Below are positions 1-64,000 of a stretch of 64,000 nucleotides of DNA, in pieces (the stretch's first letter is position 1; the number at the start of each line of letters is the position of its first letter). The notes beneath the pieces were generated by a model that was not told the origin of the DNA, did not search any database, and worked only from the letters and a program-made list of their open reading frames with translations. The translations under genes and the position numbers were made by a program. Source of the DNA: Thermoflexus hugenholtzii (GTDB lineage: Bacteria > Chloroflexota > Anaerolineae > Thermoflexales > Thermoflexaceae); assembly GCF_018771565.1 (NCBI RefSeq), contig NZ_CP076326.1, forward strand, positions 2,294,001 to 2,358,000, given 5' to 3'.

Positions 1-1079
1 GCCGCCGCCTCGTGACGGCCCATCCTCGCCCCGCAAGGGCACGCCAAGGCGTGTCCCCTTAGCCTTTCACCCACCCTGCCGCATACCGGACACGCCCGGG
101 ACGTGTTCTGTGGGTTCACGAAGATCAAGGGAACCCCGTAAAACCTCGCCTTGTGAACCAGAATGCGATGGAAAGTCATAATGCTCCAGAAATTGAGCAG
201 ACGCTGCCGCATCCTCCTGGACTTTCCCTTCCCGATCCGCTCCTTCATCCCCTTCAGATCCTCCAGCACCAGGGCCGCCCGCATCCCCAGCGCCCAGGCG
301 ATCAAGGCCAGGGCCAGATGATGCCAGAAGTTCTCCGTCTTCTCCCGGCGAATCCTTCGATGCTTGGAGGCGATCTTCTTTTTGGCCTTTGGGTTGTGCT
401 TCCCTCTCGTCCCTTTGATCTCGCGCCGCAGATGGTCCCGGTTGATCTTCCCCACATACCCCGTGTCGATCTCCCGGATCTCGCCGGTGGAGGTCACGAA
501 GGCCGTCAGATTCCCCTCGTTGCTGTCGATCCCGATCACCCCCTCCGGCTTATAGGGGATGGGATCCGGGAACTTCAGGGGGATGGAGAGGGAGTGGGCC
601 GTGAGCGTCGGCTCCCCCATCCGCGCCCGCCCTGCTTTCCATTCATCCAGCAGCCGGCGATACTTGTGGTGAGGGCGGAAGGTGAGGATGATGGGCTCCG
701 GATCCCGAGGGGAGACCGGGATCGTGACGGTCAGGAGCTCCCCGTCCCATTCAATTTTCACGGCCTGCTTGGTGAGATAAACCGATGGCCGCCGGATCTC
801 CGGCCGGTCCGCCTGGGTCTTCCCCTTCCGCTGCTGGTTCCGGAAGCCGTGGACGATCCGGGCGCCGGATCGGATCGCTCCGTAGATGAGGTTGGAGTGG
901 AGATCCGGATGCTGCGCGCGCAGGGAGGGATAGAGGGCCTGGATGATCGTGAAGGTGGCGGTTTTGCCGTTTTCCAAAGCATAATCAATGGCCTGCCGCT
1001 GGATGTCGGCGCAGGCCTCCATCAGGGCGCGGATCCTGGGATGCTCCTCGAATCGGAACCGCAGGCAGACCGTCGGCAT
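1..1079 (-). CDS. tnpB: TnpB-like RNA-guided nuclease (IS605 OrfB family), 3' end cut by window edge
   Basis: About 359 residues are visible, running off the left edge without a stop. The family comprises IS200/IS605 accessory proteins that act as RNA-guided DNA nucleases. Seen in the translation: RuvC-I Asp in 'IGIDSNEGN', RuvC-II Glu in 'LVLEDLKG', and a zinc ribbon 'CPVCG...CPCG'. The third RuvC Asp is expected in a D-x-N-A-A-like motif just after the ribbon; here that stretch reads 'MGRHEAAA', with no Asp. The start at 1079 is chosen because GGAGG lies 8 nt upstream; two in-frame ATGs at 1097 and 1094 lie before that ribosome binding site. No TnpA gene is seen on the right side. The reRNA region, if present, would lie outside the window. 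It may be an active nuclease, a domesticated copy or a decaying one. Confidence 0.85.
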   Translation of the reverse strand, partial: MPTVCLRFRFEEHPRIRALMEACADIQRQAIDYALENGKTATFTIIQALYPSLRAQHPDLHSNLIYGAIRSGARIVHGFRNQQRKGKTQADRPEIRRPSVYLTKQAVKIEWDGELLTVTIPVSPRDPEPIILTFRPHHKYRRLLDEWKAGRARMGEPTLTAHSLSIPLKFPDPIPYKPEGVIGIDSNEGNLTAFVTSTGEIREIDTGYVGKINRDHLRREIKGTRGKHNPKAKKKIASKHRRIRREKTENFWHHLALALIAWALGMRAALVLEDLKGMKERIGKGKSRRMRQRLLNFWSIMTFHRILVHKARFYGVPLIFVNPQNTSRACPVCGRVGERLRGHALACPCGARMGRHEAA

Positions 1080-1198
1080 CGTCGCCGCCTCCATCATGAT
1101 GATAACCCATCCGCCGCGTGGGGAGAAGGACGAATCCAACTGCGTAATTCCTGAGAAAATGGAAGACCGACCGTCAACGACCTGGCCCGGAGGGATCG

Positions 1199-2428
1199 AT
1201 GCCGGAGTTCTTCACGGTTCTCCCGCCCGATCAGGCGCTGGAGCGGCTGCGCGCTCACCTGAGCCCTTTGCCGGCCGAGATCCTCCCGCTCTCCGAGGCC
1301 CTCGGTCGAGCCCTGGCCCAGCCTGTCGTCGCCCCCGAGCCCCTGCCTGCGTTCCCGCGGAGCGCGATGGACGGCTATGCGGTGCGGGCGGCCGACACCT
1401 TTGGGGCCACCGAAGGCCTGCCGGCCTACCTGCGGGTGATCGGCGAGGTGCCCATGGGACGGGCCCCGGGGTTCGCCATCGGCCCGGGAGAGGCCGCCCT
1501 GATCCACACCGGGGGGATGTTGCCGGAGGGAGCCGACGCGGTGGTCATGCTGGAGCGGACCCAGCGGCTGGATGCGGAGACCATCGAGGTGTTGCGGCCG
1601 GTGGCCCCGGGGGAGAACGTCATCGCCATCGGCGAGGACATCCGGCAGGGGGAGATCGCCTTCCCGGCGGGCCATCGCCTGCGCCCCCAGGATCTGGGGG
1701 CCCTGGCCGCCCTGGGGGTGGCCCGCGTGCCGGTGGCCCGCCGCCCCCGGGTGGCCATCCTGGGCAGCGGCGATGAGATCGTGCCGCCTGACCAGCGGCC
1801 CCAGCCCGGCCAGGTGCGGGATGTCAACACCTTCTCCCTCATCGGCCTGATCCGCCAGCACGGCGGGGAGCCCCTTCCCTGCGGGATCTCCCCGGATCGC
1901 CTGGAGGTCCTGGAGGCAATGGCCCGGGAGGCCTTTGAGGCCGCCGATGTCCTGGTCTTCACCGCCGGGAGCTCCGTGAGCACGCGGGATCTCACCGCGA
2001 CGGTCATCGAGCGCCTGGGCCCGCCGGGGATCCTGGCCCACGGCCTGGCCATCCGCCCCGGCAAACCCACCCTGGTGGCCTTCTGCGCCGGCAAGCCGGT
2101 GCTGGGCCTGCCCGGGAACCCGGTCTCCGCCTTCGTGGTCGCTCGGATGCTCCTGGTCCCCCTTCTCTATCTCCTTCAGGGCGTGGAGCCGCCCCCGCCG
2201 CGCCGTCAGCCTGCCCGCCTGACCCACAACATCCCCTCCGCCCCCGGGCGCATCGATTGGGTGCCCGCCCGCCTCGTCCCTCGAGCGGATGGCCTCTGGG
2301 CCGAGCCGGTGTTCGGCAAGAGCAACCTGATCTTCACCCTGGCCCGCTCCGACGGCCTGGTGATGGTCCCCCTGGATCTCAACGGCCTGCAGGCCGGAGA
2401 CCCGGTGGACGTGTGGCTCTGGGAATGA
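1199..2428 (+). CDS. moeA: Molybdopterin molybdenumtransferase MoeA
   Basis: 409 residues, the normal length for the family. MoeA inserts molybdate into adenylylated molybdopterin, the last common step of molybdenum cofactor synthesis. Visible hallmarks are 'PRSAMDGYAV' near residue 55, the 'GSGDEIV...GQVRDVN' stretch of the MogA-like domain, and 'LPGNPVSAFV' before the C-terminal domain IV. GGAGGG sits a few bases before the start ATG. It is transcribed alone, convergent with the tryptophanase gene (4 nt between stops). The YqeC-MocA fusion at 39.5 kb is a second molybdenum-cofactor gene, which suggests that the cell makes molybdenum hydroxylases. Confidence 0.95.
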   Translation: MPEFFTVLPPDQALERLRAHLSPLPAEILPLSEALGRALAQPVVAPEPLPAFPRSAMDGYAVRAADTFGATEGLPAYLRVIGEVPMGRAPGFAIGPGEAALIHTGGMLPEGADAVVMLERTQRLDAETIEVLRPVAPGENVIAIGEDIRQGEIAFPAGHRLRPQDLGALAALGVARVPVARRPRVAILGSGDEIVPPDQRPQPGQVRDVNTFSLIGLIRQHGGEPLPCGISPDRLEVLEAMAREAFEAADVLVFTAGSSVSTRDLTATVIERLGPPGILAHGLAIRPGKPTLVAFCAGKPVLGLPGNPVSAFVVARMLLVPLLYLLQGVEPPPPRRQPARLTHNIPSAPGRIDWVPARLVPRADGLWAEPVFGKSNLIFTLARSDGLVMVPLDLNGLQAGDPVDVWLWE

Positions 2429-2432
2429 GGGA

Positions 2433-3830
2433 TCAGGCCCCATCGTCCAGCTCACCCAGGGGCTCGAAGCGAGCGAGGAAGTGCCGGAGCAACCTCGGCG
2501 CCTCCACGATGCGGAAGCCCCGGATGCGCTCCCGTCGGGCGTAGACCCGGGCGCACACTTCGGCCACGTAATCCAGATGGCTCTGGGTATAAACCCGGCG
2601 GGGGATCGCCAGGCGCACCAGCTCCAGTCGGGGATAGATCATCTCCCCGGTGCGGGGATCCTCCTGGGCCAGCATCACGCTGCCGATCTCGACCCCGCGG
2701 ATGCCCCCCTCCAGATACAGGTGGACCGCCAGGGCGTGGCCCGGGTATTCCCTCTGGGGGATATGGGGGAGGAAACGCCGCGCGTCCAGATACACGGCAT
2801 GGCCCCCGGGCGGCACCACGATGGGGATCCCCGCCTGCCGGAGGGACTCCGCCAGATAACTCACCTGGCCGACGCGATAGGCCAGATACGCCTCATCGAG
2901 GGCTTCCTGCAACCCGATGGCGATGGCCTCCAGATCGCGGCCGGCCAGGCCGCCGTAGGTCGGAAAGCCCTCCCGCAGCACCAGCTGGGCGCAGAGGGCT
3001 TCATAGAGGTCACGATCCTTCAGGGCGATGAACCCGCCGATGTTGGCCAGGCCGTCCTTCTTGGCGCTCATCAGACAGCCGTCGGCGTATCCGAAGAGCT
3101 CCCGGGCGATCTCCCGCACCGGGCGGCCCGCATATCCCGGCTCCCGCATCCGGATGAAATAGACGTTCTCCGCATAGCGGGCCACGTCCAGATACAGTCC
3201 CTTCCCGTATCGCCGGGCGATCGCCGACACAGCCCGCACGTTCTCCATAGACACCGGCTGCCCGCCCACGGTGTTGTTGGTCAGGGTGAGCATCACGAAG
3301 GGGATGTTCTCCGGCCCGACCTGCTCGAAGAAAGCTTCCAGCTTCGCCGGGTCCATGTTGCCCTTGAAGGGGTGCTCCAGGGTCGGGTCGTAAGCCTCCT
3401 CGATGACCAGATCCACCGGCTCCGCCGGTCGGGCCAGGAGGTTGGCCCGCGTGGTATCGAAGTGATTGTTGCTGGGGACCTTCTGGCCCGGGCGGACGGC
3501 GACCGCAAAGAAGAGGTGCTCCGCGGCCCGGCCCTGATGGACCGGCACCACATATGGGTAGCCGGTGATCTCCTGGATTGTCTCCTGGAACCGGTAGAAG
3601 CTGCGGGCCCCAGCATAGGATTCGTCCCCCTGCATCATCCCCGCCCACTGCCGGTCGCTCATCGCCCCGGTCCCCGAATCCGTGAGCAGGTCGATGAAGA
3701 CGTCCTCCGCCCGCAGGCGGAACAGGTTGTATCCGGCCTCCTCCAGGCGCCGCCGACGCTCCTCCCGCGGGAGGAGCCGGATAGGCTCCACCATCTTGAT
3801 GCGAAACGGCTCCGGCGGATGGATCGGCAT
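2433..3830 (-). CDS. tnaA: Tryptophanase (tryptophan indole-lyase)
   Basis: 465 residues, full length. PLP enzyme splitting L-tryptophan to indole, pyruvate and ammonia. The PLP lysine lies in 'SAKKDG'. The close relative tyrosine phenol-lyase is distinguished by two positions that contact the ring: this protein has 'HFDTTR' (Asp, as in tryptophanase; Thr in phenol-lyase) and 'GVEIGS' (Ile, as in tryptophanase; Arg in phenol-lyase). The rest of the sequence mixes features of both enzymes, so specificity rests on those residues as I recall them from the two families. A GGAGG site precedes the ATG. The EamA transporter gene lies 39 nt upstream on the same strand and is probably cotranscribed, resembling a permease-plus-tryptophanase arrangement. 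Confidence 0.88.
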
Positions 3831-3869
3831 GGGGAACCTCCAGCAGAAAAGTGAAACGAGGCGCGGCTT

Positions 3870-4790
3870 TCAAGCGCCGGCCCCCTCCCGGGAGACGATG
3901 GCGATGCCGGTGAGGATCAGCCCGCCCCCGAGGAGCTTGATCCAGCCTGGTATTTCCCCCAGGATCAGGTAGGCCAGGACGGTGGAGCCGATGGGCTCGC
4001 CCAGAGTGGTCACGGTGACCACCGCTGTCGGCAGGTAGCGGAGGGCCCAGTTGAAGGAGGAGTGTCCGATGAGCTGGGGGAAGATGGCCACCAGGCTCAT
4101 CCAGACGTAAGTCATGGGCGCGTAGCCGAGCAAGGGGAGACGGGCGGCGGCGACGATCAGGAGGCAGACCACAGCCGCCGTCCCGTAGACGAGGGCGATA
4201 TAGACCGGGAGGGAGAAGCGGCCGCGCACGCGGCGCCCGATCATGAAATAGCCGGCCACCATAACCGCTCCCGCCAGGGCCAGGAGGTTGCCGATCAGGG
4301 ATCGGCTCCCTCCCAGTTCGCAGCGGAGGGGAGATCCCGTGCAGGCGTCGCTCAGGCCCACCATCCCGCTCCCAACCAGGGCCAGCAAGATCCCCAGGGC
4401 CGTGCGAAGGGAGATGGTCTCCCGAAGGAAGAGGGGGGCCGCAATCGCCACAAACACCGGGGAGAGGCTGACCAGCACCACCGAGCTGGCCACCGTCGTG
4501 TATTCCAGGGAGGTGATCCAGGTCACGAAATGCAGGGCCAGGAAGACCCCGGAGAGCAGCATCCAGAGCAGATCGCTGCGGCCGATCCGCTTCCATTCGT
4601 GCCCGTAGCGCCCGACGGCCACGGGCAGGATCAGCAAGGTGGCCAGGGTCAGGCGATAGGCGGCGATGACCAGGGAGGAGGCCTCGCGCTGGGCGAAGCG
4701 GATGAAGATCGAGGCCATGGAAACCGCCAGGATGCCCAGGGCCAGGACCAGATAGGGCGGAACGGGGGGTCTCTCCCGATGCGGCATCAT
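3870..4790 (-). CDS. EamA/DMT-family transporter
   Basis: 306 residues with about ten hydrophobic segments in two EamA halves, typical of drug/metabolite exporters of the inner membrane. The frame is open further upstream but that part translates the inverted-repeat element, so the start is placed at the double ATG at 4790/4787, which has GGGAGG just upstream. The tryptophanase gene follows after 39 nt. By context it may export indole, tryptophan or another amino acid, but the substrate cannot be read from the sequence. Confidence 0.85.
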   Translation of the reverse strand: MMPHRERPPVPPYLVLALGILAVSMASIFIRFAQREASSLVIAAYRLTLATLLILPVAVGRYGHEWKRIGRSDLLWMLLSGVFLALHFVTWITSLEYTTVASSVVLVSLSPVFVAIAAPLFLRETISLRTALGILLALVGSGMVGLSDACTGSPLRCELGGSRSLIGNLLALAGAVMVAGYFMIGRRVRGRFSLPVYIALVYGTAAVVCLLIVAAARLPLLGYAPMTYVWMSLVAIFPQLIGHSSFNWALRYLPTAVVTVTTLGEPIGSTVLAYLILGEIPGWIKLLGGGLILTGIAIVSREGAGA

Positions 4791-4822
4791 GATCCCTCCC
4801 GGAAAGGGTTGAGTTCCCGGGG

Positions 4823-4899
4823 GCGTGTCCCAAAATCGTAGGACAACTGCAAGCAGTTGTCCTACAAGGCGGCCAGGCCCGACAAAACCGGGACACACC
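4823..4899 (+). repeat. Inverted-repeat element, copy 1
   Basis: One of four copies (with 24857, 35259 and 36462). It has GTGTCCC/GGGACAC ends and a 13-bp internal palindrome: GTAGGACAACTGC at 4838-4850 pairs with GCAGTTGTCCTAC at 4853-4865 across a 2-nt loop. It lies between the divergent EamA and kinase genes. No clear target duplication is visible around this copy. Confidence 0.85.
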
Positions 4900-5092
4900 C
4901 GGACCGATTCCCGGATCGCCTCTTGCCTCCTCCTCCGGCGGCGGGGCTTCCATCCCACCGTCTCCGCCCCAGCCCGGGTGATGCGCTGGAGGGAGGAGAC
5001 CGGCGCGGCGCTCACGGCCTTCCGGTTTTATAATTCTGAGCCAGAAGTCCTGACAAATCGTCCGTGGCGGTTCCGGCGCGAGGATCAGATCC

Positions 5093-5875
5093 ATGGAGGA
5101 TCGGAGGCTTGCGCAGCCGGAGAGGCCCGCATCCGGCGTCCCCGGACGGAGCCCGGAGCGGGAGCGCGGCGCGGGTGGGCCTTCGCCTTATCCTCTGACC
5201 CGGGAGGAGGCGGAGGCGATGGCCCGGCGGGCCGCTCAGGCCTTAGACATCCGTCCGATCCCTACGCCGCATCCGCGCCTGGTCCTGATGGTCGGCCTGC
5301 CCGGGACCGGGAAGTCCACCCTGGCCCGCCGCCTGGCCGCGGCCCTGCCGGCTCCCATCGTGGAGTCCGACCGGGTGCGCCGCGTCCTCTTCAAGTGGCC
5401 CCGCCACTCCCTTCAGGAGAGCCGGCGGGTTCATCAGGTATGTCGGGTGCTCCTCGAGCAGCTGCTGCGCCAGGGTTCCTCCGCCATCTTCGACGCCACC
5501 AACCTCATCGAAGCGCATCGCGCCCTGGTCTATCAGATCGCCGACCGCCTCCGCATCCCCCTGATCATCCTCCTCGTCACCGCGCCTCCGGAAGTGGTCC
5601 GGGATCGCCTGGAGGGGCGGCTCCGCCATCGGGATCCGACGGACGCCAGCGAGGCCACCTGGCCGGTCTACGAGCGGATGCGCCGGCAGATGGAGCCCAT
5701 CGGGCGCCCCTATCTGGAGGTGGACACCTCCCGAGATCTGGAGGCCCTCCTGCCGGAGCTGGTGCAGGCCATCCGCCAGCCGGCGTGGCCACTTCCCGGT
5801 CTTCCCTCCGTGCCTCGTTCGCCGGCGGAGGAGGGACAGGGCCCGGGCAACCCATCCCTGGAGGGATCGCGATGA
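5093..5875 (+). CDS. P-loop kinase-like AAA-family ATPase
   Basis: 260 residues. Walker A 'GLPGTGKS' at about residues 68-75, followed by a zeta-toxin/polynucleotide-kinase type fold: 'ESDRVRR', then 'IFDATNL' (the DAT motif that often positions substrate), then an arginine-rich lid 'RDRLEGRLRHRD'. The family phosphorylates small molecules or nucleic acid ends; the substrate is unknown. The N-terminal 50 residues are low complexity. A TATAAT box at 5029-5034 lies about 60 nt upstream. Its stop overlaps the start of the next gene (ATGA), so the two are translationally coupled. Confidence 0.8.
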   Translation: MEDRRLAQPERPASGVPGRSPERERGAGGPSPYPLTREEAEAMARRAAQALDIRPIPTPHPRLVLMVGLPGTGKSTLARRLAAALPAPIVESDRVRRVLFKWPRHSLQESRRVHQVCRVLLEQLLRQGSSAIFDATNLIEAHRALVYQIADRLRIPLIILLVTAPPEVVRDRLEGRLRHRDPTDASEATWPVYERMRRQMEPIGRPYLEVDTSRDLEALLPELVQAIRQPAWPLPGLPSVPRSPAEEGQGPGNPSLEGSR

Positions 5876-6459
5876 AGCCGGAGGAGGAGCTGACCTTCGT
5901 CCGTGAGGGGATGGCCGCGATGGAGGATTACCTGAGCTCGGATCTGGTCTACTGGACGCTCCGCCCCTTCTCCGCCACGTTCCCTGCCTTCAGCGTGGGG
6001 GGGCTGCTGGAGAGCCTGCGTCGTCTGGAGGCCCGCCGGGAGGAGTTGCCGCCTGGGGCTCAGGCGGAGCTGGAGGCCGTGAAGGGCCAGCTGGCGCGCG
6101 TGCGGGAGGTCCATCCGGATCGATATCGCCGGAAGGTCGAGCGGGAGCTCAGCAGCCGTCTGGACGCCTGGTCCTGGTATCTGGAGGACTATGAGGAGCG
6201 GCCGGAGGAGGCGGCCGTTAGCTATCCCGCTCAGGTCCACATCCGCGTGAAGATCGATCTGTTGCTGGAGGAAGCCGAGCGGCTGGGGTTAGAGGCCCAG
6301 CCGGCCCGGCGCCGGGTGGAGGCCCTGGATCAACGTCTGCGTCGTCACTGGGTGCCTGGCCCCTTCCTGTGGGAGGAGGCGTTGCAACGCGCCTTCCCCC
6401 GGGAGCGCTTCTGGTGGCTGTATGGCCGGCTGCGGGGTCGGGAGGCCGTCGGGGGGTGA
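5872..6459 (+). CDS. Hypothetical protein coupled to the P-loop kinase
   Basis: 195 residues, mostly charged and probably helical (many Glu/Arg/Leu heptad-like stretches), with no signal peptide or membrane segment. I do not recognise the family. The start ATG overlaps the stop of the kinase gene in an ATGA, so the product is probably made together with the kinase and may act with it. Tryptophan/tyrosine-rich patches ('WSWYLEDY', 'FWWLYGRLRG') are its most distinctive parts. Confidence 0.7.
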   Translation: MKPEEELTFVREGMAAMEDYLSSDLVYWTLRPFSATFPAFSVGGLLESLRRLEARREELPPGAQAELEAVKGQLARVREVHPDRYRRKVERELSSRLDAWSWYLEDYEERPEEAAVSYPAQVHIRVKIDLLLEEAERLGLEAQPARRRVEALDQRLRRHWVPGPFLWEEALQRAFPRERFWWLYGRLRGREAVGG

Positions 6460-6463
6460 GGAA

Positions 6464-6492
6464 TTGACAGCGTCCCGGATCGCGGGCATGAT
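6464..6492 (+). promoter_or_regulatory. Sigma-70 promoter of the small transcription unit
   Basis: TTGACA at 6464-6469 (perfect -35), a 17-nt spacer, and CATGAT at 6487-6492 as -10. It begins 5 nt after the stop of the preceding gene. Predicted transcript start is near 6499, giving an RNA of about 200 nt to the terminator at 6660-6700. Confidence 0.65.
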
Positions 6493-6561
6493 CCTCAATG
6501 TTCCGGGCGCCCCCCGCCGATGGCGGGCGCGGCGCCCCCGGATGTGCCATCCCACCGGAAA

Positions 6562-6656
6562 GGAGGTGATGCGACATGGACGAAAAACGTCGGACAGACC
6601 TGAGGGAGGCGGGCCGTCGCATCACCTCCGGTGAGGACCGATAAGCGACGGCCCGC
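6562..6656 (+). promoter_or_regulatory. Two mutually exclusive RNA hairpins around a micro-ORF
   Basis: Stem A is a perfect 14-bp inverted repeat: GGAGGTGATGCGAC (6562-6575), which contains the ribosome binding site, pairs with GTCGCATCACCTCC (6616-6629). Stem B is a perfect 12-bp repeat: GCGGGCCGTCGC (6609-6620) pairs with GCGACGGCCCGC (6645-6656). Both need bases 6616-6620, so only one can form. In A the ribosome site is buried; in B the CACCTCC strand is released into the loop and the ribosome site is free. This is the geometry of an attenuator or translational switch. The switching behaviour is inferred, the repeats are seen directly. Confidence 0.7.
6576..6644 (+). CDS. 22-residue micro-ORF with strong ribosome binding site
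   Basis: Short peptide beginning MDEKRRTDLREAG, highly charged, ending in a TAA. AAAGGAGGTGAT precedes the ATG at near-ideal spacing, the strongest ribosome binding site I noticed in the window. The ORF lies between its own promoter and terminator, with no other plus-strand gene for 5 kb, so it is not the leader of a downstream operon. It could be a functional micro-protein, or the ORF could serve to couple ribosome movement to RNA folding. No known family recognised. Confidence 0.5.
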   Translation: MDEKRRTDLREAGRRITSGEDR

Positions 6657-6659
6657 CGG

Positions 6660-6700
6660 AAGGGGCCGCCCCCGGCGTCGGGAGGCGGCCCCTTCGTTTT
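6660..6700 (+). terminator. Rho-independent terminator of the small transcription unit
   Basis: AAGGGGCCGCC (6660-6670) pairs with GGCGGCCCCTT (6684-6694), 11 bp, followed by CGTTTT. It closes the unit that starts at the 6464 promoter and is back to back with the sigma-factor terminator. Confidence 0.85.
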
Positions 6701-6734
6701 CAGAAAGAAGCCATCCGCAGAGGAGGAGACTCGC

Positions 6735-6767
6735 AAAAAATCGGGGCGCCGTCACACGGCGCCCCGA
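6735..6767 (-). terminator. Rho-independent terminator after the sigma-factor gene
   Basis: Perfect 12-bp stem (6741-6752 with 6756-6767) with a 3-nt loop, followed on the minus strand by six T residues (A run at 6735-6740). It ends transcription of the YceD-sigma pair. Confidence 0.9.
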
Positions 6768-6795
6768 CATCGGATTGCGAGAAGGCGACACCGAC

Positions 6796-8004
6796 TCAGG
6801 TCAGGAACTCCCGGAGCTGGCGGCTGCGACGGGGGTGGCGGAGCCGGCGCAGGGCGCGCCCCTCAATCTGGCGGATGCGCTCCCGGGTCAGCCCGAACTT
6901 CTTGCCCACCTCCTCCAGGGTGTAGCAGCGGCCGTTCACCAGGCCGAACCGCAGCCGCAGGATGCGGGCCTCCCGCGGGCTGAGGGTGGAGAGGATCTCC
7001 TCGATCTTCTCCCGGAGCAGGTTCTGATAAGCGATCTGGTTGGGAGACGGGGAGGATTCGTCCTCGATGAAGTAGCCCAGCTCGTCCTCCTCGTCCTCCC
7101 CCACCGGGTTCTCCAGGCTCAGGGGCTGCCAGGAGACCCGGAACATCCACTCCACCTTGCGGGGATCCACGCCCAGCTCGGCGGCGATCTCCTCCACGGT
7201 GGGCTTACGGCCCAGGCTCTGCTCCAGCTCGTGGGCCACCCGATACAGTTTGCGGATGCGATCGCTCATGTGGACGGGGACGCGGATGGTGCGGCTCTGG
7301 TCGGCGATGGCCCGGGTGATGGTCTGGCGGATCCACCAGGTGGCGTAGGTGCTGAAGCGGTAGCCGCGCCGGTAATCGAACTTCTCCACCGCCTTCATCA
7401 GGCCCAGATTGCCCTCCTGGATGAGGTCCAGGAAGGGGACCCCGCGGCCCATGTATTTCTTGGCGATGCTCACCACCAGGCGGGTGTTGGCCTTGATCAG
7501 GTGCTCTCGGGCTTTGCGGCCCTCCTCCACCAGCTTCTCCAGCCGCGCCCGTTGCTGAGGGGTCAGCCGCCGCGCCTCCCGCAACCGCCGGGCGGCCTGC
7601 TGCCCGCGGAACACCTGCCGGGCCAGCCGCACCTCCTCCTCGCTGGTCAGCAGGGGGACACGGGCCATCTCCTTCAGGTAGAGGCCGACCGTGTCATCCA
7701 CATCGATGTCCGCCAGATCGTCGTCCTCCCCCAGGACCACATCGCTGGTCTCGAAATGCTCCTCGCTCTCCTCTTCCTCTTCTTCTTCGATCTCCCGGAG
7801 GAACCGTTCCTCTTCCTCGATGTTGATCCGGGTGTCGTCGTAGAGCTCGATGCCCGCTTCCTGCAGCCAGAGGCAGATCTCATCCAGCTCCTCGGGGGAT
7901 TCCTCCGCCTCCGGATAGATCTCCAGGATGTCCGTGACGGTGAGATAGCCCTGTCGCTCCGCCAGGGACAGCAGCTCGCCGATTACTTCGTCGAAGCTCG
8001 CCAT
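6796..8004 (-). CDS. rpoD: Principal sigma-70 factor (RpoD/SigA type)
   Basis: 402 residues. Directs RNA polymerase to -35/-10 promoters. Seen: a short acidic region 1.1-like N-terminus, region 1.2 '[13 protein letters not shown]', region 2 with '[19 protein letters not shown]' and '[11 protein letters not shown]' for -10 recognition and melting, region 3, and a region 4 helix-turn-helix '[19 protein letters not shown]' for the -35. The start is at 8004, after GAGGAG; the frame is open further upstream but without a ribosome site. The yceD-like gene lies 61 nt upstream on the same strand and shares its promoter. Confidence 0.93.
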
Positions 8005-8065
8005 CGTCGCTCCTCTCCGCACCCAGGGATCTCGAAACGCTCCTTCCCGCTCCCAACGGCCCCCT

Positions 8066-8572
8066 TCACTCCTCCTGCAGGCGGAATGCGGCCAGAGCCG
8101 CCCATCGCGGGTCCGGCTCCCGAACACATCCGCACTCCCCCTCATTCAGGTTTTGCCCACACTCCGGGCACAGCCCACGACAATCCGGCCGGCAGAGCAC
8201 CCGCAACGGGGTGTTCAGCAGGATGTGCTCCCGTAGCGGCGCCGTCAGGAACAGATAACCATCATCGGTCACCGCATAGAACGTCTCCCCCGGGATGTCC
8301 ACGGGGGAAAGGAAAAAGGCCTCCTCGAACTCGAAGGTCATCGGGAAGGCAACCGGTTCCAGGCAGCGGGCGCACTGGGTGTGGATCTGCGTGGCGATGG
8401 TGCCGGAGGCCAGGAGCCGACGGTCGGAGCGGACCAGCTCGATCTCCCCGCGCAGATAATCCACCTCCACCCCATATCCCAAATCCCCGGGTCCCTCCTC
8501 CAGGGCCAGCACCATGCGGCTGCCCACCGGCGCGCTCACCAGCGCGCCCACCCGATAGCGCAACATTTTCAT
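8066..8572 (-). CDS. YceD/DUF177 family protein
   Basis: 168 residues. The family is implicated in 23S rRNA/large-subunit biogenesis and usually sits before rpmF (ribosomal protein L32). Here the expected pattern 'CARCLEPV' in the middle and a Cys cluster '[13 protein letters not shown]...CGC' at the C-terminus are visible, probably metal binding. Unusually, the sigma-factor gene, not rpmF, follows. The start at 8572 has GGAGGG nearby; the frame stays open for 21 codons upstream, but that part overlaps the spacing to the promoter at 8650-8679. Confidence 0.85.
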
Positions 8573-8649
8573 GGGGCCCTCCCCGGACAGGCCATCGACC
8601 GGTTGGCCTGCATCCGTTTTGGGGCAGGTTGGCAAAACCTGCTGCGCTG

Positions 8650-8679
8650 ATTATAGCACAGCGCCAATCCCCCCGTCAA
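8650..8679 (-). promoter_or_regulatory. Sigma-70 promoter for yceD-rpoD
   Basis: Minus-strand TTGACG (8679-8674), 18-nt spacer, perfect TATAAT (8655-8650). Located 78 nt upstream of the YceD start. It is the clearest housekeeping promoter in the window and drives the sigma-factor operon, so the factor probably transcribes its own gene. Confidence 0.8.
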
Positions 8680-8858
8680 GCACCACACGGATCCCGTTGA
8701 AACCCATCCCCCGAAATGCAAGCACAAATCGGGATATATCGCTTGCTTTAATACAATTTTTGGGAAATGAAGGAGATTTAGATCACCATTATCGGCCAGA
8801 TATATCACAGGCCTGGGACTGGGGTGGACAAAAGATGGATGGGAGGGAGAGATGGGGC

Positions 8859-10550
8859 TTAGGGGGCGTGGGGGCCGGGTCCGATGCCCGGGGGGCCGAA
8901 GCGGAGGCGATCGTAAGCGGCGAGGGTGTCCACGATGTGGCGACGCTGGCGAGCGGCCTCCTCTTCCTGGAGCCGGCGGCGGTAGGCTTCCATCCGCCGG
9001 GTGATCTCCTGCTGCACCTGTCGGGGTTTTCCGACGTAACGCAGGTGGAAATCCCCCCCGGGGACCCGAACCAGCACATGTCCGTAGCCGAGGATGCGGG
9101 CCAGGAGGGAGGGGATCGTATACTCCACGCTCTGAATGCGGTTCAGGCTGGCCGTCTGCGTCTCCTCCCGCATGAGGGCCGGCAGGCGCTGGGAGAGGAT
9201 CAGCTGGCTGGGGGTCAGGATGTATTCGTCGTTCCGCCAGTTCTCGTAGCGCCACCACCACCAGACCCCCAGCAGGATCCCGGCCAGGATCAACGCCCCC
9301 CACCGGATCCCCGGCGCGACACGGTCCACCGGCCACACGTGGTGGAGGTGGAGCAACCAGCCCAGGATCCACAGCCCGGTCGCCAGGGGCGGCCCCCAGA
9401 GCAGGGAGCGGATCAGGGCCACCCAGTGCTTGCGGTAGATGATCCGATCCCCGACTTCCTCACGGATGGGGGGGAGGAGATAGCGGAGCACCGCCCGCAG
9501 GATCAGGAGGAGGCGGCCCCACCAGCCCGGCGGGGGCTCCGGCGTCGGGGCAGGCTCCGCTTCCGCTGGCGGGGGCTCCAGCCCCAGACGACGGCGCAGC
9601 TCCCGCTGCAGGCGGTAACGCTGGCGGGCCTGCTGCAGCGCCCGCAGCCGATCCAGCTGCTCGTAAATCAGCCGGCGGATCTCCTCCGGTTGCGGGAGGT
9701 TGGCGAAGCCCACCCGACCGGTGAAGGCTTCCACCTCAATGTCCCCGAAGTCCAGAAGATAAGGGCTGGCCAGCGGGGTGCGCCGCAGGATCTGCACCTC
9801 CTGCACCTGCTCCAGCGGCATGTCCTGCCGGGCCTCCGGGCCCGGGAACACGTAAAGCCAGCGCTCCCGCTCGATGTGGACGATGCGATGGGTGGTGAGG
9901 ATATACTGGTCGTCCCACCAGTTCCACACCTGGGCGCCCAGGAAGACCAGAGGGATCGCGTTGAGGAAGAGAACAGGCCACCAGCCCAGCTGGGCGACCA
10001 GGAAGGTCGTGAGGACGATGAAGACCAGCAGCAAGGCCAGAGGAGGGAGGAGGACGGGGATCAGGCTGATCCAGTGGCGATGGATGGCCGCCAGCACCTG
10101 CTCGTCAGGCTCCAGCCAGGGGAAGCGAGGCGCCCGCAGACGGGCCTCCACATCCGGCGGGATCTCCAGGCGGTGGATGAGGCCCGGCCGCTCGGCGAGG
10201 AGGGCTTCGAACGCCGCTCGCTCCAGCAACCAGCCTTCCACCCGGGTGATGGCCATCGCCGTCACATCCCGGGGCTCATCCAGGAAGAGCGCGTGGGCCC
10301 CGACGCCCTCCCCCGGCTGGAGATGGCGGACCAGGCGCTCGACGCCGTCGGCGTCGATGCGCAGCAGGGCCAGGCGCCCGGCGCGCAGGATGAAATAGGC
10401 CGGGAACCGTTCCCCCTCAATGAACAGCTCCTCCCCGGGGTTCAGGGTTCGGGCCTGAAACCGCGCCGCCAGCTGATCGAGCTCCTCCGGATCCAGCCGG
10501 CGGAAGAGAGGCTGCGCCCCCAGCGCCGCCCGCAGCGCCGGATCCACCAT
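8859..10550 (-). CDS. Cyclic-nucleotide-binding domain fused to two membrane PH-like modules
   Basis: 563 residues. Residues about 1-130 form a CRP-like cNMP-binding beta-roll ending in 'GEGVGAHALFLDEPRDVT', which matches the phosphate-binding cassette. Then come two similar modules, each with a pair of membrane segments followed by a bPH2-like domain: 'DDQYILTTHRIVHIERE...' (about 220-300) and 'NDEYILTPSQLILSQR...' (about 450-530), joined by a Pro/Glu-rich linker. Related bPH2 proteins (YdbS/YdbT type) are membrane proteins of poorly known role. The fusion suggests a membrane protein whose state responds to a nucleotide. It is flanked by AT-richer spacers and is apparently monocistronic. Confidence 0.8.
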   Translation of the reverse strand: MVDPALRAALGAQPLFRRLDPEELDQLAARFQARTLNPGEELFIEGERFPAYFILRAGRLALLRIDADGVERLVRHLQPGEGVGAHALFLDEPRDVTAMAITRVEGWLLERAAFEALLAERPGLIHRLEIPPDVEARLRAPRFPWLEPDEQVLAAIHRHWISLIPVLLPPLALLLVFIVLTTFLVAQLGWWPVLFLNAIPLVFLGAQVWNWWDDQYILTTHRIVHIERERWLYVFPGPEARQDMPLEQVQEVQILRRTPLASPYLLDFGDIEVEAFTGRVGFANLPQPEEIRRLIYEQLDRLRALQQARQRYRLQRELRRRLGLEPPPAEAEPAPTPEPPPGWWGRLLLILRAVLRYLLPPIREEVGDRIIYRKHWVALIRSLLWGPPLATGLWILGWLLHLHHVWPVDRVAPGIRWGALILAGILLGVWWWWRYENWRNDEYILTPSQLILSQRLPALMREETQTASLNRIQSVEYTIPSLLARILGYGHVLVRVPGGDFHLRYVGKPRQVQQEITRRMEAYRRRLQEEEAARQRRHIVDTLAAYDRLRFGPPGIGPGPHAP

Positions 10551-10637
10551 CCCACCCCCTGCCGGTCAGCAGGAAAAATCCGGTCTTTACTAATAGTAAT
10601 CCCGGCCTGAACGCTCGGGAAGCCGAAGGCGCGCGCT

Positions 10638-11981
10638 TCACGGAGCGCCTTGGGATACATCCTCGAGGGCCACGGCGGCCCAGCGGCCCTGCCGGTGGTC
10701 CTCCAGGATCATCCGGGCGACGCGACGGCCCATCTCCACCGCGTAGTTCGTCCCCCGATCCCACGGATACACCTGGCTCATGCTGGCGAAGTAAAGCCCG
10801 GGCAGCGGGGCTCGCAGATCCGGGATCATCCGGGAGTAGTTCACCGGCACCACCGGCTGGGCATAAGGCTCCCGGAAGACCCAGTAGCGCCGCACCCACT
10901 CCGGTCGGAAAGCCGGGTTGAAACGCGGCAGAGCGGGCAGGAACGTCCGCAACAGCTCCTCGGGCGACATCGAGAAATACGGGTGATCGGGGGGGAGGTA
11001 ATCCCCACAATACACCAGATGCTCCCCGCCGTAATGCTTCGGTGGAATGTAATTCGTGTGCTCCACCAGGGCCAGGAAGGGAAACCCCGCCCGCTTGGGG
11101 AGGTTGATCCAGTAAACACCCCGGGTCAGCGGGCGCGCCAGGGACAGGATCAAGACCACCGCCCCCAGGGAGCGCAAGGCAAGCAGCCGGCTCACATACC
11201 CGGCGGGCAACGCGGGGACGAGGCGGACCAGCAGGCGGGGGGAGGTGGTGACCAGGACCGCGTCATACGTGCCCGGGCCATCCGCGGCCTCCACCCGCCA
11301 TCCGGCCGCCTCCGGCTCCAGGCGGAACACGGGGGTGCCCAGGCGGATCTCTCCACCCTGGGCGCGGACCCGGTCGGCCAGGGCGTCGAAGAAAGCCTGA
11401 AAGCCTCCCTCGAAGGTGCCCAGACGGGGGCTGCGCTTATGGATCCGCGCCCAGAACCAGGCCATGTTGATCTCCGCATACGCCTCCCCGAACTTGCCCT
11501 CGAGAAGGGGCTGCCAGATCTGCTCGTAAGCCCGCCGCCCCATATACCGGGGGAGCCACTCATGAGCCGTCACCCGCTCCAGGGGTTCCCAGCGCGGGGT
11601 CAGCCGCAGATAGGCGATCACGAGCCCCATCCGCAGCTTCTCCAGGAGGGAGAGACCAGGGAAGCGCAGTACGGCCAGCGGGCTGTCGAAGGGATGCGGC
11701 CGCTCGTTATACCAGACGGCGGTGACCGGCCGGGGGAACCGAACCCGGTGGCTCAGGCCCAGCTCCCGGATCAGCCTCAGGATCTCGGTATCCGAGGCGA
11801 ACCAGTGATGATAGAAGCGCTCCAGGGACCAGGACCAGCCCTCCGCGCGGAAGCCGGAGGCCAGCCCGCCGGGCTGGGGCGCGGCCTCATACACCACCAC
11901 CCGGGCCCCTGCCCGGGTCAGGTCATAGGCAGCGGCCAGGCCCGCCGCGCCCGCTCCCACAATGGCCACGCGCAACGTCAT
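10638..11981 (-). CDS. FAD-dependent oxidoreductase (protoporphyrinogen oxidase/desaturase-like)
   Basis: 447 residues. Rossmann FAD motif 'VAIVGAGAAGLAAAYDL' at the N-terminus with the acidic residue in 'VVYEAAPQPGGL', and a C-terminal FAD motif 'PGLYFASMSQVYPWDRGTNYAVEMG'. This is the amine-oxidase/phytoene-desaturase superfamily; in bacteria, members of this subgroup are often found near polysaccharide or glycosyltransferase genes, and the substrate is uncertain. The frame is open upstream of 11981 but that part reaches into the neighbouring gene's region and lacks a plausible start. The TPR gene is divergent. Confidence 0.8.
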   Translation of the reverse strand: MTLRVAIVGAGAAGLAAAYDLTRAGARVVVYEAAPQPGGLASGFRAEGWSWSLERFYHHWFASDTEILRLIRELGLSHRVRFPRPVTAVWYNERPHPFDSPLAVLRFPGLSLLEKLRMGLVIAYLRLTPRWEPLERVTAHEWLPRYMGRRAYEQIWQPLLEGKFGEAYAEINMAWFWARIHKRSPRLGTFEGGFQAFFDALADRVRAQGGEIRLGTPVFRLEPEAAGWRVEAADGPGTYDAVLVTTSPRLLVRLVPALPAGYVSRLLALRSLGAVVLILSLARPLTRGVYWINLPKRAGFPFLALVEHTNYIPPKHYGGEHLVYCGDYLPPDHPYFSMSPEELLRTFLPALPRFNPAFRPEWVRRYWVFREPYAQPVVPVNYSRMIPDLRAPLPGLYFASMSQVYPWDRGTNYAVEMGRRVARMILEDHRQGRWAAVALEDVSQGAP

Positions 11982-12069
11982 CTTCCGCTCCACTGGAAGG
12001 ATGCCCGCTGTTCCCCACGCATTCGCGCTATATTGTAACCCGGGCCGTGTTCCCCTCGGATGAACTGGA

Positions 12070-13485
12070 ATGGAAGAGGCGATCGAATCCAGAGAGTCTG
12101 ACCGCAACGGATGGGCATCCATGGCACGGATGCGACGCGTCGGCGCGATGGGGCTGCTCCTCCTCAGCGGGCTCCTGCTCGCCCTGGACCCCTCCGGCAT
12201 CCCGGCGGCGCGGTGGCTGCGGGAGGGAGATGCCCTCCGGGCAGAGGGACAGGTGCTTTCCGCCCAAAAGGCCTATCAGAGGGCCCTGACCCTTCGCTCC
12301 GCTGACCCGGCCCTCTGGCATCGCATCGCCCAGCTGCATATGGCTTTGGGGGAGCTGGAGGAAGCGGAGGCCGCCTGGGCCCGGGCAGCGACGCAGGGGG
12401 ATCCCTGGGCGGCGCGTGGTCGGGCGGAGCTGGCGACCCGCCGCGGGGATTGGAACGAAGCCCGACGGCGCTGGGAGGACTGGGCGCGTCGCCATCCCGA
12501 GGACCGGGAGGCGTATATGCGCTGGGCGGAGGCGGCCCTGGCCATCGGGGACGAGGCAGGCGCGCGGGCGGCGTGGGAGGCCGGGCTTGCCCGCCGCCCG
12601 GAGGATCCGATGTTCCGCTTCCGGCTGGGCCTTCTGCAGGGCGCCACCGATCCGGAGGCGGCCCGGGCTTTGCTGAACGGGCTTCCCGCTCCTCTCTCCG
12701 GCTGGGCGGCGCTGCTCCCGGATCCCACCCAGCCGTCGACCCTGCGGCGATGGGGGCTTGCCCTGGTCGGGGGGCGTTACTGGGGGGAAGCCCGAGGGGC
12801 CCTCGCCCGCTGGCTGGAGCAGGATCCGAGGGATCCGGTTGCCATGGCCGCTATGGGATATGTCCTGGGGCGGCTGGGGCAGGAAGGGGAGTGGTGGTTG
12901 CAACGGGCCCTCGCGGGGGCCGAAGCCCCGCCGGAGGCCCATTACTTCGCCGGCCTTTACCTGCTGGAGCGAGGGCGCTACGCCGAGGCCCAGGAGCGCT
13001 TCGCCGCCGCTTACCAGCAGGATCCCCATCCCCTTTACGCTCTGGAGCGGGGACGCGCCGCCATGCTGGCCGGCGATCTCCTCACCGCCGAGCGCTGGCT
13101 TCGCCAGGCGGCGGCGGACGCCCCGGGGAACATCGAGGTCTGGAATGCCCTGGCCGCGCTTTACCTGGGTCATCAAATCGGGCTGGGGAAGGGGATCGAG
13201 GCGGCTCTGGAGCTCCTGCGGCGGGATCCCCAGCGGGTAGAGGGCTACGAGTGGCTGGGATGGGCGCGCTACCTTCAGGGGAACTTCACCGAGGCGGAGC
13301 GGCTGCTGCAGCAGGCCGTGGGGATGGATCCAGAGCGCGCCTCGGCCCATTACCGGCTGGGCGTGGTGATGGCGGCGGAGGGGCGATGGGCCGAAGCCCG
13401 TCGTCTCCTGGAGCGGACGGTGCTCCTGGATCCGACGGGGGAGTTCGGCGGCCGCGCCATCCGGATGCTTCACCGGATCCCATAG
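12070..13485 (+). CDS. TPR-repeat protein with N-terminal membrane anchor
   Basis: 471 residues. After a positively charged N-terminus, one hydrophobic segment ('GLLLLSGLLLALDPSG') suggests a signal anchor, followed by about ten tetratricopeptide-like units ('AYQRALTLRSADPALWHRIAQLH', 'FTEAERLLQQAVGMDP'). TPR proteins act as scaffolds in complexes. The start is uncertain: the ATG at 12070 has no good ribosome site, and an ATG at 12121 just before the hydrophobic segment is an alternative. Its partners are unknown. Confidence 0.78.
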   Translation: MEEAIESRESDRNGWASMARMRRVGAMGLLLLSGLLLALDPSGIPAARWLREGDALRAEGQVLSAQKAYQRALTLRSADPALWHRIAQLHMALGELEEAEAAWARAATQGDPWAARGRAELATRRGDWNEARRRWEDWARRHPEDREAYMRWAEAALAIGDEAGARAAWEAGLARRPEDPMFRFRLGLLQGATDPEAARALLNGLPAPLSGWAALLPDPTQPSTLRRWGLALVGGRYWGEARGALARWLEQDPRDPVAMAAMGYVLGRLGQEGEWWLQRALAGAEAPPEAHYFAGLYLLERGRYAEAQERFAAAYQQDPHPLYALERGRAAMLAGDLLTAERWLRQAAADAPGNIEVWNALAALYLGHQIGLGKGIEAALELLRRDPQRVEGYEWLGWARYLQGNFTEAERLLQQAVGMDPERASAHYRLGVVMAAEGRWAEARRLLERTVLLDPTGEFGGRAIRMLHRIP

Positions 13486-13496
13486 CGGGCGGGCCT

Positions 13497-13790
13497 TCAG
13501 CGGCGCCGCGCCCGGCGGCGGGTAGGTCGCAGGGCGAGCCGGAGGGCCCGCAGCCCGCGGTCCAGGGCTTCCGGGTCCAGTGTATAAAAGGTCATGCGGC
13601 CGGCCTCGCGGGCGCGCACCAGGCCGACCCCTTGCAGGATCCGGAGATGATGAGAGACGGTGGGCTGGGAGAGGCCCAGGGCCTGCACCAGATCTCGCAC
13701 ACACAGCTCCCGTCCCCACAGCAGCCGCAGGATCTGCTGTCGACGGGAGTCGGCCAGGGCCTGGGCGAAACGAACCGGATCGCCGCTCAT
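13497..13790 (-). CDS. ArsR-family winged-helix regulator
   Basis: 97 residues. The DNA-binding helix-turn-helix 'CVRDLVQALGLSQPTVSHHLRIL' and the wing 'VRAREAGRMTFYTLDPE' are intact. The Cys in 'LCVRD' is at the place of the alpha3 metal-site CxC of ArsR sensors, but the second Cys is missing, so metal sensing is doubtful. The C-terminus is Arg-rich. GGGAGGG precedes the chosen ATG. It lies 10 nt from the end of the glycosyltransferase gene upstream and is probably in its operon. Confidence 0.85.
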   Translation of the reverse strand: MSGDPVRFAQALADSRRQQILRLLWGRELCVRDLVQALGLSQPTVSHHLRILQGVGLVRAREAGRMTFYTLDPEALDRGLRALRLALRPTRRRARRR

Positions 13791-13800
13791 CAACCCTCCC

Positions 13801-14544
13801 TTACCGGAGGTTCTCCCGGGCGATGGGCCGCAGATCCCGATAGCGCCAGCGGAGCTCCCACACCCGCAGGGCCGCCTCGATCTTGATCCGCCAGTCCATC
13901 TTGGAGCGCCCGACCCGCCGGTCTTCAAAGAAGATGGGGATCTCGCACACCCAGTAGCCCAGGCGCTGGGCGATGTAGGCCATCTCCACCTGGAAGATAT
14001 AGCCGGTGGAACGAACGCGGTCCAGGGGCATGCGCGCCAGGGCGTCCCGGCGCCAGCATTTGAAGCCCGCCGTTGCGTCCCGGACCTTGAGGCCCAGGAC
14101 CGCGCGGGCGTAGAAGTTCCCCCAGCGGCTCAGCCAGTAGCGGCCGGGCCCCCAGCGCGGATCCACCCGTCCCCCCGGCACGTAACGGGAGCCCACCACG
14201 ACGTGACAGTCGGGCATCCGTTCTAACATCTGAGGGATGGCCGCGGGCGGGTGAGAGAGGTCGGCGTCCATTTGCACGATGGCCTCGGCGTCGGTCTCAA
14301 GGGCGAGGCGAAAGCCTTCCCGATACGCCGGCCCCAGCCCGCGAGGCCCGTCCCGATGGCACACCAGGAGGCGGCCGGGATGTGCTCGGGCCAGGGCCTC
14401 GGCCACCTCCCCCGTCCCATCCGGCGACCGGTCGTCCACCACCAGGATGCGCAGGTCCGGCAGTCCCAGCTCCAGCAGGGCCCGGACCAGCTGGGGGAGG
14501 TTCTCTGCCTCGTTATAAGTGGGGACCACCACGATGGTTCTCAT
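13801..14544 (-). CDS. Polyprenol monophosphomannose synthase-like glycosyltransferase (GT2)
   Basis: 247 residues, the length of soluble Dpm1-type enzymes. Transfers a sugar, usually mannose from GDP-mannose, to a polyprenyl phosphate carrier at the inner membrane. Motifs: 'VVPTYNEAENL', 'VDDRSPDGTG', the DxD 'QMDADLSHPP', and 'RRVGRSKM' near the end. The start overlaps the stop of the UbiX-like gene. The GT39 protein at 18.4 kb could use the lipid-linked sugar, which is inference. Confidence 0.9.
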   Translation of the reverse strand: MRTIVVVPTYNEAENLPQLVRALLELGLPDLRILVVDDRSPDGTGEVAEALARAHPGRLLVCHRDGPRGLGPAYREGFRLALETDAEAIVQMDADLSHPPAAIPQMLERMPDCHVVVGSRYVPGGRVDPRWGPGRYWLSRWGNFYARAVLGLKVRDATAGFKCWRRDALARMPLDRVRSTGYIFQVEMAYIAQRLGYWVCEIPIFFEDRRVGRSKMDWRIKIEAALRVWELRWRYRDLRPIARENLR

Positions 14545-15110
14545 GGGTTCTCCTTCCAGCGCGTGTAGAGGTCGTTCTCGATCCCCAGGCGCAGGAGCAC
14601 CCGTCCCACGGTCTGGTCGATCAGGTCCTGGAGGGTGCGGGGCCGGCCGTAGAAGGCGGGGACGGGGGGCATGATCACCGCACCCATCCGCGCCGCCCGC
14701 CGCATCAGGTCCAGATGGCCCAGATGCAGAGGGGTCTCCCGCACCACCAGGACCAGGGGACGGCCCTCCTTCAGGGTGACGTCGGCCGCCCGGCTCATCA
14801 GGTCCGCCGTGTAACCGCTGACGATGGCCCCCAGCGTCTTGATGGAGCAGGGGATGATCACCATCCCCATGGTCCGGAAGGAGCCGGAGGCGATGGCGGC
14901 CCCGATGTCATGGAAAGGATAAACCACATCCGCCAGCTCCAGGACCTGGCGGACCGTGTAGTCGGTCTCCTCCACGATCGTCCGGCGGGCGGCGGGGCTG
15001 AGGACGAGGTGGGTCTCGATCTCCGGGTTGGAGCGGAGCACTTCCAGCAGGCGGATCCCGTAGATCACCCCACTGGCCCCGCTGATCCCCACGATCAGCC
15101 GTTGCGCCAT
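14541..15110 (-). CDS. ubiX: UbiX-type flavin prenyltransferase
   Basis: 189 residues, normal length. UbiX attaches a dimethylallyl group to FMN to make the prenylated flavin cofactor of UbiD-type decarboxylases. Motifs: 'GISGASGVIYGIRLLEVL', 'IPCSIKTLGAIVSGYTADLM', and 'PPVPAFYGRPRTLQDLIDQTVGRVLD-like' ending. Its ATGA overlap with the glycosyltransferase gene suggests cotranscription. No UbiD gene lies in the window. Confidence 0.9.
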   Translation of the reverse strand: MAQRLIVGISGASGVIYGIRLLEVLRSNPEIETHLVLSPAARRTIVEETDYTVRQVLELADVVYPFHDIGAAIASGSFRTMGMVIIPCSIKTLGAIVSGYTADLMSRAADVTLKEGRPLVLVVRETPLHLGHLDLMRRAARMGAVIMPPVPAFYGRPRTLQDLIDQTVGRVLLRLGIENDLYTRWKENP

Positions 15111-15160
15111 CCGGTTTCATCTCCTTCTCGGCTATGGATGTTCCGTCGCCTGAGCTCGCC

Positions 15161-16054
15161 TCAATCGGCCAGCGCTTGCGGCAGGATCCGCAGGGCGTGT
15201 CGCAGGCGGGTGCCGTGCCAGAAGAGCAGGCTTCCCTCGATCCAGCGCACCCGGCCCCCGCGCCCGGCGGGTGTGTCCGCGAACAGCGCCCGCACCCATC
15301 CGGTGTCCTCGGGCCGGAACGGGTAGGGCTCGTCAGGGAGGAGGACCACCTCGGGCTCCGCCGCCCGGATTTCTTCCGTGGAGAGGCGCGGGTAGCGATG
15401 GTCCCGGTCGGCAGGGCGGGCGGGCAGGGCGGGATTGAGGTCCGCTGACAGCGGGTAGCGTCGCCGCCGGCGCGCGAAGACGTTCTCGCCCCCGCACAGG
15501 GCGAGCAGGTCGTGGGCGTAGGTCTCCGCGTTGAAAGTCATCCACGGATCCCTCCAGATGGGGCAGAAGACCCGGGGGCGCCGGGCCGGCACGGCCCGGC
15601 ACCGCTCGGCGTAGAGCGCTTCGATCTCCTCCAGGACCGGCGGCGCGTGAAGTTCGAAGATCCCGGCCAGCCAGCGGATCAGGGCGATGGCCTCCGTCAC
15701 GGAGCGGGGGAACGAGACGGCCACCGGGATCCCCTCAGCCGCGAGGGCGATGGCGTCCGATCGCCGGTTCTCCTCCACGTTGATGAACACCACGTCCGGG
15801 CGCAGCGCTTGGATGCGGGCGAGGTCCGGGTTTTTCGTCCCCCCCACGGAGGGGATCGATTGGGCCTCAGGCGGATGGCGGCAGTAATCCGTGCGTCCCA
15901 CCACCCGATCCCCCAGCCCCAGGTCGAACAGCGTCTCCGTGAGGCTGGGCACCAGGGAGACGATACGTCGGGGCGGACGGTCGGGTCGGAAGGGCCGTCC
16001 TTCCAGATCCCAGATTGGGGGGGAGGATGTTTCGAGCATCTCGGTTCCGCTCAT
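15161..16054 (-). CDS. BtuF-like helical-backbone metal/cobalamin receptor without signal peptide
   Basis: 297 residues. Class III substrate-binding fold: 'RIVSLVPSLTETLFDLGLGDRVVGRTDYC' then 'VGGTKNPDLARIQALRPDVVF', a pattern of BtuF/cobalamin-binding proteins, and a C-terminal half starting 'RVFCPIWRDPWMTF'. There is no secretion signal, so it is probably cytoplasmic, unlike transport receptors. It starts inside the stop of the next gene upstream (4-nt overlap with the cyanophycinase-like gene). Function is unclear; no ABC permease is nearby. Confidence 0.78.
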   Translation of the reverse strand: MSGTEMLETSSPPIWDLEGRPFRPDRPPRRIVSLVPSLTETLFDLGLGDRVVGRTDYCRHPPEAQSIPSVGGTKNPDLARIQALRPDVVFINVEENRRSDAIALAAEGIPVAVSFPRSVTEAIALIRWLAGIFELHAPPVLEEIEALYAERCRAVPARRPRVFCPIWRDPWMTFNAETYAHDLLALCGGENVFARRRRRYPLSADLNPALPARPADRDHRYPRLSTEEIRAAEPEVVLLPDEPYPFRPEDTGWVRALFADTPAGRGGRVRWIEGSLLFWHGTRLRHALRILPQALAD

Positions 16055-16716
16055 CCGGGATGCAGCCAGCGGGCGCCGAAGATCACGGTGATCTCGCCGG
16101 CGCCCCAGCGCTCGATCTGGTCGTGGGGGCCCAGGGCCAGGGCGGCTCCTTCGGCGAGGCCGATGCCGTAGGCGAAGGGACGCCGGTGGAGGGCGGCCTG
16201 GAGGGCGCGGGCGACCTCAGGCGTGTAGTGGCTGACCACAAAGGCGCCGGGGAGCCAGCCCCATGCGCCGAGGGTTTCCTCCCGGCCGGACCGCAACACC
16301 CATGTCCCCATCGCTTCGGCGCCGGCCCCTATCCCGACCAGCACGGCGCCGGCGTGATAGGCGGTGAGCATCGCCTGGAGGGCCGGCGTGTCGAAGAACG
16401 TCTCCAGCAGTCGGCGGATGTCTCCGTCGGCGATCAGGATCAGGCGGGCCTCCAGCAGCGTGCGGGCGTGGGCGGTCTGGAAGGCCTCCTCTCGGGAGCG
16501 CAGGGTGAGCACCCGGCATGGGGGGCCTCCCCACGCGCGATACCGGTGCTCATAGGCGCGGGCGGTCTCCGGCGTCTCCGCCGCCGCCACCACCACCGCC
16601 AGCCCGGGAGCGCTCCGGGCCAGGGCCATCCGATGCACCTCCTCGGCCTCCTCCCCGCCGCACAACACCAGCCAGCCGGATCCGCTCCGCCACCGCAAAG
16701 GCCCTTTCTGCCCCAT
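16051..16716 (-). CDS. Cyanophycinase/peptidase S51-like protein lacking the catalytic serine
   Basis: 221 residues. Family enzymes are serine hydrolases with a nucleophile in G-T-S-A-G-A. The equivalent stretch here reads 'VGIGAGAEAMG' near residues 127-137, with Gly in place of Ser. The preceding region 'DGDIRRLLETFF...LTAYHAGAVLVG' aligns with the family's substrate loop. Thus the fold is probably present but the peptidase activity is not. It overlaps the BtuF-like gene by 4 nt and probably works with it. The alternative is a diverged enzyme with another nucleophile. Confidence 0.65.
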   Translation of the reverse strand: MGQKGPLRWRSGSGWLVLCGGEEAEEVHRMALARSAPGLAVVVAAAETPETARAYEHRYRAWGGPPCRVLTLRSREEAFQTAHARTLLEARLILIADGDIRRLLETFFDTPALQAMLTAYHAGAVLVGIGAGAEAMGTWVLRSGREETLGAWGWLPGAFVVSHYTPEVARALQAALHRRPFAYGIGLAEGAALALGPHDQIERWGAGEITVIFGARWLHPG

Positions 16717-16799
16717 CCGGTTCCCCTTCGCTCGCGATCTCTTAGTATTTTGACACAGCCGGAGGTCATGTGGCCTCTCGCGGAAGGGAACGCTCCCGG

Positions 16800-16846
16800 T
16801 TGTGTGCTCCCCGCCGATTTGGCATAATCCGGTATAGACAATCTAT
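16800..16846 (+). promoter_or_regulatory. Promoter with overlapping GntR-type operator
   Basis: TTGTGT (16800-16805), 17-nt spacer, CATAAT (16823-16828). At the predicted start point lies a perfect inverted repeat ATAGA-CAA-TCTAT (16834-16846). A palindrome at the start site of a GntR gene is a typical autoregulatory operator. Confidence 0.5.
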
Positions 16847-16860
16847 GCAGGGCTGGAGCG

Positions 16861-17646
16861 ATGGGCCGCGCGGAAGCGGAGCGGGAGGCGCTGAAGCGGT
16901 TCCTGTTGCAGGAGCCGCTGGATCGGGACGGGCCGGTTCCCCTTCACGAGCAGATCCGGGAGCGTTTGGTGCGGGCGATCCAGGCGGCGCACATCCCGGT
17001 TCATCGCCGGCTGCCTTCGGAGCGCCTGCTGGCGGAGTGGTTCGGGGTCAACCGTCTGACGGTGCGTCAGGCGGTGCAGGAGCTGATCCGCCAGGGGTAT
17101 CTTTACGCCCGGCCGGGGAAGGGGACCTTCGTCGCGCAGGTTCGGGTGCATCAACCCCTTCAGTGGTTGACCAGCTTCACGGAGGACATGGCCGCGCGGG
17201 GGATGAAGGCCTCCAGTCGGGTGCTGGGCCAGCGGGTTCTCCCGGCCCCTCCGGAGGTGGCCCGGCGTCTGGGGATTGAGGTGGGGGCGGAGGTGGTGTG
17301 GCTGGAGCGGTTGCGGCTGGCGGATGGGGAGCCCATGGCGCTGGAGACCGCGTATCTGCCCCATGCGCGGTGCCCGGGGTTGCTCTCTTTCGATTTCTCC
17401 CGGCTCTCGCTCTATGAGGTGCTGCGGAAGCATTACGGGCTCCGCCTGGACCATGCGGAGCAGGTGATCCGGGCGGTGGTTCTCTCCGCCCGGGAGGCGC
17501 GCGGGTTCGGGCTGCCTGCCGGCTCGCCGGCTTTCCTGTTCGAGCGGGTCACCTTCCTGGAGAGCGGCGAGGCCATCGAGTTCGTGCGATCCCTCTACCG
17601 GGGAGATCGCTACGCGTTCCAGGTCCATCTTCTTACCCCGAAGTGA
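16861..17646 (+). CDS. GntR/HutC-family transcriptional regulator
   Basis: 261 residues. N-terminal winged helix with 'RRLPSERLLAEWFGVNRLTVRQAVQELIRQGYLYARPGKGTFV'-type pattern (about residues 45-85), then a UTRA ligand domain (about 105-255), which in this subfamily binds sugars such as phosphorylated amino sugars. It is followed 16 nt later by the SIS gene, so the effector may be the SIS substrate. A candidate operator lies at the transcription start. Confidence 0.92.
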   Translation: MGRAEAEREALKRFLLQEPLDRDGPVPLHEQIRERLVRAIQAAHIPVHRRLPSERLLAEWFGVNRLTVRQAVQELIRQGYLYARPGKGTFVAQVRVHQPLQWLTSFTEDMAARGMKASSRVLGQRVLPAPPEVARRLGIEVGAEVVWLERLRLADGEPMALETAYLPHARCPGLLSFDFSRLSLYEVLRKHYGLRLDHAEQVIRAVVLSAREARGFGLPAGSPAFLFERVTFLESGEAIEFVRSLYRGDRYAFQVHLLTPK

Positions 17647-17662
17647 CCCGGGAGGGAGCGGG

Positions 17663-18370
17663 ATGAGCTGGGTTGTGTATCGCGAGGTCGTGATGGATCA
17701 GCTCCAGCGGGCCTTTGAGGTGAACCGGGAGTCGATCCCGGCGGCGGCGGAGCGCATCGCCCGCGCGGTGGCCGAGGATCGGATCGTGCACGTCTTCGGC
17801 AGCGGCCACTCCCAGCTGGTCGCCCTGGATGTGGTGGGCCGGGCCGGGGGGTTCGCCAACGTCAATCCCCTCTTCGATCCGCTCTTCGGGCGGGCGGAAC
17901 GGGTGGAGAAGTTCGCCGCGGCTCTCCTGTCCGCGCACCGCTTCCAGCCCGGGGATGTGCTCATCGTGATCTCCCATTCCGGCCGTAACCCGGCCCCGGT
18001 GGAGGTGGCCCTCCAGGGTCGCGCCCAGGGCCTTCCGGTGATCGCCGTGACCGCCGTCGCCTTCAGCCGCTCGTTGCCCTCGCGGCATTCCTCCGGCCTG
18101 CGCCTCTTCGAGCTCGCGGACGTAGTCCTGGACACCCTGGGGGCTCCAGGGGATGCGGCCGTGGCCCTGGAGCCGGATCTCTCCGCGGGGCCGACCTCCA
18201 CCGTGGTAGGGGCGGCGCTGTTGCAGGCGGTGATGGTGGAGGCCGCAGCTCGCCTCCTCGCCATGGGAGTCCCCCCGCCCCTCTTCCGGTCCGGGAACGT
18301 GGAGGGGGCGGACGCGCATAATCAGGCCCTCCGGCTGCGTTACCATGGGCGGGTGTTCCCCCTGATCTGA
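17663..18370 (+). CDS. SIS-domain sugar-phosphate protein
   Basis: 235 residues. One SIS domain: 'HVFGSGHSQLVALDVVGRAGG' (residues about 42-63) and 'VISHSGRNPAPVEVAL' (about 102-118), the phosphosugar-binding loops. Length and layout match the UPF0309-type single-SIS proteins. Likely an isomerase or sensor of a phosphorylated (amino)sugar; the exact reaction is unknown. It is in an operon with the GntR regulator. Confidence 0.85.
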   Translation: MSWVVYREVVMDQLQRAFEVNRESIPAAAERIARAVAEDRIVHVFGSGHSQLVALDVVGRAGGFANVNPLFDPLFGRAERVEKFAAALLSAHRFQPGDVLIVISHSGRNPAPVEVALQGRAQGLPVIAVTAVAFSRSLPSRHSSGLRLFELADVVLDTLGAPGDAAVALEPDLSAGPTSTVVGAALLQAVMVEAAARLLAMGVPPPLFRSGNVEGADAHNQALRLRYHGRVFPLI

Positions 18371-18393
18371 GGCTCTGGCCCGGCCTTCGTGGA

Positions 18394-18399
18394 TATAAT
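18394..18399 (+). promoter_or_regulatory. TATAAT box before the GT39 gene
   Basis: Perfect TATAAT 24 nt after the SIS stop and 31 nt before the chosen GT39 start. No convincing -35 box is seen 17 nt upstream. It argues for a start codon at 18431, not at an upstream ATG at 18389. Confidence 0.5.
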
Positions 18400-18430
18400 C
18401 CCTCCGGGATCTCCCATCGGGGTTTCGCAC

Positions 18431-21190
18431 ATGCGACGGCATATGCGGCCCTGGGCCCGCTCCTGGGCCATGGGTGGGATGGGGCTGTTGCTTCTATTGG
18501 CCTTCGGCCTCCGGCTTCATCGGCTGGGCGAGCCCTCCCTGTGGGGCGATGAGGGGTTGAGCCTCTACCGGGCCCGAGCGTCCTGGGAGGATCTCCTGCG
18601 CGGCCGCATTGTGCTGCAGGGCATACAGCCCATCGAGACCATCGACAATCATCCCCCCCTTTATTTCGCGGTCCTGAAGGTCTGGGTGGGACTGGCTGGT
18701 GATCGCGAGTTCACCCTCCGTTTCCCCTCCGTGTTCGCCTCCATCCTGATGATCCCGGTGGCCTGGGTGGCCGGGAGGCGTTTGAGGGAGCCCGCGGCAG
18801 CGTGGGCGGGAGCGATCCTGGCGGCGGCCTCCCCGCTCTACCTCTGGTATGCGCAGGAAGCGCGGATGTATACCCTGCTGGCCCTGGAGAGCGGGCTCCT
18901 GCTCTTCCTGTTGCTTCCCTCCGGGCACGGCGCGTCCCTGGGCCTCCGCCGGCAGATTGCGGCCCTCATGACGCTGCTCGCGATGATCCTGACCCATTAC
19001 ACCGCGTTCCTCCTGGTCCCGGCCCTCGGGCTCTGGGCCCTGGCCCAGCCCCGGCGGGATCTGCGACGCATGGCGCTCTGGTTGCTGATCCCCGCGCTGC
19101 TGTTCGGATCAATGTTCCCCTTCCTGTATCAGCGGCTGACCAGCGGCCCGGAGCGGGATTATTTCTTCGTCCCACTGGAGGGGATCCTAACGGATGTGCT
19201 ACGGGCTTCAGCCTTTGGCACCTCTTTTCCTTATGGAGATCCCTGGAGCTGGCCGCTCCAGTGGTTGTGGGTCGGGGTAATCGGCGTGGGCGTCTGGACG
19301 CTGACCCGACGCATGCCGGAAGCGGTTGCGTTGCTCCTGGCGGCCTTCTTCGGTCCTCTGCTCGGGTTGTATGGTCTCTCTCATCTAAAGCCTCTCTACC
19401 AGAACATCCGGCACCTCTTTCTGATCGTCCCATCGGCATATCTCCTGGCCTCGGTGGGCCTTGCAGCCCTGGCGCGGCGTGCTCTCTGGGGGATGCTCCT
19501 TCCGAGCCTCCTCCTGATGGGCATGCTGTTCAGCGACTATCGATACTTCGCGGATCCATATCCTCTTAAAGACGACTGGCGAGGGGCGCTGGCCTGGGTC
19601 GGCGAGCGGGCGGCCCTGGAGGATCTGATCATTCTGCAGGATCTTCAGCTGACGCCCCTGGCGGGGTATTACAATCGGAGCGCCGCGCCGCTGTTGCTGA
19701 CCGGCCGGGACGGGGAGGGGCAGGAAGCGCTGGTCCGCCGGCTGGAGGGCTGGCCCCGACCCATCGAGCGGATCTGGTTGATCGTAGGTCTCTCCTCGGA
19801 GGATCTCGCCCGACCGGAGCAGGTTCTCTTCCACTGGCTGGGCCGCCGGGGCCGCTATCTGAGCCAGGAGGTCTTCCCCAGCCGCAACGTCTGGGTCCGC
19901 GTGCTGGTTTACGATTTCTCCTCCCCGGGTTGCACGCCCTCGCCCCGGACCTTTCCGACAGGCGTGGGGTTCGGAGCGTATTTCCGGCTCCGTGGCTTTG
20001 AGGTGGAGCCTTCAAGTCCCTTCCTGCGGGCGCGGTTTTTCTGGGAGAAGGGGAGCGCCTCTTCGTTGAACCTGTGGTTGGGGATCCAGCTGGTCGATGA
20101 AGCCGGCACCGTCTGGGCGCGGGAGGTCCAGCCGATCTGGCCTTCGTATCCGCCCGAGCGCTGGCCAGAGGGGGAACCGGTTTGCCAGCAGGTCCGCCTG
20201 CGGCTGCCGCCCGGTCTTCCTCCCGGCCGTTATCGACTGCGGGTGGAGGCCTTCGACCTCGACCGGCGCATCCCGGCGGATGGGGGTCCGGTCTGGGAGT
20301 CGCCCTTCTTCTCCCTGGAGGGCTACACGGAGCTCTCTTCCCTCTCTCCCATCGCTCGCTCCGCGGGAGGTTTGCAGCTGCTTTCGGCCCAGCCGGAGGC
20401 GGGCCCGCCTTACTTCCCCGGCTTGGGGATCCCGCTTTGGTTGCGCTGGCGGGCGGAGGCCTCCCCGCCCGAAGCGCGGACGATGGCGTTGTTCTGGCAG
20501 CAGGGAGGGGAGCGCCGGCTGCTGTTCCGGGGGCAGCTGGGGCCTTCGACCTTCCCCGCGGATCGCTGGCGGGCCGGCCAGGTGGTGGCCCAGCGGATCT
20601 GGGTCCCTTTGCCCCCGGATCTGCGAGGCTATGGGCAGATCCGGTTGGCTCTCTATGACGAGGCAGGCCGGGAGCTTCCCTGGGACACCTTCTGGCCGTT
20701 TTACCGTCGAGGCTATCCGGTCCTCCCGGTGAGCCTCTCGTCATGGCCGGTCCGTCGCAAACCCATCCCGCTGGCTCGAGAGGGGGGAGCCTGTTTTGCG
20801 GAGACGGTCTGTCTGGATCGCTACGAGATCCAACCTGAAGGGGTTGCCCCCGGTGGGATCGTGGAGGTCCGTCTGGCCTGGCATGTGCGACGCCGGCCCG
20901 AGCGTCCGGGGGTGGTGTTTGTCCACCTGAGCCGGCGGCCGGATCAGCCGCCGCGGGCGACGGGGGATGGACCGCCGCAGGGAGGCCAGCGCCCCATCGT
21001 GACCTGGGAGCCGGGGGAATATGTGGAGGACATCCACACACTACGGATCCCGGAGGATCTCCCAGCCGGCCGATATGCGATCTTCGCGGGCTGGTATTCG
21101 GAGGAGGGACGTTGGATGGCGGTGGATCCCTCGGGGGCTCGCTATCGGATGGATGCCGTGCCGCTGGGGGAGATCGAGGTGCGGCCATAA
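18431..21190 (+). CDS. GT39-type membrane glycosyltransferase with large C-terminal extracellular region
   Basis: 919 residues. The N-terminal half has about ten membrane segments; the first outer loop carries 'PSLWGDEGLSLY', the Asp-Glu pair used by protein-O-mannosyltransferase-like enzymes, followed by 'DNHPPLYF' and 'WYAQEARMY'. They transfer sugars from polyprenyl phosphate outside the membrane. The C-terminal 400 residues look like two or three beta-sandwich modules ('GFEVEPSSPFLRARFFWE', 'YEIQPEGVAPGGIVEVRLAW'), probably outside the cell. Acceptor (protein or glycan) unknown. The polyprenol-phosphate mannose synthase-like protein at 13.8 kb could supply its donor. Confidence 0.82.
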   Translation: MRRHMRPWARSWAMGGMGLLLLLAFGLRLHRLGEPSLWGDEGLSLYRARASWEDLLRGRIVLQGIQPIETIDNHPPLYFAVLKVWVGLAGDREFTLRFPSVFASILMIPVAWVAGRRLREPAAAWAGAILAAASPLYLWYAQEARMYTLLALESGLLLFLLLPSGHGASLGLRRQIAALMTLLAMILTHYTAFLLVPALGLWALAQPRRDLRRMALWLLIPALLFGSMFPFLYQRLTSGPERDYFFVPLEGILTDVLRASAFGTSFPYGDPWSWPLQWLWVGVIGVGVWTLTRRMPEAVALLLAAFFGPLLGLYGLSHLKPLYQNIRHLFLIVPSAYLLASVGLAALARRALWGMLLPSLLLMGMLFSDYRYFADPYPLKDDWRGALAWVGERAALEDLIILQDLQLTPLAGYYNRSAAPLLLTGRDGEGQEALVRRLEGWPRPIERIWLIVGLSSEDLARPEQVLFHWLGRRGRYLSQEVFPSRNVWVRVLVYDFSSPGCTPSPRTFPTGVGFGAYFRLRGFEVEPSSPFLRARFFWEKGSASSLNLWLGIQLVDEAGTVWAREVQPIWPSYPPERWPEGEPVCQQVRLRLPPGLPPGRYRLRVEAFDLDRRIPADGGPVWESPFFSLEGYTELSSLSPIARSAGGLQLLSAQPEAGPPYFPGLGIPLWLRWRAEASPPEARTMALFWQQGGERRLLFRGQLGPSTFPADRWRAGQVVAQRIWVPLPPDLRGYGQIRLALYDEAGRELPWDTFWPFYRRGYPVLPVSLSSWPVRRKPIPLAREGGACFAETVCLDRYEIQPEGVAPGGIVEVRLAWHVRRRPERPGVVFVHLSRRPDQPPRATGDGPPQGGQRPIVTWEPGEYVEDIHTLRIPEDLPAGRYAIFAGWYSEEGRWMAVDPSGARYRMDAVPLGEIEVRP

Positions 21191-21204
21191 ACGCCATAAA
21201 CAAA

Positions 21205-21240
21205 GAGGCGGGCGCGGATCCGCCCGCCTCCGCGGGTTTT
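21205..21240. terminator. Bidirectional terminator between GT39 and ftsH
   Basis: GAGGCGGGCG (21205-21214) pairs with CGCCCGCCTC (21221-21230). On the plus strand the stem is followed by CGCGGGTTTT; on the minus strand T-rich sequence follows. It lies between the convergent stops of GT39 and ftsH. Confidence 0.75.
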
Positions 21241-21253
21241 GCCGGTCGTTTCG

Positions 21254-24511
<3,258 letters not shown>

Positions 24512-24544
24512 ATGCAGCCTCCTGCCCTTTAATTCCCACACTTG

Positions 24545-24550
24545 ATTATA
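24545..24550 (-). promoter_or_regulatory. TATAAT box for ftsH
   Basis: Perfect minus-strand TATAAT (24550-24545) 34 nt upstream of the GTG start of ftsH. No good -35 at 17-18 nt was found. Confidence 0.55.
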
Positions 24551-24985
24551 TCACGCAAATCCTTCGGTCTCCTCTGTTGGGCTTTCCGGCTTTTCCGAAC
24601 GCGGGACGGATCCGGGCGCCGGAGGATCGATTGATGGTCCACGGACTCCGGAGGTGCATGCCGGCGGGCAGGGGCGATCGCAGGTCACCCCGGCTTCCTC
24701 GGGATCCGGCAGCCGGAAGGCTGGACGCCGGGGCCGTTGGGGGGGGCGACCCGGCCTTCCCGATCGACCCGGTTGGGTTCCACCCCGTAATGAGGTGTTC
24801 CGCGGGATCGTTCGGAGGAGGGAGCCCTGAGGTCTCTTCCCGGCCCCGGATTTCGGGTGTATCCCAAAATCGTAGGACAACTGCTCGCAGTTGTCCTACA
24901 AAGCAGCCAGGCCCGACAAAATCAGGACACACCCCGGATTTCGGCAAGTCCCCCGCCAGGGCGTTTCGCAGGTATCATGCACAGG
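24551..24985. other. Long intergenic region without a gene
   Basis: About 435 nt between the ftsH promoter and tRNA-Leu. Apart from inverted-repeat element copy 2 (24857-24931) and its duplicated flanks, I see no gene, RNA motif or recognisable regulatory site. Confidence 0.6.
24857..24931 (+). repeat. Inverted-repeat element, copy 2, with 13-bp target duplication
   Basis: Same orientation as copy 1. Ends GTGTATCCC and GGACACA, with internal palindrome GTAGGACAACTGC/GCAGTTGTCCTAC. It is bracketed by perfect direct repeats CCCCGGATTTCGG at 24844-24856 and 24932-24944, which look like a target-site duplication from insertion. Confidence 0.9.
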
Positions 24986-25070
24986 TGCCGGGGGCGGGAG
25001 TCGAACCCGCACGGCCTGAGCGGCCACCTGATTTTGAGTCAGGCGCGTCTTCCTGTTCCGCCACCCCGGC
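24986..25070 (-). tRNA. tRNA-Leu (anticodon CAA)
   Basis: 85 nt, a class II tRNA with a long variable arm. Acceptor GCCGGGG pairs with CCCCGGC plus discriminator A. The anticodon arm CCTGA-CTCAAAA-TCAGG gives CAA, reading UUG. T arm GCGGG-TTCGACT-CCCGC. The CCA end is not encoded. It is the first minus-strand gene upstream of ftsH, separated by 470 nt. Confidence 0.93.
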
Positions 25071-25100
25071 GCGTCGATTTCATTCTACGGGGAGCCATCC

Positions 25101-25862
25101 ATGGGTGTCAAGATGCGCAGGACACCGATCCCTCGGAGCATCCTCTTGTTGACCTTCGGGCTCTGGCTGTATGTGGGCGGCGGCCTCCTCGCCCCCCTGC
25201 TGGAGGGAATCCCGCACGTCCTCCGGGTCAGCCCCCCGGTCCGGACCGGCCTCCACACCCTGGCCACCGCCCTCTATACGCTGTATTCCTTCACCTGCCA
25301 TCAGCTTCCCCAGCGGTCCTTCTTCCTCTTCGGGGAGCAGCCCGCCTACACGCTGGAGGAGCTCCGGGCTCGAGTGGGATCCGAGCGCCTGCCCGGCGAT
25401 CCGTGGCCCCGCGCCTTCATCGGAGATCCCTCCGTCGGCTGGAAGACGGCCCTCTGCCAGCGGGATCTGGCCATCTACGGCTCCATGGCCCTGACCGCCA
25501 CCGTGATGCTCCTCCGCCGGCGCCCCGGACGCCCCCTCCCCCTCTGGGCCTTCCTCACAGTGGGCCTGCTCCCCATCGCCCTGGACGGCGGCTCCCAGCT
25601 GCTTTCCTACATCCTGGCGATGATCGGCCCCTTCACCCCCCGCGAGAGCACGCCCCTGCTTCGCCTCCTCACAGGGACCCTGTTCGGAACCACCTTCGTC
25701 GGAACCTTCTTCCCGCGCCTCTGGCGGCTGGAGTGGGCCGCCCAGGAGGACGCCTCTTCATCTACTCCAGAAACTCCAGGAACGGATTCGCCGCTCGCTC
25801 CTCGCCGATCGTGGTCGGCGGCCCGTGCCCCGGATACACCCGCGTCTCATCGGGAAGGGTGA
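25101..25862 (+). CDS. DUF2085 family membrane protein
   Basis: 253 residues with about five hydrophobic segments. The family signature is visible: 'FTCHQLPQRSFFLFG' near residue 65 and 'ALCQRDLAIYGSM' near residue 120, with conserved Cys/His/Arg/Asp residues that may bind metal or a cofactor. Function unknown in the literature I know of. GGGGAG precedes the start. The last 33 codons overlap the end of the convergent MBL gene by 101 bp. Confidence 0.85.
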   Translation: MGVKMRRTPIPRSILLLTFGLWLYVGGGLLAPLLEGIPHVLRVSPPVRTGLHTLATALYTLYSFTCHQLPQRSFFLFGEQPAYTLEELRARVGSERLPGDPWPRAFIGDPSVGWKTALCQRDLAIYGSMALTATVMLLRRRPGRPLPLWAFLTVGLLPIALDGGSQLLSYILAMIGPFTPRESTPLLRLLTGTLFGTTFVGTFFPRLWRLEWAAQEDASSSTPETPGTDSPLAPRRSWSAARAPDTPASHREG

Positions 25863-26409
25863 GCAGCTTCTCCCGGATGCTCCGCATGAGCGTCTCGTAA
25901 TCCCCACCGGGCAGATCCGTGCGGCCGATGCCCCGGGCGAACAGCACGTCCCCATCCAGGACCACCCCGGCCTGCGCCTCATACAAGGAGATGTGCCCAG
26001 GGGTGTGGCCCGGCGTCCACAGCACCTGAAAGCGCAACTTCCCTACTGGCAGGACCTCGCCATCCCGGAGCTCAAGATCCGGCGGCGGGCTGGGCGGAAG
26101 GGGGATCGACCACCAGTCCGCTCCGCCTTTCGCCTCAAGCAGGGGGCGGTCCGCCGGATGCAGGGCCAGGGGCGCCCCGGTGGCCTCCACCACTGCGGCG
26201 TTCGCCCCGATATGATCCCAATGGGCATGGGTGTTGACCACATACCGCACCCGCAGATCCAGCGCTCGCACCACCGTTAGGATCTGCCGGGCATCCCATC
26301 CGGGGTCCACAATCAGCGCCTCCCGGGTCTCCGAGCAGAAGACGATATAACAGTTCGTGGCCAGGGGTCCCAGGGTCAGGATCCGCATCTGCAGCGTGGA
26401 TGAGGACAT
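25762..26409 (-). CDS. MBL-fold metallohydrolase (glyoxalase II-like, YcbL type)
   Basis: 215 residues. Zinc motif 'THAHWDHIG' plus 'TPGHTPGHISLY', 'LDGDVLFARGIGRTDL' and 'YPGHGPPTTIG'. The family hydrolyses thioesters such as S-lactoylglutathione or bacillithiol-like adducts; short single-domain forms are of unclear substrate. GGGGAGG lies 6 nt before the start. It is the last gene after the two-component system on this strand (19 nt after the kinase stop). Confidence 0.9.
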   Translation of the reverse strand: MSSSTLQMRILTLGPLATNCYIVFCSETREALIVDPGWDARQILTVVRALDLRVRYVVNTHAHWDHIGANAAVVEATGAPLALHPADRPLLEAKGGADWWSIPLPPSPPPDLELRDGEVLPVGKLRFQVLWTPGHTPGHISLYEAQAGVVLDGDVLFARGIGRTDLPGGDYETLMRSIREKLLTLPDETRVYPGHGPPTTIGEERAANPFLEFLE

Positions 26410-26428
26410 TCGCGCCTCCCCGTCGTTC

Positions 26429-27550
26429 TCAAGGCTCCCCGACCGCGGGCAGCGTGAACACGAACCGCGCGCCCCGGCCGGGTTCGCTGAAGGCCTGAAT
26501 GCGGCCGCCGTGGGCCTCCACGGCATGGCGCGCGATGGCCAGCCCCAGGCCGCTCCCGCCACCCCCCCGATGCCGATCCCCCCGGTAGAAGCGCTCGAAG
26601 ATGCGGGGCAGCTCCTCCGGCGGGATGCCCGGCCCGGTGTCGGCCACCTCGATGGCGACCCACTCCCCCTCCGGCCAGGCCCGCACCCGGATCTCACCCC
26701 CTGGCGGGGTGAACCGGATGGCATTGTCCAGCAGGTTCCCCAGCGCCCGGCCCGCCCACTCAGGATCCGCCCACACCCGGAGCCCTTCGGGGATCTCCAG
26801 CGTCACCTTCAGCCCACGGGCCTGGTAGAGCGGAGCGAAGCGCTCCACCTCGCCCCGGACCCAGGCGCTCACCTCCAGCGCCTCGTAGGCCATCGGCCAT
26901 TCCCCCGCTTCCAGCCGGGCCAGATCCAGGAGGGTGTGCACCAGCCCGATCAGCCGGTCGACCTCTCCGATCAGGCGTTGCCAGGCCGGGGGGAGGGGAT
27001 CCGGGGGCCGGAGCTCGTCCAGCAGCAGGCGGATGGTGGTGAGCGGGGTCCGGAGGTCATGGGCCACGTTGGCGGTGAGCTCCCGCCGCGCCCGCTCCGC
27101 CTCGCGCTCCCGCGTGATGTCCAGCAAGGCCAGACCGTAACCGTTCGGTCCCTCCCAGACGGTGGCCTGCCACCAGCGTCCCTGCCAGCGCAGCTCCCGG
27201 ATGCTCATCCCCTCCCCTTCGGGAGGAGCCGGGGGCGGGATCAGCGCGTCCAGCTCGGGGGACCGGGTGGCCTCCAGGAGGGTGCGGCCCGGCCGGGCGC
27301 CGAGGCGCTCCATCGCGGGACGGTTGGCCCAGCGGATGCGCCGCTCCTGATCCAGCAGGAGCAAGGCCTCCGTCCCGCCCTGAGCCAGGGTCTCCAGATC
27401 AGCGCGGAAGCGGAGCGCCTCCGCTGTTTCCTCTCGAAGCCGCCAGCGGGTCTCCCGGAGGGCGGCCTCCGCTCGCTGCCACCGCCGGTAGACGAAGCCC
27501 AGGCCCCCCAGGGCGAGCAGCGCGAGGAGCGCCAGAGAGAGCTCCAGCAT
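26429..27550 (-). CDS. PhoR-like sensor histidine kinase
   Basis: 373 residues. N-terminal single membrane segment ('LALLALLALGGLGFVYRRW'), a PAS-like region (about 50-150), dimerisation helix with phospho-acceptor His in 'NVAHDLRTPLTTI', N box 'LLDNAIRFT', 'DTGPGIP' G1 and 'GSGLGLAI' G2. There is no periplasmic sensor domain, so the signal is probably sensed in the cytoplasm or membrane. The start ATG lies 2 nt after the response-regulator stop, so the two are coupled. Confidence 0.92.
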   Translation of the reverse strand: MLELSLALLALLALGGLGFVYRRWQRAEAALRETRWRLREETAEALRFRADLETLAQGGTEALLLLDQERRIRWANRPAMERLGARPGRTLLEATRSPELDALIPPPAPPEGEGMSIRELRWQGRWWQATVWEGPNGYGLALLDITREREAERARRELTANVAHDLRTPLTTIRLLLDELRPPDPLPPAWQRLIGEVDRLIGLVHTLLDLARLEAGEWPMAYEALEVSAWVRGEVERFAPLYQARGLKVTLEIPEGLRVWADPEWAGRALGNLLDNAIRFTPPGGEIRVRAWPEGEWVAIEVADTGPGIPPEELPRIFERFYRGDRHRGGGGSGLGLAIARHAVEAHGGRIQAFSEPGRGARFVFTLPAVGEP

Positions 27551-27552
27551 CC

Positions 27553-28221
27553 CTATCCCTCGAATCGATATCCGATCCCCCGCACGGTGACGATCCGCCG
27601 CGGATGCGCAGGGTCCTCCTCGATCTTCTCCCGAAGCCAGCGGATGTGCGTGTCTACTGTCCGGGTGTCCACCGGGTGCTCCAGGCCCCACACCCGCTCC
27701 AGGAGGAAGGCCCGGCTCAGGACGCGGCCCCGGTGCTGGATCAGGGTGGCCAGGAGATCGAACTCCTTCATGGTGAGACGAAGCTCCCGGCCGCCCCGGA
27801 AGGCCTTGCGGGCCAGCAAATCCAGAGTGAGGTCCCCAGCGGTCAGGGTGGTGGCCGGGCGTCCTCGGGCGCGCCGCAGGAGGGCCCGGATGCGGGCGAG
27901 CAGCTCTCCCATATGAAAGGGCTTCACCACGTAATCGTCCGCGCCCATCTCCAGACCGACGACGCGGTCCACCGGCCCGCTGCGGGCGGTGAGCATGAGG
28001 ATGGGCACATCGGTTTCCTTTCGCAGGATCCGACAGACGGAGAGGCCATCCAGGGTGGGAAGCATCAGGTCCAGGATGATCAGATCCGGTTGGGTCGTGC
28101 GAGCCAGCTCCAGGGCCTCCCCGCCATCCCCGGTGGCGATCACCTCGAAGCCCTCTCGCCGCAGCGACTCGCTCAGGGTCTCCCGCAGGGAAGCATCATC
28201 CTCCACCAGCAACAACCGCAT
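27553..28221 (-). CDS. OmpR/PhoB-family response regulator
   Basis: 222 residues. Receiver with 'VEDD', phospho-acceptor Asp in '[13 protein letters not shown]', 'LTAR' Thr and 'VVKPF' Lys; then a C-terminal winged helix ending '[10 protein letters not shown]'. Partner of the histidine kinase that follows. The start at 28221 is preceded by GAGGAAGAG. Targets unknown; the exported DUF5666 genes upstream on the same strand are candidates. Confidence 0.93.
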
Positions 28222-28342
28222 CTCTTCCTCTCCGCACATCTTCACATCCGGCGGGATCGTCCTCCATTTCCTTATCCGTATGTTGCCACGCGCATAGGGG
28301 CCCGTCAAACAGCCCAATGGGCGTCGAGCGCGCGCGGGGTCC

Positions 28343-28381
28343 AAAAGATCGGCGGGGGCTGAGCCCGGCCCAGCCCCCGCC
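28343..28381 (-). terminator. Terminator between DUF5666 lipoprotein and response regulator
   Basis: 11-bp stem, 28351-28361 with 28371-28381, followed on the minus strand by GATCTTTTGG. It separates the lipoprotein gene from the two-component operon. Confidence 0.8.
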
Positions 28382-28405
28382 GCGGCGGAGAACCGATGTG
28401 GGGAT

Positions 28406-28993
28406 TCACGGCTCTGTCTCGATCACGATCACGGTGTCCGCCACCAGGGAGCCATCGGGCTGCTCGAACCCGGAGAGATAAACCGAGGAACCGGGCTTTG
28501 GATCTCCGATCACCTCCGTGGTGGGGAGGACGAAGGCGCGGCGTCCATCGATCTGATAGCCATCCGCATGCACCTGCTCCAGCGTTCCCTCCCACTCCCG
28601 CTCCGCGCCCGGGCGGCGCAGGACCTCCAGGACCTCTGCCTCGATCGAGCCATCCGGGCGAGCGATCCCGACCACCGTCACGTAGACCCCGACCGGCAGC
28701 GGGCCCTCCACGTCCGCTTCCGGGCTCACATGCACCCGATGACCGTCCACCTGATAGCCTCCCGGGATGACCGCGGTGATCCGGCCCTCCAGCGTCATCG
28801 CCTCCCCGGAGGGCTCCTCGATGGGGGACGGGCGCGGCGGCGAGGCCGGAGGGCGCGCCACCGTCCCCTGACCTCCCGTCCGGCCGGGTGGCGGGGCGGT
28901 CGGCCGGCTTCCTTCCGGGATGCCCCGGGCGCAAGCGGAGAACAGAATCCCGATGGAGAACAGGAGAATCCATAGGGGGAACGCTCGGCTCAC
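28406..28993 (-). CDS. Lipoprotein with DUF5666-like beta domains
   Basis: 195 residues. Signal '[16 protein letters not shown]' with lipobox Cys, a Pro-rich linker, then two OB-like DUF5666 repeats: '[21 protein letters not shown]...' and '[20 protein letters not shown]...'. The GTG start follows AGGAGG. Such modules are extracytoplasmic and of unknown function; this one sits next to the longer DUF5666 protein and upstream of a two-component system. Confidence 0.75.
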
Positions 28994-29028
28994 CTTACCC
29001 TCCTTCCCCTCTGGATTGCGGAGATCGC

Positions 29029-29053
29029 GGGGGTGTGGCGGCGCCACACCCCC
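29029..29053. repeat. Perfect 11-bp inverted repeat between DUF5666 genes
   Basis: GGGGGTGTGGC and its complement around a 3-nt loop, in the 91-nt gap between the two DUF5666 genes. No T tract follows on the minus strand, so it may slow decay or cause partial termination, not full termination. Confidence 0.6.
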
Positions 29054-29084
29054 GCCACGAGAGCCTGCTTCTTATGCCTGAGGG

Positions 29085-29972
29085 TCACGGCCGTCGGGTG
29101 GGGGCAGGGCCCTTGCCGGGGCCTTTTTCGGGACCCTGAGCGGGCTTCGGGGCCCGCGGCGAGCGGGCGACCACCAGCCGGGCCAGCCAGCTCCCATCGG
29201 GCTGGCCCACCGCCCACACGGTGATGACATCCCCCACCTGCAAGTCCCCTAAGGCGGCATGGGGACGGCCGGGGGTCCGGATGCGGGTGTGCTCATCGGT
29301 CCTCACAGAGACCGTCTCGCCGCTTCGGGTCTGGATGATCAGGATGGTCCCTTCGATCCCCTGGAGGGTGCCCTGGAAGAGATGGCGCGGGCGATGGGAG
29401 ACCACCCGTCCGGCCAGGAACGTGCCCTGGACGAAATGCCCGATCACGGTGACCGGATACCCCGCCCCCAGGTCCGACCAGGTGGGCGAGAGCACGCCAG
29501 TCACATGCAGGCGGGTGTGCTCCGTCCACTCCACCGGGATCACCTCCCCCGCCCGGGTCTTCACCTCCATCCGCCGGGTCGAGACATCGATGCCCTGGAT
29601 GGTCCCGTGGCGGACCTGGGTGGGCCCGCGGACGATCACCCAGTGCGCCTCCAGGGCGCGGCCTTCCTCGATCCAGCGGCCGTGTACGGTGGCGGAATCC
29701 CCCACCCGCACGTCGCTCAGGTCCGCGCGCACGAAGCCGGGGACGCGAAAGCGGGTCCCTTCGGTGATCCGAACCTCCAGATCGCCCCAGCGCTCCGTCT
29801 GAAGGGTGAATCCGTTCGCCCGAATGGCCGTAAGGGTCCCGCGGACCGTCGCCGGCCGGGTGGGGGCGGGGGTCGACGTGGGGGTGGGTTCCTGGGCCCA
29901 GGCCGCCCCCACGGGGGCCAACAGCACGGCCAGCACCGTCAGCGCGATCAGCCCGATCCATTGCCGACGCAT
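29085..29972 (-). CDS. Secreted protein with three DUF5666-like repeats
   Basis: 295 residues. Sec signal ending 'VGAAWA|QEPTPT', a Thr/Pro linker, then three beta repeats of similar pattern ('TVRGTLTAIRANGFTLQT', 'VRHGTIQGIDVSTRRMEVKT', 'LFQGTLQGIEGTILIIQT'). The C-terminus is rich in Pro, Lys and Gly. GGAGGT precedes the ATG. Probably anchored or secreted; function unknown. It may be part of the regulon of the neighbouring two-component system. Confidence 0.75.
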   Translation of the reverse strand: MRRQWIGLIALTVLAVLLAPVGAAWAQEPTPTSTPAPTRPATVRGTLTAIRANGFTLQTERWGDLEVRITEGTRFRVPGFVRADLSDVRVGDSATVHGRWIEEGRALEAHWVIVRGPTQVRHGTIQGIDVSTRRMEVKTRAGEVIPVEWTEHTRLHVTGVLSPTWSDLGAGYPVTVIGHFVQGTFLAGRVVSHRPRHLFQGTLQGIEGTILIIQTRSGETVSVRTDEHTRIRTPGRPHAALGDLQVGDVITVWAVGQPDGSWLARLVVARSPRAPKPAQGPEKGPGKGPAPTRRP

Positions 29973-30194
29973 CGCACACCTCCCTGGCCTTACGGATTTG
30001 GGAAGCCCTATCCGCGCTTCCGTCCATGAATAACGGACGAGGAGGTCCCAGGTTATGGGCGCTGAACCTGAAGGCCCGGAAAGGGACCTGCCGGATGTCA
30101 TAGAGAGAACGTGAGGGAGGGCACTACCCGGATGGGGTCGGTTTGAAAAAATGGATCATGCCGGTCTGAAAACTCCACAAAATCGGGGGAGGGG

Positions 30195-30680
30195 ATGGAG
30201 ATCAGTCGGCGGGCGGATTACGCGATGCGGGTGATCCTGGATCTGGCGATGCTGCCGCCGGGAATGCGGGCCCGGGCCCGGGACATCGCGCGGCGGCAGG
30301 CTATCCCTTACGCCTTTTTGCAGAAGATCATCCGGGATCTGTGCGCGGCGGGGTTTGTGGAGGCCAGCCGGGGGCGTCGAGGAGGGGTCCGCCTGGCGCG
30401 CCCGGCCGAGTCCATCACGCTGCTGGAGGTCCTCGAGGCCATGGAAGGCCCCATTCGCCTCAACCGCTGCTCCCGGGAGCCTCATCTCTGCCCGCGCTAC
30501 AGCTTTTGCGCCATCCATCCGATCTGGGCCCAGGCGCAGGCGTATCTGGAGCGCCTTTTGGGCTCCACCACTTTCGCTCAGGTGGCGGAGCGAGGGCGTC
30601 AGATCCGGGCGGCCCAGGCCCGCAACGGCGCCGCGGCGCCGGCCTCGCCGGTGCCGCGCTCCTCCATCCCCACCCCCTGA
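30195..30680 (+). CDS. Rrf2-family regulator with Fe-S type cysteines
   Basis: 161 residues. N-terminal winged helix 'MEISRRADYAMRVILDLA' and the wing 'SRGRRGGVRLARPAESITLLEV', then three Cys in 'NRCSREPHLCPRYSFCAIH', the spacing used by IscR/NsrR/RsrR-type proteins to hold an iron-sulfur cluster. Lies 14 nt before the oxidase subunits and probably controls them in response to redox state, NO or iron. The C-terminal tail is Ala/Pro-rich. Confidence 0.9.
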   Translation: MEISRRADYAMRVILDLAMLPPGMRARARDIARRQAIPYAFLQKIIRDLCAAGFVEASRGRRGGVRLARPAESITLLEVLEAMEGPIRLNRCSREPHLCPRYSFCAIHPIWAQAQAYLERLLGSTTFAQVAERGRQIRAAQARNGAAAPASPVPRSSIPTP

Positions 30681-30694
30681 ACAGGAGGTGCGCG

Positions 30695-30820
30695 ATGCAG
30701 GAGGCCTTCCAGCCCAAGGCGGCTTTGCTCCTCTTCATCGGCATGATCCTGCTGTTCGCGGCCATGTGGTTCGGCCTTTACCTGACGGTCCTCCTCCCCC
30801 GGGGGATGACCGCCTTCTGA
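30695..30820 (+). CDS. Cytochrome ba3 oxidase subunit IIa
   Basis: 41 residues with one membrane helix ('LLLFIGMILLFAAMWFGLYLTVLL'-like). This tiny protein completes the missing first helix of subunit II in B-type oxidases. It follows ACAGGAGGTG and sits directly before the subunit II gene, which fits the assignment well. Confidence 0.85.
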   Translation: MQEAFQPKAALLLFIGMILLFAAMWFGLYLTVLLPRGMTAF

Positions 30821-30857
30821 GCGTTCCTGGCCCCATCCTCATCCGCGGAGGTGAGGG

Positions 30858-31373
30858 ATGATCCACGATCCCTTCGAGCGCGTGGCGGTTTTCGGCGCCG
30901 GCTTGTTGATGACCGCGTTCTTCGTCGCCATCGTCGTCGGCGCTTTCGGCCTGGGGATCCGCGTGCCCACCTGCGTGACGGACATCCCGCCCTTCGATCA
31001 GCCCGCCGTCCAGGAGGTGGCCCCCGGCCGGTATGTGGTCAACGTCGTCGCTCAGATGTGGGCCTTCAACCCTCGTGAGATCCGCGTCCCCGCCGGCTCC
31101 CTCGTGACCTTCAACCTCGTCAGCAAGGACGTGCAGCACGGCTTCAAGATCCTCAACACCAACGTGAACATGATGGCTGTGCCTGGTGTGGTGAACCGGG
31201 CACAGGTCCGCTTCGATCAGCCCAGCGAGTATCTGATCGTTTGCCATGAGTATTGCGGGACGGGCCACCACGCCATGTCGGCGAAGGTGATCGTCGAGCC
31301 GCGGGCCGCGGAGGGGCCTTCTCTCCCGACGCCACGGGCGGTGGCCTCGGCGCTGGCGTGCTGGGCCCGCTGA
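30858..31373 (+). CDS. Cytochrome ba3 oxidase subunit II
   Basis: 171 residues. One N-terminal membrane helix and a periplasmic cupredoxin domain carrying the CuA site: His in 'DVQHGFKI' and 'CHEYCGTGHHAM' with the two Cys, the His and the Met ligands. It accepts electrons from cytochrome c and passes them to subunit I. One helix only is usual for B-type oxidases where subunit IIa supplies the other. Confidence 0.93.
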   Translation: MIHDPFERVAVFGAGLLMTAFFVAIVVGAFGLGIRVPTCVTDIPPFDQPAVQEVAPGRYVVNVVAQMWAFNPREIRVPAGSLVTFNLVSKDVQHGFKILNTNVNMMAVPGVVNRAQVRFDQPSEYLIVCHEYCGTGHHAMSAKVIVEPRAAEGPSLPTPRAVASALACWAR

Positions 31374-31397
31374 AGCCATACGCGAAGGGGGTGCGCC

Positions 31398-31775
31398 ATG
31401 GGGCTGAAAGCGAAGGACATCATGACCACGGAGGTGGTGACCATTGAGCCCTCCGCCACGGTCGCAGAGGCGGTGGCCCTGATGAAAGAGAAGGGCCTGC
31501 GGGCGCTCATCGTGGAGCGGGCCAATGAGGAGGACGCCTACGGCATCGTGACGGAGACCGATATCGTCTACAAGGTCGTCGCCCAGGGCCTGAGCCCGCA
31601 GTCCGTGCTGGTGCGGGAGATCATGACCAAGCCCTGCATCGTGGTGAACCCGGACCTCTCCGTGGAGAACGTGGCCCGTCTCTTTGCCCTGACCGGGATC
31701 CGGCGGGCGCCGGTGATCCGGGAGCGGCTGCTGGGGGTGATCTCCGTCACCGACATCATCCGCAAGGCTTTGTGA
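31398..31775 (+). CDS. Two-CBS-domain protein inside the oxidase operon
   Basis: 125 residues, essentially only a CBS pair: 'AKDIMTTEVVTIEPSATVAEAVALM' and 'VREIMTKPCIVVNPDLSVENVARLF'. CBS pairs bind adenosine nucleotides and regulate attached or partner proteins. It lies 24 nt after subunit II and 31 nt before subunit I. Its presence between these subunits suggests that it senses energy charge for the respiratory chain, which is inference. Confidence 0.88.
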   Translation: MGLKAKDIMTTEVVTIEPSATVAEAVALMKEKGLRALIVERANEEDAYGIVTETDIVYKVVAQGLSPQSVLVREIMTKPCIVVNPDLSVENVARLFALTGIRRAPVIRERLLGVISVTDIIRKAL

Positions 31776-31806
31776 GACGGAACCTCTGCCTCTCAAGGAG
31801 GTTGCG

Positions 31807-33456
31807 ATGGGAGCCCTTGCGATCTCCGAAGGCGAGAAGCGGCTGATCCGCTGGCACCTGTATGTGGCCTACATCGCCATCGCGGTAGGCATTCTCTTCG
31901 GCCTGCTTCAGGTTCTCAGCCGGGCCAAGTTGCTGCCCCCCACGCCTTTGTATGACTACTACCAGGGCCTGACCTTCCATGGGGTGCTGAACGCTCTGGT
32001 GTGGACCACCTTCAACATCGTGGCGTTGCTCGCGGTGGCCGTGCGGGCCTCCCTCGGGCGTCCCCTCTACAGCCTGGCCCTGGGGTGGACGGGGTTCGGG
32101 CTGATGACGGTGGGGGTCATCTCCGCTGGCTACGCCATCCTCACCCGCCAGGCCAACGTCCTCTACACGTTCTACCCGCCGCTGATGGCCCATCCGGCCT
32201 TCTACCTGGGCGCCACCCTGCTCATCGTGGGCTCCTGGGTCAGCGGGGCCAACCTGATCCTCACTTATGTGGCCTGGCGTCGGGAGAACCCGGGGCAGCG
32301 CACGCCGCTGATGACCTTCGGATCCATCGTGGTCTTCGTCCTCTGGTATATCGCCACCCTGGGGGTGGCCATCGAGGTCCTCTTCCTGCTGCTCCCCTGG
32401 TCCCTGGGCCTGGTCAAGCAGACCAACCCGATGCTGGCCCGGACCCTCTTCTGGTATTTCGGGCATCCCCTGGTCTACTTCTGGCTGCTGCCGGCCTACG
32501 TGGTCTGGTATACGATGGTTCCTCGCCTGGCTGGCGGCAAGCTGTATAGCGATCCGATGGCGCGCCTGGCCTTCCTGATGCTGCTGATCTTCTCCACCCC
32601 CATCGGGGTGCATCATCAATATGCCGATCCCGCCATCGGGCAGGAGTGGAAGCTGCTGCACGCCTTCGGCACGTTCCTGGTGACGATCCCCAGCCTGCTG
32701 ACCGCTTTCAACCTGATGGCCTCCCTGGAATACGCCGGCCGGCAGCGGGGCGGCCGGGGGTGGATCGACTGGATCTTCCGGCTTCCGTGGGGAGAGCCGG
32801 CCTTCGCTGGCGCAACGCTCTCCATGATCGCTTTCGTCTTCGGCGGGATCAGCGGGATCGTCAACGCCTCCTACAACGTCAACCTGGTGGTCCACAACAC
32901 CTCCTGGGTCCCCGGCCACCTGCACCTCACGGTGGGCACGGCGGTGACCCTGACCTTCATGGCCATGGCCACCTGGCTGGTCCCCTACCTGACCGGCCGC
33001 GCCCTGTGGAGCCGGAAGGTTGCCCTGGCGAACGTGTATCTCTGGTTCGTCGGGGTGATGATCTTCGCCGTGGGGATGATGCGCGGTGGGCTGGAGGGCG
33101 AGCCGCGGCGGACCAATCTGGGCTTCTCGCCGTATCTGTTGCCGGAATGGATGCCGTTCCTGATCATGGCGGCGGTGGGTGGGACGCTGATGTTCATCGC
33201 CGGGGTGCTGTTCCTGTTGAACATGGCGATGACCCTCTGGTTCTCCCGAAAGCCTGCTGCGGTGGAGGTGCCCATCGCCGAGGCCCTGCACACCGTTGCC
33301 GAGGCTCCTCTCGCCTTCGAGCGCTGGCGGGTGTGGCTGGCCGTGGCCGCCGTCCTCATCGTGCTCTCCTACACGCCGGTGATCACCCAGGTGCTCCAGG
33401 TCTCGCCGTTCTCGGCTTACGGCTACCTTCCCTCCAGCGCGGTGCCCATCCGCTGA
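31807..33456 (+). CDS. Cytochrome ba3 oxidase subunit I
   Basis: 549 residues, about 12-13 helices. B-type heme-copper oxidase catalytic subunit reducing oxygen to water and pumping protons. Ligands visible: His in 'LTFHGVLNALVW' (heme b), 'GHPLVYFWLLPAY' (CuB His and cross-linked Tyr), 'GVHHQYADP' (CuB) and 'HNTSWVPGHLHLTVG' (heme a3 and heme b). The similarity to the Thermus ba3 enzyme is strong over the whole length. These enzymes have high oxygen affinity, fitting micro-oxic thermophiles. Confidence 0.95.
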   Translation: MGALAISEGEKRLIRWHLYVAYIAIAVGILFGLLQVLSRAKLLPPTPLYDYYQGLTFHGVLNALVWTTFNIVALLAVAVRASLGRPLYSLALGWTGFGLMTVGVISAGYAILTRQANVLYTFYPPLMAHPAFYLGATLLIVGSWVSGANLILTYVAWRRENPGQRTPLMTFGSIVVFVLWYIATLGVAIEVLFLLLPWSLGLVKQTNPMLARTLFWYFGHPLVYFWLLPAYVVWYTMVPRLAGGKLYSDPMARLAFLMLLIFSTPIGVHHQYADPAIGQEWKLLHAFGTFLVTIPSLLTAFNLMASLEYAGRQRGGRGWIDWIFRLPWGEPAFAGATLSMIAFVFGGISGIVNASYNVNLVVHNTSWVPGHLHLTVGTAVTLTFMAMATWLVPYLTGRALWSRKVALANVYLWFVGVMIFAVGMMRGGLEGEPRRTNLGFSPYLLPEWMPFLIMAAVGGTLMFIAGVLFLLNMAMTLWFSRKPAAVEVPIAEALHTVAEAPLAFERWRVWLAVAAVLIVLSYTPVITQVLQVSPFSAYGYLPSSAVPIR

Positions 33457-33487
33457 GGCCCTGATCGGCGGGACCATTGACCTCGAA

Positions 33488-33516
33488 GGGGGCGGACGTT
33501 CTCGTCGTCCGCCCCC
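33488..33516 (+). terminator. Hairpin after the oxidase operon
   Basis: GGGGGCGGACG (33488-33498) pairs with CGTCCGCCCCC (33506-33516). The tail TCTGTATGG is poor in T, so it may only partially terminate and the Sco gene downstream may be read through. Confidence 0.6.
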
Positions 33517-33589
33517 TCTGTATGGAGAGGAAAGAGGAAAAAGGGAAGAAAATTAGGACGGGAGATCCGGAATTTCAGGAGGCAAAGGG

Positions 33590-34288
33590 ATGCCGCGCGG
33601 GTTCTGGCTGGGGGTGGGGATCGGTCTGCTTCTGGTGGCCGCGGCAGGGGCGGTGAAGATCGCCCTGGACGCCCGGGCCGAGTCCCTGCCGGTGTATATG
33701 ACCGTCCCCGACTGGCCGTTCACAGATCAGGAGGGTCGCACGTTCTGGCTGGGACAGACCCGAGGCAAGGTGGTGGTCCTGGGGATGATCTACACCCACT
33801 GCCCGGACGTCTGCCCGCTGATCACCGCCCGGATGCGGGAGCTCCAGGAGCAGGTGGCTGCGGAGGGCCTCTCGGATCAGGTCTTTTTCGTCACCATCAC
33901 CTTCGATCCCGAGCGGGACACCCCGGAGGTCCTGCGGCGTTACGCCCAGGCCCGCAAGGTGGATTTCACGAACTGGGCCTTCCTCACCGGCGATCCTTCT
34001 ACCATCCGTCATCTGACCGAGGCGCTGGGGATCTACACGGAGCGGGTGTATGTGATCAACGGCACGCCGGCCGCCACGCCCGGCGCCTCCGCCGGGGCGG
34101 CGACTTACTTCATCAACCACACCGATCGCCTCTTCCTGGTGGACCGTCAGGGGCGGGTGCGGGCGCTGCTGCCCGGGAGCCGAACCGAGCTGCCGGAGGC
34201 CATGGAGAAGATCCGCCGGCTGGTGCGGGAGCGGCCGGCCTCCTCGGTGCCGCTTCCGATGGACGTGGCGCTGAGGAGCTCATTTTAA
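33590..34288 (+). CDS. Sco family copper chaperone
   Basis: 232 residues. N-terminal membrane anchor, thioredoxin fold with the copper Cys pair in 'THCPDVCP' (residues 71 and 75) and the His ligand in 'FINHTDRLFLVD'. Loads copper onto the CuA centre of subunit II, 134 nt downstream of the oxidase operon. A Gly/Ala-rich insertion ('TPAATPGASAGAAT') before the His motif is a little unusual. Confidence 0.93.
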   Translation: MPRGFWLGVGIGLLLVAAAGAVKIALDARAESLPVYMTVPDWPFTDQEGRTFWLGQTRGKVVVLGMIYTHCPDVCPLITARMRELQEQVAAEGLSDQVFFVTITFDPERDTPEVLRRYAQARKVDFTNWAFLTGDPSTIRHLTEALGIYTERVYVINGTPAATPGASAGAATYFINHTDRLFLVDRQGRVRALLPGSRTELPEAMEKIRRLVRERPASSVPLPMDVALRSSF

Positions 34289-34313
34289 CGACACTCTGCA
34301 CGGAGGTGTCGCG

Positions 34314-34808
34314 ATGTCCTGGATCCAGATCTTGCGCGTAGCCTTCGCAGGCGGTCTCCTGCTGGCGCTGGTCGCGTGTGGGGCGCCGGGGGCCTCTGGC
34401 CCCCAGATTCGGATTGTGGATCCGTGGGCTCGCCCGGCGATGAGCGGGGGGATGTCCATGGGGGAGGGCCATGGGGGTCACGGCGGGGCGGCCACCAGCG
34501 CGGTGTACTTCGTGATCCGCAACGAGGGGGATCAGCCGGATGCCCTGATCGGAGCGACCTCGGATGTGGCAGAAAAGGTCGAACTTCATGAGACCCGAAT
34601 GGAAGGTGACGTGGCGAAGATGGTTCCGGTCCCCCGGGTGGAGATCCCGGCCCGGGGTCAGGTGGAGTTCCGCCCCCGGGGCCTTCACGTCATGCTCATC
34701 GGGCTCCGGCGCGATCTGAAGGTCGGGGACACCTTCACGCTGACGCTTCGCTTTGAGAAGAGCGGGGAGAAACCGGTCACCGTGACGGTGAAGGAAATGA
34801 ATCCCTGA
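34314..34808 (+). CDS. PCuAC copper chaperone lipoprotein
   Basis: 164 residues. Lipobox 'LALVACG'. The family pattern H-x10-M-x21-H-x-M is exact: His of 'HETRM', Met ten residues later ('KMVPV'), then 'LHVM'. An extra Met/His loop 'MSGGMSMGEGHGGHGG' may also bind copper. It supplies Cu(I) for CuA assembly in B-type oxidases with the adjacent Sco protein. Confidence 0.93.
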   Translation: MSWIQILRVAFAGGLLLALVACGAPGASGPQIRIVDPWARPAMSGGMSMGEGHGGHGGAATSAVYFVIRNEGDQPDALIGATSDVAEKVELHETRMEGDVAKMVPVPRVEIPARGQVEFRPRGLHVMLIGLRRDLKVGDTFTLTLRFEKSGEKPVTVTVKEMNP

Positions 34809-34824
34809 TGAGGAGGCCATGGCC

Positions 34825-35247
34825 ATGGATCGACGGCGGCTCGGGATGCTGGTGCTTCTCGGGATCCTGATGGCGGGCAGCGCGTGCGGAGGCGGGGCGC
34901 CCGCCTCGCGCCCATCGGGCGGCGGGGAGGCGGCGCCGGCGGCGGTGGCCCTGAAGGGGGATGCGGAGAAGGGGAAGGAGCTGTTTTTGGGCACCTGCGC
35001 CTCGTGCCACGGGGCGGACGCCAAGGGGCTGCCGGGGCTGGGACAGGATCTGACGACCAGTGCCTTCGTGCGGCAGCAGACGGACGTTCAGCTTTTGGAG
35101 TTTATCAAGAAGGGGCGGCCGGCGACGGATCCGGCCAACACGACGGGGGTGGATATGCCGCCGAAGGGGGGCAACCCGGCCCTGACGGACCAGGATCTGG
35201 CGGACATCATCGCCTTCATCCGGACCTTCAACCCGCACCAGCCGTGA
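34825..35247 (+). CDS. Lipoprotein cytochrome c
   Basis: 140 residues. Lipobox 'MAGSACG', a Gly/Ala/Pro linker, then a class I c-type domain with one CxxCH ('CASCHGADAKG') and an axial Met candidate in 'VDMPPKGGNP'. Probably the membrane-tethered electron donor of the ba3 oxidase. The ATG at 34825 is preferred over 34819, since AGGAGG lies 8 nt before it. Confidence 0.9.
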   Translation: MDRRRLGMLVLLGILMAGSACGGGAPASRPSGGGEAAPAAVALKGDAEKGKELFLGTCASCHGADAKGLPGLGQDLTTSAFVRQQTDVQLLEFIKKGRPATDPANTTGVDMPPKGGNPALTDQDLADIIAFIRTFNPHQP

Positions 35248-35258
35248 AGGGGGGCTGG

Positions 35259-35336
35259 GTGTGTCCCAATTTGGTCGGGCCTGGCCGCTTTGTAGGACAA
35301 CTGCGAGCAGTTGTCCTACGATTTTGGGACACACCC
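35259..35336 (-). repeat. Inverted-repeat element, copy 3, with 10-bp target duplication
   Basis: Opposite orientation to copies 1 and 2. With the flanking bases the terminal repeats are 13 bp long (GGGTGTGTCCCAA from 35257 and TTGGGACACACCC to 35336). Internal palindrome at 35292-35318. Direct repeats GGGGGGCTGG at 35249-35258 and 35337-35346 flank it. Confidence 0.9.
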
Positions 35337-35372
35337 GGGGGGCTGGCGCTGGCCCCGAGGACGACGCCGCGC

Positions 35373-35378
35373 TATAAT
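35373..35378 (+). promoter_or_regulatory. TATAAT box of tRNA-Gln
   Basis: Perfect TATAAT ending 10 nt before the mature tRNA. A -35 box is not clear. Confidence 0.55.
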
Positions 35379-35388
35379 GAGAAAGTGG

Positions 35389-35460
35389 TGGGGAGTCGTC
35401 TAAGGGGCAGGACACCGGCCTTTGGAGCCGAGGGTGGAGGTTCGAGTCCTCCCTCCCCAG
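35389..35460 (+). tRNA. tRNA-Gln (anticodon TTG)
   Basis: 72 nt. Acceptor TGGGGAG pairs with CTCCCCA plus discriminator G. The anticodon loop CTTTGGA gives UUG, decoding CAA/CAG. T arm GGAGG-TTCGAGT-CCTCC. The first pair U-A is typical of tRNA-Gln. No CCA encoded. Confidence 0.9.
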
Positions 35461-35465
35461 AGCGC

Positions 35466-35499
35466 AGAGGCCCGGCCGCGCGGCCGGGCCTCTTTCTTT
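35466..35499 (+). terminator. Terminator after tRNA-Gln
   Basis: Perfect 13-bp stem (35466-35478 with 35481-35493) with only 2 nt between the arms, followed by TTCTTTG. Confidence 0.85.
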
Positions 35500-35530
35500 G
35501 AGGTTCCACACAAATCATTCGCAGATCGTC

Positions 35531-36298
35531 TTATGGAAGGGAGCTGTTCCACCGTCGCAGGATCTCCCCGGCCATCTGTTCGATGTAGCGGGCGTCGGAG
35601 GCCACGGCGAGGAACCGGAAGCCCTGGGCCCGCCGGTGCACGGCTTCCTCAACGGACATGCACATCATCCCCGCCGGCCGGCCGGCCCGCTGGGCAGCCC
35701 GCAGGACCGTCTGGACGGCTTCCTCCCAGGCCGGGTTCTCCCGGAAGTCCCTCCCTCGCAGACCCATCGAGGAGGCCAGATCATTGGGGCCGATGAACAC
35801 CACGTCCACCCCCTCCGCTCCGCAGATCTCGTCGGCCCGCTCCACTGCCCGGATGTGCTCGATCTGGACCACCACCAGGACCTCGTCGTCGATAGCCTGC
35901 AGGTAGTCCGCCCCGTGCAGGCGGGGCCCCAGCCAGGCCCCGACCGAGCGGATCCCCCGGGGTGGGAAGCGGGCGGCCTCCGCGGCCCGCCGGGCTTCCT
36001 CGCCGTTCATCACCATCGGCACCACGATCCCCAGCGCCCCGGTGTCCAGGGCCAGCTTGATCCATGTGGGGTCGTTCCACGGCACCCGGACCAGAGGGGT
36101 GGTGCCGGTGGGGAGGATGGCCATCACGCTTTGGGCCATGGCGTCGTAGCTGAAGGGGCTGTGCTCCGTGTCCACCACCAGCCAGTCGAAGCCCAGGCGG
36201 GCCATCAGGGCCGCCGCGTAGGGGCTGCCCAGGCCCAGCCAGGCGCCGACGGTCGCCGCTCCGTCGCGCAACCGGGCCCGCGTGCGATTCGGGATCAT
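35531..36298 (-). CDS. HpcH/HpaI-family class II aldolase
   Basis: 255 residues. Pyruvate-dependent aldolase: 'GLGSPYAAALMARLGFDWLVVDTEHSP', with 'VQIEHIRAVERADEICGAEGVDVVFIGPNDLASSMG' carrying the metal ligands Glu and Asp. Close families cleave 4-hydroxy-2-oxoheptanedioate or 2-keto-3-deoxyglucarate; substrate not resolvable here. Monocistronic, divergent from the RNase J gene. Confidence 0.88.
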   Translation of the reverse strand: MIPNRTRARLRDGAATVGAWLGLGSPYAAALMARLGFDWLVVDTEHSPFSYDAMAQSVMAILPTGTTPLVRVPWNDPTWIKLALDTGALGIVVPMVMNGEEARRAAEAARFPPRGIRSVGAWLGPRLHGADYLQAIDDEVLVVVQIEHIRAVERADEICGAEGVDVVFIGPNDLASSMGLRGRDFRENPAWEEAVQTVLRAAQRAGRPAGMMCMSVEEAVHRRAQGFRFLAVASDARYIEQMAGEILRRWNSSLP

Positions 36299-36461
36299 CC
36301 GTCCCTCCGATGCCAGGGGTTTCGCTTCTTCCGGGCAGACATCCGGTGATCCTGCGCCTCCCCCTTCGCCGCCCAGGCCGAGGACACCTCAACGGCCACT
36401 GGTATGGTTGAGAAACCGAGCCTTGTTTATAACACAAAACACCGTCCCCCGCCAAGGGGAA

Positions 36462-36533
36462 GGACCGCTTTTGTTGGGCCTGGCCGCCTTGTAGGACAAC
36501 TGCGACAGTTGTCCTACGATTTTGGGACACACC
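36462..36533 (-). repeat. Inverted-repeat element, copy 4, left end degraded
   Basis: Same orientation as copy 3. The right terminal repeat TTTGGGACACACC and the internal palindrome are intact, while the left end is diverged (ACCGCTTTTG in place of GTGTGTCCCAA). It lies just upstream of the RNase J promoter. Confidence 0.75.
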
Positions 36534-36549
36534 CCGGAGGCGAGCGGAG

Positions 36550-36578
36550 TTGACGGATCGCAAAAGATCTCCTACAAT
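36550..36578 (+). promoter_or_regulatory. Sigma-70 promoter of RNase J
   Basis: TTGACG (36550-36555), 17-nt spacer, TACAAT (36573-36578). Predicted start near 36585, giving a leader of about 200 nt before the RNase J start. Confidence 0.7.
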
Positions 36579-36628
36579 AGGGAATGATGAAGGAAGCGAA
36601 AGACCTGCTCACAGGCGATTCGGGATGG

Positions 36629-36670
36629 GGCCGCCGGATGCCCGAGGGGGCGCTGGCGGCCTTTTCGTTT
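36629..36670 (+). promoter_or_regulatory. Terminator-like hairpin in the RNase J leader
   Basis: GGCCGCC (36629-36635) pairs with GGCGGCC (36655-36661), with a second inner pairing GCCC/GGGC, directly followed by TTTTCGTTT. It lies about 45-85 nt after the predicted start and 113 nt before the RNase J ATG. This is an intrinsic-terminator shape inside a leader, as used for attenuation. Confidence 0.6.
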
Positions 36671-36782
36671 CAGGAAGGATCTACGCGGGCGTTGAGATGC
36701 CCGCTGCATGGGATAAGCAGGCGGTGTAACATTGCAAGGAGAGCGAAATCTGAACTGTTCTACGCAGGAGGCGAATTGCACA

Positions 36783-38435
36783 ATGGCTCAGGTGTTACGG
36801 ATTGTGCCCCTGGGAGGGTTGGGGGAGATCGGCAAGAACATGATGGCGATCGAATATGGCCGCAACATCCTGATCATCGACGCCGGGATCATGTTCCCGG
36901 AGAACGACATGCTGGGGGTGGATTTCATCATCCCCGACTGGCAGTATTTACGGGACAAGAAGGCATGGGTGCGGGCCATCGTGGTCACCCATGGCCATGA
37001 GGACCACATTGGGGCCCTCCCGTTCCTGATCCGGGAGATCCCGGCGCCGGTCTACGCCACGCCCCTGACCCGGGGGCTGATCGAGGTCAAGCTCAAGCAG
37101 GCGAAGGTCACAGAGGGGGTCACCCTGCACACGGTGCAGGCCGGGGACCGGCTGACCATCGGGCCCTTCACCGTGGAGCTGTTCCGGGTCTGCCACAGCA
37201 TCCCGGACGGCGTGGGGCTGGGGATCACCACCCCGGCGGGCCTGATCGTCCACACCGGGGATTTCAAGTTCGACCAGACGCCGGTGGACGGCAAGCCGAC
37301 GGATTTCGCCACCCTGGCGGAGTTCAGCAAGCGGGGGGTGCTGGCTCTGCTCTCCGACAGCACCAACGCCGACCGCCCCGGCTGGACGCCTTCGGAGCGG
37401 GTGATCGACCCGGCCTTCGACGCCGCGTTCCGCCAGGCGAAGGGCCGCATCATCGTGGCCACCTTCGCCTCCCTGATCTCCCGCTTCCAGCAGGTGATCC
37501 AGGCCGCGGTCCGCCACGGGCGCAAGGTCGCCTTCGCCGGGACCAGCATGCTGGAGAACGTGAAGATCGCCCAGAAGCTGGGCTATCTGGAGATCCCTCC
37601 CGGGGTGCTCATCCGCCTCGACGAGGTGGATCGGTATCCGCCGTCTCAGGTGGTGATCCTCACCACCGGGGCCCAGGGGGAGCCCTCCTCGGTGCTGGCC
37701 CGCATGGCCGCCGGCCAGCATCCCCAGCTCAAGATCGTGCCGGGCGACACGGTCATCCTCTCCGCCCACCCGATCCCGGGCAACGAAGAGATGGTGCATC
37801 GAACCATCAACCGGCTCTTCCAGCGGGGAGCCGATGTGCTCTATGATCCGATCGCCCCCGTGCACGTCTCCGGCCACGCCAGCCAGGAAGAGCTGAAGCT
37901 GATGATCAACCTGGTCCGGCCTCAGTATTTCATCCCCATCCACGGCGAGATCCGGCATCTGAAGGCCCACGCCCGCCTGGCCATGGAGCTGGGGATCCCG
38001 GCCGAGCGCATCTTCACCGTGGAGAACGGCTGGGTCATCGAGTTCCGGGACGGCCAGGGGCGGATCGCCGAGCGGGTGCCCGGTGGTTACGTCTTCGTGG
38101 ACGGGGCCCTCATCGGCGATATCGGCCCGGAGGTGCTGCGGGAGCGCGAGGTCCTCTCCCGCGAAGGGTTCGTGGTCGCCATCGTACGGCGGGATCCCCG
38201 CACCGGGCGGATCATCGGGCGGCCGGAGCTGATCACCCGCGGGTTTACCTTCGCCCGGGAGGCGGAGGAGCTGCTCGCGGGAGCCGAGGAGCTGATCCTC
38301 GAGACCGTGCGCTCGGCGAACGGGGAGGGGAAGTCCCGCCAGGCCCTCGCCCAGCGGATCCAGAACGCCCTCGCCGACTATCTCTACCGCCACACCCGCC
38401 GCCGTCCGATGATCATCCCGGTGGTGACCGAGTAG
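36783..38435 (+). CDS. rnj: Ribonuclease J
   Basis: 550 residues. Metallo-beta-lactamase plus beta-CASP RNase, with 5'-exonuclease and endonuclease activity in mRNA decay and rRNA maturation. Zinc motif 'HGHEDHIGALP' at residues 70-80, 'VCHSIPDGVGLGI', 'HTGDFKFD', the beta-CASP 'LLSDSTNADRPGWTPSE' and a C-terminal domain. AGGAGG lies 11 nt before the start; a TTG upstream in frame has no such site. The leader contains a terminator-like hairpin. Confidence 0.95.
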   Translation: MAQVLRIVPLGGLGEIGKNMMAIEYGRNILIIDAGIMFPENDMLGVDFIIPDWQYLRDKKAWVRAIVVTHGHEDHIGALPFLIREIPAPVYATPLTRGLIEVKLKQAKVTEGVTLHTVQAGDRLTIGPFTVELFRVCHSIPDGVGLGITTPAGLIVHTGDFKFDQTPVDGKPTDFATLAEFSKRGVLALLSDSTNADRPGWTPSERVIDPAFDAAFRQAKGRIIVATFASLISRFQQVIQAAVRHGRKVAFAGTSMLENVKIAQKLGYLEIPPGVLIRLDEVDRYPPSQVVILTTGAQGEPSSVLARMAAGQHPQLKIVPGDTVILSAHPIPGNEEMVHRTINRLFQRGADVLYDPIAPVHVSGHASQEELKLMINLVRPQYFIPIHGEIRHLKAHARLAMELGIPAERIFTVENGWVIEFRDGQGRIAERVPGGYVFVDGALIGDIGPEVLREREVLSREGFVVAIVRRDPRTGRIIGRPELITRGFTFAREAEELLAGAEELILETVRSANGEGKSRQALAQRIQNALADYLYRHTRRRPMIIPVVTE

Positions 38436-38439
38436 AAAC

Positions 38440-38515
38440 GGCTCTCGCCACGACCCTTGCGCCATCCAGATCGATGTCGGTAGGAGCGGCTTCCGCCGCG
38501 ACTCTTGCGCCGTCG
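38440..38515 (+). repeat. Two degenerate direct repeats of about 40 nt
   Basis: The pattern CGGCT-CGCC-CGAC-TTGCGCC-TC-A-GATC appears twice, at about 38440-38476 and 38487-38521, just after RNase J. The second unit contains the GGAGCGGCTTCCGCCGC inverted repeat. It looks like a remnant of a short palindromic repeat family; only these two units are seen here. Confidence 0.45.
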
Positions 38516-38610
38516 AAGATCCGAGGTTCGGGGTGAAAGCCCCCCGCGATCGCCCTGCGCCGACCGGAGGGCATCTTTTTCCATAACGACTTCAGGCCCG
38601 GGAGGCAAAG

Positions 38611-39495
38611 ATGTTCCCGTGCGCCACCTTCTCCATCGTGGCCTTCGACCCGGCCCGCCAGGAGTGGGGCGTGGCCGTGGCCTCCAAGTTCCTGGCCGCC
38701 GGCGCCGTGGTGCCCTGGGCCCGGGCCGGCGCCGGGGCAGTCGCCACCCAGTCCTACGCCAACACCCGCTTCGGCCCCGAAGGCCTGGATCGGATGGCCG
38801 AGGGGCTCTCCGCCGAAGAAACCCTGGCCCACCTCCTTGCCGCCGACCCCGAGCGCGAGAAGCGTCAGGTCGGCCTGGTGGACCGGGCCGGCCGGGCTGC
38901 CGCCTTCACCGGCGCCGAATGCCTCCCGTGGGCCGGCCACCGGATCGGCGAAGGGTTCTGTTGCCAGGGCAACCTCCTGGTGGACGCGCGCACCCTGGAG
39001 GCCATGGCCGAGACCTTCGTGAAAGCGACCGGAGAACTGGCGGATCGCCTGGTCGCCGCCCTGCTCGCCGGCGACCGCGCCGGCGGCGACCGCCGCGGCC
39101 GCCAGTCCGCCGCCATCCTGGTGGTCCGCGAGGGCGGCGGCTACGGCGGCTTCAACGACCGCTATATGGACCTCCGGGTGGACGACGACCCGGACCCGGT
39201 GGCGAAGCTGAAGGATCTGGTGGAGCTCCATCACCTCTACTTCGGGACCCCCCGGCCGGAAGACCGGATCCCCATTGACGCCGCGCTGGCCCAGGAGATC
39301 CAGCGCCTGCTGCGCCACGTCGGCCTTTACACCGGCGAGATCACCGGGGTTTATGACGAGGCCACCCGCCGCGCCCTGGAGACGCTGTTCGGCATCGAGA
39401 ACCTGGAGGAGCGCTGGCAGCCCGGCGATGCCATCGACCGGGTCGCCTGGGAGTTCCTCCGCCGCCGCTTCCCCCTTCCGGAGGGAGATGCATGA
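38611..39495 (+). CDS. DUF1028 (Ntn-hydrolase-like) protein with C-terminal peptidoglycan-binding-like domain
   Basis: 294 residues. Residues 5-210 follow DUF1028: 'ATFSIVAFDPARQEWGVAVASK', 'GAGAVATQSYAN', 'AGGDRRGRQSAAILVV'. Residues about 235-290 resemble a PG-binding-1 helix bundle ('RLLRHVGLYTGEITGVYDEATRRALE'). There is no signal peptide. The stop overlaps the start of the YqeC-MocA gene, so it may act in the same molybdenum-hydroxylase or purine-related pathway. Confidence 0.8.
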   Translation: MFPCATFSIVAFDPARQEWGVAVASKFLAAGAVVPWARAGAGAVATQSYANTRFGPEGLDRMAEGLSAEETLAHLLAADPEREKRQVGLVDRAGRAAAFTGAECLPWAGHRIGEGFCCQGNLLVDARTLEAMAETFVKATGELADRLVAALLAGDRAGGDRRGRQSAAILVVREGGGYGGFNDRYMDLRVDDDPDPVAKLKDLVELHHLYFGTPRPEDRIPIDAALAQEIQRLLRHVGLYTGEITGVYDEATRRALETLFGIENLEERWQPGDAIDRVAWEFLRRRFPLPEGDA

Positions 39496-40895
39496 GGGAG
39501 GCCCTGACCGTCCGGGCCGCGCCGGCTGCCCTCCACGAGGCGCTGGGGCTGGCGCCCGGCGCAGTGATCGCCTTCGTCGGAGCCGGTGGCAAAACCACAA
39601 CGGCCTGGCGCCTCCTGCACGAGCTGGGAGGACCGGACGCCCCAGCGGTGTGGACGACCACCACGCATATCGTGGAGCCGGTGCTCCCGGAAGGGATCGG
39701 CCTGCTGCTGAGCGAGGCACCCTCTCCGGAGCTGCTCCGAGCCCTCTTCCGGCGTCTCCCCCGCTGGGTTCTCGGAGCCCGGCGGGTCGAGGCCCTCGCG
39801 GAGCCTCCGAACGGTCCCTACCCGGCCCATCCCTGGAAGATCCAGGGGCCGCCGCCCGAGCACCTCGACCGGTTGATCCTCCGGATGCCGGAGGCCTCCT
39901 GGCTGATCGAAGCGGACGGCGCGCGCCGGATGGCGCTGAAGTGGCCGGCGGACCATGAGCCGGCCCTGCCCGCCGAGGTCGACGCCGTGGCGGTGGTGGC
40001 CAGCCTGGAGGCCATCGGCCGCCCCATCGACGCGGCCACTCATCGCAGCGCCCTCGCCCTCGCCCACCTCGGCGGGCACCCGGAGGACCCGGTCACACCG
40101 GAATGGCTGGCGGCTCTGGTCTCCCATCCGCAGGGTGGGCAAAAAGGGATCCCCTCCGGGGCCCGCCGCCTCCTGATCCTCACCCGGGGGCGCACCTTCG
40201 ATCCGGAAGCCTTCGAGAGGGTGTGCGTGGCGCTCCCACAGACTGCTTTCGAGCGTGTGGTGGCCCTCGTAGGGGGCGACCCGGTCGCCCTCGTCGGACC
40301 GGCAGCTCCCCGGGTGGCTGGGATCGTGCTGGCCGCCGGGGAGGGGCGGCGGTTCGGCGGCCCCAAAGCCCTGGCGGACTGGCACGGCCGCCCGCTGGTC
40401 CGTCACGTGACCACCCTCGCCCGGCGGGCCGGGCTGGATCCCCTGATCGTCGTGGTGGGGGCGCAGGCCGAGGCCGTGCGGCAAGCCTTACAGGGGCTGC
40501 CCGTCCAGATCGTCGAGAACCCGAACTGGCAGGAAGGGATGAGCGGCTCGATCCGGGCCGGCCTGCAGGCGCTGCCCCCCAGCGTCGAGGCTTTCGTCCT
40601 CCTCCAGGTGGATCAACCGCTGGTGCGCCCGCGCTGGCTGAACCGGCTCATAGAGATCCATCGCGCCACCGGACGGCCGATGGTGGTCGGCATGCTGGAG
40701 GGAGAACCCCGTCCGCCGGCCCTGTTCGCCCGCCCCCTGTTCCCGGCCCTGATGACACTACAAGGCGAGCAGGGGGGACGAGCCCTCGTGCGCGCCTTTC
40801 CGGAGGCCGTGGCCGTGGTCCCGGTGCCCGATTCTTCCTGGGTGATGGACATCGATACCCCGGAAGCCTATCGAGAGACGATCCGTAACCTGTAA
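39492..40895 (+). CDS. YqeC-MocA fusion: Se/Mo-hydroxylase accessory protein joined to molybdopterin cytidylyltransferase-like domain
   Basis: 467 residues. N-terminal half is YqeC-like: P-loop 'FVGAGGKTTTAWRLL' and 'LIEADGARRMALKWPADHEP'. From about residue 275 begins a nucleotidyltransferase of MocA/MobA type: 'AGIVLAAGEGRRFGGPKAL', 'QEGMSGSIRAGLQAL', 'LQVDQP', 'VMDIDTPEAY'. The two are normally separate proteins that mature selenium- or molybdenum-containing hydroxylases such as xanthine dehydrogenase. The fusion links both steps. ATGA overlap with DUF1028. Confidence 0.88.
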   Translation: MREALTVRAAPAALHEALGLAPGAVIAFVGAGGKTTTAWRLLHELGGPDAPAVWTTTTHIVEPVLPEGIGLLLSEAPSPELLRALFRRLPRWVLGARRVEALAEPPNGPYPAHPWKIQGPPPEHLDRLILRMPEASWLIEADGARRMALKWPADHEPALPAEVDAVAVVASLEAIGRPIDAATHRSALALAHLGGHPEDPVTPEWLAALVSHPQGGQKGIPSGARRLLILTRGRTFDPEAFERVCVALPQTAFERVVALVGGDPVALVGPAAPRVAGIVLAAGEGRRFGGPKALADWHGRPLVRHVTTLARRAGLDPLIVVVGAQAEAVRQALQGLPVQIVENPNWQEGMSGSIRAGLQALPPSVEAFVLLQVDQPLVRPRWLNRLIEIHRATGRPMVVGMLEGEPRPPALFARPLFPALMTLQGEQGGRALVRAFPEAVAVVPVPDSSWVMDIDTPEAYRETIRNL

Positions 40896-40937
40896 ACTTA
40901 AACGTCCCGATCCACCCTGCCCCGGAGCGATTCCGAT

Positions 40938-41765
40938 ATGGAGCGCCTGCAACACATCCGTCATCTGATCATCGACATGGACGGCGTGCTGTGGCGCGGG
41001 AAACGGCCGATGGAGGGCCTCACGGACTTCTTCGATTTCCTGCGCCGCCATGAGATCCGCTTCATCCTGGCCACGAACAACGCCAGCCGCTCTCGAGACG
41101 ATTACGTCGCGCAGCTGGCCCGCTTCGGCGTGGCGGTGCGCCCCGAGGAGGTGCTTCCTTCCTGCGACGCCACCGCCCTCTACCTCCGGCGGGTCGCCTC
41201 CCCGGGCGCCCGGGTGCTGGTGATCGGCGAACGGGCCCTCCGCGCCGCCCTGACCGAGGCAGGCTTTCAGGTGGTCGACGAAGAACATGCCGATTTCGTG
41301 GTGGTCGGCCTGGACTGGGGGCTCACGTATGAGAAGCTGGCTCGAGCCGCCCGGGCCATCTGGAACGGCGCCCGCTTCATTGGGACCAACCCGGACCCGG
41401 TGTGGCCGGGGGAGGATGGACTTTATCCGGGCAACGGGGCCACCCTCGCCTTCCTGGAGCGGGCCACAGGGGTCGCCCCCGTGGTGGTGGGGAAGCCGGA
41501 GCCCCTGATGTTCCAGATCGCCATGGAGCGAATGGGAGCCGCCCCGGAGACCACCGCGGTGATCGGCGACCAGCTGCCCACCGACATCCTGGGCGGGAAG
41601 CGCGCCGGCCTCCTCACCATCCTGGTGCTCTCCGGAGCGACCACTCCGGAGAGGCTGGCCGAAAGCTCGATCCAGCCTGACCTGGTCTTCGCGGACATCC
41701 GGTCGTTGACCGCCGCCTGGGAGGAAACCCTTCGCGTTCGCCCCTCCCGGGCTTCGGAGGTATGA
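40938..41765 (+). CDS. HAD-superfamily IIA phosphatase (NagD-like)
   Basis: 275 residues. Nucleophile 'IDMDGVLWRG' near residue 13, 'LATNNASRS' (motif II), Lys in 'VVVGKPEPLMF' (III) and 'VIGDQLPTDILGGKRAG' (IV). The cap is of type C2a. Removes phosphate from nucleotides, glycolytic intermediates or phosphoglycolate; substrate not inferable. Lies 42 nt downstream of the YqeC-MocA gene. Confidence 0.92.
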   Translation: MERLQHIRHLIIDMDGVLWRGKRPMEGLTDFFDFLRRHEIRFILATNNASRSRDDYVAQLARFGVAVRPEEVLPSCDATALYLRRVASPGARVLVIGERALRAALTEAGFQVVDEEHADFVVVGLDWGLTYEKLARAARAIWNGARFIGTNPDPVWPGEDGLYPGNGATLAFLERATGVAPVVVGKPEPLMFQIAMERMGAAPETTAVIGDQLPTDILGGKRAGLLTILVLSGATTPERLAESSIQPDLVFADIRSLTAAWEETLRVRPSRASEV

Positions 41766-41964
41766 TGGACATCGAGACGCATCCTTGCCCCCCGCTCCGT
41801 CCTTCCGGTGGCAGAGGAAGGAACGCGCAGCGGGAGCGCATCCTGCAGGAGCTGGAGGGGCCGGAAGATCCGGGGGCCCTTCCGCCATCTTCCGGGAGCG
41901 CCTGGGATCGGAATCCTCCTTCCCCTCCCCTCACCCTCGATGATTCGGAAGGCAACGGGAAGCG

Positions 41965-44511
41965 ATGCACCGTCAGATCCTCTCCGGGCCCTGGTGGTTC
42001 CGATCCGCGGACGGGACGGAATGGCTGCCGGCGCGGGTGCCCGGCAGCGTCCACCTGGATCTGCTCGCCCTCGGCCGGATCCCGGACCCTTTCCTCGGAG
42101 ATGGTCTGCGCCACGCCGCCTGGGTTGCGGAGAAGGATTGGGAATACCGCTGCGCCTTCCAGTCTGACTTTGCCCTCGCCGCCGCGGAGCGGGTGGAGCT
42201 GGTGTGTGGAGGGCTGGACACCGTGGCGGAGGTCTTCCTCAACGGGGAACGCCTGGGCGAGGCCCGCAACATGTTCCGCTCGTATCGCTGGGCGGTGAAG
42301 CCCCTGCTCCGTCCCGGCGTCAACGTCCTCCTCATCCGCCTGCGCTCGCCCCTCGCCTTCGTCCGGGCGCAGCACCGCCGCCGCCCCCTCCCCGGCCTCG
42401 GACACCCCGGGGTCGCCCACCTGCGCAAGGCACCCAGCCACTTCGGCTGGGATTGGGGGCCGGAGCTCCCCCCGATGGGGATCTGGCGCCCCGTGGCCCT
42501 GGAGGGGTTCTCGATCGCCCGCATCGCCGATCTGCACATCCGCCAGCACCATCACGGGGAGCGGGTGACCCTGGCGCTTCAAGCACGGGTGGAACGCTGG
42601 CGGGATCTTCCCCTCTCCATGCGGATCACCCTGATGGCTCCGGAAGGCAACGTCACCCGATGGGAGCTTCCCGTGGAGGAGGAGGCCTTCACGGCGGAGC
42701 TGCCCGTCTTGCGCCCCCATCGCTGGTGGCCCAACGGGCTGGGGGAGCAGCCTCTCTACGTCGTAGAGACGGAGCTGCGATCCGGGGATCGCCTTCTGGA
42801 CCGGAGGCGGGAGGTCTTGGGGCTGCGGACGCTGGCGCTTCAGCGGGAGAAAGATGCGTGGGGCGAATCCTTCGTCTTCGTCGTCAACGGCGTCCCCCTC
42901 TTCGCCAAAGGCGCGAACGTCGTCCCGCTCGACGCCCGAAGCCCTTTTGTGCCGGAGGAGGATCTGGATCGGCTGGTTCGGAGCGCGGCCGCTGCGGGGA
43001 TGAACGTGCTGCGGGTTTGGGGCGGCGGGGGCTACGGGGATGACCGCTTCTATGCCCTGTGCGATCGCTGTGGGATCCTGGTCTGGCAGGATTTCCCCTT
43101 CGCCTGCATGCTCTATCCCCTCGACGAGCCGGAATTTTTAGAGGAGGTGCGGGCGGAGGTGAGCGAGAACGTCCGCCGCCTGCGGCATCACCCTTCCCTC
43201 GCCCTCTGGTGCGGCAACAACGAGATCGAGATGCTATGGCCGTTGTGGCGCTGGCAGGGTTGGAGGCGGGGAGCGGAGCTGGCCTGCCTGGCTGCCGCCC
43301 ACGAGCGCTTCTTCTACCACACGCTCCCCGAATGGGTCCGGGCCGAGGACCCCGACCGGCCTTACTGGCCCGGCTCCCCCTCCTCCGGAGCTTTCCGCCG
43401 GGAAGTCAACGGCGACCGACGGGGCGACGCCCACCTCTGGCGGGTCTGGCACGGCCTGGCCCCCACCGCCGCCTATCGGGCCCGCATCCCCCGGTTCGTG
43501 AGCGAGTTCGGCCTGCAGTCGCTGCCGACCTCGGGAACCCTCGCCGCCTTTGGACTGTCCCCGCATCCCACCCTCCGCGCGCCTGCCCTCCGCCGCCGCC
43601 AGCGGGACCCAGGCGGGATGCAGCGGCTCCTGTATTACCTCACGGAGCGGTTCCCGATCCCGGAGGACCTGGAGGATCTGGCCTGGCTCACCCAGATCGC
43701 CCAGGCGGAGGCCGTGCGGCAGGCCGTGGAATACTGGCGGCGCCACCGCAACCGGTGCGGCGGGGCCCTCTACTGGCAGCTCAACGACACCTGGCCCGCC
43801 ATCTCCTGGTCGAGCCTGGATGTCTACGGCCGATGGAAAGCCCTCCATTACGCGGCCCGCCGCTTCTTTGCCCCTATCGCCCTCTCCCTGGACGCGCAGG
43901 AGGACCATGTGGAGATCTTTCTCTTAAACGACACCCCTCATCCCTGGCGGGGGACCATCCGCTGGTCCCTGGAGACCTTCGAGGGGCAGGTGCTCGAGCG
44001 AGGGGAAGAAGTTGCGGAAGCGCCCCCGCTGCAAGGGAACCTCATCCGCGTGGTGGAGGTCGGGGCATGGCGGCGCCGCCATCGGCGGGCGCTGGCCTTC
44101 GTGGCGGAGCGGTGGGAGGAAGGAACGCGGCAGGATCTGCGTGTGGCCCTCTTCGCCCCTGAGAAGGACCTGCGCCTGCCGGATCCCGGCCTGATGGTGG
44201 AAGTGGAGGCTCAAGGAGAAACCATGAGGATCACCCTGCGCGCCCGCGCCCTGGCCCGCTTCGTCACGCTCATGCTCCCGGGAGCCGACATCGTCTTCAG
44301 CGACAACTTCTTCGATCTGCCCCCCGGGCGGACGGTGACGGTGCACGCGCCCCTCCCTCCGGGCTGGACCCCCGGAGCGGTCCGCCGGGCCCTGCGGGTG
44401 CGCACCCTGGCTGATCTTCCTCGAAGCCGGGGGTGGAGGGTGCGATGGCTCCGACTCCGGGGCAGGCTGGTGCCCCGTGCCCTCCTCAGTCGACTTCTCC
44501 ACCTCGGGTAG
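41965..44511 (+). CDS. Glycoside hydrolase family 2 beta-mannosidase
   Basis: 848 residues, full length for the family. Sugar-binding N domain ('WWFRSADGTEWLPARVPGSVHLDL'), immunoglobulin-like domain, then the TIM barrel with acid/base Glu in 'WCGNNEIEMLW' and nucleophile Glu in 'FVSEFGLQSLP'. Hydrolyses terminal beta-mannosides from glycans or glucomannan. No secretion signal, so it acts on imported oligosaccharides. About 200 nt upstream lack any gene. Confidence 0.92.
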   Translation: MHRQILSGPWWFRSADGTEWLPARVPGSVHLDLLALGRIPDPFLGDGLRHAAWVAEKDWEYRCAFQSDFALAAAERVELVCGGLDTVAEVFLNGERLGEARNMFRSYRWAVKPLLRPGVNVLLIRLRSPLAFVRAQHRRRPLPGLGHPGVAHLRKAPSHFGWDWGPELPPMGIWRPVALEGFSIARIADLHIRQHHHGERVTLALQARVERWRDLPLSMRITLMAPEGNVTRWELPVEEEAFTAELPVLRPHRWWPNGLGEQPLYVVETELRSGDRLLDRRREVLGLRTLALQREKDAWGESFVFVVNGVPLFAKGANVVPLDARSPFVPEEDLDRLVRSAAAAGMNVLRVWGGGGYGDDRFYALCDRCGILVWQDFPFACMLYPLDEPEFLEEVRAEVSENVRRLRHHPSLALWCGNNEIEMLWPLWRWQGWRRGAELACLAAAHERFFYHTLPEWVRAEDPDRPYWPGSPSSGAFRREVNGDRRGDAHLWRVWHGLAPTAAYRARIPRFVSEFGLQSLPTSGTLAAFGLSPHPTLRAPALRRRQRDPGGMQRLLYYLTERFPIPEDLEDLAWLTQIAQAEAVRQAVEYWRRHRNRCGGALYWQLNDTWPAISWSSLDVYGRWKALHYAARRFFAPIALSLDAQEDHVEIFLLNDTPHPWRGTIRWSLETFEGQVLERGEEVAEAPPLQGNLIRVVEVGAWRRRHRRALAFVAERWEEGTRQDLRVALFAPEKDLRLPDPGLMVEVEAQGETMRITLRARALARFVTLMLPGADIVFSDNFFDLPPGRTVTVHAPLPPGWTPGAVRRALRVRTLADLPRSRGWRVRWLRLRGRLVPRALLSRLLHLG

Positions 44512-44571
44512 GAGATCGTCGGGGAGACCGGAGCCCTGCTTCGCCTTCGGACCCAAACGAAGAAGCCCGGC

Positions 44572-45138
44572 TCACTCGAAGATCGGCTCCAGCTCCAGGG
44601 TGAAGCCGGGGAGCTCGGGATCCAGGGACACCCGCTCAACCCCTTCGTATCGCTCCACCGGGGCGCCGGGACGGTAGATCTCCACCGCGCGCCGGTAGGG
44701 ATCGATCAGCACACCCAGGCGGGCGCCGTTGGCCCGATAAGCCTCCATCTTCTCCCGCAACTCCCCCAGGCTCTGGGAAGCCGACCGCACCTCGAACACG
44801 GCATCGGGACAAAGGGGGACAAACCCCTCCCGCTCCTCCCGACTGAGGGCCTCCCACCGCTCCCGCCGCACCCACGAGGCGTCCGGAGAAAGCAAGGACC
44901 CGTCCGGAAGCCGGAAGCCCGTGGAGGAATCAAAAGCCACCCCCAAACGGGTCCGACGGTTCCAGCGTTCCAGTTGATAGGCTATCTGCAGGCTGCGTCG
45001 TCCGCTCTCGCCGCCGGTGGGGGTCACGATCAGCCTCCCGTCCGCGGTGCGCTCGAATTGATAGCCCGGGTTGCGCTCCGAAAGCTCCCACAGCTCCTCA
45101 TCCGTCACCCGATGCAGCAGATCCAGCCGGATCCCCAT
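44572..45138 (-). CDS. Uma2-family endonuclease-fold protein, tandem copy 1
   Basis: 188 residues. PD-(D/E)xK fold: Asp in 'LLSPDASWV', Glu in 'AVFEVRSAS', Lys in 'LREKMEAY', then 'LGVLIDPYRRAVEIY'. The family is expanded in Chloroflexota and cyanobacteria; its role is unknown. It differs from copy 3 mainly in 'GRRSLQIAYQLERWNR'. GAGGAGG precedes the ATG. Confidence 0.85.
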   Translation of the reverse strand: MGIRLDLLHRVTDEELWELSERNPGYQFERTADGRLIVTPTGGESGRRSLQIAYQLERWNRRTRLGVAFDSSTGFRLPDGSLLSPDASWVRRERWEALSREEREGFVPLCPDAVFEVRSASQSLGELREKMEAYRANGARLGVLIDPYRRAVEIYRPGAPVERYEGVERVSLDPELPGFTLELEPIFE

Positions 45139-45151
45139 CCTCACCTCCTCC

Positions 45152-45718
45152 TCACTCGAAGATCGGCTCCAGCTCCAGGATGAAGCCGGGGAGCTCGGGA
45201 TCCAGGGACACCCGCTCAACCCCTTCGTATCGCTCCACCGGGGCGCCGGGGCGGTAGATTTCCACGGCTTGCCGGTAGGGGTCGATCAGCACGCCCAGGC
45301 GGGCGCCGTTGGCCAGGTAGGTTTTCATTTTTTCTCGGAGTTCTTCCAGGCTTTGGGAGGCGGAGCGGACTTCGAAGACGGCGTCGGGGCAGAAGGGGCC
45401 GAATCCTTCTCGCTGCTGGGGACTGAGGGCTTCCCACCGCTCCCGTCGCACCCACGAGGCATCCGGAGAAAGCAAGGACCCATCCGGAAGCCGGAAGCCC
45501 GTGGAGGAATCAAAAGCCACCCCCAAACGGGTCCGACGGTTCCAGTGCTCCAGCTGGTAGAACACCTCCCCGCTGCGTCGTCCGCTTGCCAATCCGGTGG
45601 GGGTCACGAGGAGCCTCCCGTCGGCGGTGCGTTCGAACTGATAGCCGGGGTTGCGTTCGGAAAGCTCGCGCAGCTCCTCATCCGTCACCCGATGCAGTAG
45701 ATCCAGCCGGATCCCCAT
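45152..45718 (-). CDS. Uma2-family endonuclease-fold protein, tandem copy 2
   Basis: 188 residues, same catalytic residues as copies 1 and 3. The central 170 nt (about 45250-45420) use different, mostly synonymous codons and carry a few replacements ('SPQQREGFGPFCPD', 'EKMKTYLANG'), while the ends are almost identical to the neighbours. This mosaic pattern suggests gene conversion. The start lies 10 nt before the stop of copy 3. Confidence 0.85.
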   Translation of the reverse strand: MGIRLDLLHRVTDEELRELSERNPGYQFERTADGRLLVTPTGLASGRRSGEVFYQLEHWNRRTRLGVAFDSSTGFRLPDGSLLSPDASWVRRERWEALSPQQREGFGPFCPDAVFEVRSASQSLEELREKMKTYLANGARLGVLIDPYRQAVEIYRPGAPVERYEGVERVSLDPELPGFILELEPIFE

Positions 45719-45728
45719 CCCCACCTCC

Positions 45729-46295
45729 TCACTCGAAGATCGGCTCCAGCTCCAGGGTGAAGCCGGGGAGCTCGGGATCCAGGGACACCCGCTCAACCCC
45801 TTCGTATCGCTCCACCGGGGCGCCGGGGCGGTAGATCTCCACCGCGCGCCGGTAGGGATCGATCAGCACGCCGAGGCGGGCACCGTTGGCCCGATAAGCC
45901 TCCATCTTCTCCCGCAACTCCCCCAGGCTCTGGGAAGCCGACCGCACCTCAAACACAGCATCGGGACAAAGGGGGACAAACCCCTCCCGCTCCTCCCGAC
46001 TGAGGGCCTCCCACCGCTCCCGCCGCACCCACGAGGCGTCCGGAGAAAGCAAGGACCCATCCGGAAGCCGAAAGCCCGTGGAGGAATCAAAAGCCACCCC
46101 CAAGCGGGTCCGACGGTTCCAGTGCTCCAGCTGGTAGAACACCTCCCCGCTGCGTCGTCCGCTCTCGCCGCCGGTGGGGGTCACGATCAGCCTCCCGTCC
46201 GCGGTGCGCTCGAATTGATAGCCCGGGTTGCGCTCCGAAAGCTCCCACAGCTCCTCATCCGTCACCCGATGCAGCAGATCCAGCCGGATCCCCAT
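45729..46295 (-). CDS. Uma2-family endonuclease-fold protein, tandem copy 3
   Basis: 188 residues; first gene of the tandem set, with a TATAAT box at 46354-46359. Protein nearly identical to copy 1 in the C-terminal half and to copy 2 in the 'GEVFYQLEHWNR' stretch. PD-(D/E)xK residues intact. Confidence 0.87.
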   Translation of the reverse strand: MGIRLDLLHRVTDEELWELSERNPGYQFERTADGRLIVTPTGGESGRRSGEVFYQLEHWNRRTRLGVAFDSSTGFRLPDGSLLSPDASWVRRERWEALSREEREGFVPLCPDAVFEVRSASQSLGELREKMEAYRANGARLGVLIDPYRRAVEIYRPGAPVERYEGVERVSLDPELPGFTLELEPIFE

Positions 46296-46353
46296 CCCCA
46301 CCTCCGGTTCAAGAAGACCGGGCTCCTTCCGCGGTTCCCATTCGCCTAAGTGG

Positions 46354-46359
46354 ATTATA
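46354..46359 (-). promoter_or_regulatory. TATAAT box for the Uma2 tandem set
   Basis: Perfect minus-strand TATAAT, 59 nt before the first Uma2 start. The -35 box is not clear. Confidence 0.5.
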
Positions 46360-46789
46360 GCGGATAGAGATCCGGGATGAGGAAACCCATGGGCCTTCCT
46401 GTCCGTGGGGCGGCGCTCGCAGATGGAGATACAGGCCCACGCGGGATCGTGCAGCCCCGAATGCAAGGCTTAAGCCGGTCGATCGGCGGATGGGGAGAAG
46501 CGATGCCGGCTGGGCCCGAGTTGACAGATAGAGGGCTCCTGCGTGTATCATGAAAACACATCGCCGGCCGGAGCGCGCCGATCTCGGAGGGACCGGGCAT
46601 GTCGGGGATCGATCCGCTTCGGGTTCTCCCTTCGAACTGCAGGTGTCCGCCGCGGGGGTCAGGAGGGGGTTGATCCCGCAGATCCCCGGACCGGCCGGCT
46701 TTTCCCCTTCCTGCTCCCGCTTCTCCCCATCCACGCATTGGATCCGTTCTCCGGGAACGCCCATTCACACCCTTTTGAGGAGGTTTCCC
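46360..46789. other. Intergenic region between Uma2 genes and OsmC pair
   Basis: About 430 nt between the divergent promoters. It holds a candidate plus-strand promoter: TTGACA at 46521-46526 and TATCAT at 46546-46551, with a long 19-nt spacer. The leader to the OsmC start would be about 230 nt. I recognise no riboswitch in it. Confidence 0.5.
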
Positions 46790-47323
46790 ATGGGACTGGT
46801 GCTGAACGGCCTGGATGTGGAGCAGCTGCAGCAGCTGAGCGCGCAGGTGCAGGCGGATCCGGAGGCCGCCCGCTCCCTGAACCGCTGGACGGCGCGGGTG
46901 CGCTGGTTGGGAGGGTTCAAGGGACGGGCCTACATCCGGAACCACTCCTTTGTGGTGGACGAACCCGCCGATTTGGTGGGCCAGGACGAGGCCCCCAACG
47001 CGGTGGAATATGTGCTGGGGGCCCTTGGGGCTTGCCTCACCGTCGGCTTCGTCCTCAACGCCACCAAACGTGGGATCCCTCTCCGCAACCTGGAGATCGC
47101 CCTGGAGGGGGAGATCGATAACATCCTCACCTTCCTGGGGCTGAGCCAGGAAGGGCACCCGGGCTACCGCGAGATCATCGTCAAAGCCTATGTGGACGCC
47201 GACGCCGACGAAGAGACCCTCCGGGCGATCTGGGAGGAGACGGTGGTCACCTCGCCGGTGGGCAACACGCTGGCCCGCCCGGTGACCCTGCGGCCCGAGC
47301 TCCGTCGGGCGACGGCCGCTTGA
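46790..47323 (+). CDS. OsmC-family protein, copy A
   Basis: 177 residues. OsmC/Ohr fold with 'ALGACLTVGFVLNATKRGIPLRNLEIALEGEI' carrying the first conserved Cys region, and 'VVTSPVGNTL' where enzymes of the family have a Cys-Pro. With only one Cys, the two-Cys peroxidase mechanism is unlikely. GAGGAGGT lies 5 nt before the ATG; the frame is open upstream to 46550 but has no ribosome site there. Confidence 0.85.
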   Translation: MGLVLNGLDVEQLQQLSAQVQADPEAARSLNRWTARVRWLGGFKGRAYIRNHSFVVDEPADLVGQDEAPNAVEYVLGALGACLTVGFVLNATKRGIPLRNLEIALEGEIDNILTFLGLSQEGHPGYREIIVKAYVDADADEETLRAIWEETVVTSPVGNTLARPVTLRPELRRATAA

Positions 47324-47357
47324 GGCGGACGATCCGATTCAAGAGGAGGCACCCGGG

Positions 47358-47948
47358 ATGAGCGCTTCGCTAAACGGCGTCGATCTGGAGGCTCTGCAAC
47401 AGATGCTGGAAGAAGTCCGGGCTCGCCCGGAGGCGGTCCAGCCCCGGCGCTGGGCCCGCTTCCGGTGGGAGGAGGGCCTGCGGGGCCGGGTCTACATCCG
47501 CAACCAATCCTTCACGGTGGATGAGTCGGTGGATCGCTCGGGGCGAGAGGCGGGCCTGAGCGCCCTGGAGTATGCTCTGGGAGCGCTGGGGGCCTGCCTG
47601 GGCCTGGGCTTCGTCTTCCACGCCACCCGCCGCGGCATCGCCGTCCGGAACCTGGAGGTGGCCCTGGAGGGACGCATCGAGAACCTGCTCCGCTTCCTGG
47701 GCTTCGAAGGGGAGGGCCACCCCGGCTACGGAGAGGTCATCGCCAAGGCTTACGTGGACGCGGACGCCGATGAGGAGACGCTACAGGCCCTGTGGGAGGA
47801 AACGGTGGCCACCTCCCCCGTCGGCAACACCTTCACCCGCCCGGTGGCCCTGCGCACGGAGATCGCCACCGTCTCGGGCTGGTGGTTCCGGTATTCCCCC
47901 GAAACGGAGGAAAGCGCTTCAGGGTCCCGCGGCGGGATGCCCTGCTGA
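47358..47948 (+). CDS. OsmC-family protein, copy B
   Basis: 196 residues, paralogue of copy A 34 nt upstream ('ALGACLGLGFVFHATRRGIAVRNLEVALEGRI', 'VATSPVGNTF'). Same single Cys in the core; a further Cys lies at the C-terminal end. The C-terminal tail 'ESASGSRGGMPC' is extra. Likely cotranscribed with copy A and the MetE-like gene. Confidence 0.85.
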   Translation: MSASLNGVDLEALQQMLEEVRARPEAVQPRRWARFRWEEGLRGRVYIRNQSFTVDESVDRSGREAGLSALEYALGALGACLGLGFVFHATRRGIAVRNLEVALEGRIENLLRFLGFEGEGHPGYGEVIAKAYVDADADEETLQALWEETVATSPVGNTFTRPVALRTEIATVSGWWFRYSPETEESASGSRGGMPC

Positions 47949-47996
47949 GGGAGACAGCCGGGGTTTCCGCACCTCGATCTATTTCAGGAGGGAACG

Positions 47997-49178
47997 ATGG
48001 CGCGCAACGGATTGCCGCTCTTTCCGGTGACGGTGGTGGGCAGCTGGCCGCGGCCGCCATGGCTGCTGGAGGCCTTGCGCAAGCGCCACGCCGGCCAGCT
48101 CTCGTATTCGGAATTTCAGGAGATCGCCGACCGCGCCGTCCTGGAGGCCCTGCGGGCCCAGGAGGAGGCGGGCGTGGAGATCGTTAGCGATGGCGAACAG
48201 CGCCGTGACAACTTCTACTCCTTCGTCGTCGAGAAGCTGGAAGGGGTCCGCATGATGAGCGTGGCCGAGATGTATGACTACGCGGAGGACAAATCCTACT
48301 TCGAGCAGATCCTCCGCCAGCTGGACGTCCCGGCCTACGCGATCAAGACCCCGGTGGCGGTGGACAAGATCCGCCTGAAGATGCCCCTGGCTCTGGACGA
48401 GCTGGAGTTCCTGCGTCGGCACACCGACCGGCCGATCAAGATCCCCCTCCCGGGCCCCTACCTGCTCACCCGCACCATGTGGGTGCAGGGCCTCTCCGAC
48501 CGCGTCTACCCCACCCGGGAGGATCTGGCCCAGGACGTGGTGGCCATCCTGCGGGAGGAGATCCTGCGCTTGCGGGACGCGGGAGCGGCTTTCATCCAGC
48601 TGGACGAGCCGGTGTTGACCGAGGTGGTGTTCCAGCCGCCGGTCCACAGCCGCACTTTCATGTGCGCTTCCCTCTCGGCCGCGGGGGAGGACCCCCAGCT
48701 GGAGCTGGCATGGGCCGCCCAGCTGATCAACCGGGTGGTGCTGGGCGTGGAAGGGGTGCGCATCGGCGTCCACATCTGCCGGGGGAACTGGACCACGCGG
48801 GAGGAGGCGCTGCTCACCGGGGATTACCGGCCGCTGCTGGGCACCCTGGAGGCCATGCGGGTGCAGCAGTGGGTGCTGGAGTTCGCCACCCCGCGGGCCG
48901 GCGACCTGGAGGTCTTCCGGGAGTGCCGGCAGAAGCGGGAGCTGGGCCTGGGGGTGGTCAACCCGCGCACCGCCGAGATCGAGCCCCCTGAGTTCATCGT
49001 CGCCCGGGTGAAGGAGGCCCTGAACTACTTCGAACCCTCGCAGATCTTCCTGAACCCGGACTGCGGCTTCGGGACCTTCGCCGAGCGCCCGGTGGCCACC
49101 CCGGAGGTGGCCTTCCGCAAGCTCCGGTCCATCCGCCAGGCCGCGGAGCAGCTGCGGCGGGAGTTCGGGACGGCGTAG
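47997..49178 (+). CDS. Cobalamin-independent methionine synthase-like protein (MetE C-terminal type)
   Basis: 393 residues, a single TIM barrel like the C-terminal half of MetE. Zinc ligands visible: His and Cys in 'GVHICRGN', Cys in 'NPDCGFG', and a Glu in 'LEFATPR'. 'QLDEPVL' is the substrate loop. Such short proteins are either core MetE homologues using an alternative methyl donor or related transferases. It follows the OsmC pair, possibly in one operon. No N-terminal folate half is present. Confidence 0.85.
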
Positions 49179-49269
49179 CCCCCTCCCCTCGCCGCCGGCG
49201 CTATGCGATAATGAGGCGGTGGGCGCCCCCGCGCGCCCATCGCCTTTTATTCCCAGGAGAGGAGGCAGG

Positions 49270-52200
49270 ATGGCGCCTCGACGTCCGCTCTCGTTCCAGG
49301 AGATCATCCTCCGACTGCAGGAGTTCTGGGCGGAGCAGGGCTGCCTGATCTGGCAGCCCTACAGCGAGAAGGTGGGGGCCGGGACGATGAACCCGGCCAC
49401 TGTGTTGCGGGTGCTGGGCCCTGAGCCCTGGCGGGTGGCCTACGTGGAGCCCTCCTATCGGCCCGCCGACGGCCGCTACGCCGAGAACCCCAACCGGATG
49501 CAGCTCCATCACCAGTTCCAGGTGATCCTCAAGCCGGACCCCGGCAACCCTCAGGAGCTCTATCTGGAGAGCTTGCGGGCCCTGGGCATCGACTTCCGCC
49601 GCCACGATGTCCGGTTCGTGGAGGACAACTGGGAGTCCCCCGCCCTGGGCGCCTGGGGGCTGGGCTGGGAGGTCTGGCTGGACGGGATGGAGATCACCCA
49701 GTTCACTTACTTCCAGCAGGCCGGCGGCCTCCCCCTGGACCCGGTGGCGGTGGAGATCACCTATGGGCTGGAGCGCATCGCCCTCTACCTCCAGGGGGTT
49801 CCCTCGGTCTGGGATCTGGACTGGGACGGCACCCACACCTACGGGGAGATCCTCAAGACGTCGGAGGTCGAACACTGCGTCTACAACTTCGAGCTGGCGG
49901 ATATTGAGCGGCTTCGGGAGCTGTTTCAGCACTACGAGGCGGAGGCCCGCGCCTGCATCGCCCGCGGCCTGGTGATCCCGGCCCATGACTACGTGCTGCG
50001 TTGCTCCCACACCTTCAACCTGCTGGACGCCCGGGGGGCCATCGGGGTCACCGAGCGCGCCCGCTACTTCGCCCGCATGCGGGAGCTGGCCCGCCAAGTG
50101 GCCACCCTCTACCTGCAACAGCGAGAGCGCCTGGGCTATCCCTTCCTCCGGAAGGCGCCCGCCCCGCCACCTCCCGAGCCCATGCCGCCTCTCCCCACGG
50201 TCGAGGAGGCGGAGGATCTCCTGCTGGAGATCGGCACAGAGGAGCTGCCCGCGCGGGATCTGGAGGCGGCCCTGGCCCAGCTGGCCGAGAACGCCCCCGC
50301 CATGTTCGCGGAGGCCCGGCTGGAGTATGCGTCGATGGAGGTCCATGGAACGCCGCGCCGGCTGGTCCTCTACGTCCGCCGCCTGCAACCCCGCACCCGC
50401 GCGATCGAGACCTGGGTGAAGGGCCCGCCGGCCCACGTGGCCTTCGACGCCGAGGGCCATCCCACCCCCGCCGCCCTCGGCTTCGCCCGGGCCCAGGGCA
50501 TCCCGGTGGAGGCCCTGACCGTGCGGGAGCTCCCGGAGGGCCGCTACGTGGGTGTGATCCGGCGGGCCGAGGGGCAGCCGACCCCCGCTGTCCTGACGGA
50601 GCTGCTCCCCCGGCTCATCGCCAGCCTGAAGTTCGAGATGAGCATGCGCTGGAACCGCAGCGGGGTGGCCTTCTCCCGGCCCATCCGCTGGCTGGTGGCC
50701 CTCTACGGGCGCGAGGTGATCCCCTTCGAGTTCGCCGGCGTCCGCAGCGGCCGCGAGACCCGCGGGCCCCGTCCTCGGGGCTCGCCGGTCCTCCGCCTGG
50801 CCCAGGCCGCCGACTACTTCCCCACCATGCGTCGAGCCCGTATCGTGCTCCCGGTGGCGGAGCGGCAGGCGCGGATCCGCAAGGAGCTGGAACGGCTGGC
50901 CGCGGAGGTGGGCGGGACGGTCCCGGAGGACCCGGAGCTTCTGGCCGAGGTGGCCAACCTGGTGGAGACGCCCACGGTGTTGCGGGGCCAGTTCGACCCT
51001 GAAGCCCTCCGCCTGCCCGCCGAGGTCCTGATCACGGTGATGCGCAAGCACCAGCGTTACTTCCCGGTGCTCGGGCCCGATGGGCAGCTCCTCCCCTACT
51101 TCCTGGCGGTGCGCAACGGCGGACGGCGCGGGCTGGAGCAGGTGCGCCAGGGGAACGAGGCGGTGTTGCGGGCCCGCTTCGCCGACGCGGCCTATTTCTT
51201 CGACCACGACACCCGCCAGCCTCTGGAGGCCTTCCTCCCCCGCCTGGCCACCCTGACCTTCGAGGAGCGGCTGGGTTCGATGCTGGATAAGACCCGCCGC
51301 CTGGAAGCCCTGGCTCCCCGCATCGGCAAGATGCTCGGGCTGGACGCCGAGGAGATGGGGCTCCTCGCCCGGGCGGCGCATCTGTGCAAGGCGGACCTAG
51401 CCACCCAAATGGTTATCGAGTTCACCGAGCTGCAGGGGGTGATGGGGCGGGAATACGCCCGCCGGTGCGGCGAGCCGGAGGGAGTGGCGACCGCCATCTT
51501 CGAGCACTACCTCCCCCGCTTCGCCGGCGACGCTCTTCCCCAGACCCGGCCGGGGATCGCCCTGGGCCTCGCCGACCGGCTGGACTCCCTGGTGGGGTTG
51601 TTCGCGGTGGGGCTGGCGCCCTCCGGCTCCGCGGATCCCTACGGCCTGCGCCGGGCGGCCGCCGGCCTGATCCAGATCCTCACCGCCCACGGCCTGCGGT
51701 TCTCCCTCTCCCAGGGTCTGGCCGCCGCGGCAACCGTCCAGCCGGTGCCGGTGACTCCCGAGATCCTGGAGGAGGTGCGAGCCTTCCTCATCGGCCGGCA
51801 GCGGGCCGCCCTCCAGGAGGCCGGCTATCGCTACGATGTCATCGAGGCGATCCTCGCGGTCCGGGGCGACGATCCGGCGTGGGCAGCGGAGAGCGTTGCC
51901 TCACTCCAGCGGACAGTGGAGCGGCCCGACTGGTCACGCCTGCTGGCCGCTTACAGCCGGTGCGTGCGCATTCTGCGCAAAGCCCGGTCCGAAGGGAGCG
52001 AGCCGGCCCCGGGGGTGGATCCCGCTCGCTTTGAGAGCGATGTCGAACAGGCGCTGTGGGAGGCCGTGCGCGCCGCCCGGGAGCAGGTGGGCCCGGAGAG
52101 CCCCGTGGAATCCCTGGTCGCCGCCCTGGAGCGTCTGGCCTCCCCCATCGATCGGTTCTTCGAAGAGGTCCTGGTGATGCACGAAGCGGAGGCCCTCCGC

Positions 52201-52281
52201 CGCAACCGCCTAGCCCTGCTCCAGGCCATCGCCGACCTGGCCGACGGGATCGCCGATCTCAGCCGGCTGGAGGGCTTTTGA
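49270..52281 (+). CDS. glyQS: Glycyl-tRNA synthetase, fused alpha and beta chains
   Basis: 1003 residues. Residues 1-290 match the GlyQ catalytic subunit ('[24 protein letters not shown]', '[19 protein letters not shown]'-type motif 2 and 'VYNFE'), a Pro-rich linker follows ('[14 protein letters not shown]'), and residues about 315-1003 match GlyS ('[13 protein letters not shown]', '[10 protein letters not shown]', 'KHQRYFPV', HD-like region and anticodon-binding C-terminus). Charges tRNA-Gly. Most bacteria encode two genes. Start chosen after GAGGAGG. Confidence 0.95.
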
Positions 52282-52309
52282 AACTCCCAGATGAGGCAGG
52301 GAGGCAGCC

Positions 52310-52522
52310 ATGCAAGTCCGCGTTCTTACCGCTATTATTCGCAAAGGAGAGGATATCTATGTTGCAGAATGTCCAGAAGTGGGAACGGTCAGTCAAGGTT
52401 ACACCATCGAGGAAGCCCTTGAAAATCTGAAAGAAGCAACAGAGCTTTATCTCGAAGAGTTTCCCATCCCCGATGTTCCTCATCCTCTTCTGACTACATT
52501 TGAGGTCGCTATCAATGTCTAA
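52310..52522 (+). CDS. hicB: HicB-like antitoxin
   Basis: 70 residues. Partial RNase-H-like HicB fold: 'MQVRVLTAIIRKGEDIYVAECPEVGTVSQGYTIEEALENLKEA'. Normally neutralises and regulates HicA. It is AT-richer than all neighbours, pointing to transfer. Its stop overlaps the start of hicA. Antitoxin before toxin is the less common order but known. Confidence 0.85.
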   Translation: MQVRVLTAIIRKGEDIYVAECPEVGTVSQGYTIEEALENLKEATELYLEEFPIPDVPHPLLTTFEVAINV

Positions 52523-52745
52523 ATTACGACGTGTGTCTGGAGAAGAGGCCATTCGTGCTTTAGAAAGATTAGGATTTGTGAAAGTAAGACAGAAAGGCTC
52601 CCATGTGATCCTTAAAAAGAACACACCGGAGGGAGATATCGGTTGTGTAGTTCCGTTGCATCGAGAGCTCGCGATTGGAACCCTTCGAGGCATCCTTTGA
52701 CAGGCCAGGGTAACGCCGGAGGAATTCATGGAGAACCTGGAGTAA
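52515..52745 (+). pseudogene. hicA: HicA mRNA-interferase toxin, C-terminus lost to a nonsense codon
   Basis: 61 residues before TGA at 52698-52700. dsRBD-like HicA with active His in 'QKGSHVILKK' and 'PLHRELAIGTLRGIL'. The family continues 'RQAGLT.EEF'; here the frame after TGA reads QARVTPEEFMENLE and then TAA at 52743. TGA stands where CGA (Arg) would restore it, so one C-to-T change explains the truncation. The protein may still fold in part. AT-rich like hicB. Confidence 0.8.
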
Positions 52746-52793
52746 TTGGGTTTATGGCGGAATCATGAAACATGAAAACGCTTCCCGGGATCG

Positions 52794-54218
52794 TTAATAC
52801 GCCCCCTCCCCCATGATCACCCGGGGGATGGTGCGCAGAATGATCTCCAGGTCCAGCAGCGGGGACCAGTTCTCGATGTAGTAGATGTCCAGGAGGCACA
52901 TCTCGTCGAAGGTGAGGTCGCTGCGGCCGGAGATCTGCCACAGCCCTGTCATCCCCGGGATGGCGGACAGGCGCTGGCGCTGCCAGGGCTTGTAAGCCTC
53001 TACCTCCGAAGGGACCGGCGGGCGCGGTCCCACCAGGCTCATCTCCCCCTTGAGCACATTGACCAGCTGGGGCAGCTCGTCCAGGCTCAGCCGGCGCAGG
53101 ATCCGCCCCACCCGCGTCACCCGCGGATCGTTGCGGATCTTGAAGAGGGGGCCGCTGGCCTCGTTCAACGCCCGCAGGCGCTCCTGCTCCTGCTCCGCCC
53201 CCACCCGCATGGTGCGGAACTTATACATCGTGAACAGACGGCCGTCCTTCCCCACCCGCACCTGCCGGAAGATCACCGGCCCGGGCGAATCCAGCCGGAT
53301 GGCCAGGGCGATCAGGGCCATCAGGGGAGCCGCGAGGATCAGCAGGACCGTGGCCAGGATCAGATCCATCGCCCGCTTGATGCGGAACTGCCAGGGCGAA
53401 AAACGCGCCTCCCGGATCCCGATCAGGGGGATCCCATCCAGGTCCCGCACGTCCAGGCGGCTCAGGGTGAGCTGGAAGGGATCGGGGACGATGCGTACAG
53501 GGACGCGATGGGCTTCGCAGTGTTGCACCACCTCCTGGATCCGATCGTAGAAGGCCAGGGGGAGGGTGATGATCACCTCATCGACCGCCTCCTCCCGCAG
53601 GACCCGCGGCAGGTCCTCCAGGGTGCCCCGGGCACGGAAGGGGCCGATGTCCGTGCGGGCCTTCTCCGGGTCATCGTCCACAAACCCGATGATCCGGTAG
53701 CCCAACTCCGGGCGGGCCAGGGCGGCCCGCATCACCGCTCTCCCCAGATCCCCAGCCCCGACGATCAGGGCGCGCACCACCCCGAGGCCCCGCCGGCGCA
53801 GCATCCGCTCGACCCGGCTCTCCAGGAGCCGTAGGGCTCCCAGCATCCACACCACCAGGAGGGCGGCCTCCAGAAACATCAACCGGGAGTAGAAGAGAGA
53901 CTGAGAGAAAAAGACCACGGCCATGAGCACCAGGGTGCTCTTGGCCACTGCGTTGAGGACGCGATACATCTCCTCCAGCCAGGGCGCCCCCATCTGAGGC
54001 GGATACACCCGGTCCAGGCGGAAGGTCACCAGCAGCAGGACCGTCCAGGCGATCTGGAAGGGGATATAGGCGGAGAACGGCGCGTCGAAGGTGATCTCCC
54101 GGAACCACTCCCACCGGTAACGCATGAAATACGCCAGGACGAAGGCAGCCTGGATCACCATCAGATCCAGGCCGATCCGAAGCCACTTCCATCCCCGCGG
54201 AACCTTTCGATCTCCCAT
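52794..54218 (-). CDS. Undecaprenyl-phosphate sugar phosphotransferase (WbaP/CpsE type)
   Basis: 474 residues. Four N-terminal membrane segments, a Rossmann CoA-binding-like domain ('VRALIVGAGDLGRAVMRAAL'), another membrane helix and the bacterial sugar-transferase domain: 'KRAMDLILA', 'YKFRTM', 'LRRLSLDELPQLVNVLKGEMSLVGPRPP' and 'PGMTGLWQISGRSDL'. Starts exopolysaccharide or O-antigen repeat-unit synthesis by placing a sugar-1-phosphate on undecaprenyl phosphate. TACAAT lies about 45 nt upstream. Confidence 0.93.
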   Translation of the reverse strand: MGDRKVPRGWKWLRIGLDLMVIQAAFVLAYFMRYRWEWFREITFDAPFSAYIPFQIAWTVLLLVTFRLDRVYPPQMGAPWLEEMYRVLNAVAKSTLVLMAVVFFSQSLFYSRLMFLEAALLVVWMLGALRLLESRVERMLRRRGLGVVRALIVGAGDLGRAVMRAALARPELGYRIIGFVDDDPEKARTDIGPFRARGTLEDLPRVLREEAVDEVIITLPLAFYDRIQEVVQHCEAHRVPVRIVPDPFQLTLSRLDVRDLDGIPLIGIREARFSPWQFRIKRAMDLILATVLLILAAPLMALIALAIRLDSPGPVIFRQVRVGKDGRLFTMYKFRTMRVGAEQEQERLRALNEASGPLFKIRNDPRVTRVGRILRRLSLDELPQLVNVLKGEMSLVGPRPPVPSEVEAYKPWQRQRLSAIPGMTGLWQISGRSDLTFDEMCLLDIYYIENWSPLLDLEIILRTIPRVIMGEGAY

Positions 54219-54287
54219 CGCGCTCCGAATCCGTGATCGCCCGACGTCCGAATTCCCTGTATATTGTAAGGCGCACTATCTTCTAAC

Positions 54288-54673
54288 CTACCAGAGAGTT
54301 CTCACATCGTATCGAGTAATATTGAGATCAGCAGTAAGAATGACGAGATGCTCCAATTTGGCTTGCGCAATCAATAAACGATCGAAGGGATCTCGGTGAT
54401 ATGCTGGGAGAAAAAGACATAAAGGGCATGATGAACGCGGACAGGAAGTTCTTCAATTTCATTCAATGTCATTTGTTCTAGAACAAAATCCATGGGCTGA
54501 TCTGGCAATTTCAATCTTCCCAGCTGGGACTTAATGGCGATCTCCCAACCACTTGCCGCGCTGAGATAGAGGCGATTCCTGCGATCACTTATATGTTCGC
54601 GGGCCCTATCAGAGAGATGCGGGTCATCTGTGATCCACCAGAGAAAGACATGCGTGTCAAGCAGCAGCCTCAT
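54288..54673 (-). pseudogene. vapC: VapC-like PIN-domain toxin with frameshift
   Basis: The frame is open for 100 residues from 54673. It begins 'MRLLLDTHVFLWW' with the catalytic Asp and contains 'SGWEIAIK' with Glu. After 'HALYV' (near 54415) the frame changes: the downstream sequence in the next frame reads 'LPAYHRDPFDRLLIAQAKLE' and continues with ITRYDVRTLW to a TAG at 54288-54290, which is the expected second half of VapC. One missing base in the T run at about 54408-54418 explains this, leaving a 13-residue wrong tail. The toxin is probably inactive unless the frame is restored. Confidence 0.85.
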
Positions 54674-54909
54674 TGATCGAACTCCGTGATGATTGATTCG
54701 GGTAGGGGCGCATCGAAGTCCTCACGGATCCAGATCTTTCCCTTTGCGCTGCCTGGCATACGCCGGCCCGGCTTTTCCTCCTCGATCGGAACCAGCCGTG
54801 CGATCGGTTTGCCGGCTCGCGTGATGATGATTTCTTCTCCCTCCTGAACGCGATGAAGGAGCTCATGCAAACGGGTCTTGATGGCGCGGACGCTAACCTG
54901 CACCGGCAT
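54670..54909 (-). CDS. Phd/YefM-type antitoxin
   Basis: 79 residues. 'VSVRAIKTRLHELLHRVQEGEEIIITRAGKPIARLVPI' is the N-terminal Phd/YefM DNA-binding fold; the acidic C-terminus is the toxin-binding tail. It overlaps the PIN gene by 4 nt. The antitoxin is intact while its toxin partner is broken. Confidence 0.9.
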   Translation of the reverse strand: MPVQVSVRAIKTRLHELLHRVQEGEEIIITRAGKPIARLVPIEEEKPGRRMPGSAKGKIWIREDFDAPLPESIITEFDQ

Positions 54910-54968
54910 GGATCACCTCCCATGTAGCCCCAGCCCTTCGGCCGTTCATAACCCCTTCGATTATAACT

Positions 54969-56135
54969 CTATTCCCTATCCCTCGGCCTGAGCAGCGAGC
55001 CGGAGCCGGGGCCCTCCGCCCCGTTTAGGAGCCTTCGATACAGCCGCACGGTGGCGGCGGCGGTGGCCTCCCAGGTGAAGCGGGCGGCGCGGGCCAGGCC
55101 CCGGGCCCGCAGGGCCTCCCGGAGCGCCTCATCCCGTAATAGGGTAGAAAGCCCCTCGGTCCAGGCCTCCTCATCCATCGGGTCCACCAGCAAGCCCGCC
55201 TCGCCCACCACTTCGGGAAGCGAAGCGGCCCGCGCCGCGATCACCGGGGTCCCGCAGGCCATCGCCTCCAGCGGAGGCATCCCGAACCCCTCATAGCGGG
55301 AGGGATAGGCGAAGACCGTGGCTGCGTTATACCAGAAAGGAAGCTCCTCATCGGGGATGAACCCCACCCACCGTGCCCGCCCCTCCCGCTCCAGCTCCCG
55401 CAACCGGGGGAGAAAGGCGGGCTTCCAGCCTTTGCCCCCGACCAGGATCAGCGGGACCGGCGGGAAGAGGCGGGCGACGGCCTCCAGCAGCACCCCGAGG
55501 TTCTTGCGCGGCTCCAGGGTGCCCACATACAGGATGAACCGCTCCGGCAGGCCCCGGCGCGCCCGGAAGGCGGCCACCTCCTCCGCCGGCAAGGGCCGGA
55601 ACCGGGGATCCACCCCCGGGTAGGCCACCGCGATCCGCTCCGGCGGAAGGCTCCAGCGGCGGATCAGATCCTCCCGGGCCGCCTGGGAGATCGCCAGGAT
55701 CCCTGCCGCCCGCCGGCAGGTCCATCGGGTGAACATCCGCAGATACAGCCGGTTCGCTGCCCGGAAGGCCTCCGGGTAAAGGAGGAAGCTGAGGTCGTAG
55801 ACGGTGACCACCACAGGCAGGCGGGCCGCCAGCGGCGCCACGAAGGCCATCGCGTGCAACAGCTCCCAGCTCCCCCGAGCCAGGCGCAGCGGCAAAACCA
55901 GCTGCTCCCACAGGATCCGGACGAAAGGCTGATGGGTAGGCCAGGACGTGCGAACCCACCGGATCCTGGGGACCTCCGGGGGGATGGCCCGAGGCCCGAT
56001 GAAGGCGGTGAAGGCGATCTCCGGGGCAGCCTCCGGCAGGCGCCGCAGGACCTCATAGAGATAACGATGGATCCCGGCGCTACGGTAGGAGGCCTCGCCG
56101 GCCAGCAACTGCGCGTTCAGCGCGACGCGTCGCAT
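54969..56135 (-). CDS. GT4-family glycosyltransferase
   Basis: 388 residues. GT-B fold: 'AGIHRYLYEVLRRL', 'AYPGVDPRFRPL', 'YVGTLEPRKNLGVLLEAV', and the nucleotide-sugar site 'PSRYEGFGMPPLEAMACGTPVI'. Transfers a sugar in surface polysaccharide synthesis. Its start overlaps the end of the next GT gene upstream by 19 nt, so they are coupled. Confidence 0.92.
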   Translation of the reverse strand: MRRVALNAQLLAGEASYRSAGIHRYLYEVLRRLPEAAPEIAFTAFIGPRAIPPEVPRIRWVRTSWPTHQPFVRILWEQLVLPLRLARGSWELLHAMAFVAPLAARLPVVVTVYDLSFLLYPEAFRAANRLYLRMFTRWTCRRAAGILAISQAAREDLIRRWSLPPERIAVAYPGVDPRFRPLPAEEVAAFRARRGLPERFILYVGTLEPRKNLGVLLEAVARLFPPVPLILVGGKGWKPAFLPRLRELEREGRARWVGFIPDEELPFWYNAATVFAYPSRYEGFGMPPLEAMACGTPVIAARAASLPEVVGEAGLLVDPMDEEAWTEGLSTLLRDEALREALRARGLARAARFTWEATAAATVRLYRRLLNGAEGPGSGSLLRPRDRE

Positions 56136-57259
56136 GACGGCTCCGGAAGCGATCCCGCGTTCCCTCCCATCACCCGGTGATAGAGGGCGACGGTGGCCCG
56201 GGCGATCCCCGCGTGGGTGAACCGCTCCAGGACCCGGGTCCTTCCCCGCTCGCGGAGCGCCGCCCGCAAATCGGGATCCCTCATCACCCGACGCAGCGCC
56301 GCCCGCAACGCCTCCGGATCGCCCTCCGGGAACACCAAGCCGGCGTCCCCGATCACCCATGGGATCTCCCCCGCGGAAGAGCCGATGACCGGGACGCCGC
56401 AGGCCATCGCCTCGATCAGCACCCGGCCGAACTGCTCCGTCCAGTTCGGCCGGGTTCGAGAGGGCAGCACCAGGACGTCCAGACCTGCGTAGACCTCCGG
56501 CATCCGGGTCGAGGGGGAGGGCGGCTCGAAGGCGACGCGGTCCGCGATCCCCAGGTGCGCCGCGAGCTGCCGCAGGAAGGGGCCCGCCGGCCCGCTGCCG
56601 ATGATCCGCAGCCGCCAGTCCCCCTCCAGCCCGGCCACTGCCTGCAACAGAAGGTCGATTCCTTTCTCCGGCACCCAGCGTCCGACGTATCCGATGGTGA
56701 ACGGCCGCGGGGGGCGCGGGGAAGCCGGCCGGAAGGACTCGGGATCCACCCCGAACTGAGGGATCACCGCCATCAAGCCGGCGTAGCCCTTGGCCCGCCA
56801 GACCCGCGCGGCCGTCTCGCTGCCGGCGATCAGGAAGTCCGCCGCCCGCAGCACCGCGCGCTCCCACCATCGAAAGGGTGGCGGATACCGGCGCAAGAGG
56901 TTCTGCCAGGAGAAGACGCCAACGCGGATCCCCAGACCCTTCGCCAGACGGACCGCGTGATAGGTGGCCAGGTTGTAGGGCTCCTCTTCGATGTGCAAAA
57001 GGTCCGGCCGCAGGGCGCGGAGGCGCCGGCCCAGATACGGGTAAAAGTGAAGATGGAAATGCCCGTTGAAAGCGATGGGCTCCACCAGCAACGTATAGCC
57101 CCGGGTGTGCGCCCGCTCCAGAGGAAGCACCCCCCGCTCATCCCGCCAAGCAGGCGGGACCAGGACGATGAGCTCAATCCCCTCGTGGCGAGCGATCTCT
57201 TCCGCCTTGCGCTGGTAGGCGCCCACCACCAGGGCTTTGGAGAGCAGCACCACTCGCAT
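56117..57259 (-). CDS. GT4-family glycosyltransferase
   Basis: 380 residues. 'RPDLLHIEEEPYNLATY', 'IGYVGRWVPEKGIDLLLQA' and 'NWTEQFGRVLIEAMACGVPVIG' mark the GT-B fold and donor site. First of the two linked GT genes. The start is placed at ATG 57259; a TTG at 57295 is another possibility. It probably works with the partner GT and the sugar-phosphate transferase on one glycan. Confidence 0.9.
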   Translation of the reverse strand: MRVVLLSKALVVGAYQRKAEEIARHEGIELIVLVPPAWRDERGVLPLERAHTRGYTLLVEPIAFNGHFHLHFYPYLGRRLRALRPDLLHIEEEPYNLATYHAVRLAKGLGIRVGVFSWQNLLRRYPPPFRWWERAVLRAADFLIAGSETAARVWRAKGYAGLMAVIPQFGVDPESFRPASPRPPRPFTIGYVGRWVPEKGIDLLLQAVAGLEGDWRLRIIGSGPAGPFLRQLAAHLGIADRVAFEPPSPSTRMPEVYAGLDVLVLPSRTRPNWTEQFGRVLIEAMACGVPVIGSSAGEIPWVIGDAGLVFPEGDPEALRAALRRVMRDPDLRAALRERGRTRVLERFTHAGIARATVALYHRVMGGNAGSLPEPSCDASR

Positions 57260-57291
57260 CACCGTCTTCTGCCGTTCCCGATCCCGCCGGC

Positions 57292-57530
57292 TCAATCCCT
57301 ATCCCATGCGGTGAGCATGTCCAGGCGCTGGGCGATCTCCTCGGGCAGGGACCAGCCCACCGCGCTTAGAAGCTCCTGGAGCTGCTCCACCGTGCTGGCC
57401 CCGATGATGGGGCTGGTGACGGTCGGGTTGCGCAGCAGCCAGGCCAGGGCCACCTGGATATAGATATCCGCTGTGTCGACGAAAAGGTTGACAGTAGCTG
57501 CCATCTTTGTTATCATTTGCCTCGGCGGCA
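57292..57530 (-). pseudogene. Aldo/keto reductase remnant
   Basis: Only two pieces of the TIM-barrel are left: the 'NLFVDTADIY' strand with the catalytic Asp-region and, joined directly to it, the C-terminal 'QVALAWLLRNPTVTSPIIGASTVEQLQELL'. About 180 residues between them are missing. Upstream codons (to 57795) stay open but do not resemble the family. It is a deletion remnant. Confidence 0.7.
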
Positions 57531-57861
57531 GGGGGCGGCGGGCGGTCCGAGAGCGGCGAGAACCAAGCCGCACAGCCTGAAACCGGAACCCGACCCGGAC
57601 GGGCTGGCCACCCTCAACGGCCCTACCGGGAGTTCCCCGGGAAGTGACGCCTGTGGAGATCCCTCTGGCGGCGGAACGGGCACCGCCCGGTCTACGAGCC
57701 ATGGGTCGATGAAGCAGGAAGCAGCCCGTCATGAGGTTTCGCCCCAAGCGGGTGAAATCCATGACGATGCGCTGCGGAACGGTGCGATACTCCATGGCGC
57801 ATCCCCCGCAGGAATGGTGTCCGGAAGCTCAGCGCCACGCCGCCCTCACGCCATGGCCCGC
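57531..57861. other. Gap between AKR remnant and thioesterase gene
   Basis: About 330 nt with no convincing gene. The open frame extending the AKR remnant has no family similarity that I recognise. Confidence 0.5.
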
Positions 57862-58320
57862 TCACCCGGTCCGCTCCACCCGCACGCTCTGGTCCCCGAA
57901 GGAGCCTGCTTGCGGACCGCGCGTTAGGACGGCTCGCCAGATCTCCGGGATCGTCATCACCCGGCCGGACCGATCCAGGCACAGATGTTTCGTCCAGCCG
58001 GTGGCCAGGCGCTGGCCGGTGTCGGCGTTGTAGACCGCGTAGCCGAAGGTGATCGAGCGGCTGCGGATCTCCTCCACCCATGTCCGGACGGTGACCCGAT
58101 CCCCGTAGCGGGCCGGGGCTTCGTAACGGGCGTGGGCCTCGGCCACCGCGAACAGCGCCCCGCTGCGCTCGATCTCCGCGTAGTCCGCCCCGCAGGCCCG
58201 CATATACTGGCTTCTTCCCTCCTCGAACCAGATCAGATAAGCGCTGTGATGCACCAGGCCCATCTGATCGGTCTCCGCATACCGCACGTAGAACGTCGTG
58301 GCCACCACCGGCCGATCCAC
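57862..58320 (-). CDS. Hotdog-fold acyl-CoA thioesterase (4HBT, YbgC-like)
   Basis: 152 residues. 'VRYAETDQMGLVHHSAYLIWFEEGRSQYM' has the catalytic Asp and His of the 4HBT family. Cleaves acyl-CoA or aryl-CoA thioesters; substrate unknown. Confidence 0.9.
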   Translation of the reverse strand: MDRPVVATTFYVRYAETDQMGLVHHSAYLIWFEEGRSQYMRACGADYAEIERSGALFAVAEAHARYEAPARYGDRVTVRTWVEEIRSRSITFGYAVYNADTGQRLATGWTKHLCLDRSGRVMTIPEIWRAVLTRGPQAGSFGDQSVRVERTG

Positions 58321-58446
58321 CGGGCTCCTCCTGAAGCAGGGTCATCCGGAGCATCGACGCGCGCCCGTGCGGCGGGCCTCACCGCCGCTCTTAGAGGAAT
58401 GAGAGTTCCCTCCGGGAGGAGGGAGCAGCGGCGCGGCGCCCCTCCT

Positions 58447-59535
58447 TTACGGGCCGGCCCCCCGCGAAAGCTCTCCGATCTCCCGGATGGAGAGGAAGAT
58501 CAGCAGCGCCAGCAGGAAGGCGAAGCCGATGAGATGCACCACCTGCTCCCGGCGCGGATCCAGACGCCGCCCTCGAACGGCCTCGATGAGCACGAACAGG
58601 ATCCGCCCGCCGTCCAGGGCCGGGATGGGCAGGAGGTTGGTGAAAGCGATGGCCAGGCTGATCAGGGCGATGAAGGTGAGGAACACATAGGCGGAGCCCA
58701 CCTCCACGCTGGTCCGCAGCGCCTCCCCCGCCTCTGCCCCGATGCGGACAGGGCCGGCGGGCTGGAGGACCTGGGCCGGGACCAGGCCCAGGAGGATGCG
58801 GGCCGGCAGGCTGAACAGCTGCGCCGTCAACGCCCCGAACATCACCGTCCCGCGGGCCATCGCCTCCCCGAGCCCGAACCGCTGCATCCGGCTGTAATCC
58901 GGGACCGAGGCGATGATCACCCCCATCGCGCCCTGGCCCGGCGGCGGATCCGGCCGCACGTATACGGATACTTCCTGCACGCCCTGCGCCCGCTGGATCC
59001 GCAAGGTCACCGTGCGTCCCTTCCGCTCCTGCGCCAGCCGCCGCACATCCTCGGTGCGCTCCACCGGCACGCCATCCAGCGCCAGGATGACATCCCCGGC
59101 CTGGAGCCCGGCCTGGGCGGCCGGGGAACCGGTGGCCACGCCCTCCACCCGGACCTGGGAGGAGGGCACGCCGAGCAGGAAAATCAGGATGAGCACCCCC
59201 CAGGCCAGGGCCATGTTCATCAGGGGCCCGGCGGCGAGGATCAGCAGGCGCCAGGGCCACGGCCGGGCGGCGAAGCCCTCCGGGATCCCCGGATCCTCCT
59301 CGCCCCGCAGCCGCACGAAGCCGCCGAAGGGGATCGCGTTGAGGGTGAGCAGGGTCTCCCGCCACCGGCCCAGGATCAGCAGCCGGGGTGGGAAGCCGAA
59401 CCCGAACTCCTCCACCGCCACCCCGGCCAGCTTCGCCGTCAGGAGATGCCCCAGCTCGTGGACGAAGATCAGCGGGCCCAGCGCCAGCAAGAACCCCAAA
59501 ACACCCCACGGCATCGTGATCACCGGCTCCGTCAT
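58447..59535 (-). CDS. rseP: RseP-type site-2 membrane zinc protease
   Basis: 362 residues. 'FVHELGHLLTAK' zinc site in the first helix, one PDZ domain ('GVATGSPAAQAGLQAGDVILALDGVPV'), and 'NLLPIPALDGGRI' with the third ligand. Cuts membrane-anchored anti-sigma factors or signal peptides inside the membrane. One PDZ instead of two, as in many non-proteobacterial forms. Start after GGGGGGAG. Confidence 0.93.
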   Translation of the reverse strand: MTEPVITMPWGVLGFLLALGPLIFVHELGHLLTAKLAGVAVEEFGFGFPPRLLILGRWRETLLTLNAIPFGGFVRLRGEEDPGIPEGFAARPWPWRLLILAAGPLMNMALAWGVLILIFLLGVPSSQVRVEGVATGSPAAQAGLQAGDVILALDGVPVERTEDVRRLAQERKGRTVTLRIQRAQGVQEVSVYVRPDPPPGQGAMGVIIASVPDYSRMQRFGLGEAMARGTVMFGALTAQLFSLPARILLGLVPAQVLQPAGPVRIGAEAGEALRTSVEVGSAYVFLTFIALISLAIAFTNLLPIPALDGGRILFVLIEAVRGRRLDPRREQVVHLIGFAFLLALLIFLSIREIGELSRGAGP

Positions 59536-59577
59536 CGCTCCCCCCAATCGAAGTTCCCCGCCGGATACGACCTTCCC

Positions 59578-60144
59578 TCAGGTCTCGCCGAGGATCTGAT
59601 CCACGGGGACGTGCAGGTCCGGCAGCTGGAGCGGCGTGATGACCTCCCCCCGCCCCACCACCCGCACCTCTCGATATCCCTCTCCCTCCGGCCCCCGATA
59701 CACCTCCACCACGCCCCGCCCAAGATCCACCACCCACACCTCAACCACCCCATACCGCGCATACAGCGGCACCTTCACCCCCCGATCATACCCGGCCGAA
59801 TGCTCCGCCACCTCCACGATCAGCAACACATCCTCCGGCCCCGGATGCTCCGAAGCGTAGAAATCCTCCCGCGGCCGCAGCAACGCCACATCCGGCTGCG
59901 GCTCCGAACGCCGCCCCAAACGAATGGGGTTCTGAACGCTGACGATGGCGCGCCCACCAACTCGTTGGGAGAACCAGTGGCTGATCCGGTTGACGCACCC
60001 AGCGTGCCGGCTTCCGATGGGGCTCATCTCGACGATCTCTCCCTCGATGAGTTCCACCCGGTCATCCTCGGAGAGGATCCCCGCCTCCGCCATCCGGTGA
60101 TACTCCTCCACCGTGAACAGACGCTTCAGCAACTCCACCCCCAT
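59578..60144 (-). CDS. Uma2-family endonuclease-fold protein, pair member 1
   Basis: 188 residues. 'QPDVALL', 'LLIVEVAEHSAG' and 'YDRGVKVPLY' supply the PD-(D/E)xK Asp, Glu and Lys. The N-terminal part 'KRLFTVEEYHRMAEAGIL' is shared with the neighbour, while 'CVNRISHWFSQRVGG' is specific. It lies 15 nt after its paralogue. Confidence 0.87.
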   Translation of the reverse strand: MGVELLKRLFTVEEYHRMAEAGILSEDDRVELIEGEIVEMSPIGSRHAGCVNRISHWFSQRVGGRAIVSVQNPIRLGRRSEPQPDVALLRPREDFYASEHPGPEDVLLIVEVAEHSAGYDRGVKVPLYARYGVVEVWVVDLGRGVVEVYRGPEGEGYREVRVVGRGEVITPLQLPDLHVPVDQILGET

Positions 60145-60159
60145 CGTTCCCCCTTTCCC

Positions 60160-60732
60160 TCAGGAGGTCTCACCGAGGATCTGGTCCACGGGGACGTGCA
60201 GGTCCGGCAGCTGGAGCGGCGTGATGACCTCCCCCCGCCCCACCACCCGCACCTCTCGATATCCCTCTCCCTCCGGCCCCCGATACACCTCCACCACGCC
60301 CCGCCCAAGATCCACCACCCACACCTCAACCACCCCATACCGCGCATACAGCGGCACCTTCACCCCCCGATCATACCCGGCCGAATGCTCCGCCACCTCC
60401 ACGATCAGCAGCACATCCTCCGGCCCCGGATGCTCCGAAGCGTAGAAGTCCTCCCGCGGCCGCAGCAACGCCACATCCGGCTGCGGCTCCGAACGCCGCC
60501 CCAGACGGATGGGATCCTGGACGCTCAGGATCGCCCGGCCGGCCACCTGAGCCGGCAGGAACAGGTTCAGGAGGCGCTTCACTGCCGCCGCGTGCCGGCT
60601 TCCGATGGGGCTCATCTCGACGATCTCCCCCTCGATGAGTTCCACCCGGTCATCCTCGGAGAGGATCCCCGCCTCCGCCATCCGGTGATACTCCTCCACT
60701 GTGAACAGACGCCGCTCCACGCGAACATCCAT
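60160..60732 (-). CDS. Uma2-family endonuclease-fold protein, pair member 2
   Basis: 190 residues. The C-terminal half is identical in protein to the neighbour from 'RRSEPQPDVALLRPRE' to 'VPVDQILGET', and almost identical in DNA, showing recent duplication or gene conversion. It belongs to a different Uma2 subgroup from the trio at 44.6-46.3 kb. Confidence 0.87.
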   Translation of the reverse strand: MDVRVERRLFTVEEYHRMAEAGILSEDDRVELIEGEIVEMSPIGSRHAAAVKRLLNLFLPAQVAGRAILSVQDPIRLGRRSEPQPDVALLRPREDFYASEHPGPEDVLLIVEVAEHSAGYDRGVKVPLYARYGVVEVWVVDLGRGVVEVYRGPEGEGYREVRVVGRGEVITPLQLPDLHVPVDQILGETS

Positions 60733-60744
60733 AGGGACCTCCTT

Positions 60745-61734
60745 TCATGGGCCTCCCTCGGGCGGCAGGATTCGGGCCCCGCCGCCGGGGCCGCTGCGCA
60801 GCACCCGAAGCACCCCGGGCACCCTCTGGGCCCGCCGGGCCACCTCCTCCACGGCCTCCGCGGGGCAGAGCAGATGGACGTTCGGTCCGGCGTCCAGGGT
60901 GAAGGCCACCGGCAGCCCCTCCTCCCGCCAGCGACGGGCTGCCTGCAACACGATCAGAGTGGCCGGCTCCCAGTAGAACAGGGGCGGTCGGGAGGTCATC
61001 ATCACCGCGTGCATCCAGATGGCGTCCGTCTCCACGATCTCCGCCAGGGCCTCGAAGTCCCGCCGCAGCACGGCCTCCCGACAGCGGGCCACCCGCTCCG
61101 GCGCGGTCGCCACCCGCGGTCCATGAAGGGGGCTGGTGGCCGCCCGGCGGTGCCCCTCGCTGGACCCCACCGCCTTGTGCTGCTCGCTGACCACAGCGAT
61201 CACGTCCCACAGGTCCCAGTGCTCCGGTGGGGCCACGCTATAAGCATAGGAATCCTCATGGTGCTCGCCGGCCACCCACTCCACGAATCCTGGGGGCACC
61301 GAACGGCACGCCGAACCGGAGCCCAGGCGGGCGAGGGTGGACAGGTCTCGCTCGGAGAGCCGCAGATCCAGGGCGGCGGACGCCGCAGCGGCCAGGGCGG
61401 CGAAGGCCGCCGCCGAGGAGGCCAGCCCCACGCCGGGCGGGATGTCCGTGATGGACTCCACCACGGCGCGGCCCCGGAACCCGGCCATCCTTCGCACGTG
61501 ATCCAGGAACGCCGAGACCCGTTCCCGAGCCGGCCCCTCCACCGGCACGCCGTTCACGAACAGGAGATCCAGCCCTTCTTCTTCCTGGAATGTCACCGTG
61601 GTGATCGTGCGCAACCCTCCCAGGTTCATAGAGAACGAGGGATTGGCCGGGAGCCGGAGGCGCTCATCCCGGTTCCCCCAGTATTTCACGAAGGCGATGT
61701 TCGGGTGGGCCAGGGCGGTGGCGCGACGCGCCAT
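60745..61734 (-). CDS. mvaD: Diphosphomevalonate decarboxylase
   Basis: 329 residues. GHMP fold: 'NIAFVKYWGNRDERLRLPANPSFSMNL', ATP loop 'PPGVGLASSAAAFAALA', 'GSGSACRSV'. Produces isopentenyl diphosphate in the mevalonate pathway, which some Chloroflexota use. Linked by 12 nt to the Uma2 pair downstream. Confidence 0.94.
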   Translation of the reverse strand: MARRATALAHPNIAFVKYWGNRDERLRLPANPSFSMNLGGLRTITTVTFQEEEGLDLLFVNGVPVEGPARERVSAFLDHVRRMAGFRGRAVVESITDIPPGVGLASSAAAFAALAAAASAALDLRLSERDLSTLARLGSGSACRSVPPGFVEWVAGEHHEDSYAYSVAPPEHWDLWDVIAVVSEQHKAVGSSEGHRRAATSPLHGPRVATAPERVARCREAVLRRDFEALAEIVETDAIWMHAVMMTSRPPLFYWEPATLIVLQAARRWREEGLPVAFTLDAGPNVHLLCPAEAVEEVARRAQRVPGVLRVLRSGPGGGARILPPEGGP

Positions 61735-61815
61735 CTCCCGCGTCCGTCGAGCTGAGATCCGTCGCCTCAGTCTAACATCATCCCGGCCGGGGGCTCAAAC
61801 TTCCGCCGGCCGCCG

Positions 61816-63201
61816 CTACTCCAGGGGGATCCCGGGAAGCAGGATGGAGGAGGCAAGGGGGAGGATCCCGCATGTCACCATAATCTCTTCATCGCCAAAC
61901 CGGGTATCGCTCCACGCTGCGCAGATGCGATCCCCCCGGACATCCAGACCCCAGTAATCCCCGGGCGCCGGGCTGATGGGCGGCACAGCCTGATTCAGAT
62001 CGAAGGAGCGCGTGCTCACCCGGAAGGGCAGGCTCCAGGTCCGCCCGCCGTCCGGAGAGTAAGCATAGAAGGCATCGAAAAGCCGGTTCCGGGGATCCCC
62101 GCGGCGGTCCAGCCAGAACAGATGCACCCATCCCCGCGCGTCCGTCCGCACGATGGGATGGGCGGCGTCTCCTGGGGCGGCGAAAGGCCGGCTCAGCGTC
62201 CAGGTGCGACCGCCGTCCTCGCTGCGGGCGAAGGCCACCTCCGTGCCCATGGCCTCCTGAGGGGATCCCTCCGTCCAGGCCACATACAGCCGGGCCGGAT
62301 CCCGGGGGTCCGCCGCGGCGCTGGGCAGCGTGTAAAGCCGCCACCGATCGTAAGCGCGGACAGGGCTGGGGGGCTGAAGGACCGGAGCGACATTCCGCGG
62401 AGCGGAGAAGGAAGCCCCTCCATCAAAGGACGTGACCACCCGAATCCATCCGGGCGTGGTGGGCGACATCGGCTCCACGTAGAAAAGATGAACGGCCCCA
62501 TCGGCCCCCACCACCGGCATGGCCCCCTGCACCCCCTCCCCCTCGGCCGCGGTCACCGGGCGGGACCATGAAAGGCCGCCGTCTTCGGAGCGGACCACCC
62601 ACAGCACGTCGGCGTGCATGGGCCGCCAGGCCACATACAGGCGCCCGTAGTAGGGGCTGGTGGGATGGGCGTCGCGGGCCAACCAGGGCTTATCATCGAG
62701 GATCGTCGATGGATCCGAGATGATCGTCACAGCGTCCCGCCAGGTGCGCCCCCCGTCATCGGACCAGGTCAGGAACAACCCGTGATGGCGGTAAGCGGGC
62801 GTCCCGGCGCCCAGGGCCAGCACGTAGAAACGCCCTTCTTCTGTAGCCAGGGCGACCGGATCGCTCTGGCGGGTGATGGTGGGGGGCAGGCCGGGGAAGG
62901 GGATCTGGATCGGCCAGGAGCGTCCTCCGTCAAAGGAAACGTAGATCCAGACCTCACGGGTGATGTCCTGGGTGCGGCGGAAGTCCTTGGCTGCCACCAC
63001 CAGATTTCGGAGGTCGCGGGGGTGGATGGCCAGGCTGGGTTCCTGCTGGGCGAAGCCGCTCCGATCGGTGTTGGCCACCGTGTTGGGACCCCACAGGGGC
63101 GGCGGGAGCATCGTGGCCTCCCCCTCCGCCCGGCGCATCGCGAGAAGCAGGCCCAGAAACAGAACAGCTCCCCCCAGCCCGGCCTTCAGCCATCGAAGCA
63201 C
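61816..63201 (-). CDS. Secreted BNR/Asp-box repeat protein (sialidase-like propeller)
   Basis: 461 residues. N-terminal signal-like helix, then at least four Asp boxes of the S-x-D-G-G-x-x-W type ('SFDGGRSW', 'SDDGGRTW', 'SEDGGLSW', 'SEDGGRTW', 'SPDGGRTW'), forming a beta-propeller. Catalytic residues of true sialidases are not evident. Likely binds or degrades surface glycans, otherwise unknown. Confidence 0.82.
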   Translation of the reverse strand: MLRWLKAGLGGAVLFLGLLLAMRRAEGEATMLPPPLWGPNTVANTDRSGFAQQEPSLAIHPRDLRNLVVAAKDFRRTQDITREVWIYVSFDGGRSWPIQIPFPGLPPTITRQSDPVALATEEGRFYVLALGAGTPAYRHHGLFLTWSDDGGRTWRDAVTIISDPSTILDDKPWLARDAHPTSPYYGRLYVAWRPMHADVLWVVRSEDGGLSWSRPVTAAEGEGVQGAMPVVGADGAVHLFYVEPMSPTTPGWIRVVTSFDGGASFSAPRNVAPVLQPPSPVRAYDRWRLYTLPSAAADPRDPARLYVAWTEGSPQEAMGTEVAFARSEDGGRTWTLSRPFAAPGDAAHPIVRTDARGWVHLFWLDRRGDPRNRLFDAFYAYSPDGGRTWSLPFRVSTRSFDLNQAVPPISPAPGDYWGLDVRGDRICAAWSDTRFGDEEIMVTCGILPLASSILLPGIPLE

Positions 63202-63349
63202 GCGTCATCCTCCCTTCGAGGTCATCCATCATTCCCCAATTTCATCATACGACGGATCTTTTCGGATCCCGGAGGCCGAAGGGACATCCTCCGGCGCGTC
63301 CCTTCGCGAGGGCTTATCATGGAGGTGGATCTTCCACAGGGGGATCGGC

Positions 63350-64000
63350 ATGGCTGAGATCGAGCTCATGGAAGCCCTGCCTTCGCCCACGCGGTTCCTT
63401 CAGGCAATAGGGGTTCCGCTTCCCATCCGGGCTGAGCTCGAGGAGCTGGAGGCTTGGTGGGAGGCGGAGGGGAAGGCCATCTCCGCGATGATCGATCGCA
63501 TGGGCACGCCGTGGCTGCGCGCTTACGACCGCTTCGGCCACCGCATCGATGAGATCCTCTACCCGCCGGATTACCGGCGGATGCTCCTGCAGGGCTACCG
63601 GGCCGGCGCGGTCTGGCGGGCCTTCGAAGGGGAAGGGCTCGCCGCGACGTTCCTCATCGGATATGTAACAGCCTTCTATGACGCAGGCCTTTACTGCCCC
63701 TACACCGTCTCTCTGGCCACCGCCCTGGCCCTGCGCAAATACGGCGATCCCGCGCTTCAGGCGCGCTTCCTCCCACCTCTGCTCCGGCGGGACGGCGAGG
63801 TCTGGCAGGGCGCCACCTGGATGACCGAGGCCGGCGGCGGCTCGGATCTGGGGGCAACCGTGGAGACCGTCGCCCGGTCTGAAGGCGGACACTGGCGGCT
63901 GACGGGGGAGAAGTATTTCGCCAGCAACGCCGGGGCGGAGCTGGCCGTGGTCGCCGCCCGGCCTGAGGGCGCCCCCCGCACCGTCCGCGGCCTCGCCCTC
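63350..64000 (+). CDS. Acyl-CoA dehydrogenase, AidB-like, cut by window edge
   Basis: 217 codons seen, running off the right edge. N-terminal helical domain, then FAD/substrate motif 'WMTEAGGGSDLGAT' and 'RLTGEKYFASNAGAELAVVAARPEG', typical of the AidB/acyl-CoA dehydrogenase group. Oxidises acyl-CoA or protects DNA in AidB; not decidable from the fragment. Confidence 0.85.
   Translation, partial: MAEIELMEALPSPTRFLQAIGVPLPIRAELEELEAWWEAEGKAISAMIDRMGTPWLRAYDRFGHRIDEILYPPDYRRMLLQGYRAGAVWRAFEGEGLAATFLIGYVTAFYDAGLYCPYTVSLATALALRKYGDPALQARFLPPLLRRDGEVWQGATWMTEAGGGSDLGATVETVARSEGGHWRLTGEKYFASNAGAELAVVAARPEGAPRTVRGLAL

Follow-up and report, generated by a model that had tools for sequence, protein, structure and literature searches.

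A predicted RNA gene family of Chloroflexota with the anatomy of an attenuator and no operon behind it

Our analysis of a window of 64,000 nt from the genome of Thermoflexus hugenholtzii has brought out an element with the anatomy of an attenuator but without the operon: a predicted RNA gene of about 200 nt, located between rpoD and a small ORF. As judged by comparing genomes, it belongs to a single-copy RNA family found in most of the sampled genomes of its class and with related forms elsewhere in the phylum, in which a promoter, a strong Shine-Dalgarno sequence (SD), a short ORF, an internal anti-SD, a hairpin (B) and a terminator have been kept together as one unit. We consider it rather probable that this gene is an attenuator-like switch that is gated by ribosomes and stands alone, no gene following it, and that its product would be the RNA, acting in trans.

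All parts of the element lie on the plus strand. The TTGACA-17-CATGAT promoter (6464-6492) that an earlier note had read from the letters is the sole sigma-70-like site in 6300-6900, where shuffled sequences lead one to expect 0.0. Downstream of it, the 5' UTR contains a hairpin (6505-6537) that is supported by the window fold and the genus alignment and is variable or absent in relatives, some of which have almost no 5' UTR. A CATCCCA motif (6548-6554; YATCYYA in the class), recognizable in folds and alignments, is conserved just upstream of the SD; a local pairing with GATG, in the 3' half of that sequence, is possible and would make the motif a third partner of the site. The SD itself, AAAGGAGGTGAT (6559-6570), is complementary to the full 12 nt of the 16S tail. 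The genome (3.3 Mb) has AAAGGAGGTGAT in two places: in the element and on the strand opposite its single GGATCACCTCCTTT site, which matches a 16S 3' tail in sequence. The tail's own locus aside, no 12-nt stretch of the genome other than the element's SD is a perfect complement of the tail. The first G of its GGAGG stands 14 nt from the start of the micro-ORF (6576-6644; ATG at 6576, TAA at 6642-6644), whose 22 codons encode MDEKRRTDLREAGRRITSGEDR, and the very strong ribosome site that had been claimed for this ORF is borne out. The Thermoflexus copies have a second SD-like GGAGG within the ORF (6601-6608 in the window), right before the 5' arm of stem B, which is not seen in most members outside the genus. 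Directly before the stop codon there is a small hairpin, CGGT-GAGG-ACCG (6629-6640), and the alignments contain similar mini-hairpins in many relatives.

Two perfect inverted repeats organize this region, and compensatory changes in relatives support each of them. Repeat A (6562-6575/6616-6629) has 14 bp, its 5' arm covering the SD and its 3' arm, within the ORF, carrying the anti-SD ATCACCTCC. Repeat B (6608-6620/6645-6657) has 13 bp, one more than the earlier note had counted, and it has the five bases 6616-6620 in common with repeat A. A third hairpin (6659-6695; 15 bp with one mismatch) and a short T tract, TTCGTTTT, complete the element at 6700. This is the T-tailed terminator of the earlier note, of which the hairpin stands, with compensatory changes between Thermoflexus species; the T tract is modest and a terminator scan made no call. 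As a whole, 6499-6700 folds with an energy of -124.4 kcal/mol versus -96.3 kcal/mol for shuffled sequences (z = -5.7). Directly past the element, at 6740-6768 on the minus strand, lies a strong terminator of the convergent rpoD, so that the RNA gene is boxed between two terminators.

The same predicted transcription unit recurs across the family: strong promoter matches lie upstream of 124 of 157 copies (5 when shuffled), and terminators are found downstream of 110 of the 157 (3 when shuffled). That the element does not lead an operon had been suggested by the lack of any plus-strand gene behind it, and indeed the next convincing one in the window is near 12070, about 5.4 kb away. Moreover, the neighbouring genes change from clade to clade and their orientations look random, a gene context that rules out an operon leader.

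The distribution of the family has been followed at increasing distances. Within the genus, seven of the eight other species keep the SD, the ORF, both stems and the terminator hairpin; SD, ORF and stems are nearly invariant amid diverging flanks, and the terminator hairpin maintains its pairing through changes on both arms. Outside the window's own family but within the class, two weak BLAST matches turned out to follow this plan, albeit with other stem sequences. When 396 class genomes were scanned with a pattern, 26 of them matched, with 0 for the reversed control, and a scan of about 85,000 species returned 76 loci, of which 56 pass the architecture test; the records of these 56 are labelled as Chloroflexota lineages, with one unclassified bacterium. 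We did not retain as members the other 20 loci, which are without a comparable hairpin and ORF, nor two matches in viral contigs that have only a short motif in common with the element, nor three loci with the SD pattern but no hairpin B (L024, L025 and L037). A covariance model matches 248 of 395 class genomes (63%), almost always once per genome, including 154 of the 249 of good quality; this single-copy state also speaks against a repeat or mobile element. A second model, built solely from members outside Thermoflexus, recovers the window copy with E = 1.9e-12 over the loci searched and 8e-11 over the genome, the next match being at 0.28. As for the model controls, none of 12 genomes of other lineages matched, and of 149 from the phylum to which a Streptomyces record belongs 1 did, which is about chance level. 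Other classes of Chloroflexota are matched more weakly by the first model (E of about 1e-7 to 1e-3). In many of their copies the SD is unchanged, the ORF has 14-16 codons (for example MGSSKRMGVTAGEAR) and a hairpin follows downstream; some of the weaker matches are probably false. Class-wide and other-class covariance searches left some clades with no detectable copy, and among the families f9, f10, f19, f39 and f43 several had no match even in good genomes.

The earlier note knew of no described element of this form, and this assessment holds for the sources searched. At gathering threshold, Rfam 15 recognized only tRNAs in the window and 16 relatives; permissive scans gave sub-threshold, inconsistent matches, nothing that would make the element a known Rfam RNA. 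Also, no such RNA was found described in a search confined to the openly licensed papers of PMC. An RNA that is absent from Rfam 15 and occurs in 63% of the sampled genomes of a large class, with related forms across the phylum, is probably of importance to the cell.

Covariation of the stems in relatives had been named beforehand as the refuting test, and compensatory changes were found in both, strongly in B and modestly in A. In stem B, double-sided changes occur at 11 of 13 pairs among 36 sequences and at 12 of 13 among 69. In stem A, the core of 8-9 bp is paired in 98.9% of the cells of the 69-sequence alignment, which had itself been fitted to the model, and there are seven double changes from AU to GC, all at one pair; this test of stem A is limited in that 56 members had been collected with a fixed SD and a near-fixed anti-SD. 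The overall covariation score is 0.358, versus 0.159 for shuffled and at most 0.106 for slid alignments. In one family, the SD GGAGGAGGTGATG and the loop CATCCCTCCTC form a pair that is shifted yet matching. Taken at the level of sequence, these changes establish that both pairings are under selection.

Whether the two stems exclude each other, as had been claimed, is less clear-cut. The overlap at 6616-6620 is real, but strict exclusion does not follow from it, since the 8-9-bp core of stem A could form beside B. The order of the parts (SD, 5' arm, anti-SD, 3' arm) is indeed that of an H-type pseudoknot, in which both pairings would coexist, the SD being bound to the loop of hairpin B until a ribosome, a protein or a ligand opened the site. 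Within the class the overlap is mostly 2-7 nt, leaving 8-9 bp of stem A beside stem B, and the almost constant pairing of this core is in keeping with such a structure. However, in several relatives from other classes 9-12 nt are common to both stems and each takes up nearly the whole anti-SD strand, which bars coexistence there. We regard the pseudoknot as a possible reading, with perhaps one chance in a few of being right.

The alternative reading, a switch between two folds, is supported by folding, which was carried out without pseudoknots. When transcripts are cut before the 3' arm of stem B, the SD is predicted to pair downstream in 152 of 158 sequences; in full transcripts, it still does so in 26 of the 158. 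In the window RNA, folded from its predicted start, stem A stands at 0.91 in the cut transcript and at 0.03 in the full one, and stem B at 0 and 0.97, respectively; the predicted switch persists at 75 °C. If the fold is started at the CATCCCA motif, the window RNA is near balance, with the SD 0.54 paired, which shows that the prediction depends in part on the 5' UTR. With regard to an RNA thermometer, in which melting close to the growth temperature would expose the SD, the predicted free fraction of the SD rises gradually, from 0.26 at 37 °C to 0.49 at 75 °C, with stem B steady at 0.95. The proposal that one stem buries the ribosome site and the other frees it is therefore backed, across about 160 sequences, by predicted folds and covariation, and the model predicts a switch from nascent to full-length RNA.

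The ORF bears the mark of selection at its end rather than in its product. Family ORFs mostly have 14-22 codons, and in 141 of 161 copies (close relatives being counted separately) the first stop in the ORF frame falls between -14 and +6 nt from the 3' arm of stem B; in the other two frames, the first stop lies in this interval in only 5 and 10 copies. In 39 close pairs, the synonymous excess is slight (48 changes versus 33 expected) and nonsynonymous changes in the linker are near neutral (51 versus 56 expected). The comparison thus shows selection on where the stop codon lies and hardly any on the peptide sequence. Because stop placement is kept, the synonymous excess is weak and the frame through the anti-SD varies, what counts seems to be that the ORF is translated as far as its stop, more than which peptide results.

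That the gene encodes a functional microprotein, with the structure of the mRNA autoregulating translation, is an unlikely explanation in our eyes. In its favour, the ORF is always kept open, the peptides of the main group have MDxxSS and VASP in common, and there is the slight synonymous excess. But these common residues coincide with conserved RNA motifs, the linker changes almost neutrally, and between clades the peptides are completely different, the anti-SD being read in different frames as VASP, RRIT or RRHL; we rejected a conserved microprotein on these grounds. Serine codons are strongly enriched in most members, with 292 AGY and 26 TCN (292/318), and AGT or AGC codons at positions 2-8 (as in L201, L179, L163 and L234) generate a GTAGTA-like RNA motif that Thermoflexus does not have. 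A serine-codon attenuator was discarded, the Thermoflexus linker having no serine codon.

Returning to the ribosome-gated switch that we favour, its steps would be as follows. In the nascent RNA, the anti-SD would pair with the SD and block initiation; after synthesis of the 3' arm, the anti-SD would be drawn into hairpin B, leaving the SD free. A ribosome reading the ORF would then open hairpin B and halt at the edge of the 3' arm, such that ribosome access would set the fold of the RNA. We infer that the RNA, and not the peptide, is the product, that it acts in trans, and that it senses ribosomes. Since the SD is complementary to the full 16S tail and the anti-SD copies this tail, the element may report on free 30S subunits. 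More tentatively, one can imagine a phylum-wide gauge of free ribosomes, in which 30S subunits compete for the SD with a copy of their 16S tail that the RNA itself carries, and translation of an ORF without other meaning sets the fold, and through it the activity, of a trans-acting RNA; we would not give this extension more than a modest chance. An attenuator without operon, if true, would be a clear case of short-ORF translation serving only RNA structure, and cultured Chloroflexia appear to have relatives of the element in which the idea can be tested.

The element has to be contrasted with several known systems. Like the leader-peptide attenuators of the trp type, it has a short ORF that overlaps competing stems and, as we propose, a fold chosen by ribosome position. 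It differs from them in several respects: in none of the clades examined does an operon follow it; its terminator (6659-6695) is separate from stem B, which ends at 6657; stem A is predicted to block the SD of the ORF itself; and the family has neither a common run of a single amino acid nor a conserved peptide. Dual-function small RNAs that contain a short ORF, such as RNAIII, SgrS, SR1 and PhrS, are stand-alone genes with promoter, short ORF and terminator, as predicted from sequence for the element, and RNAIII has anti-SD-like loops. In contrast to them, the anti-SD of the element varies together with the element's SD, which points to a main partner within the RNA itself. A small RNA derived from an attenuator, rnTrpL of Sinorhizobium, has a 14-aa ORF and can act in trans (PMC7298713). 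The phylum also has a candidate RNA motif, Chloroflexi-1 (RF01698), which has been reported only from Chloroflexus aggregans (PMC2864571); no Rfam family matched any copy of the element that was tested.

In the mRNAs of type I toxins such as aapA and hok, transient hairpins block the SD during transcription and then give way to a more stable fold (PMC6733600), and the predicted early block of the element's SD is likewise replaced by a later fold. The mechanism modelled here would thus have something in common with attenuators and with metastable toxin mRNAs, without the defining features of either. Indeed, that the element is itself a toxin-antitoxin mRNA of this kind is very improbable: its peptides are short, polar and variable, with no hydrophobic helix and nothing toxin-like; predicted folds leave its complete transcript translatable, the opposite of toxin mRNAs; and there is no sign of an antisense RNA, no minus-strand promoter having been found in 6300-6900. 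Less credible still are a repeat element and hairpins that arose by chance, as they easily do in GC-rich DNA, given the single copy, the class-wide conservation with covariation, which contradicts chance, and the near absence of matches in other lineages. On the minus strand of another locus (L013, about 1350-1450), a hairpin AAAGGAGGTGATGCCCATC...GGGCATCC precedes an ORF that seems to encode a membrane transporter, and is possibly an unrelated leader that sequesters an SD.
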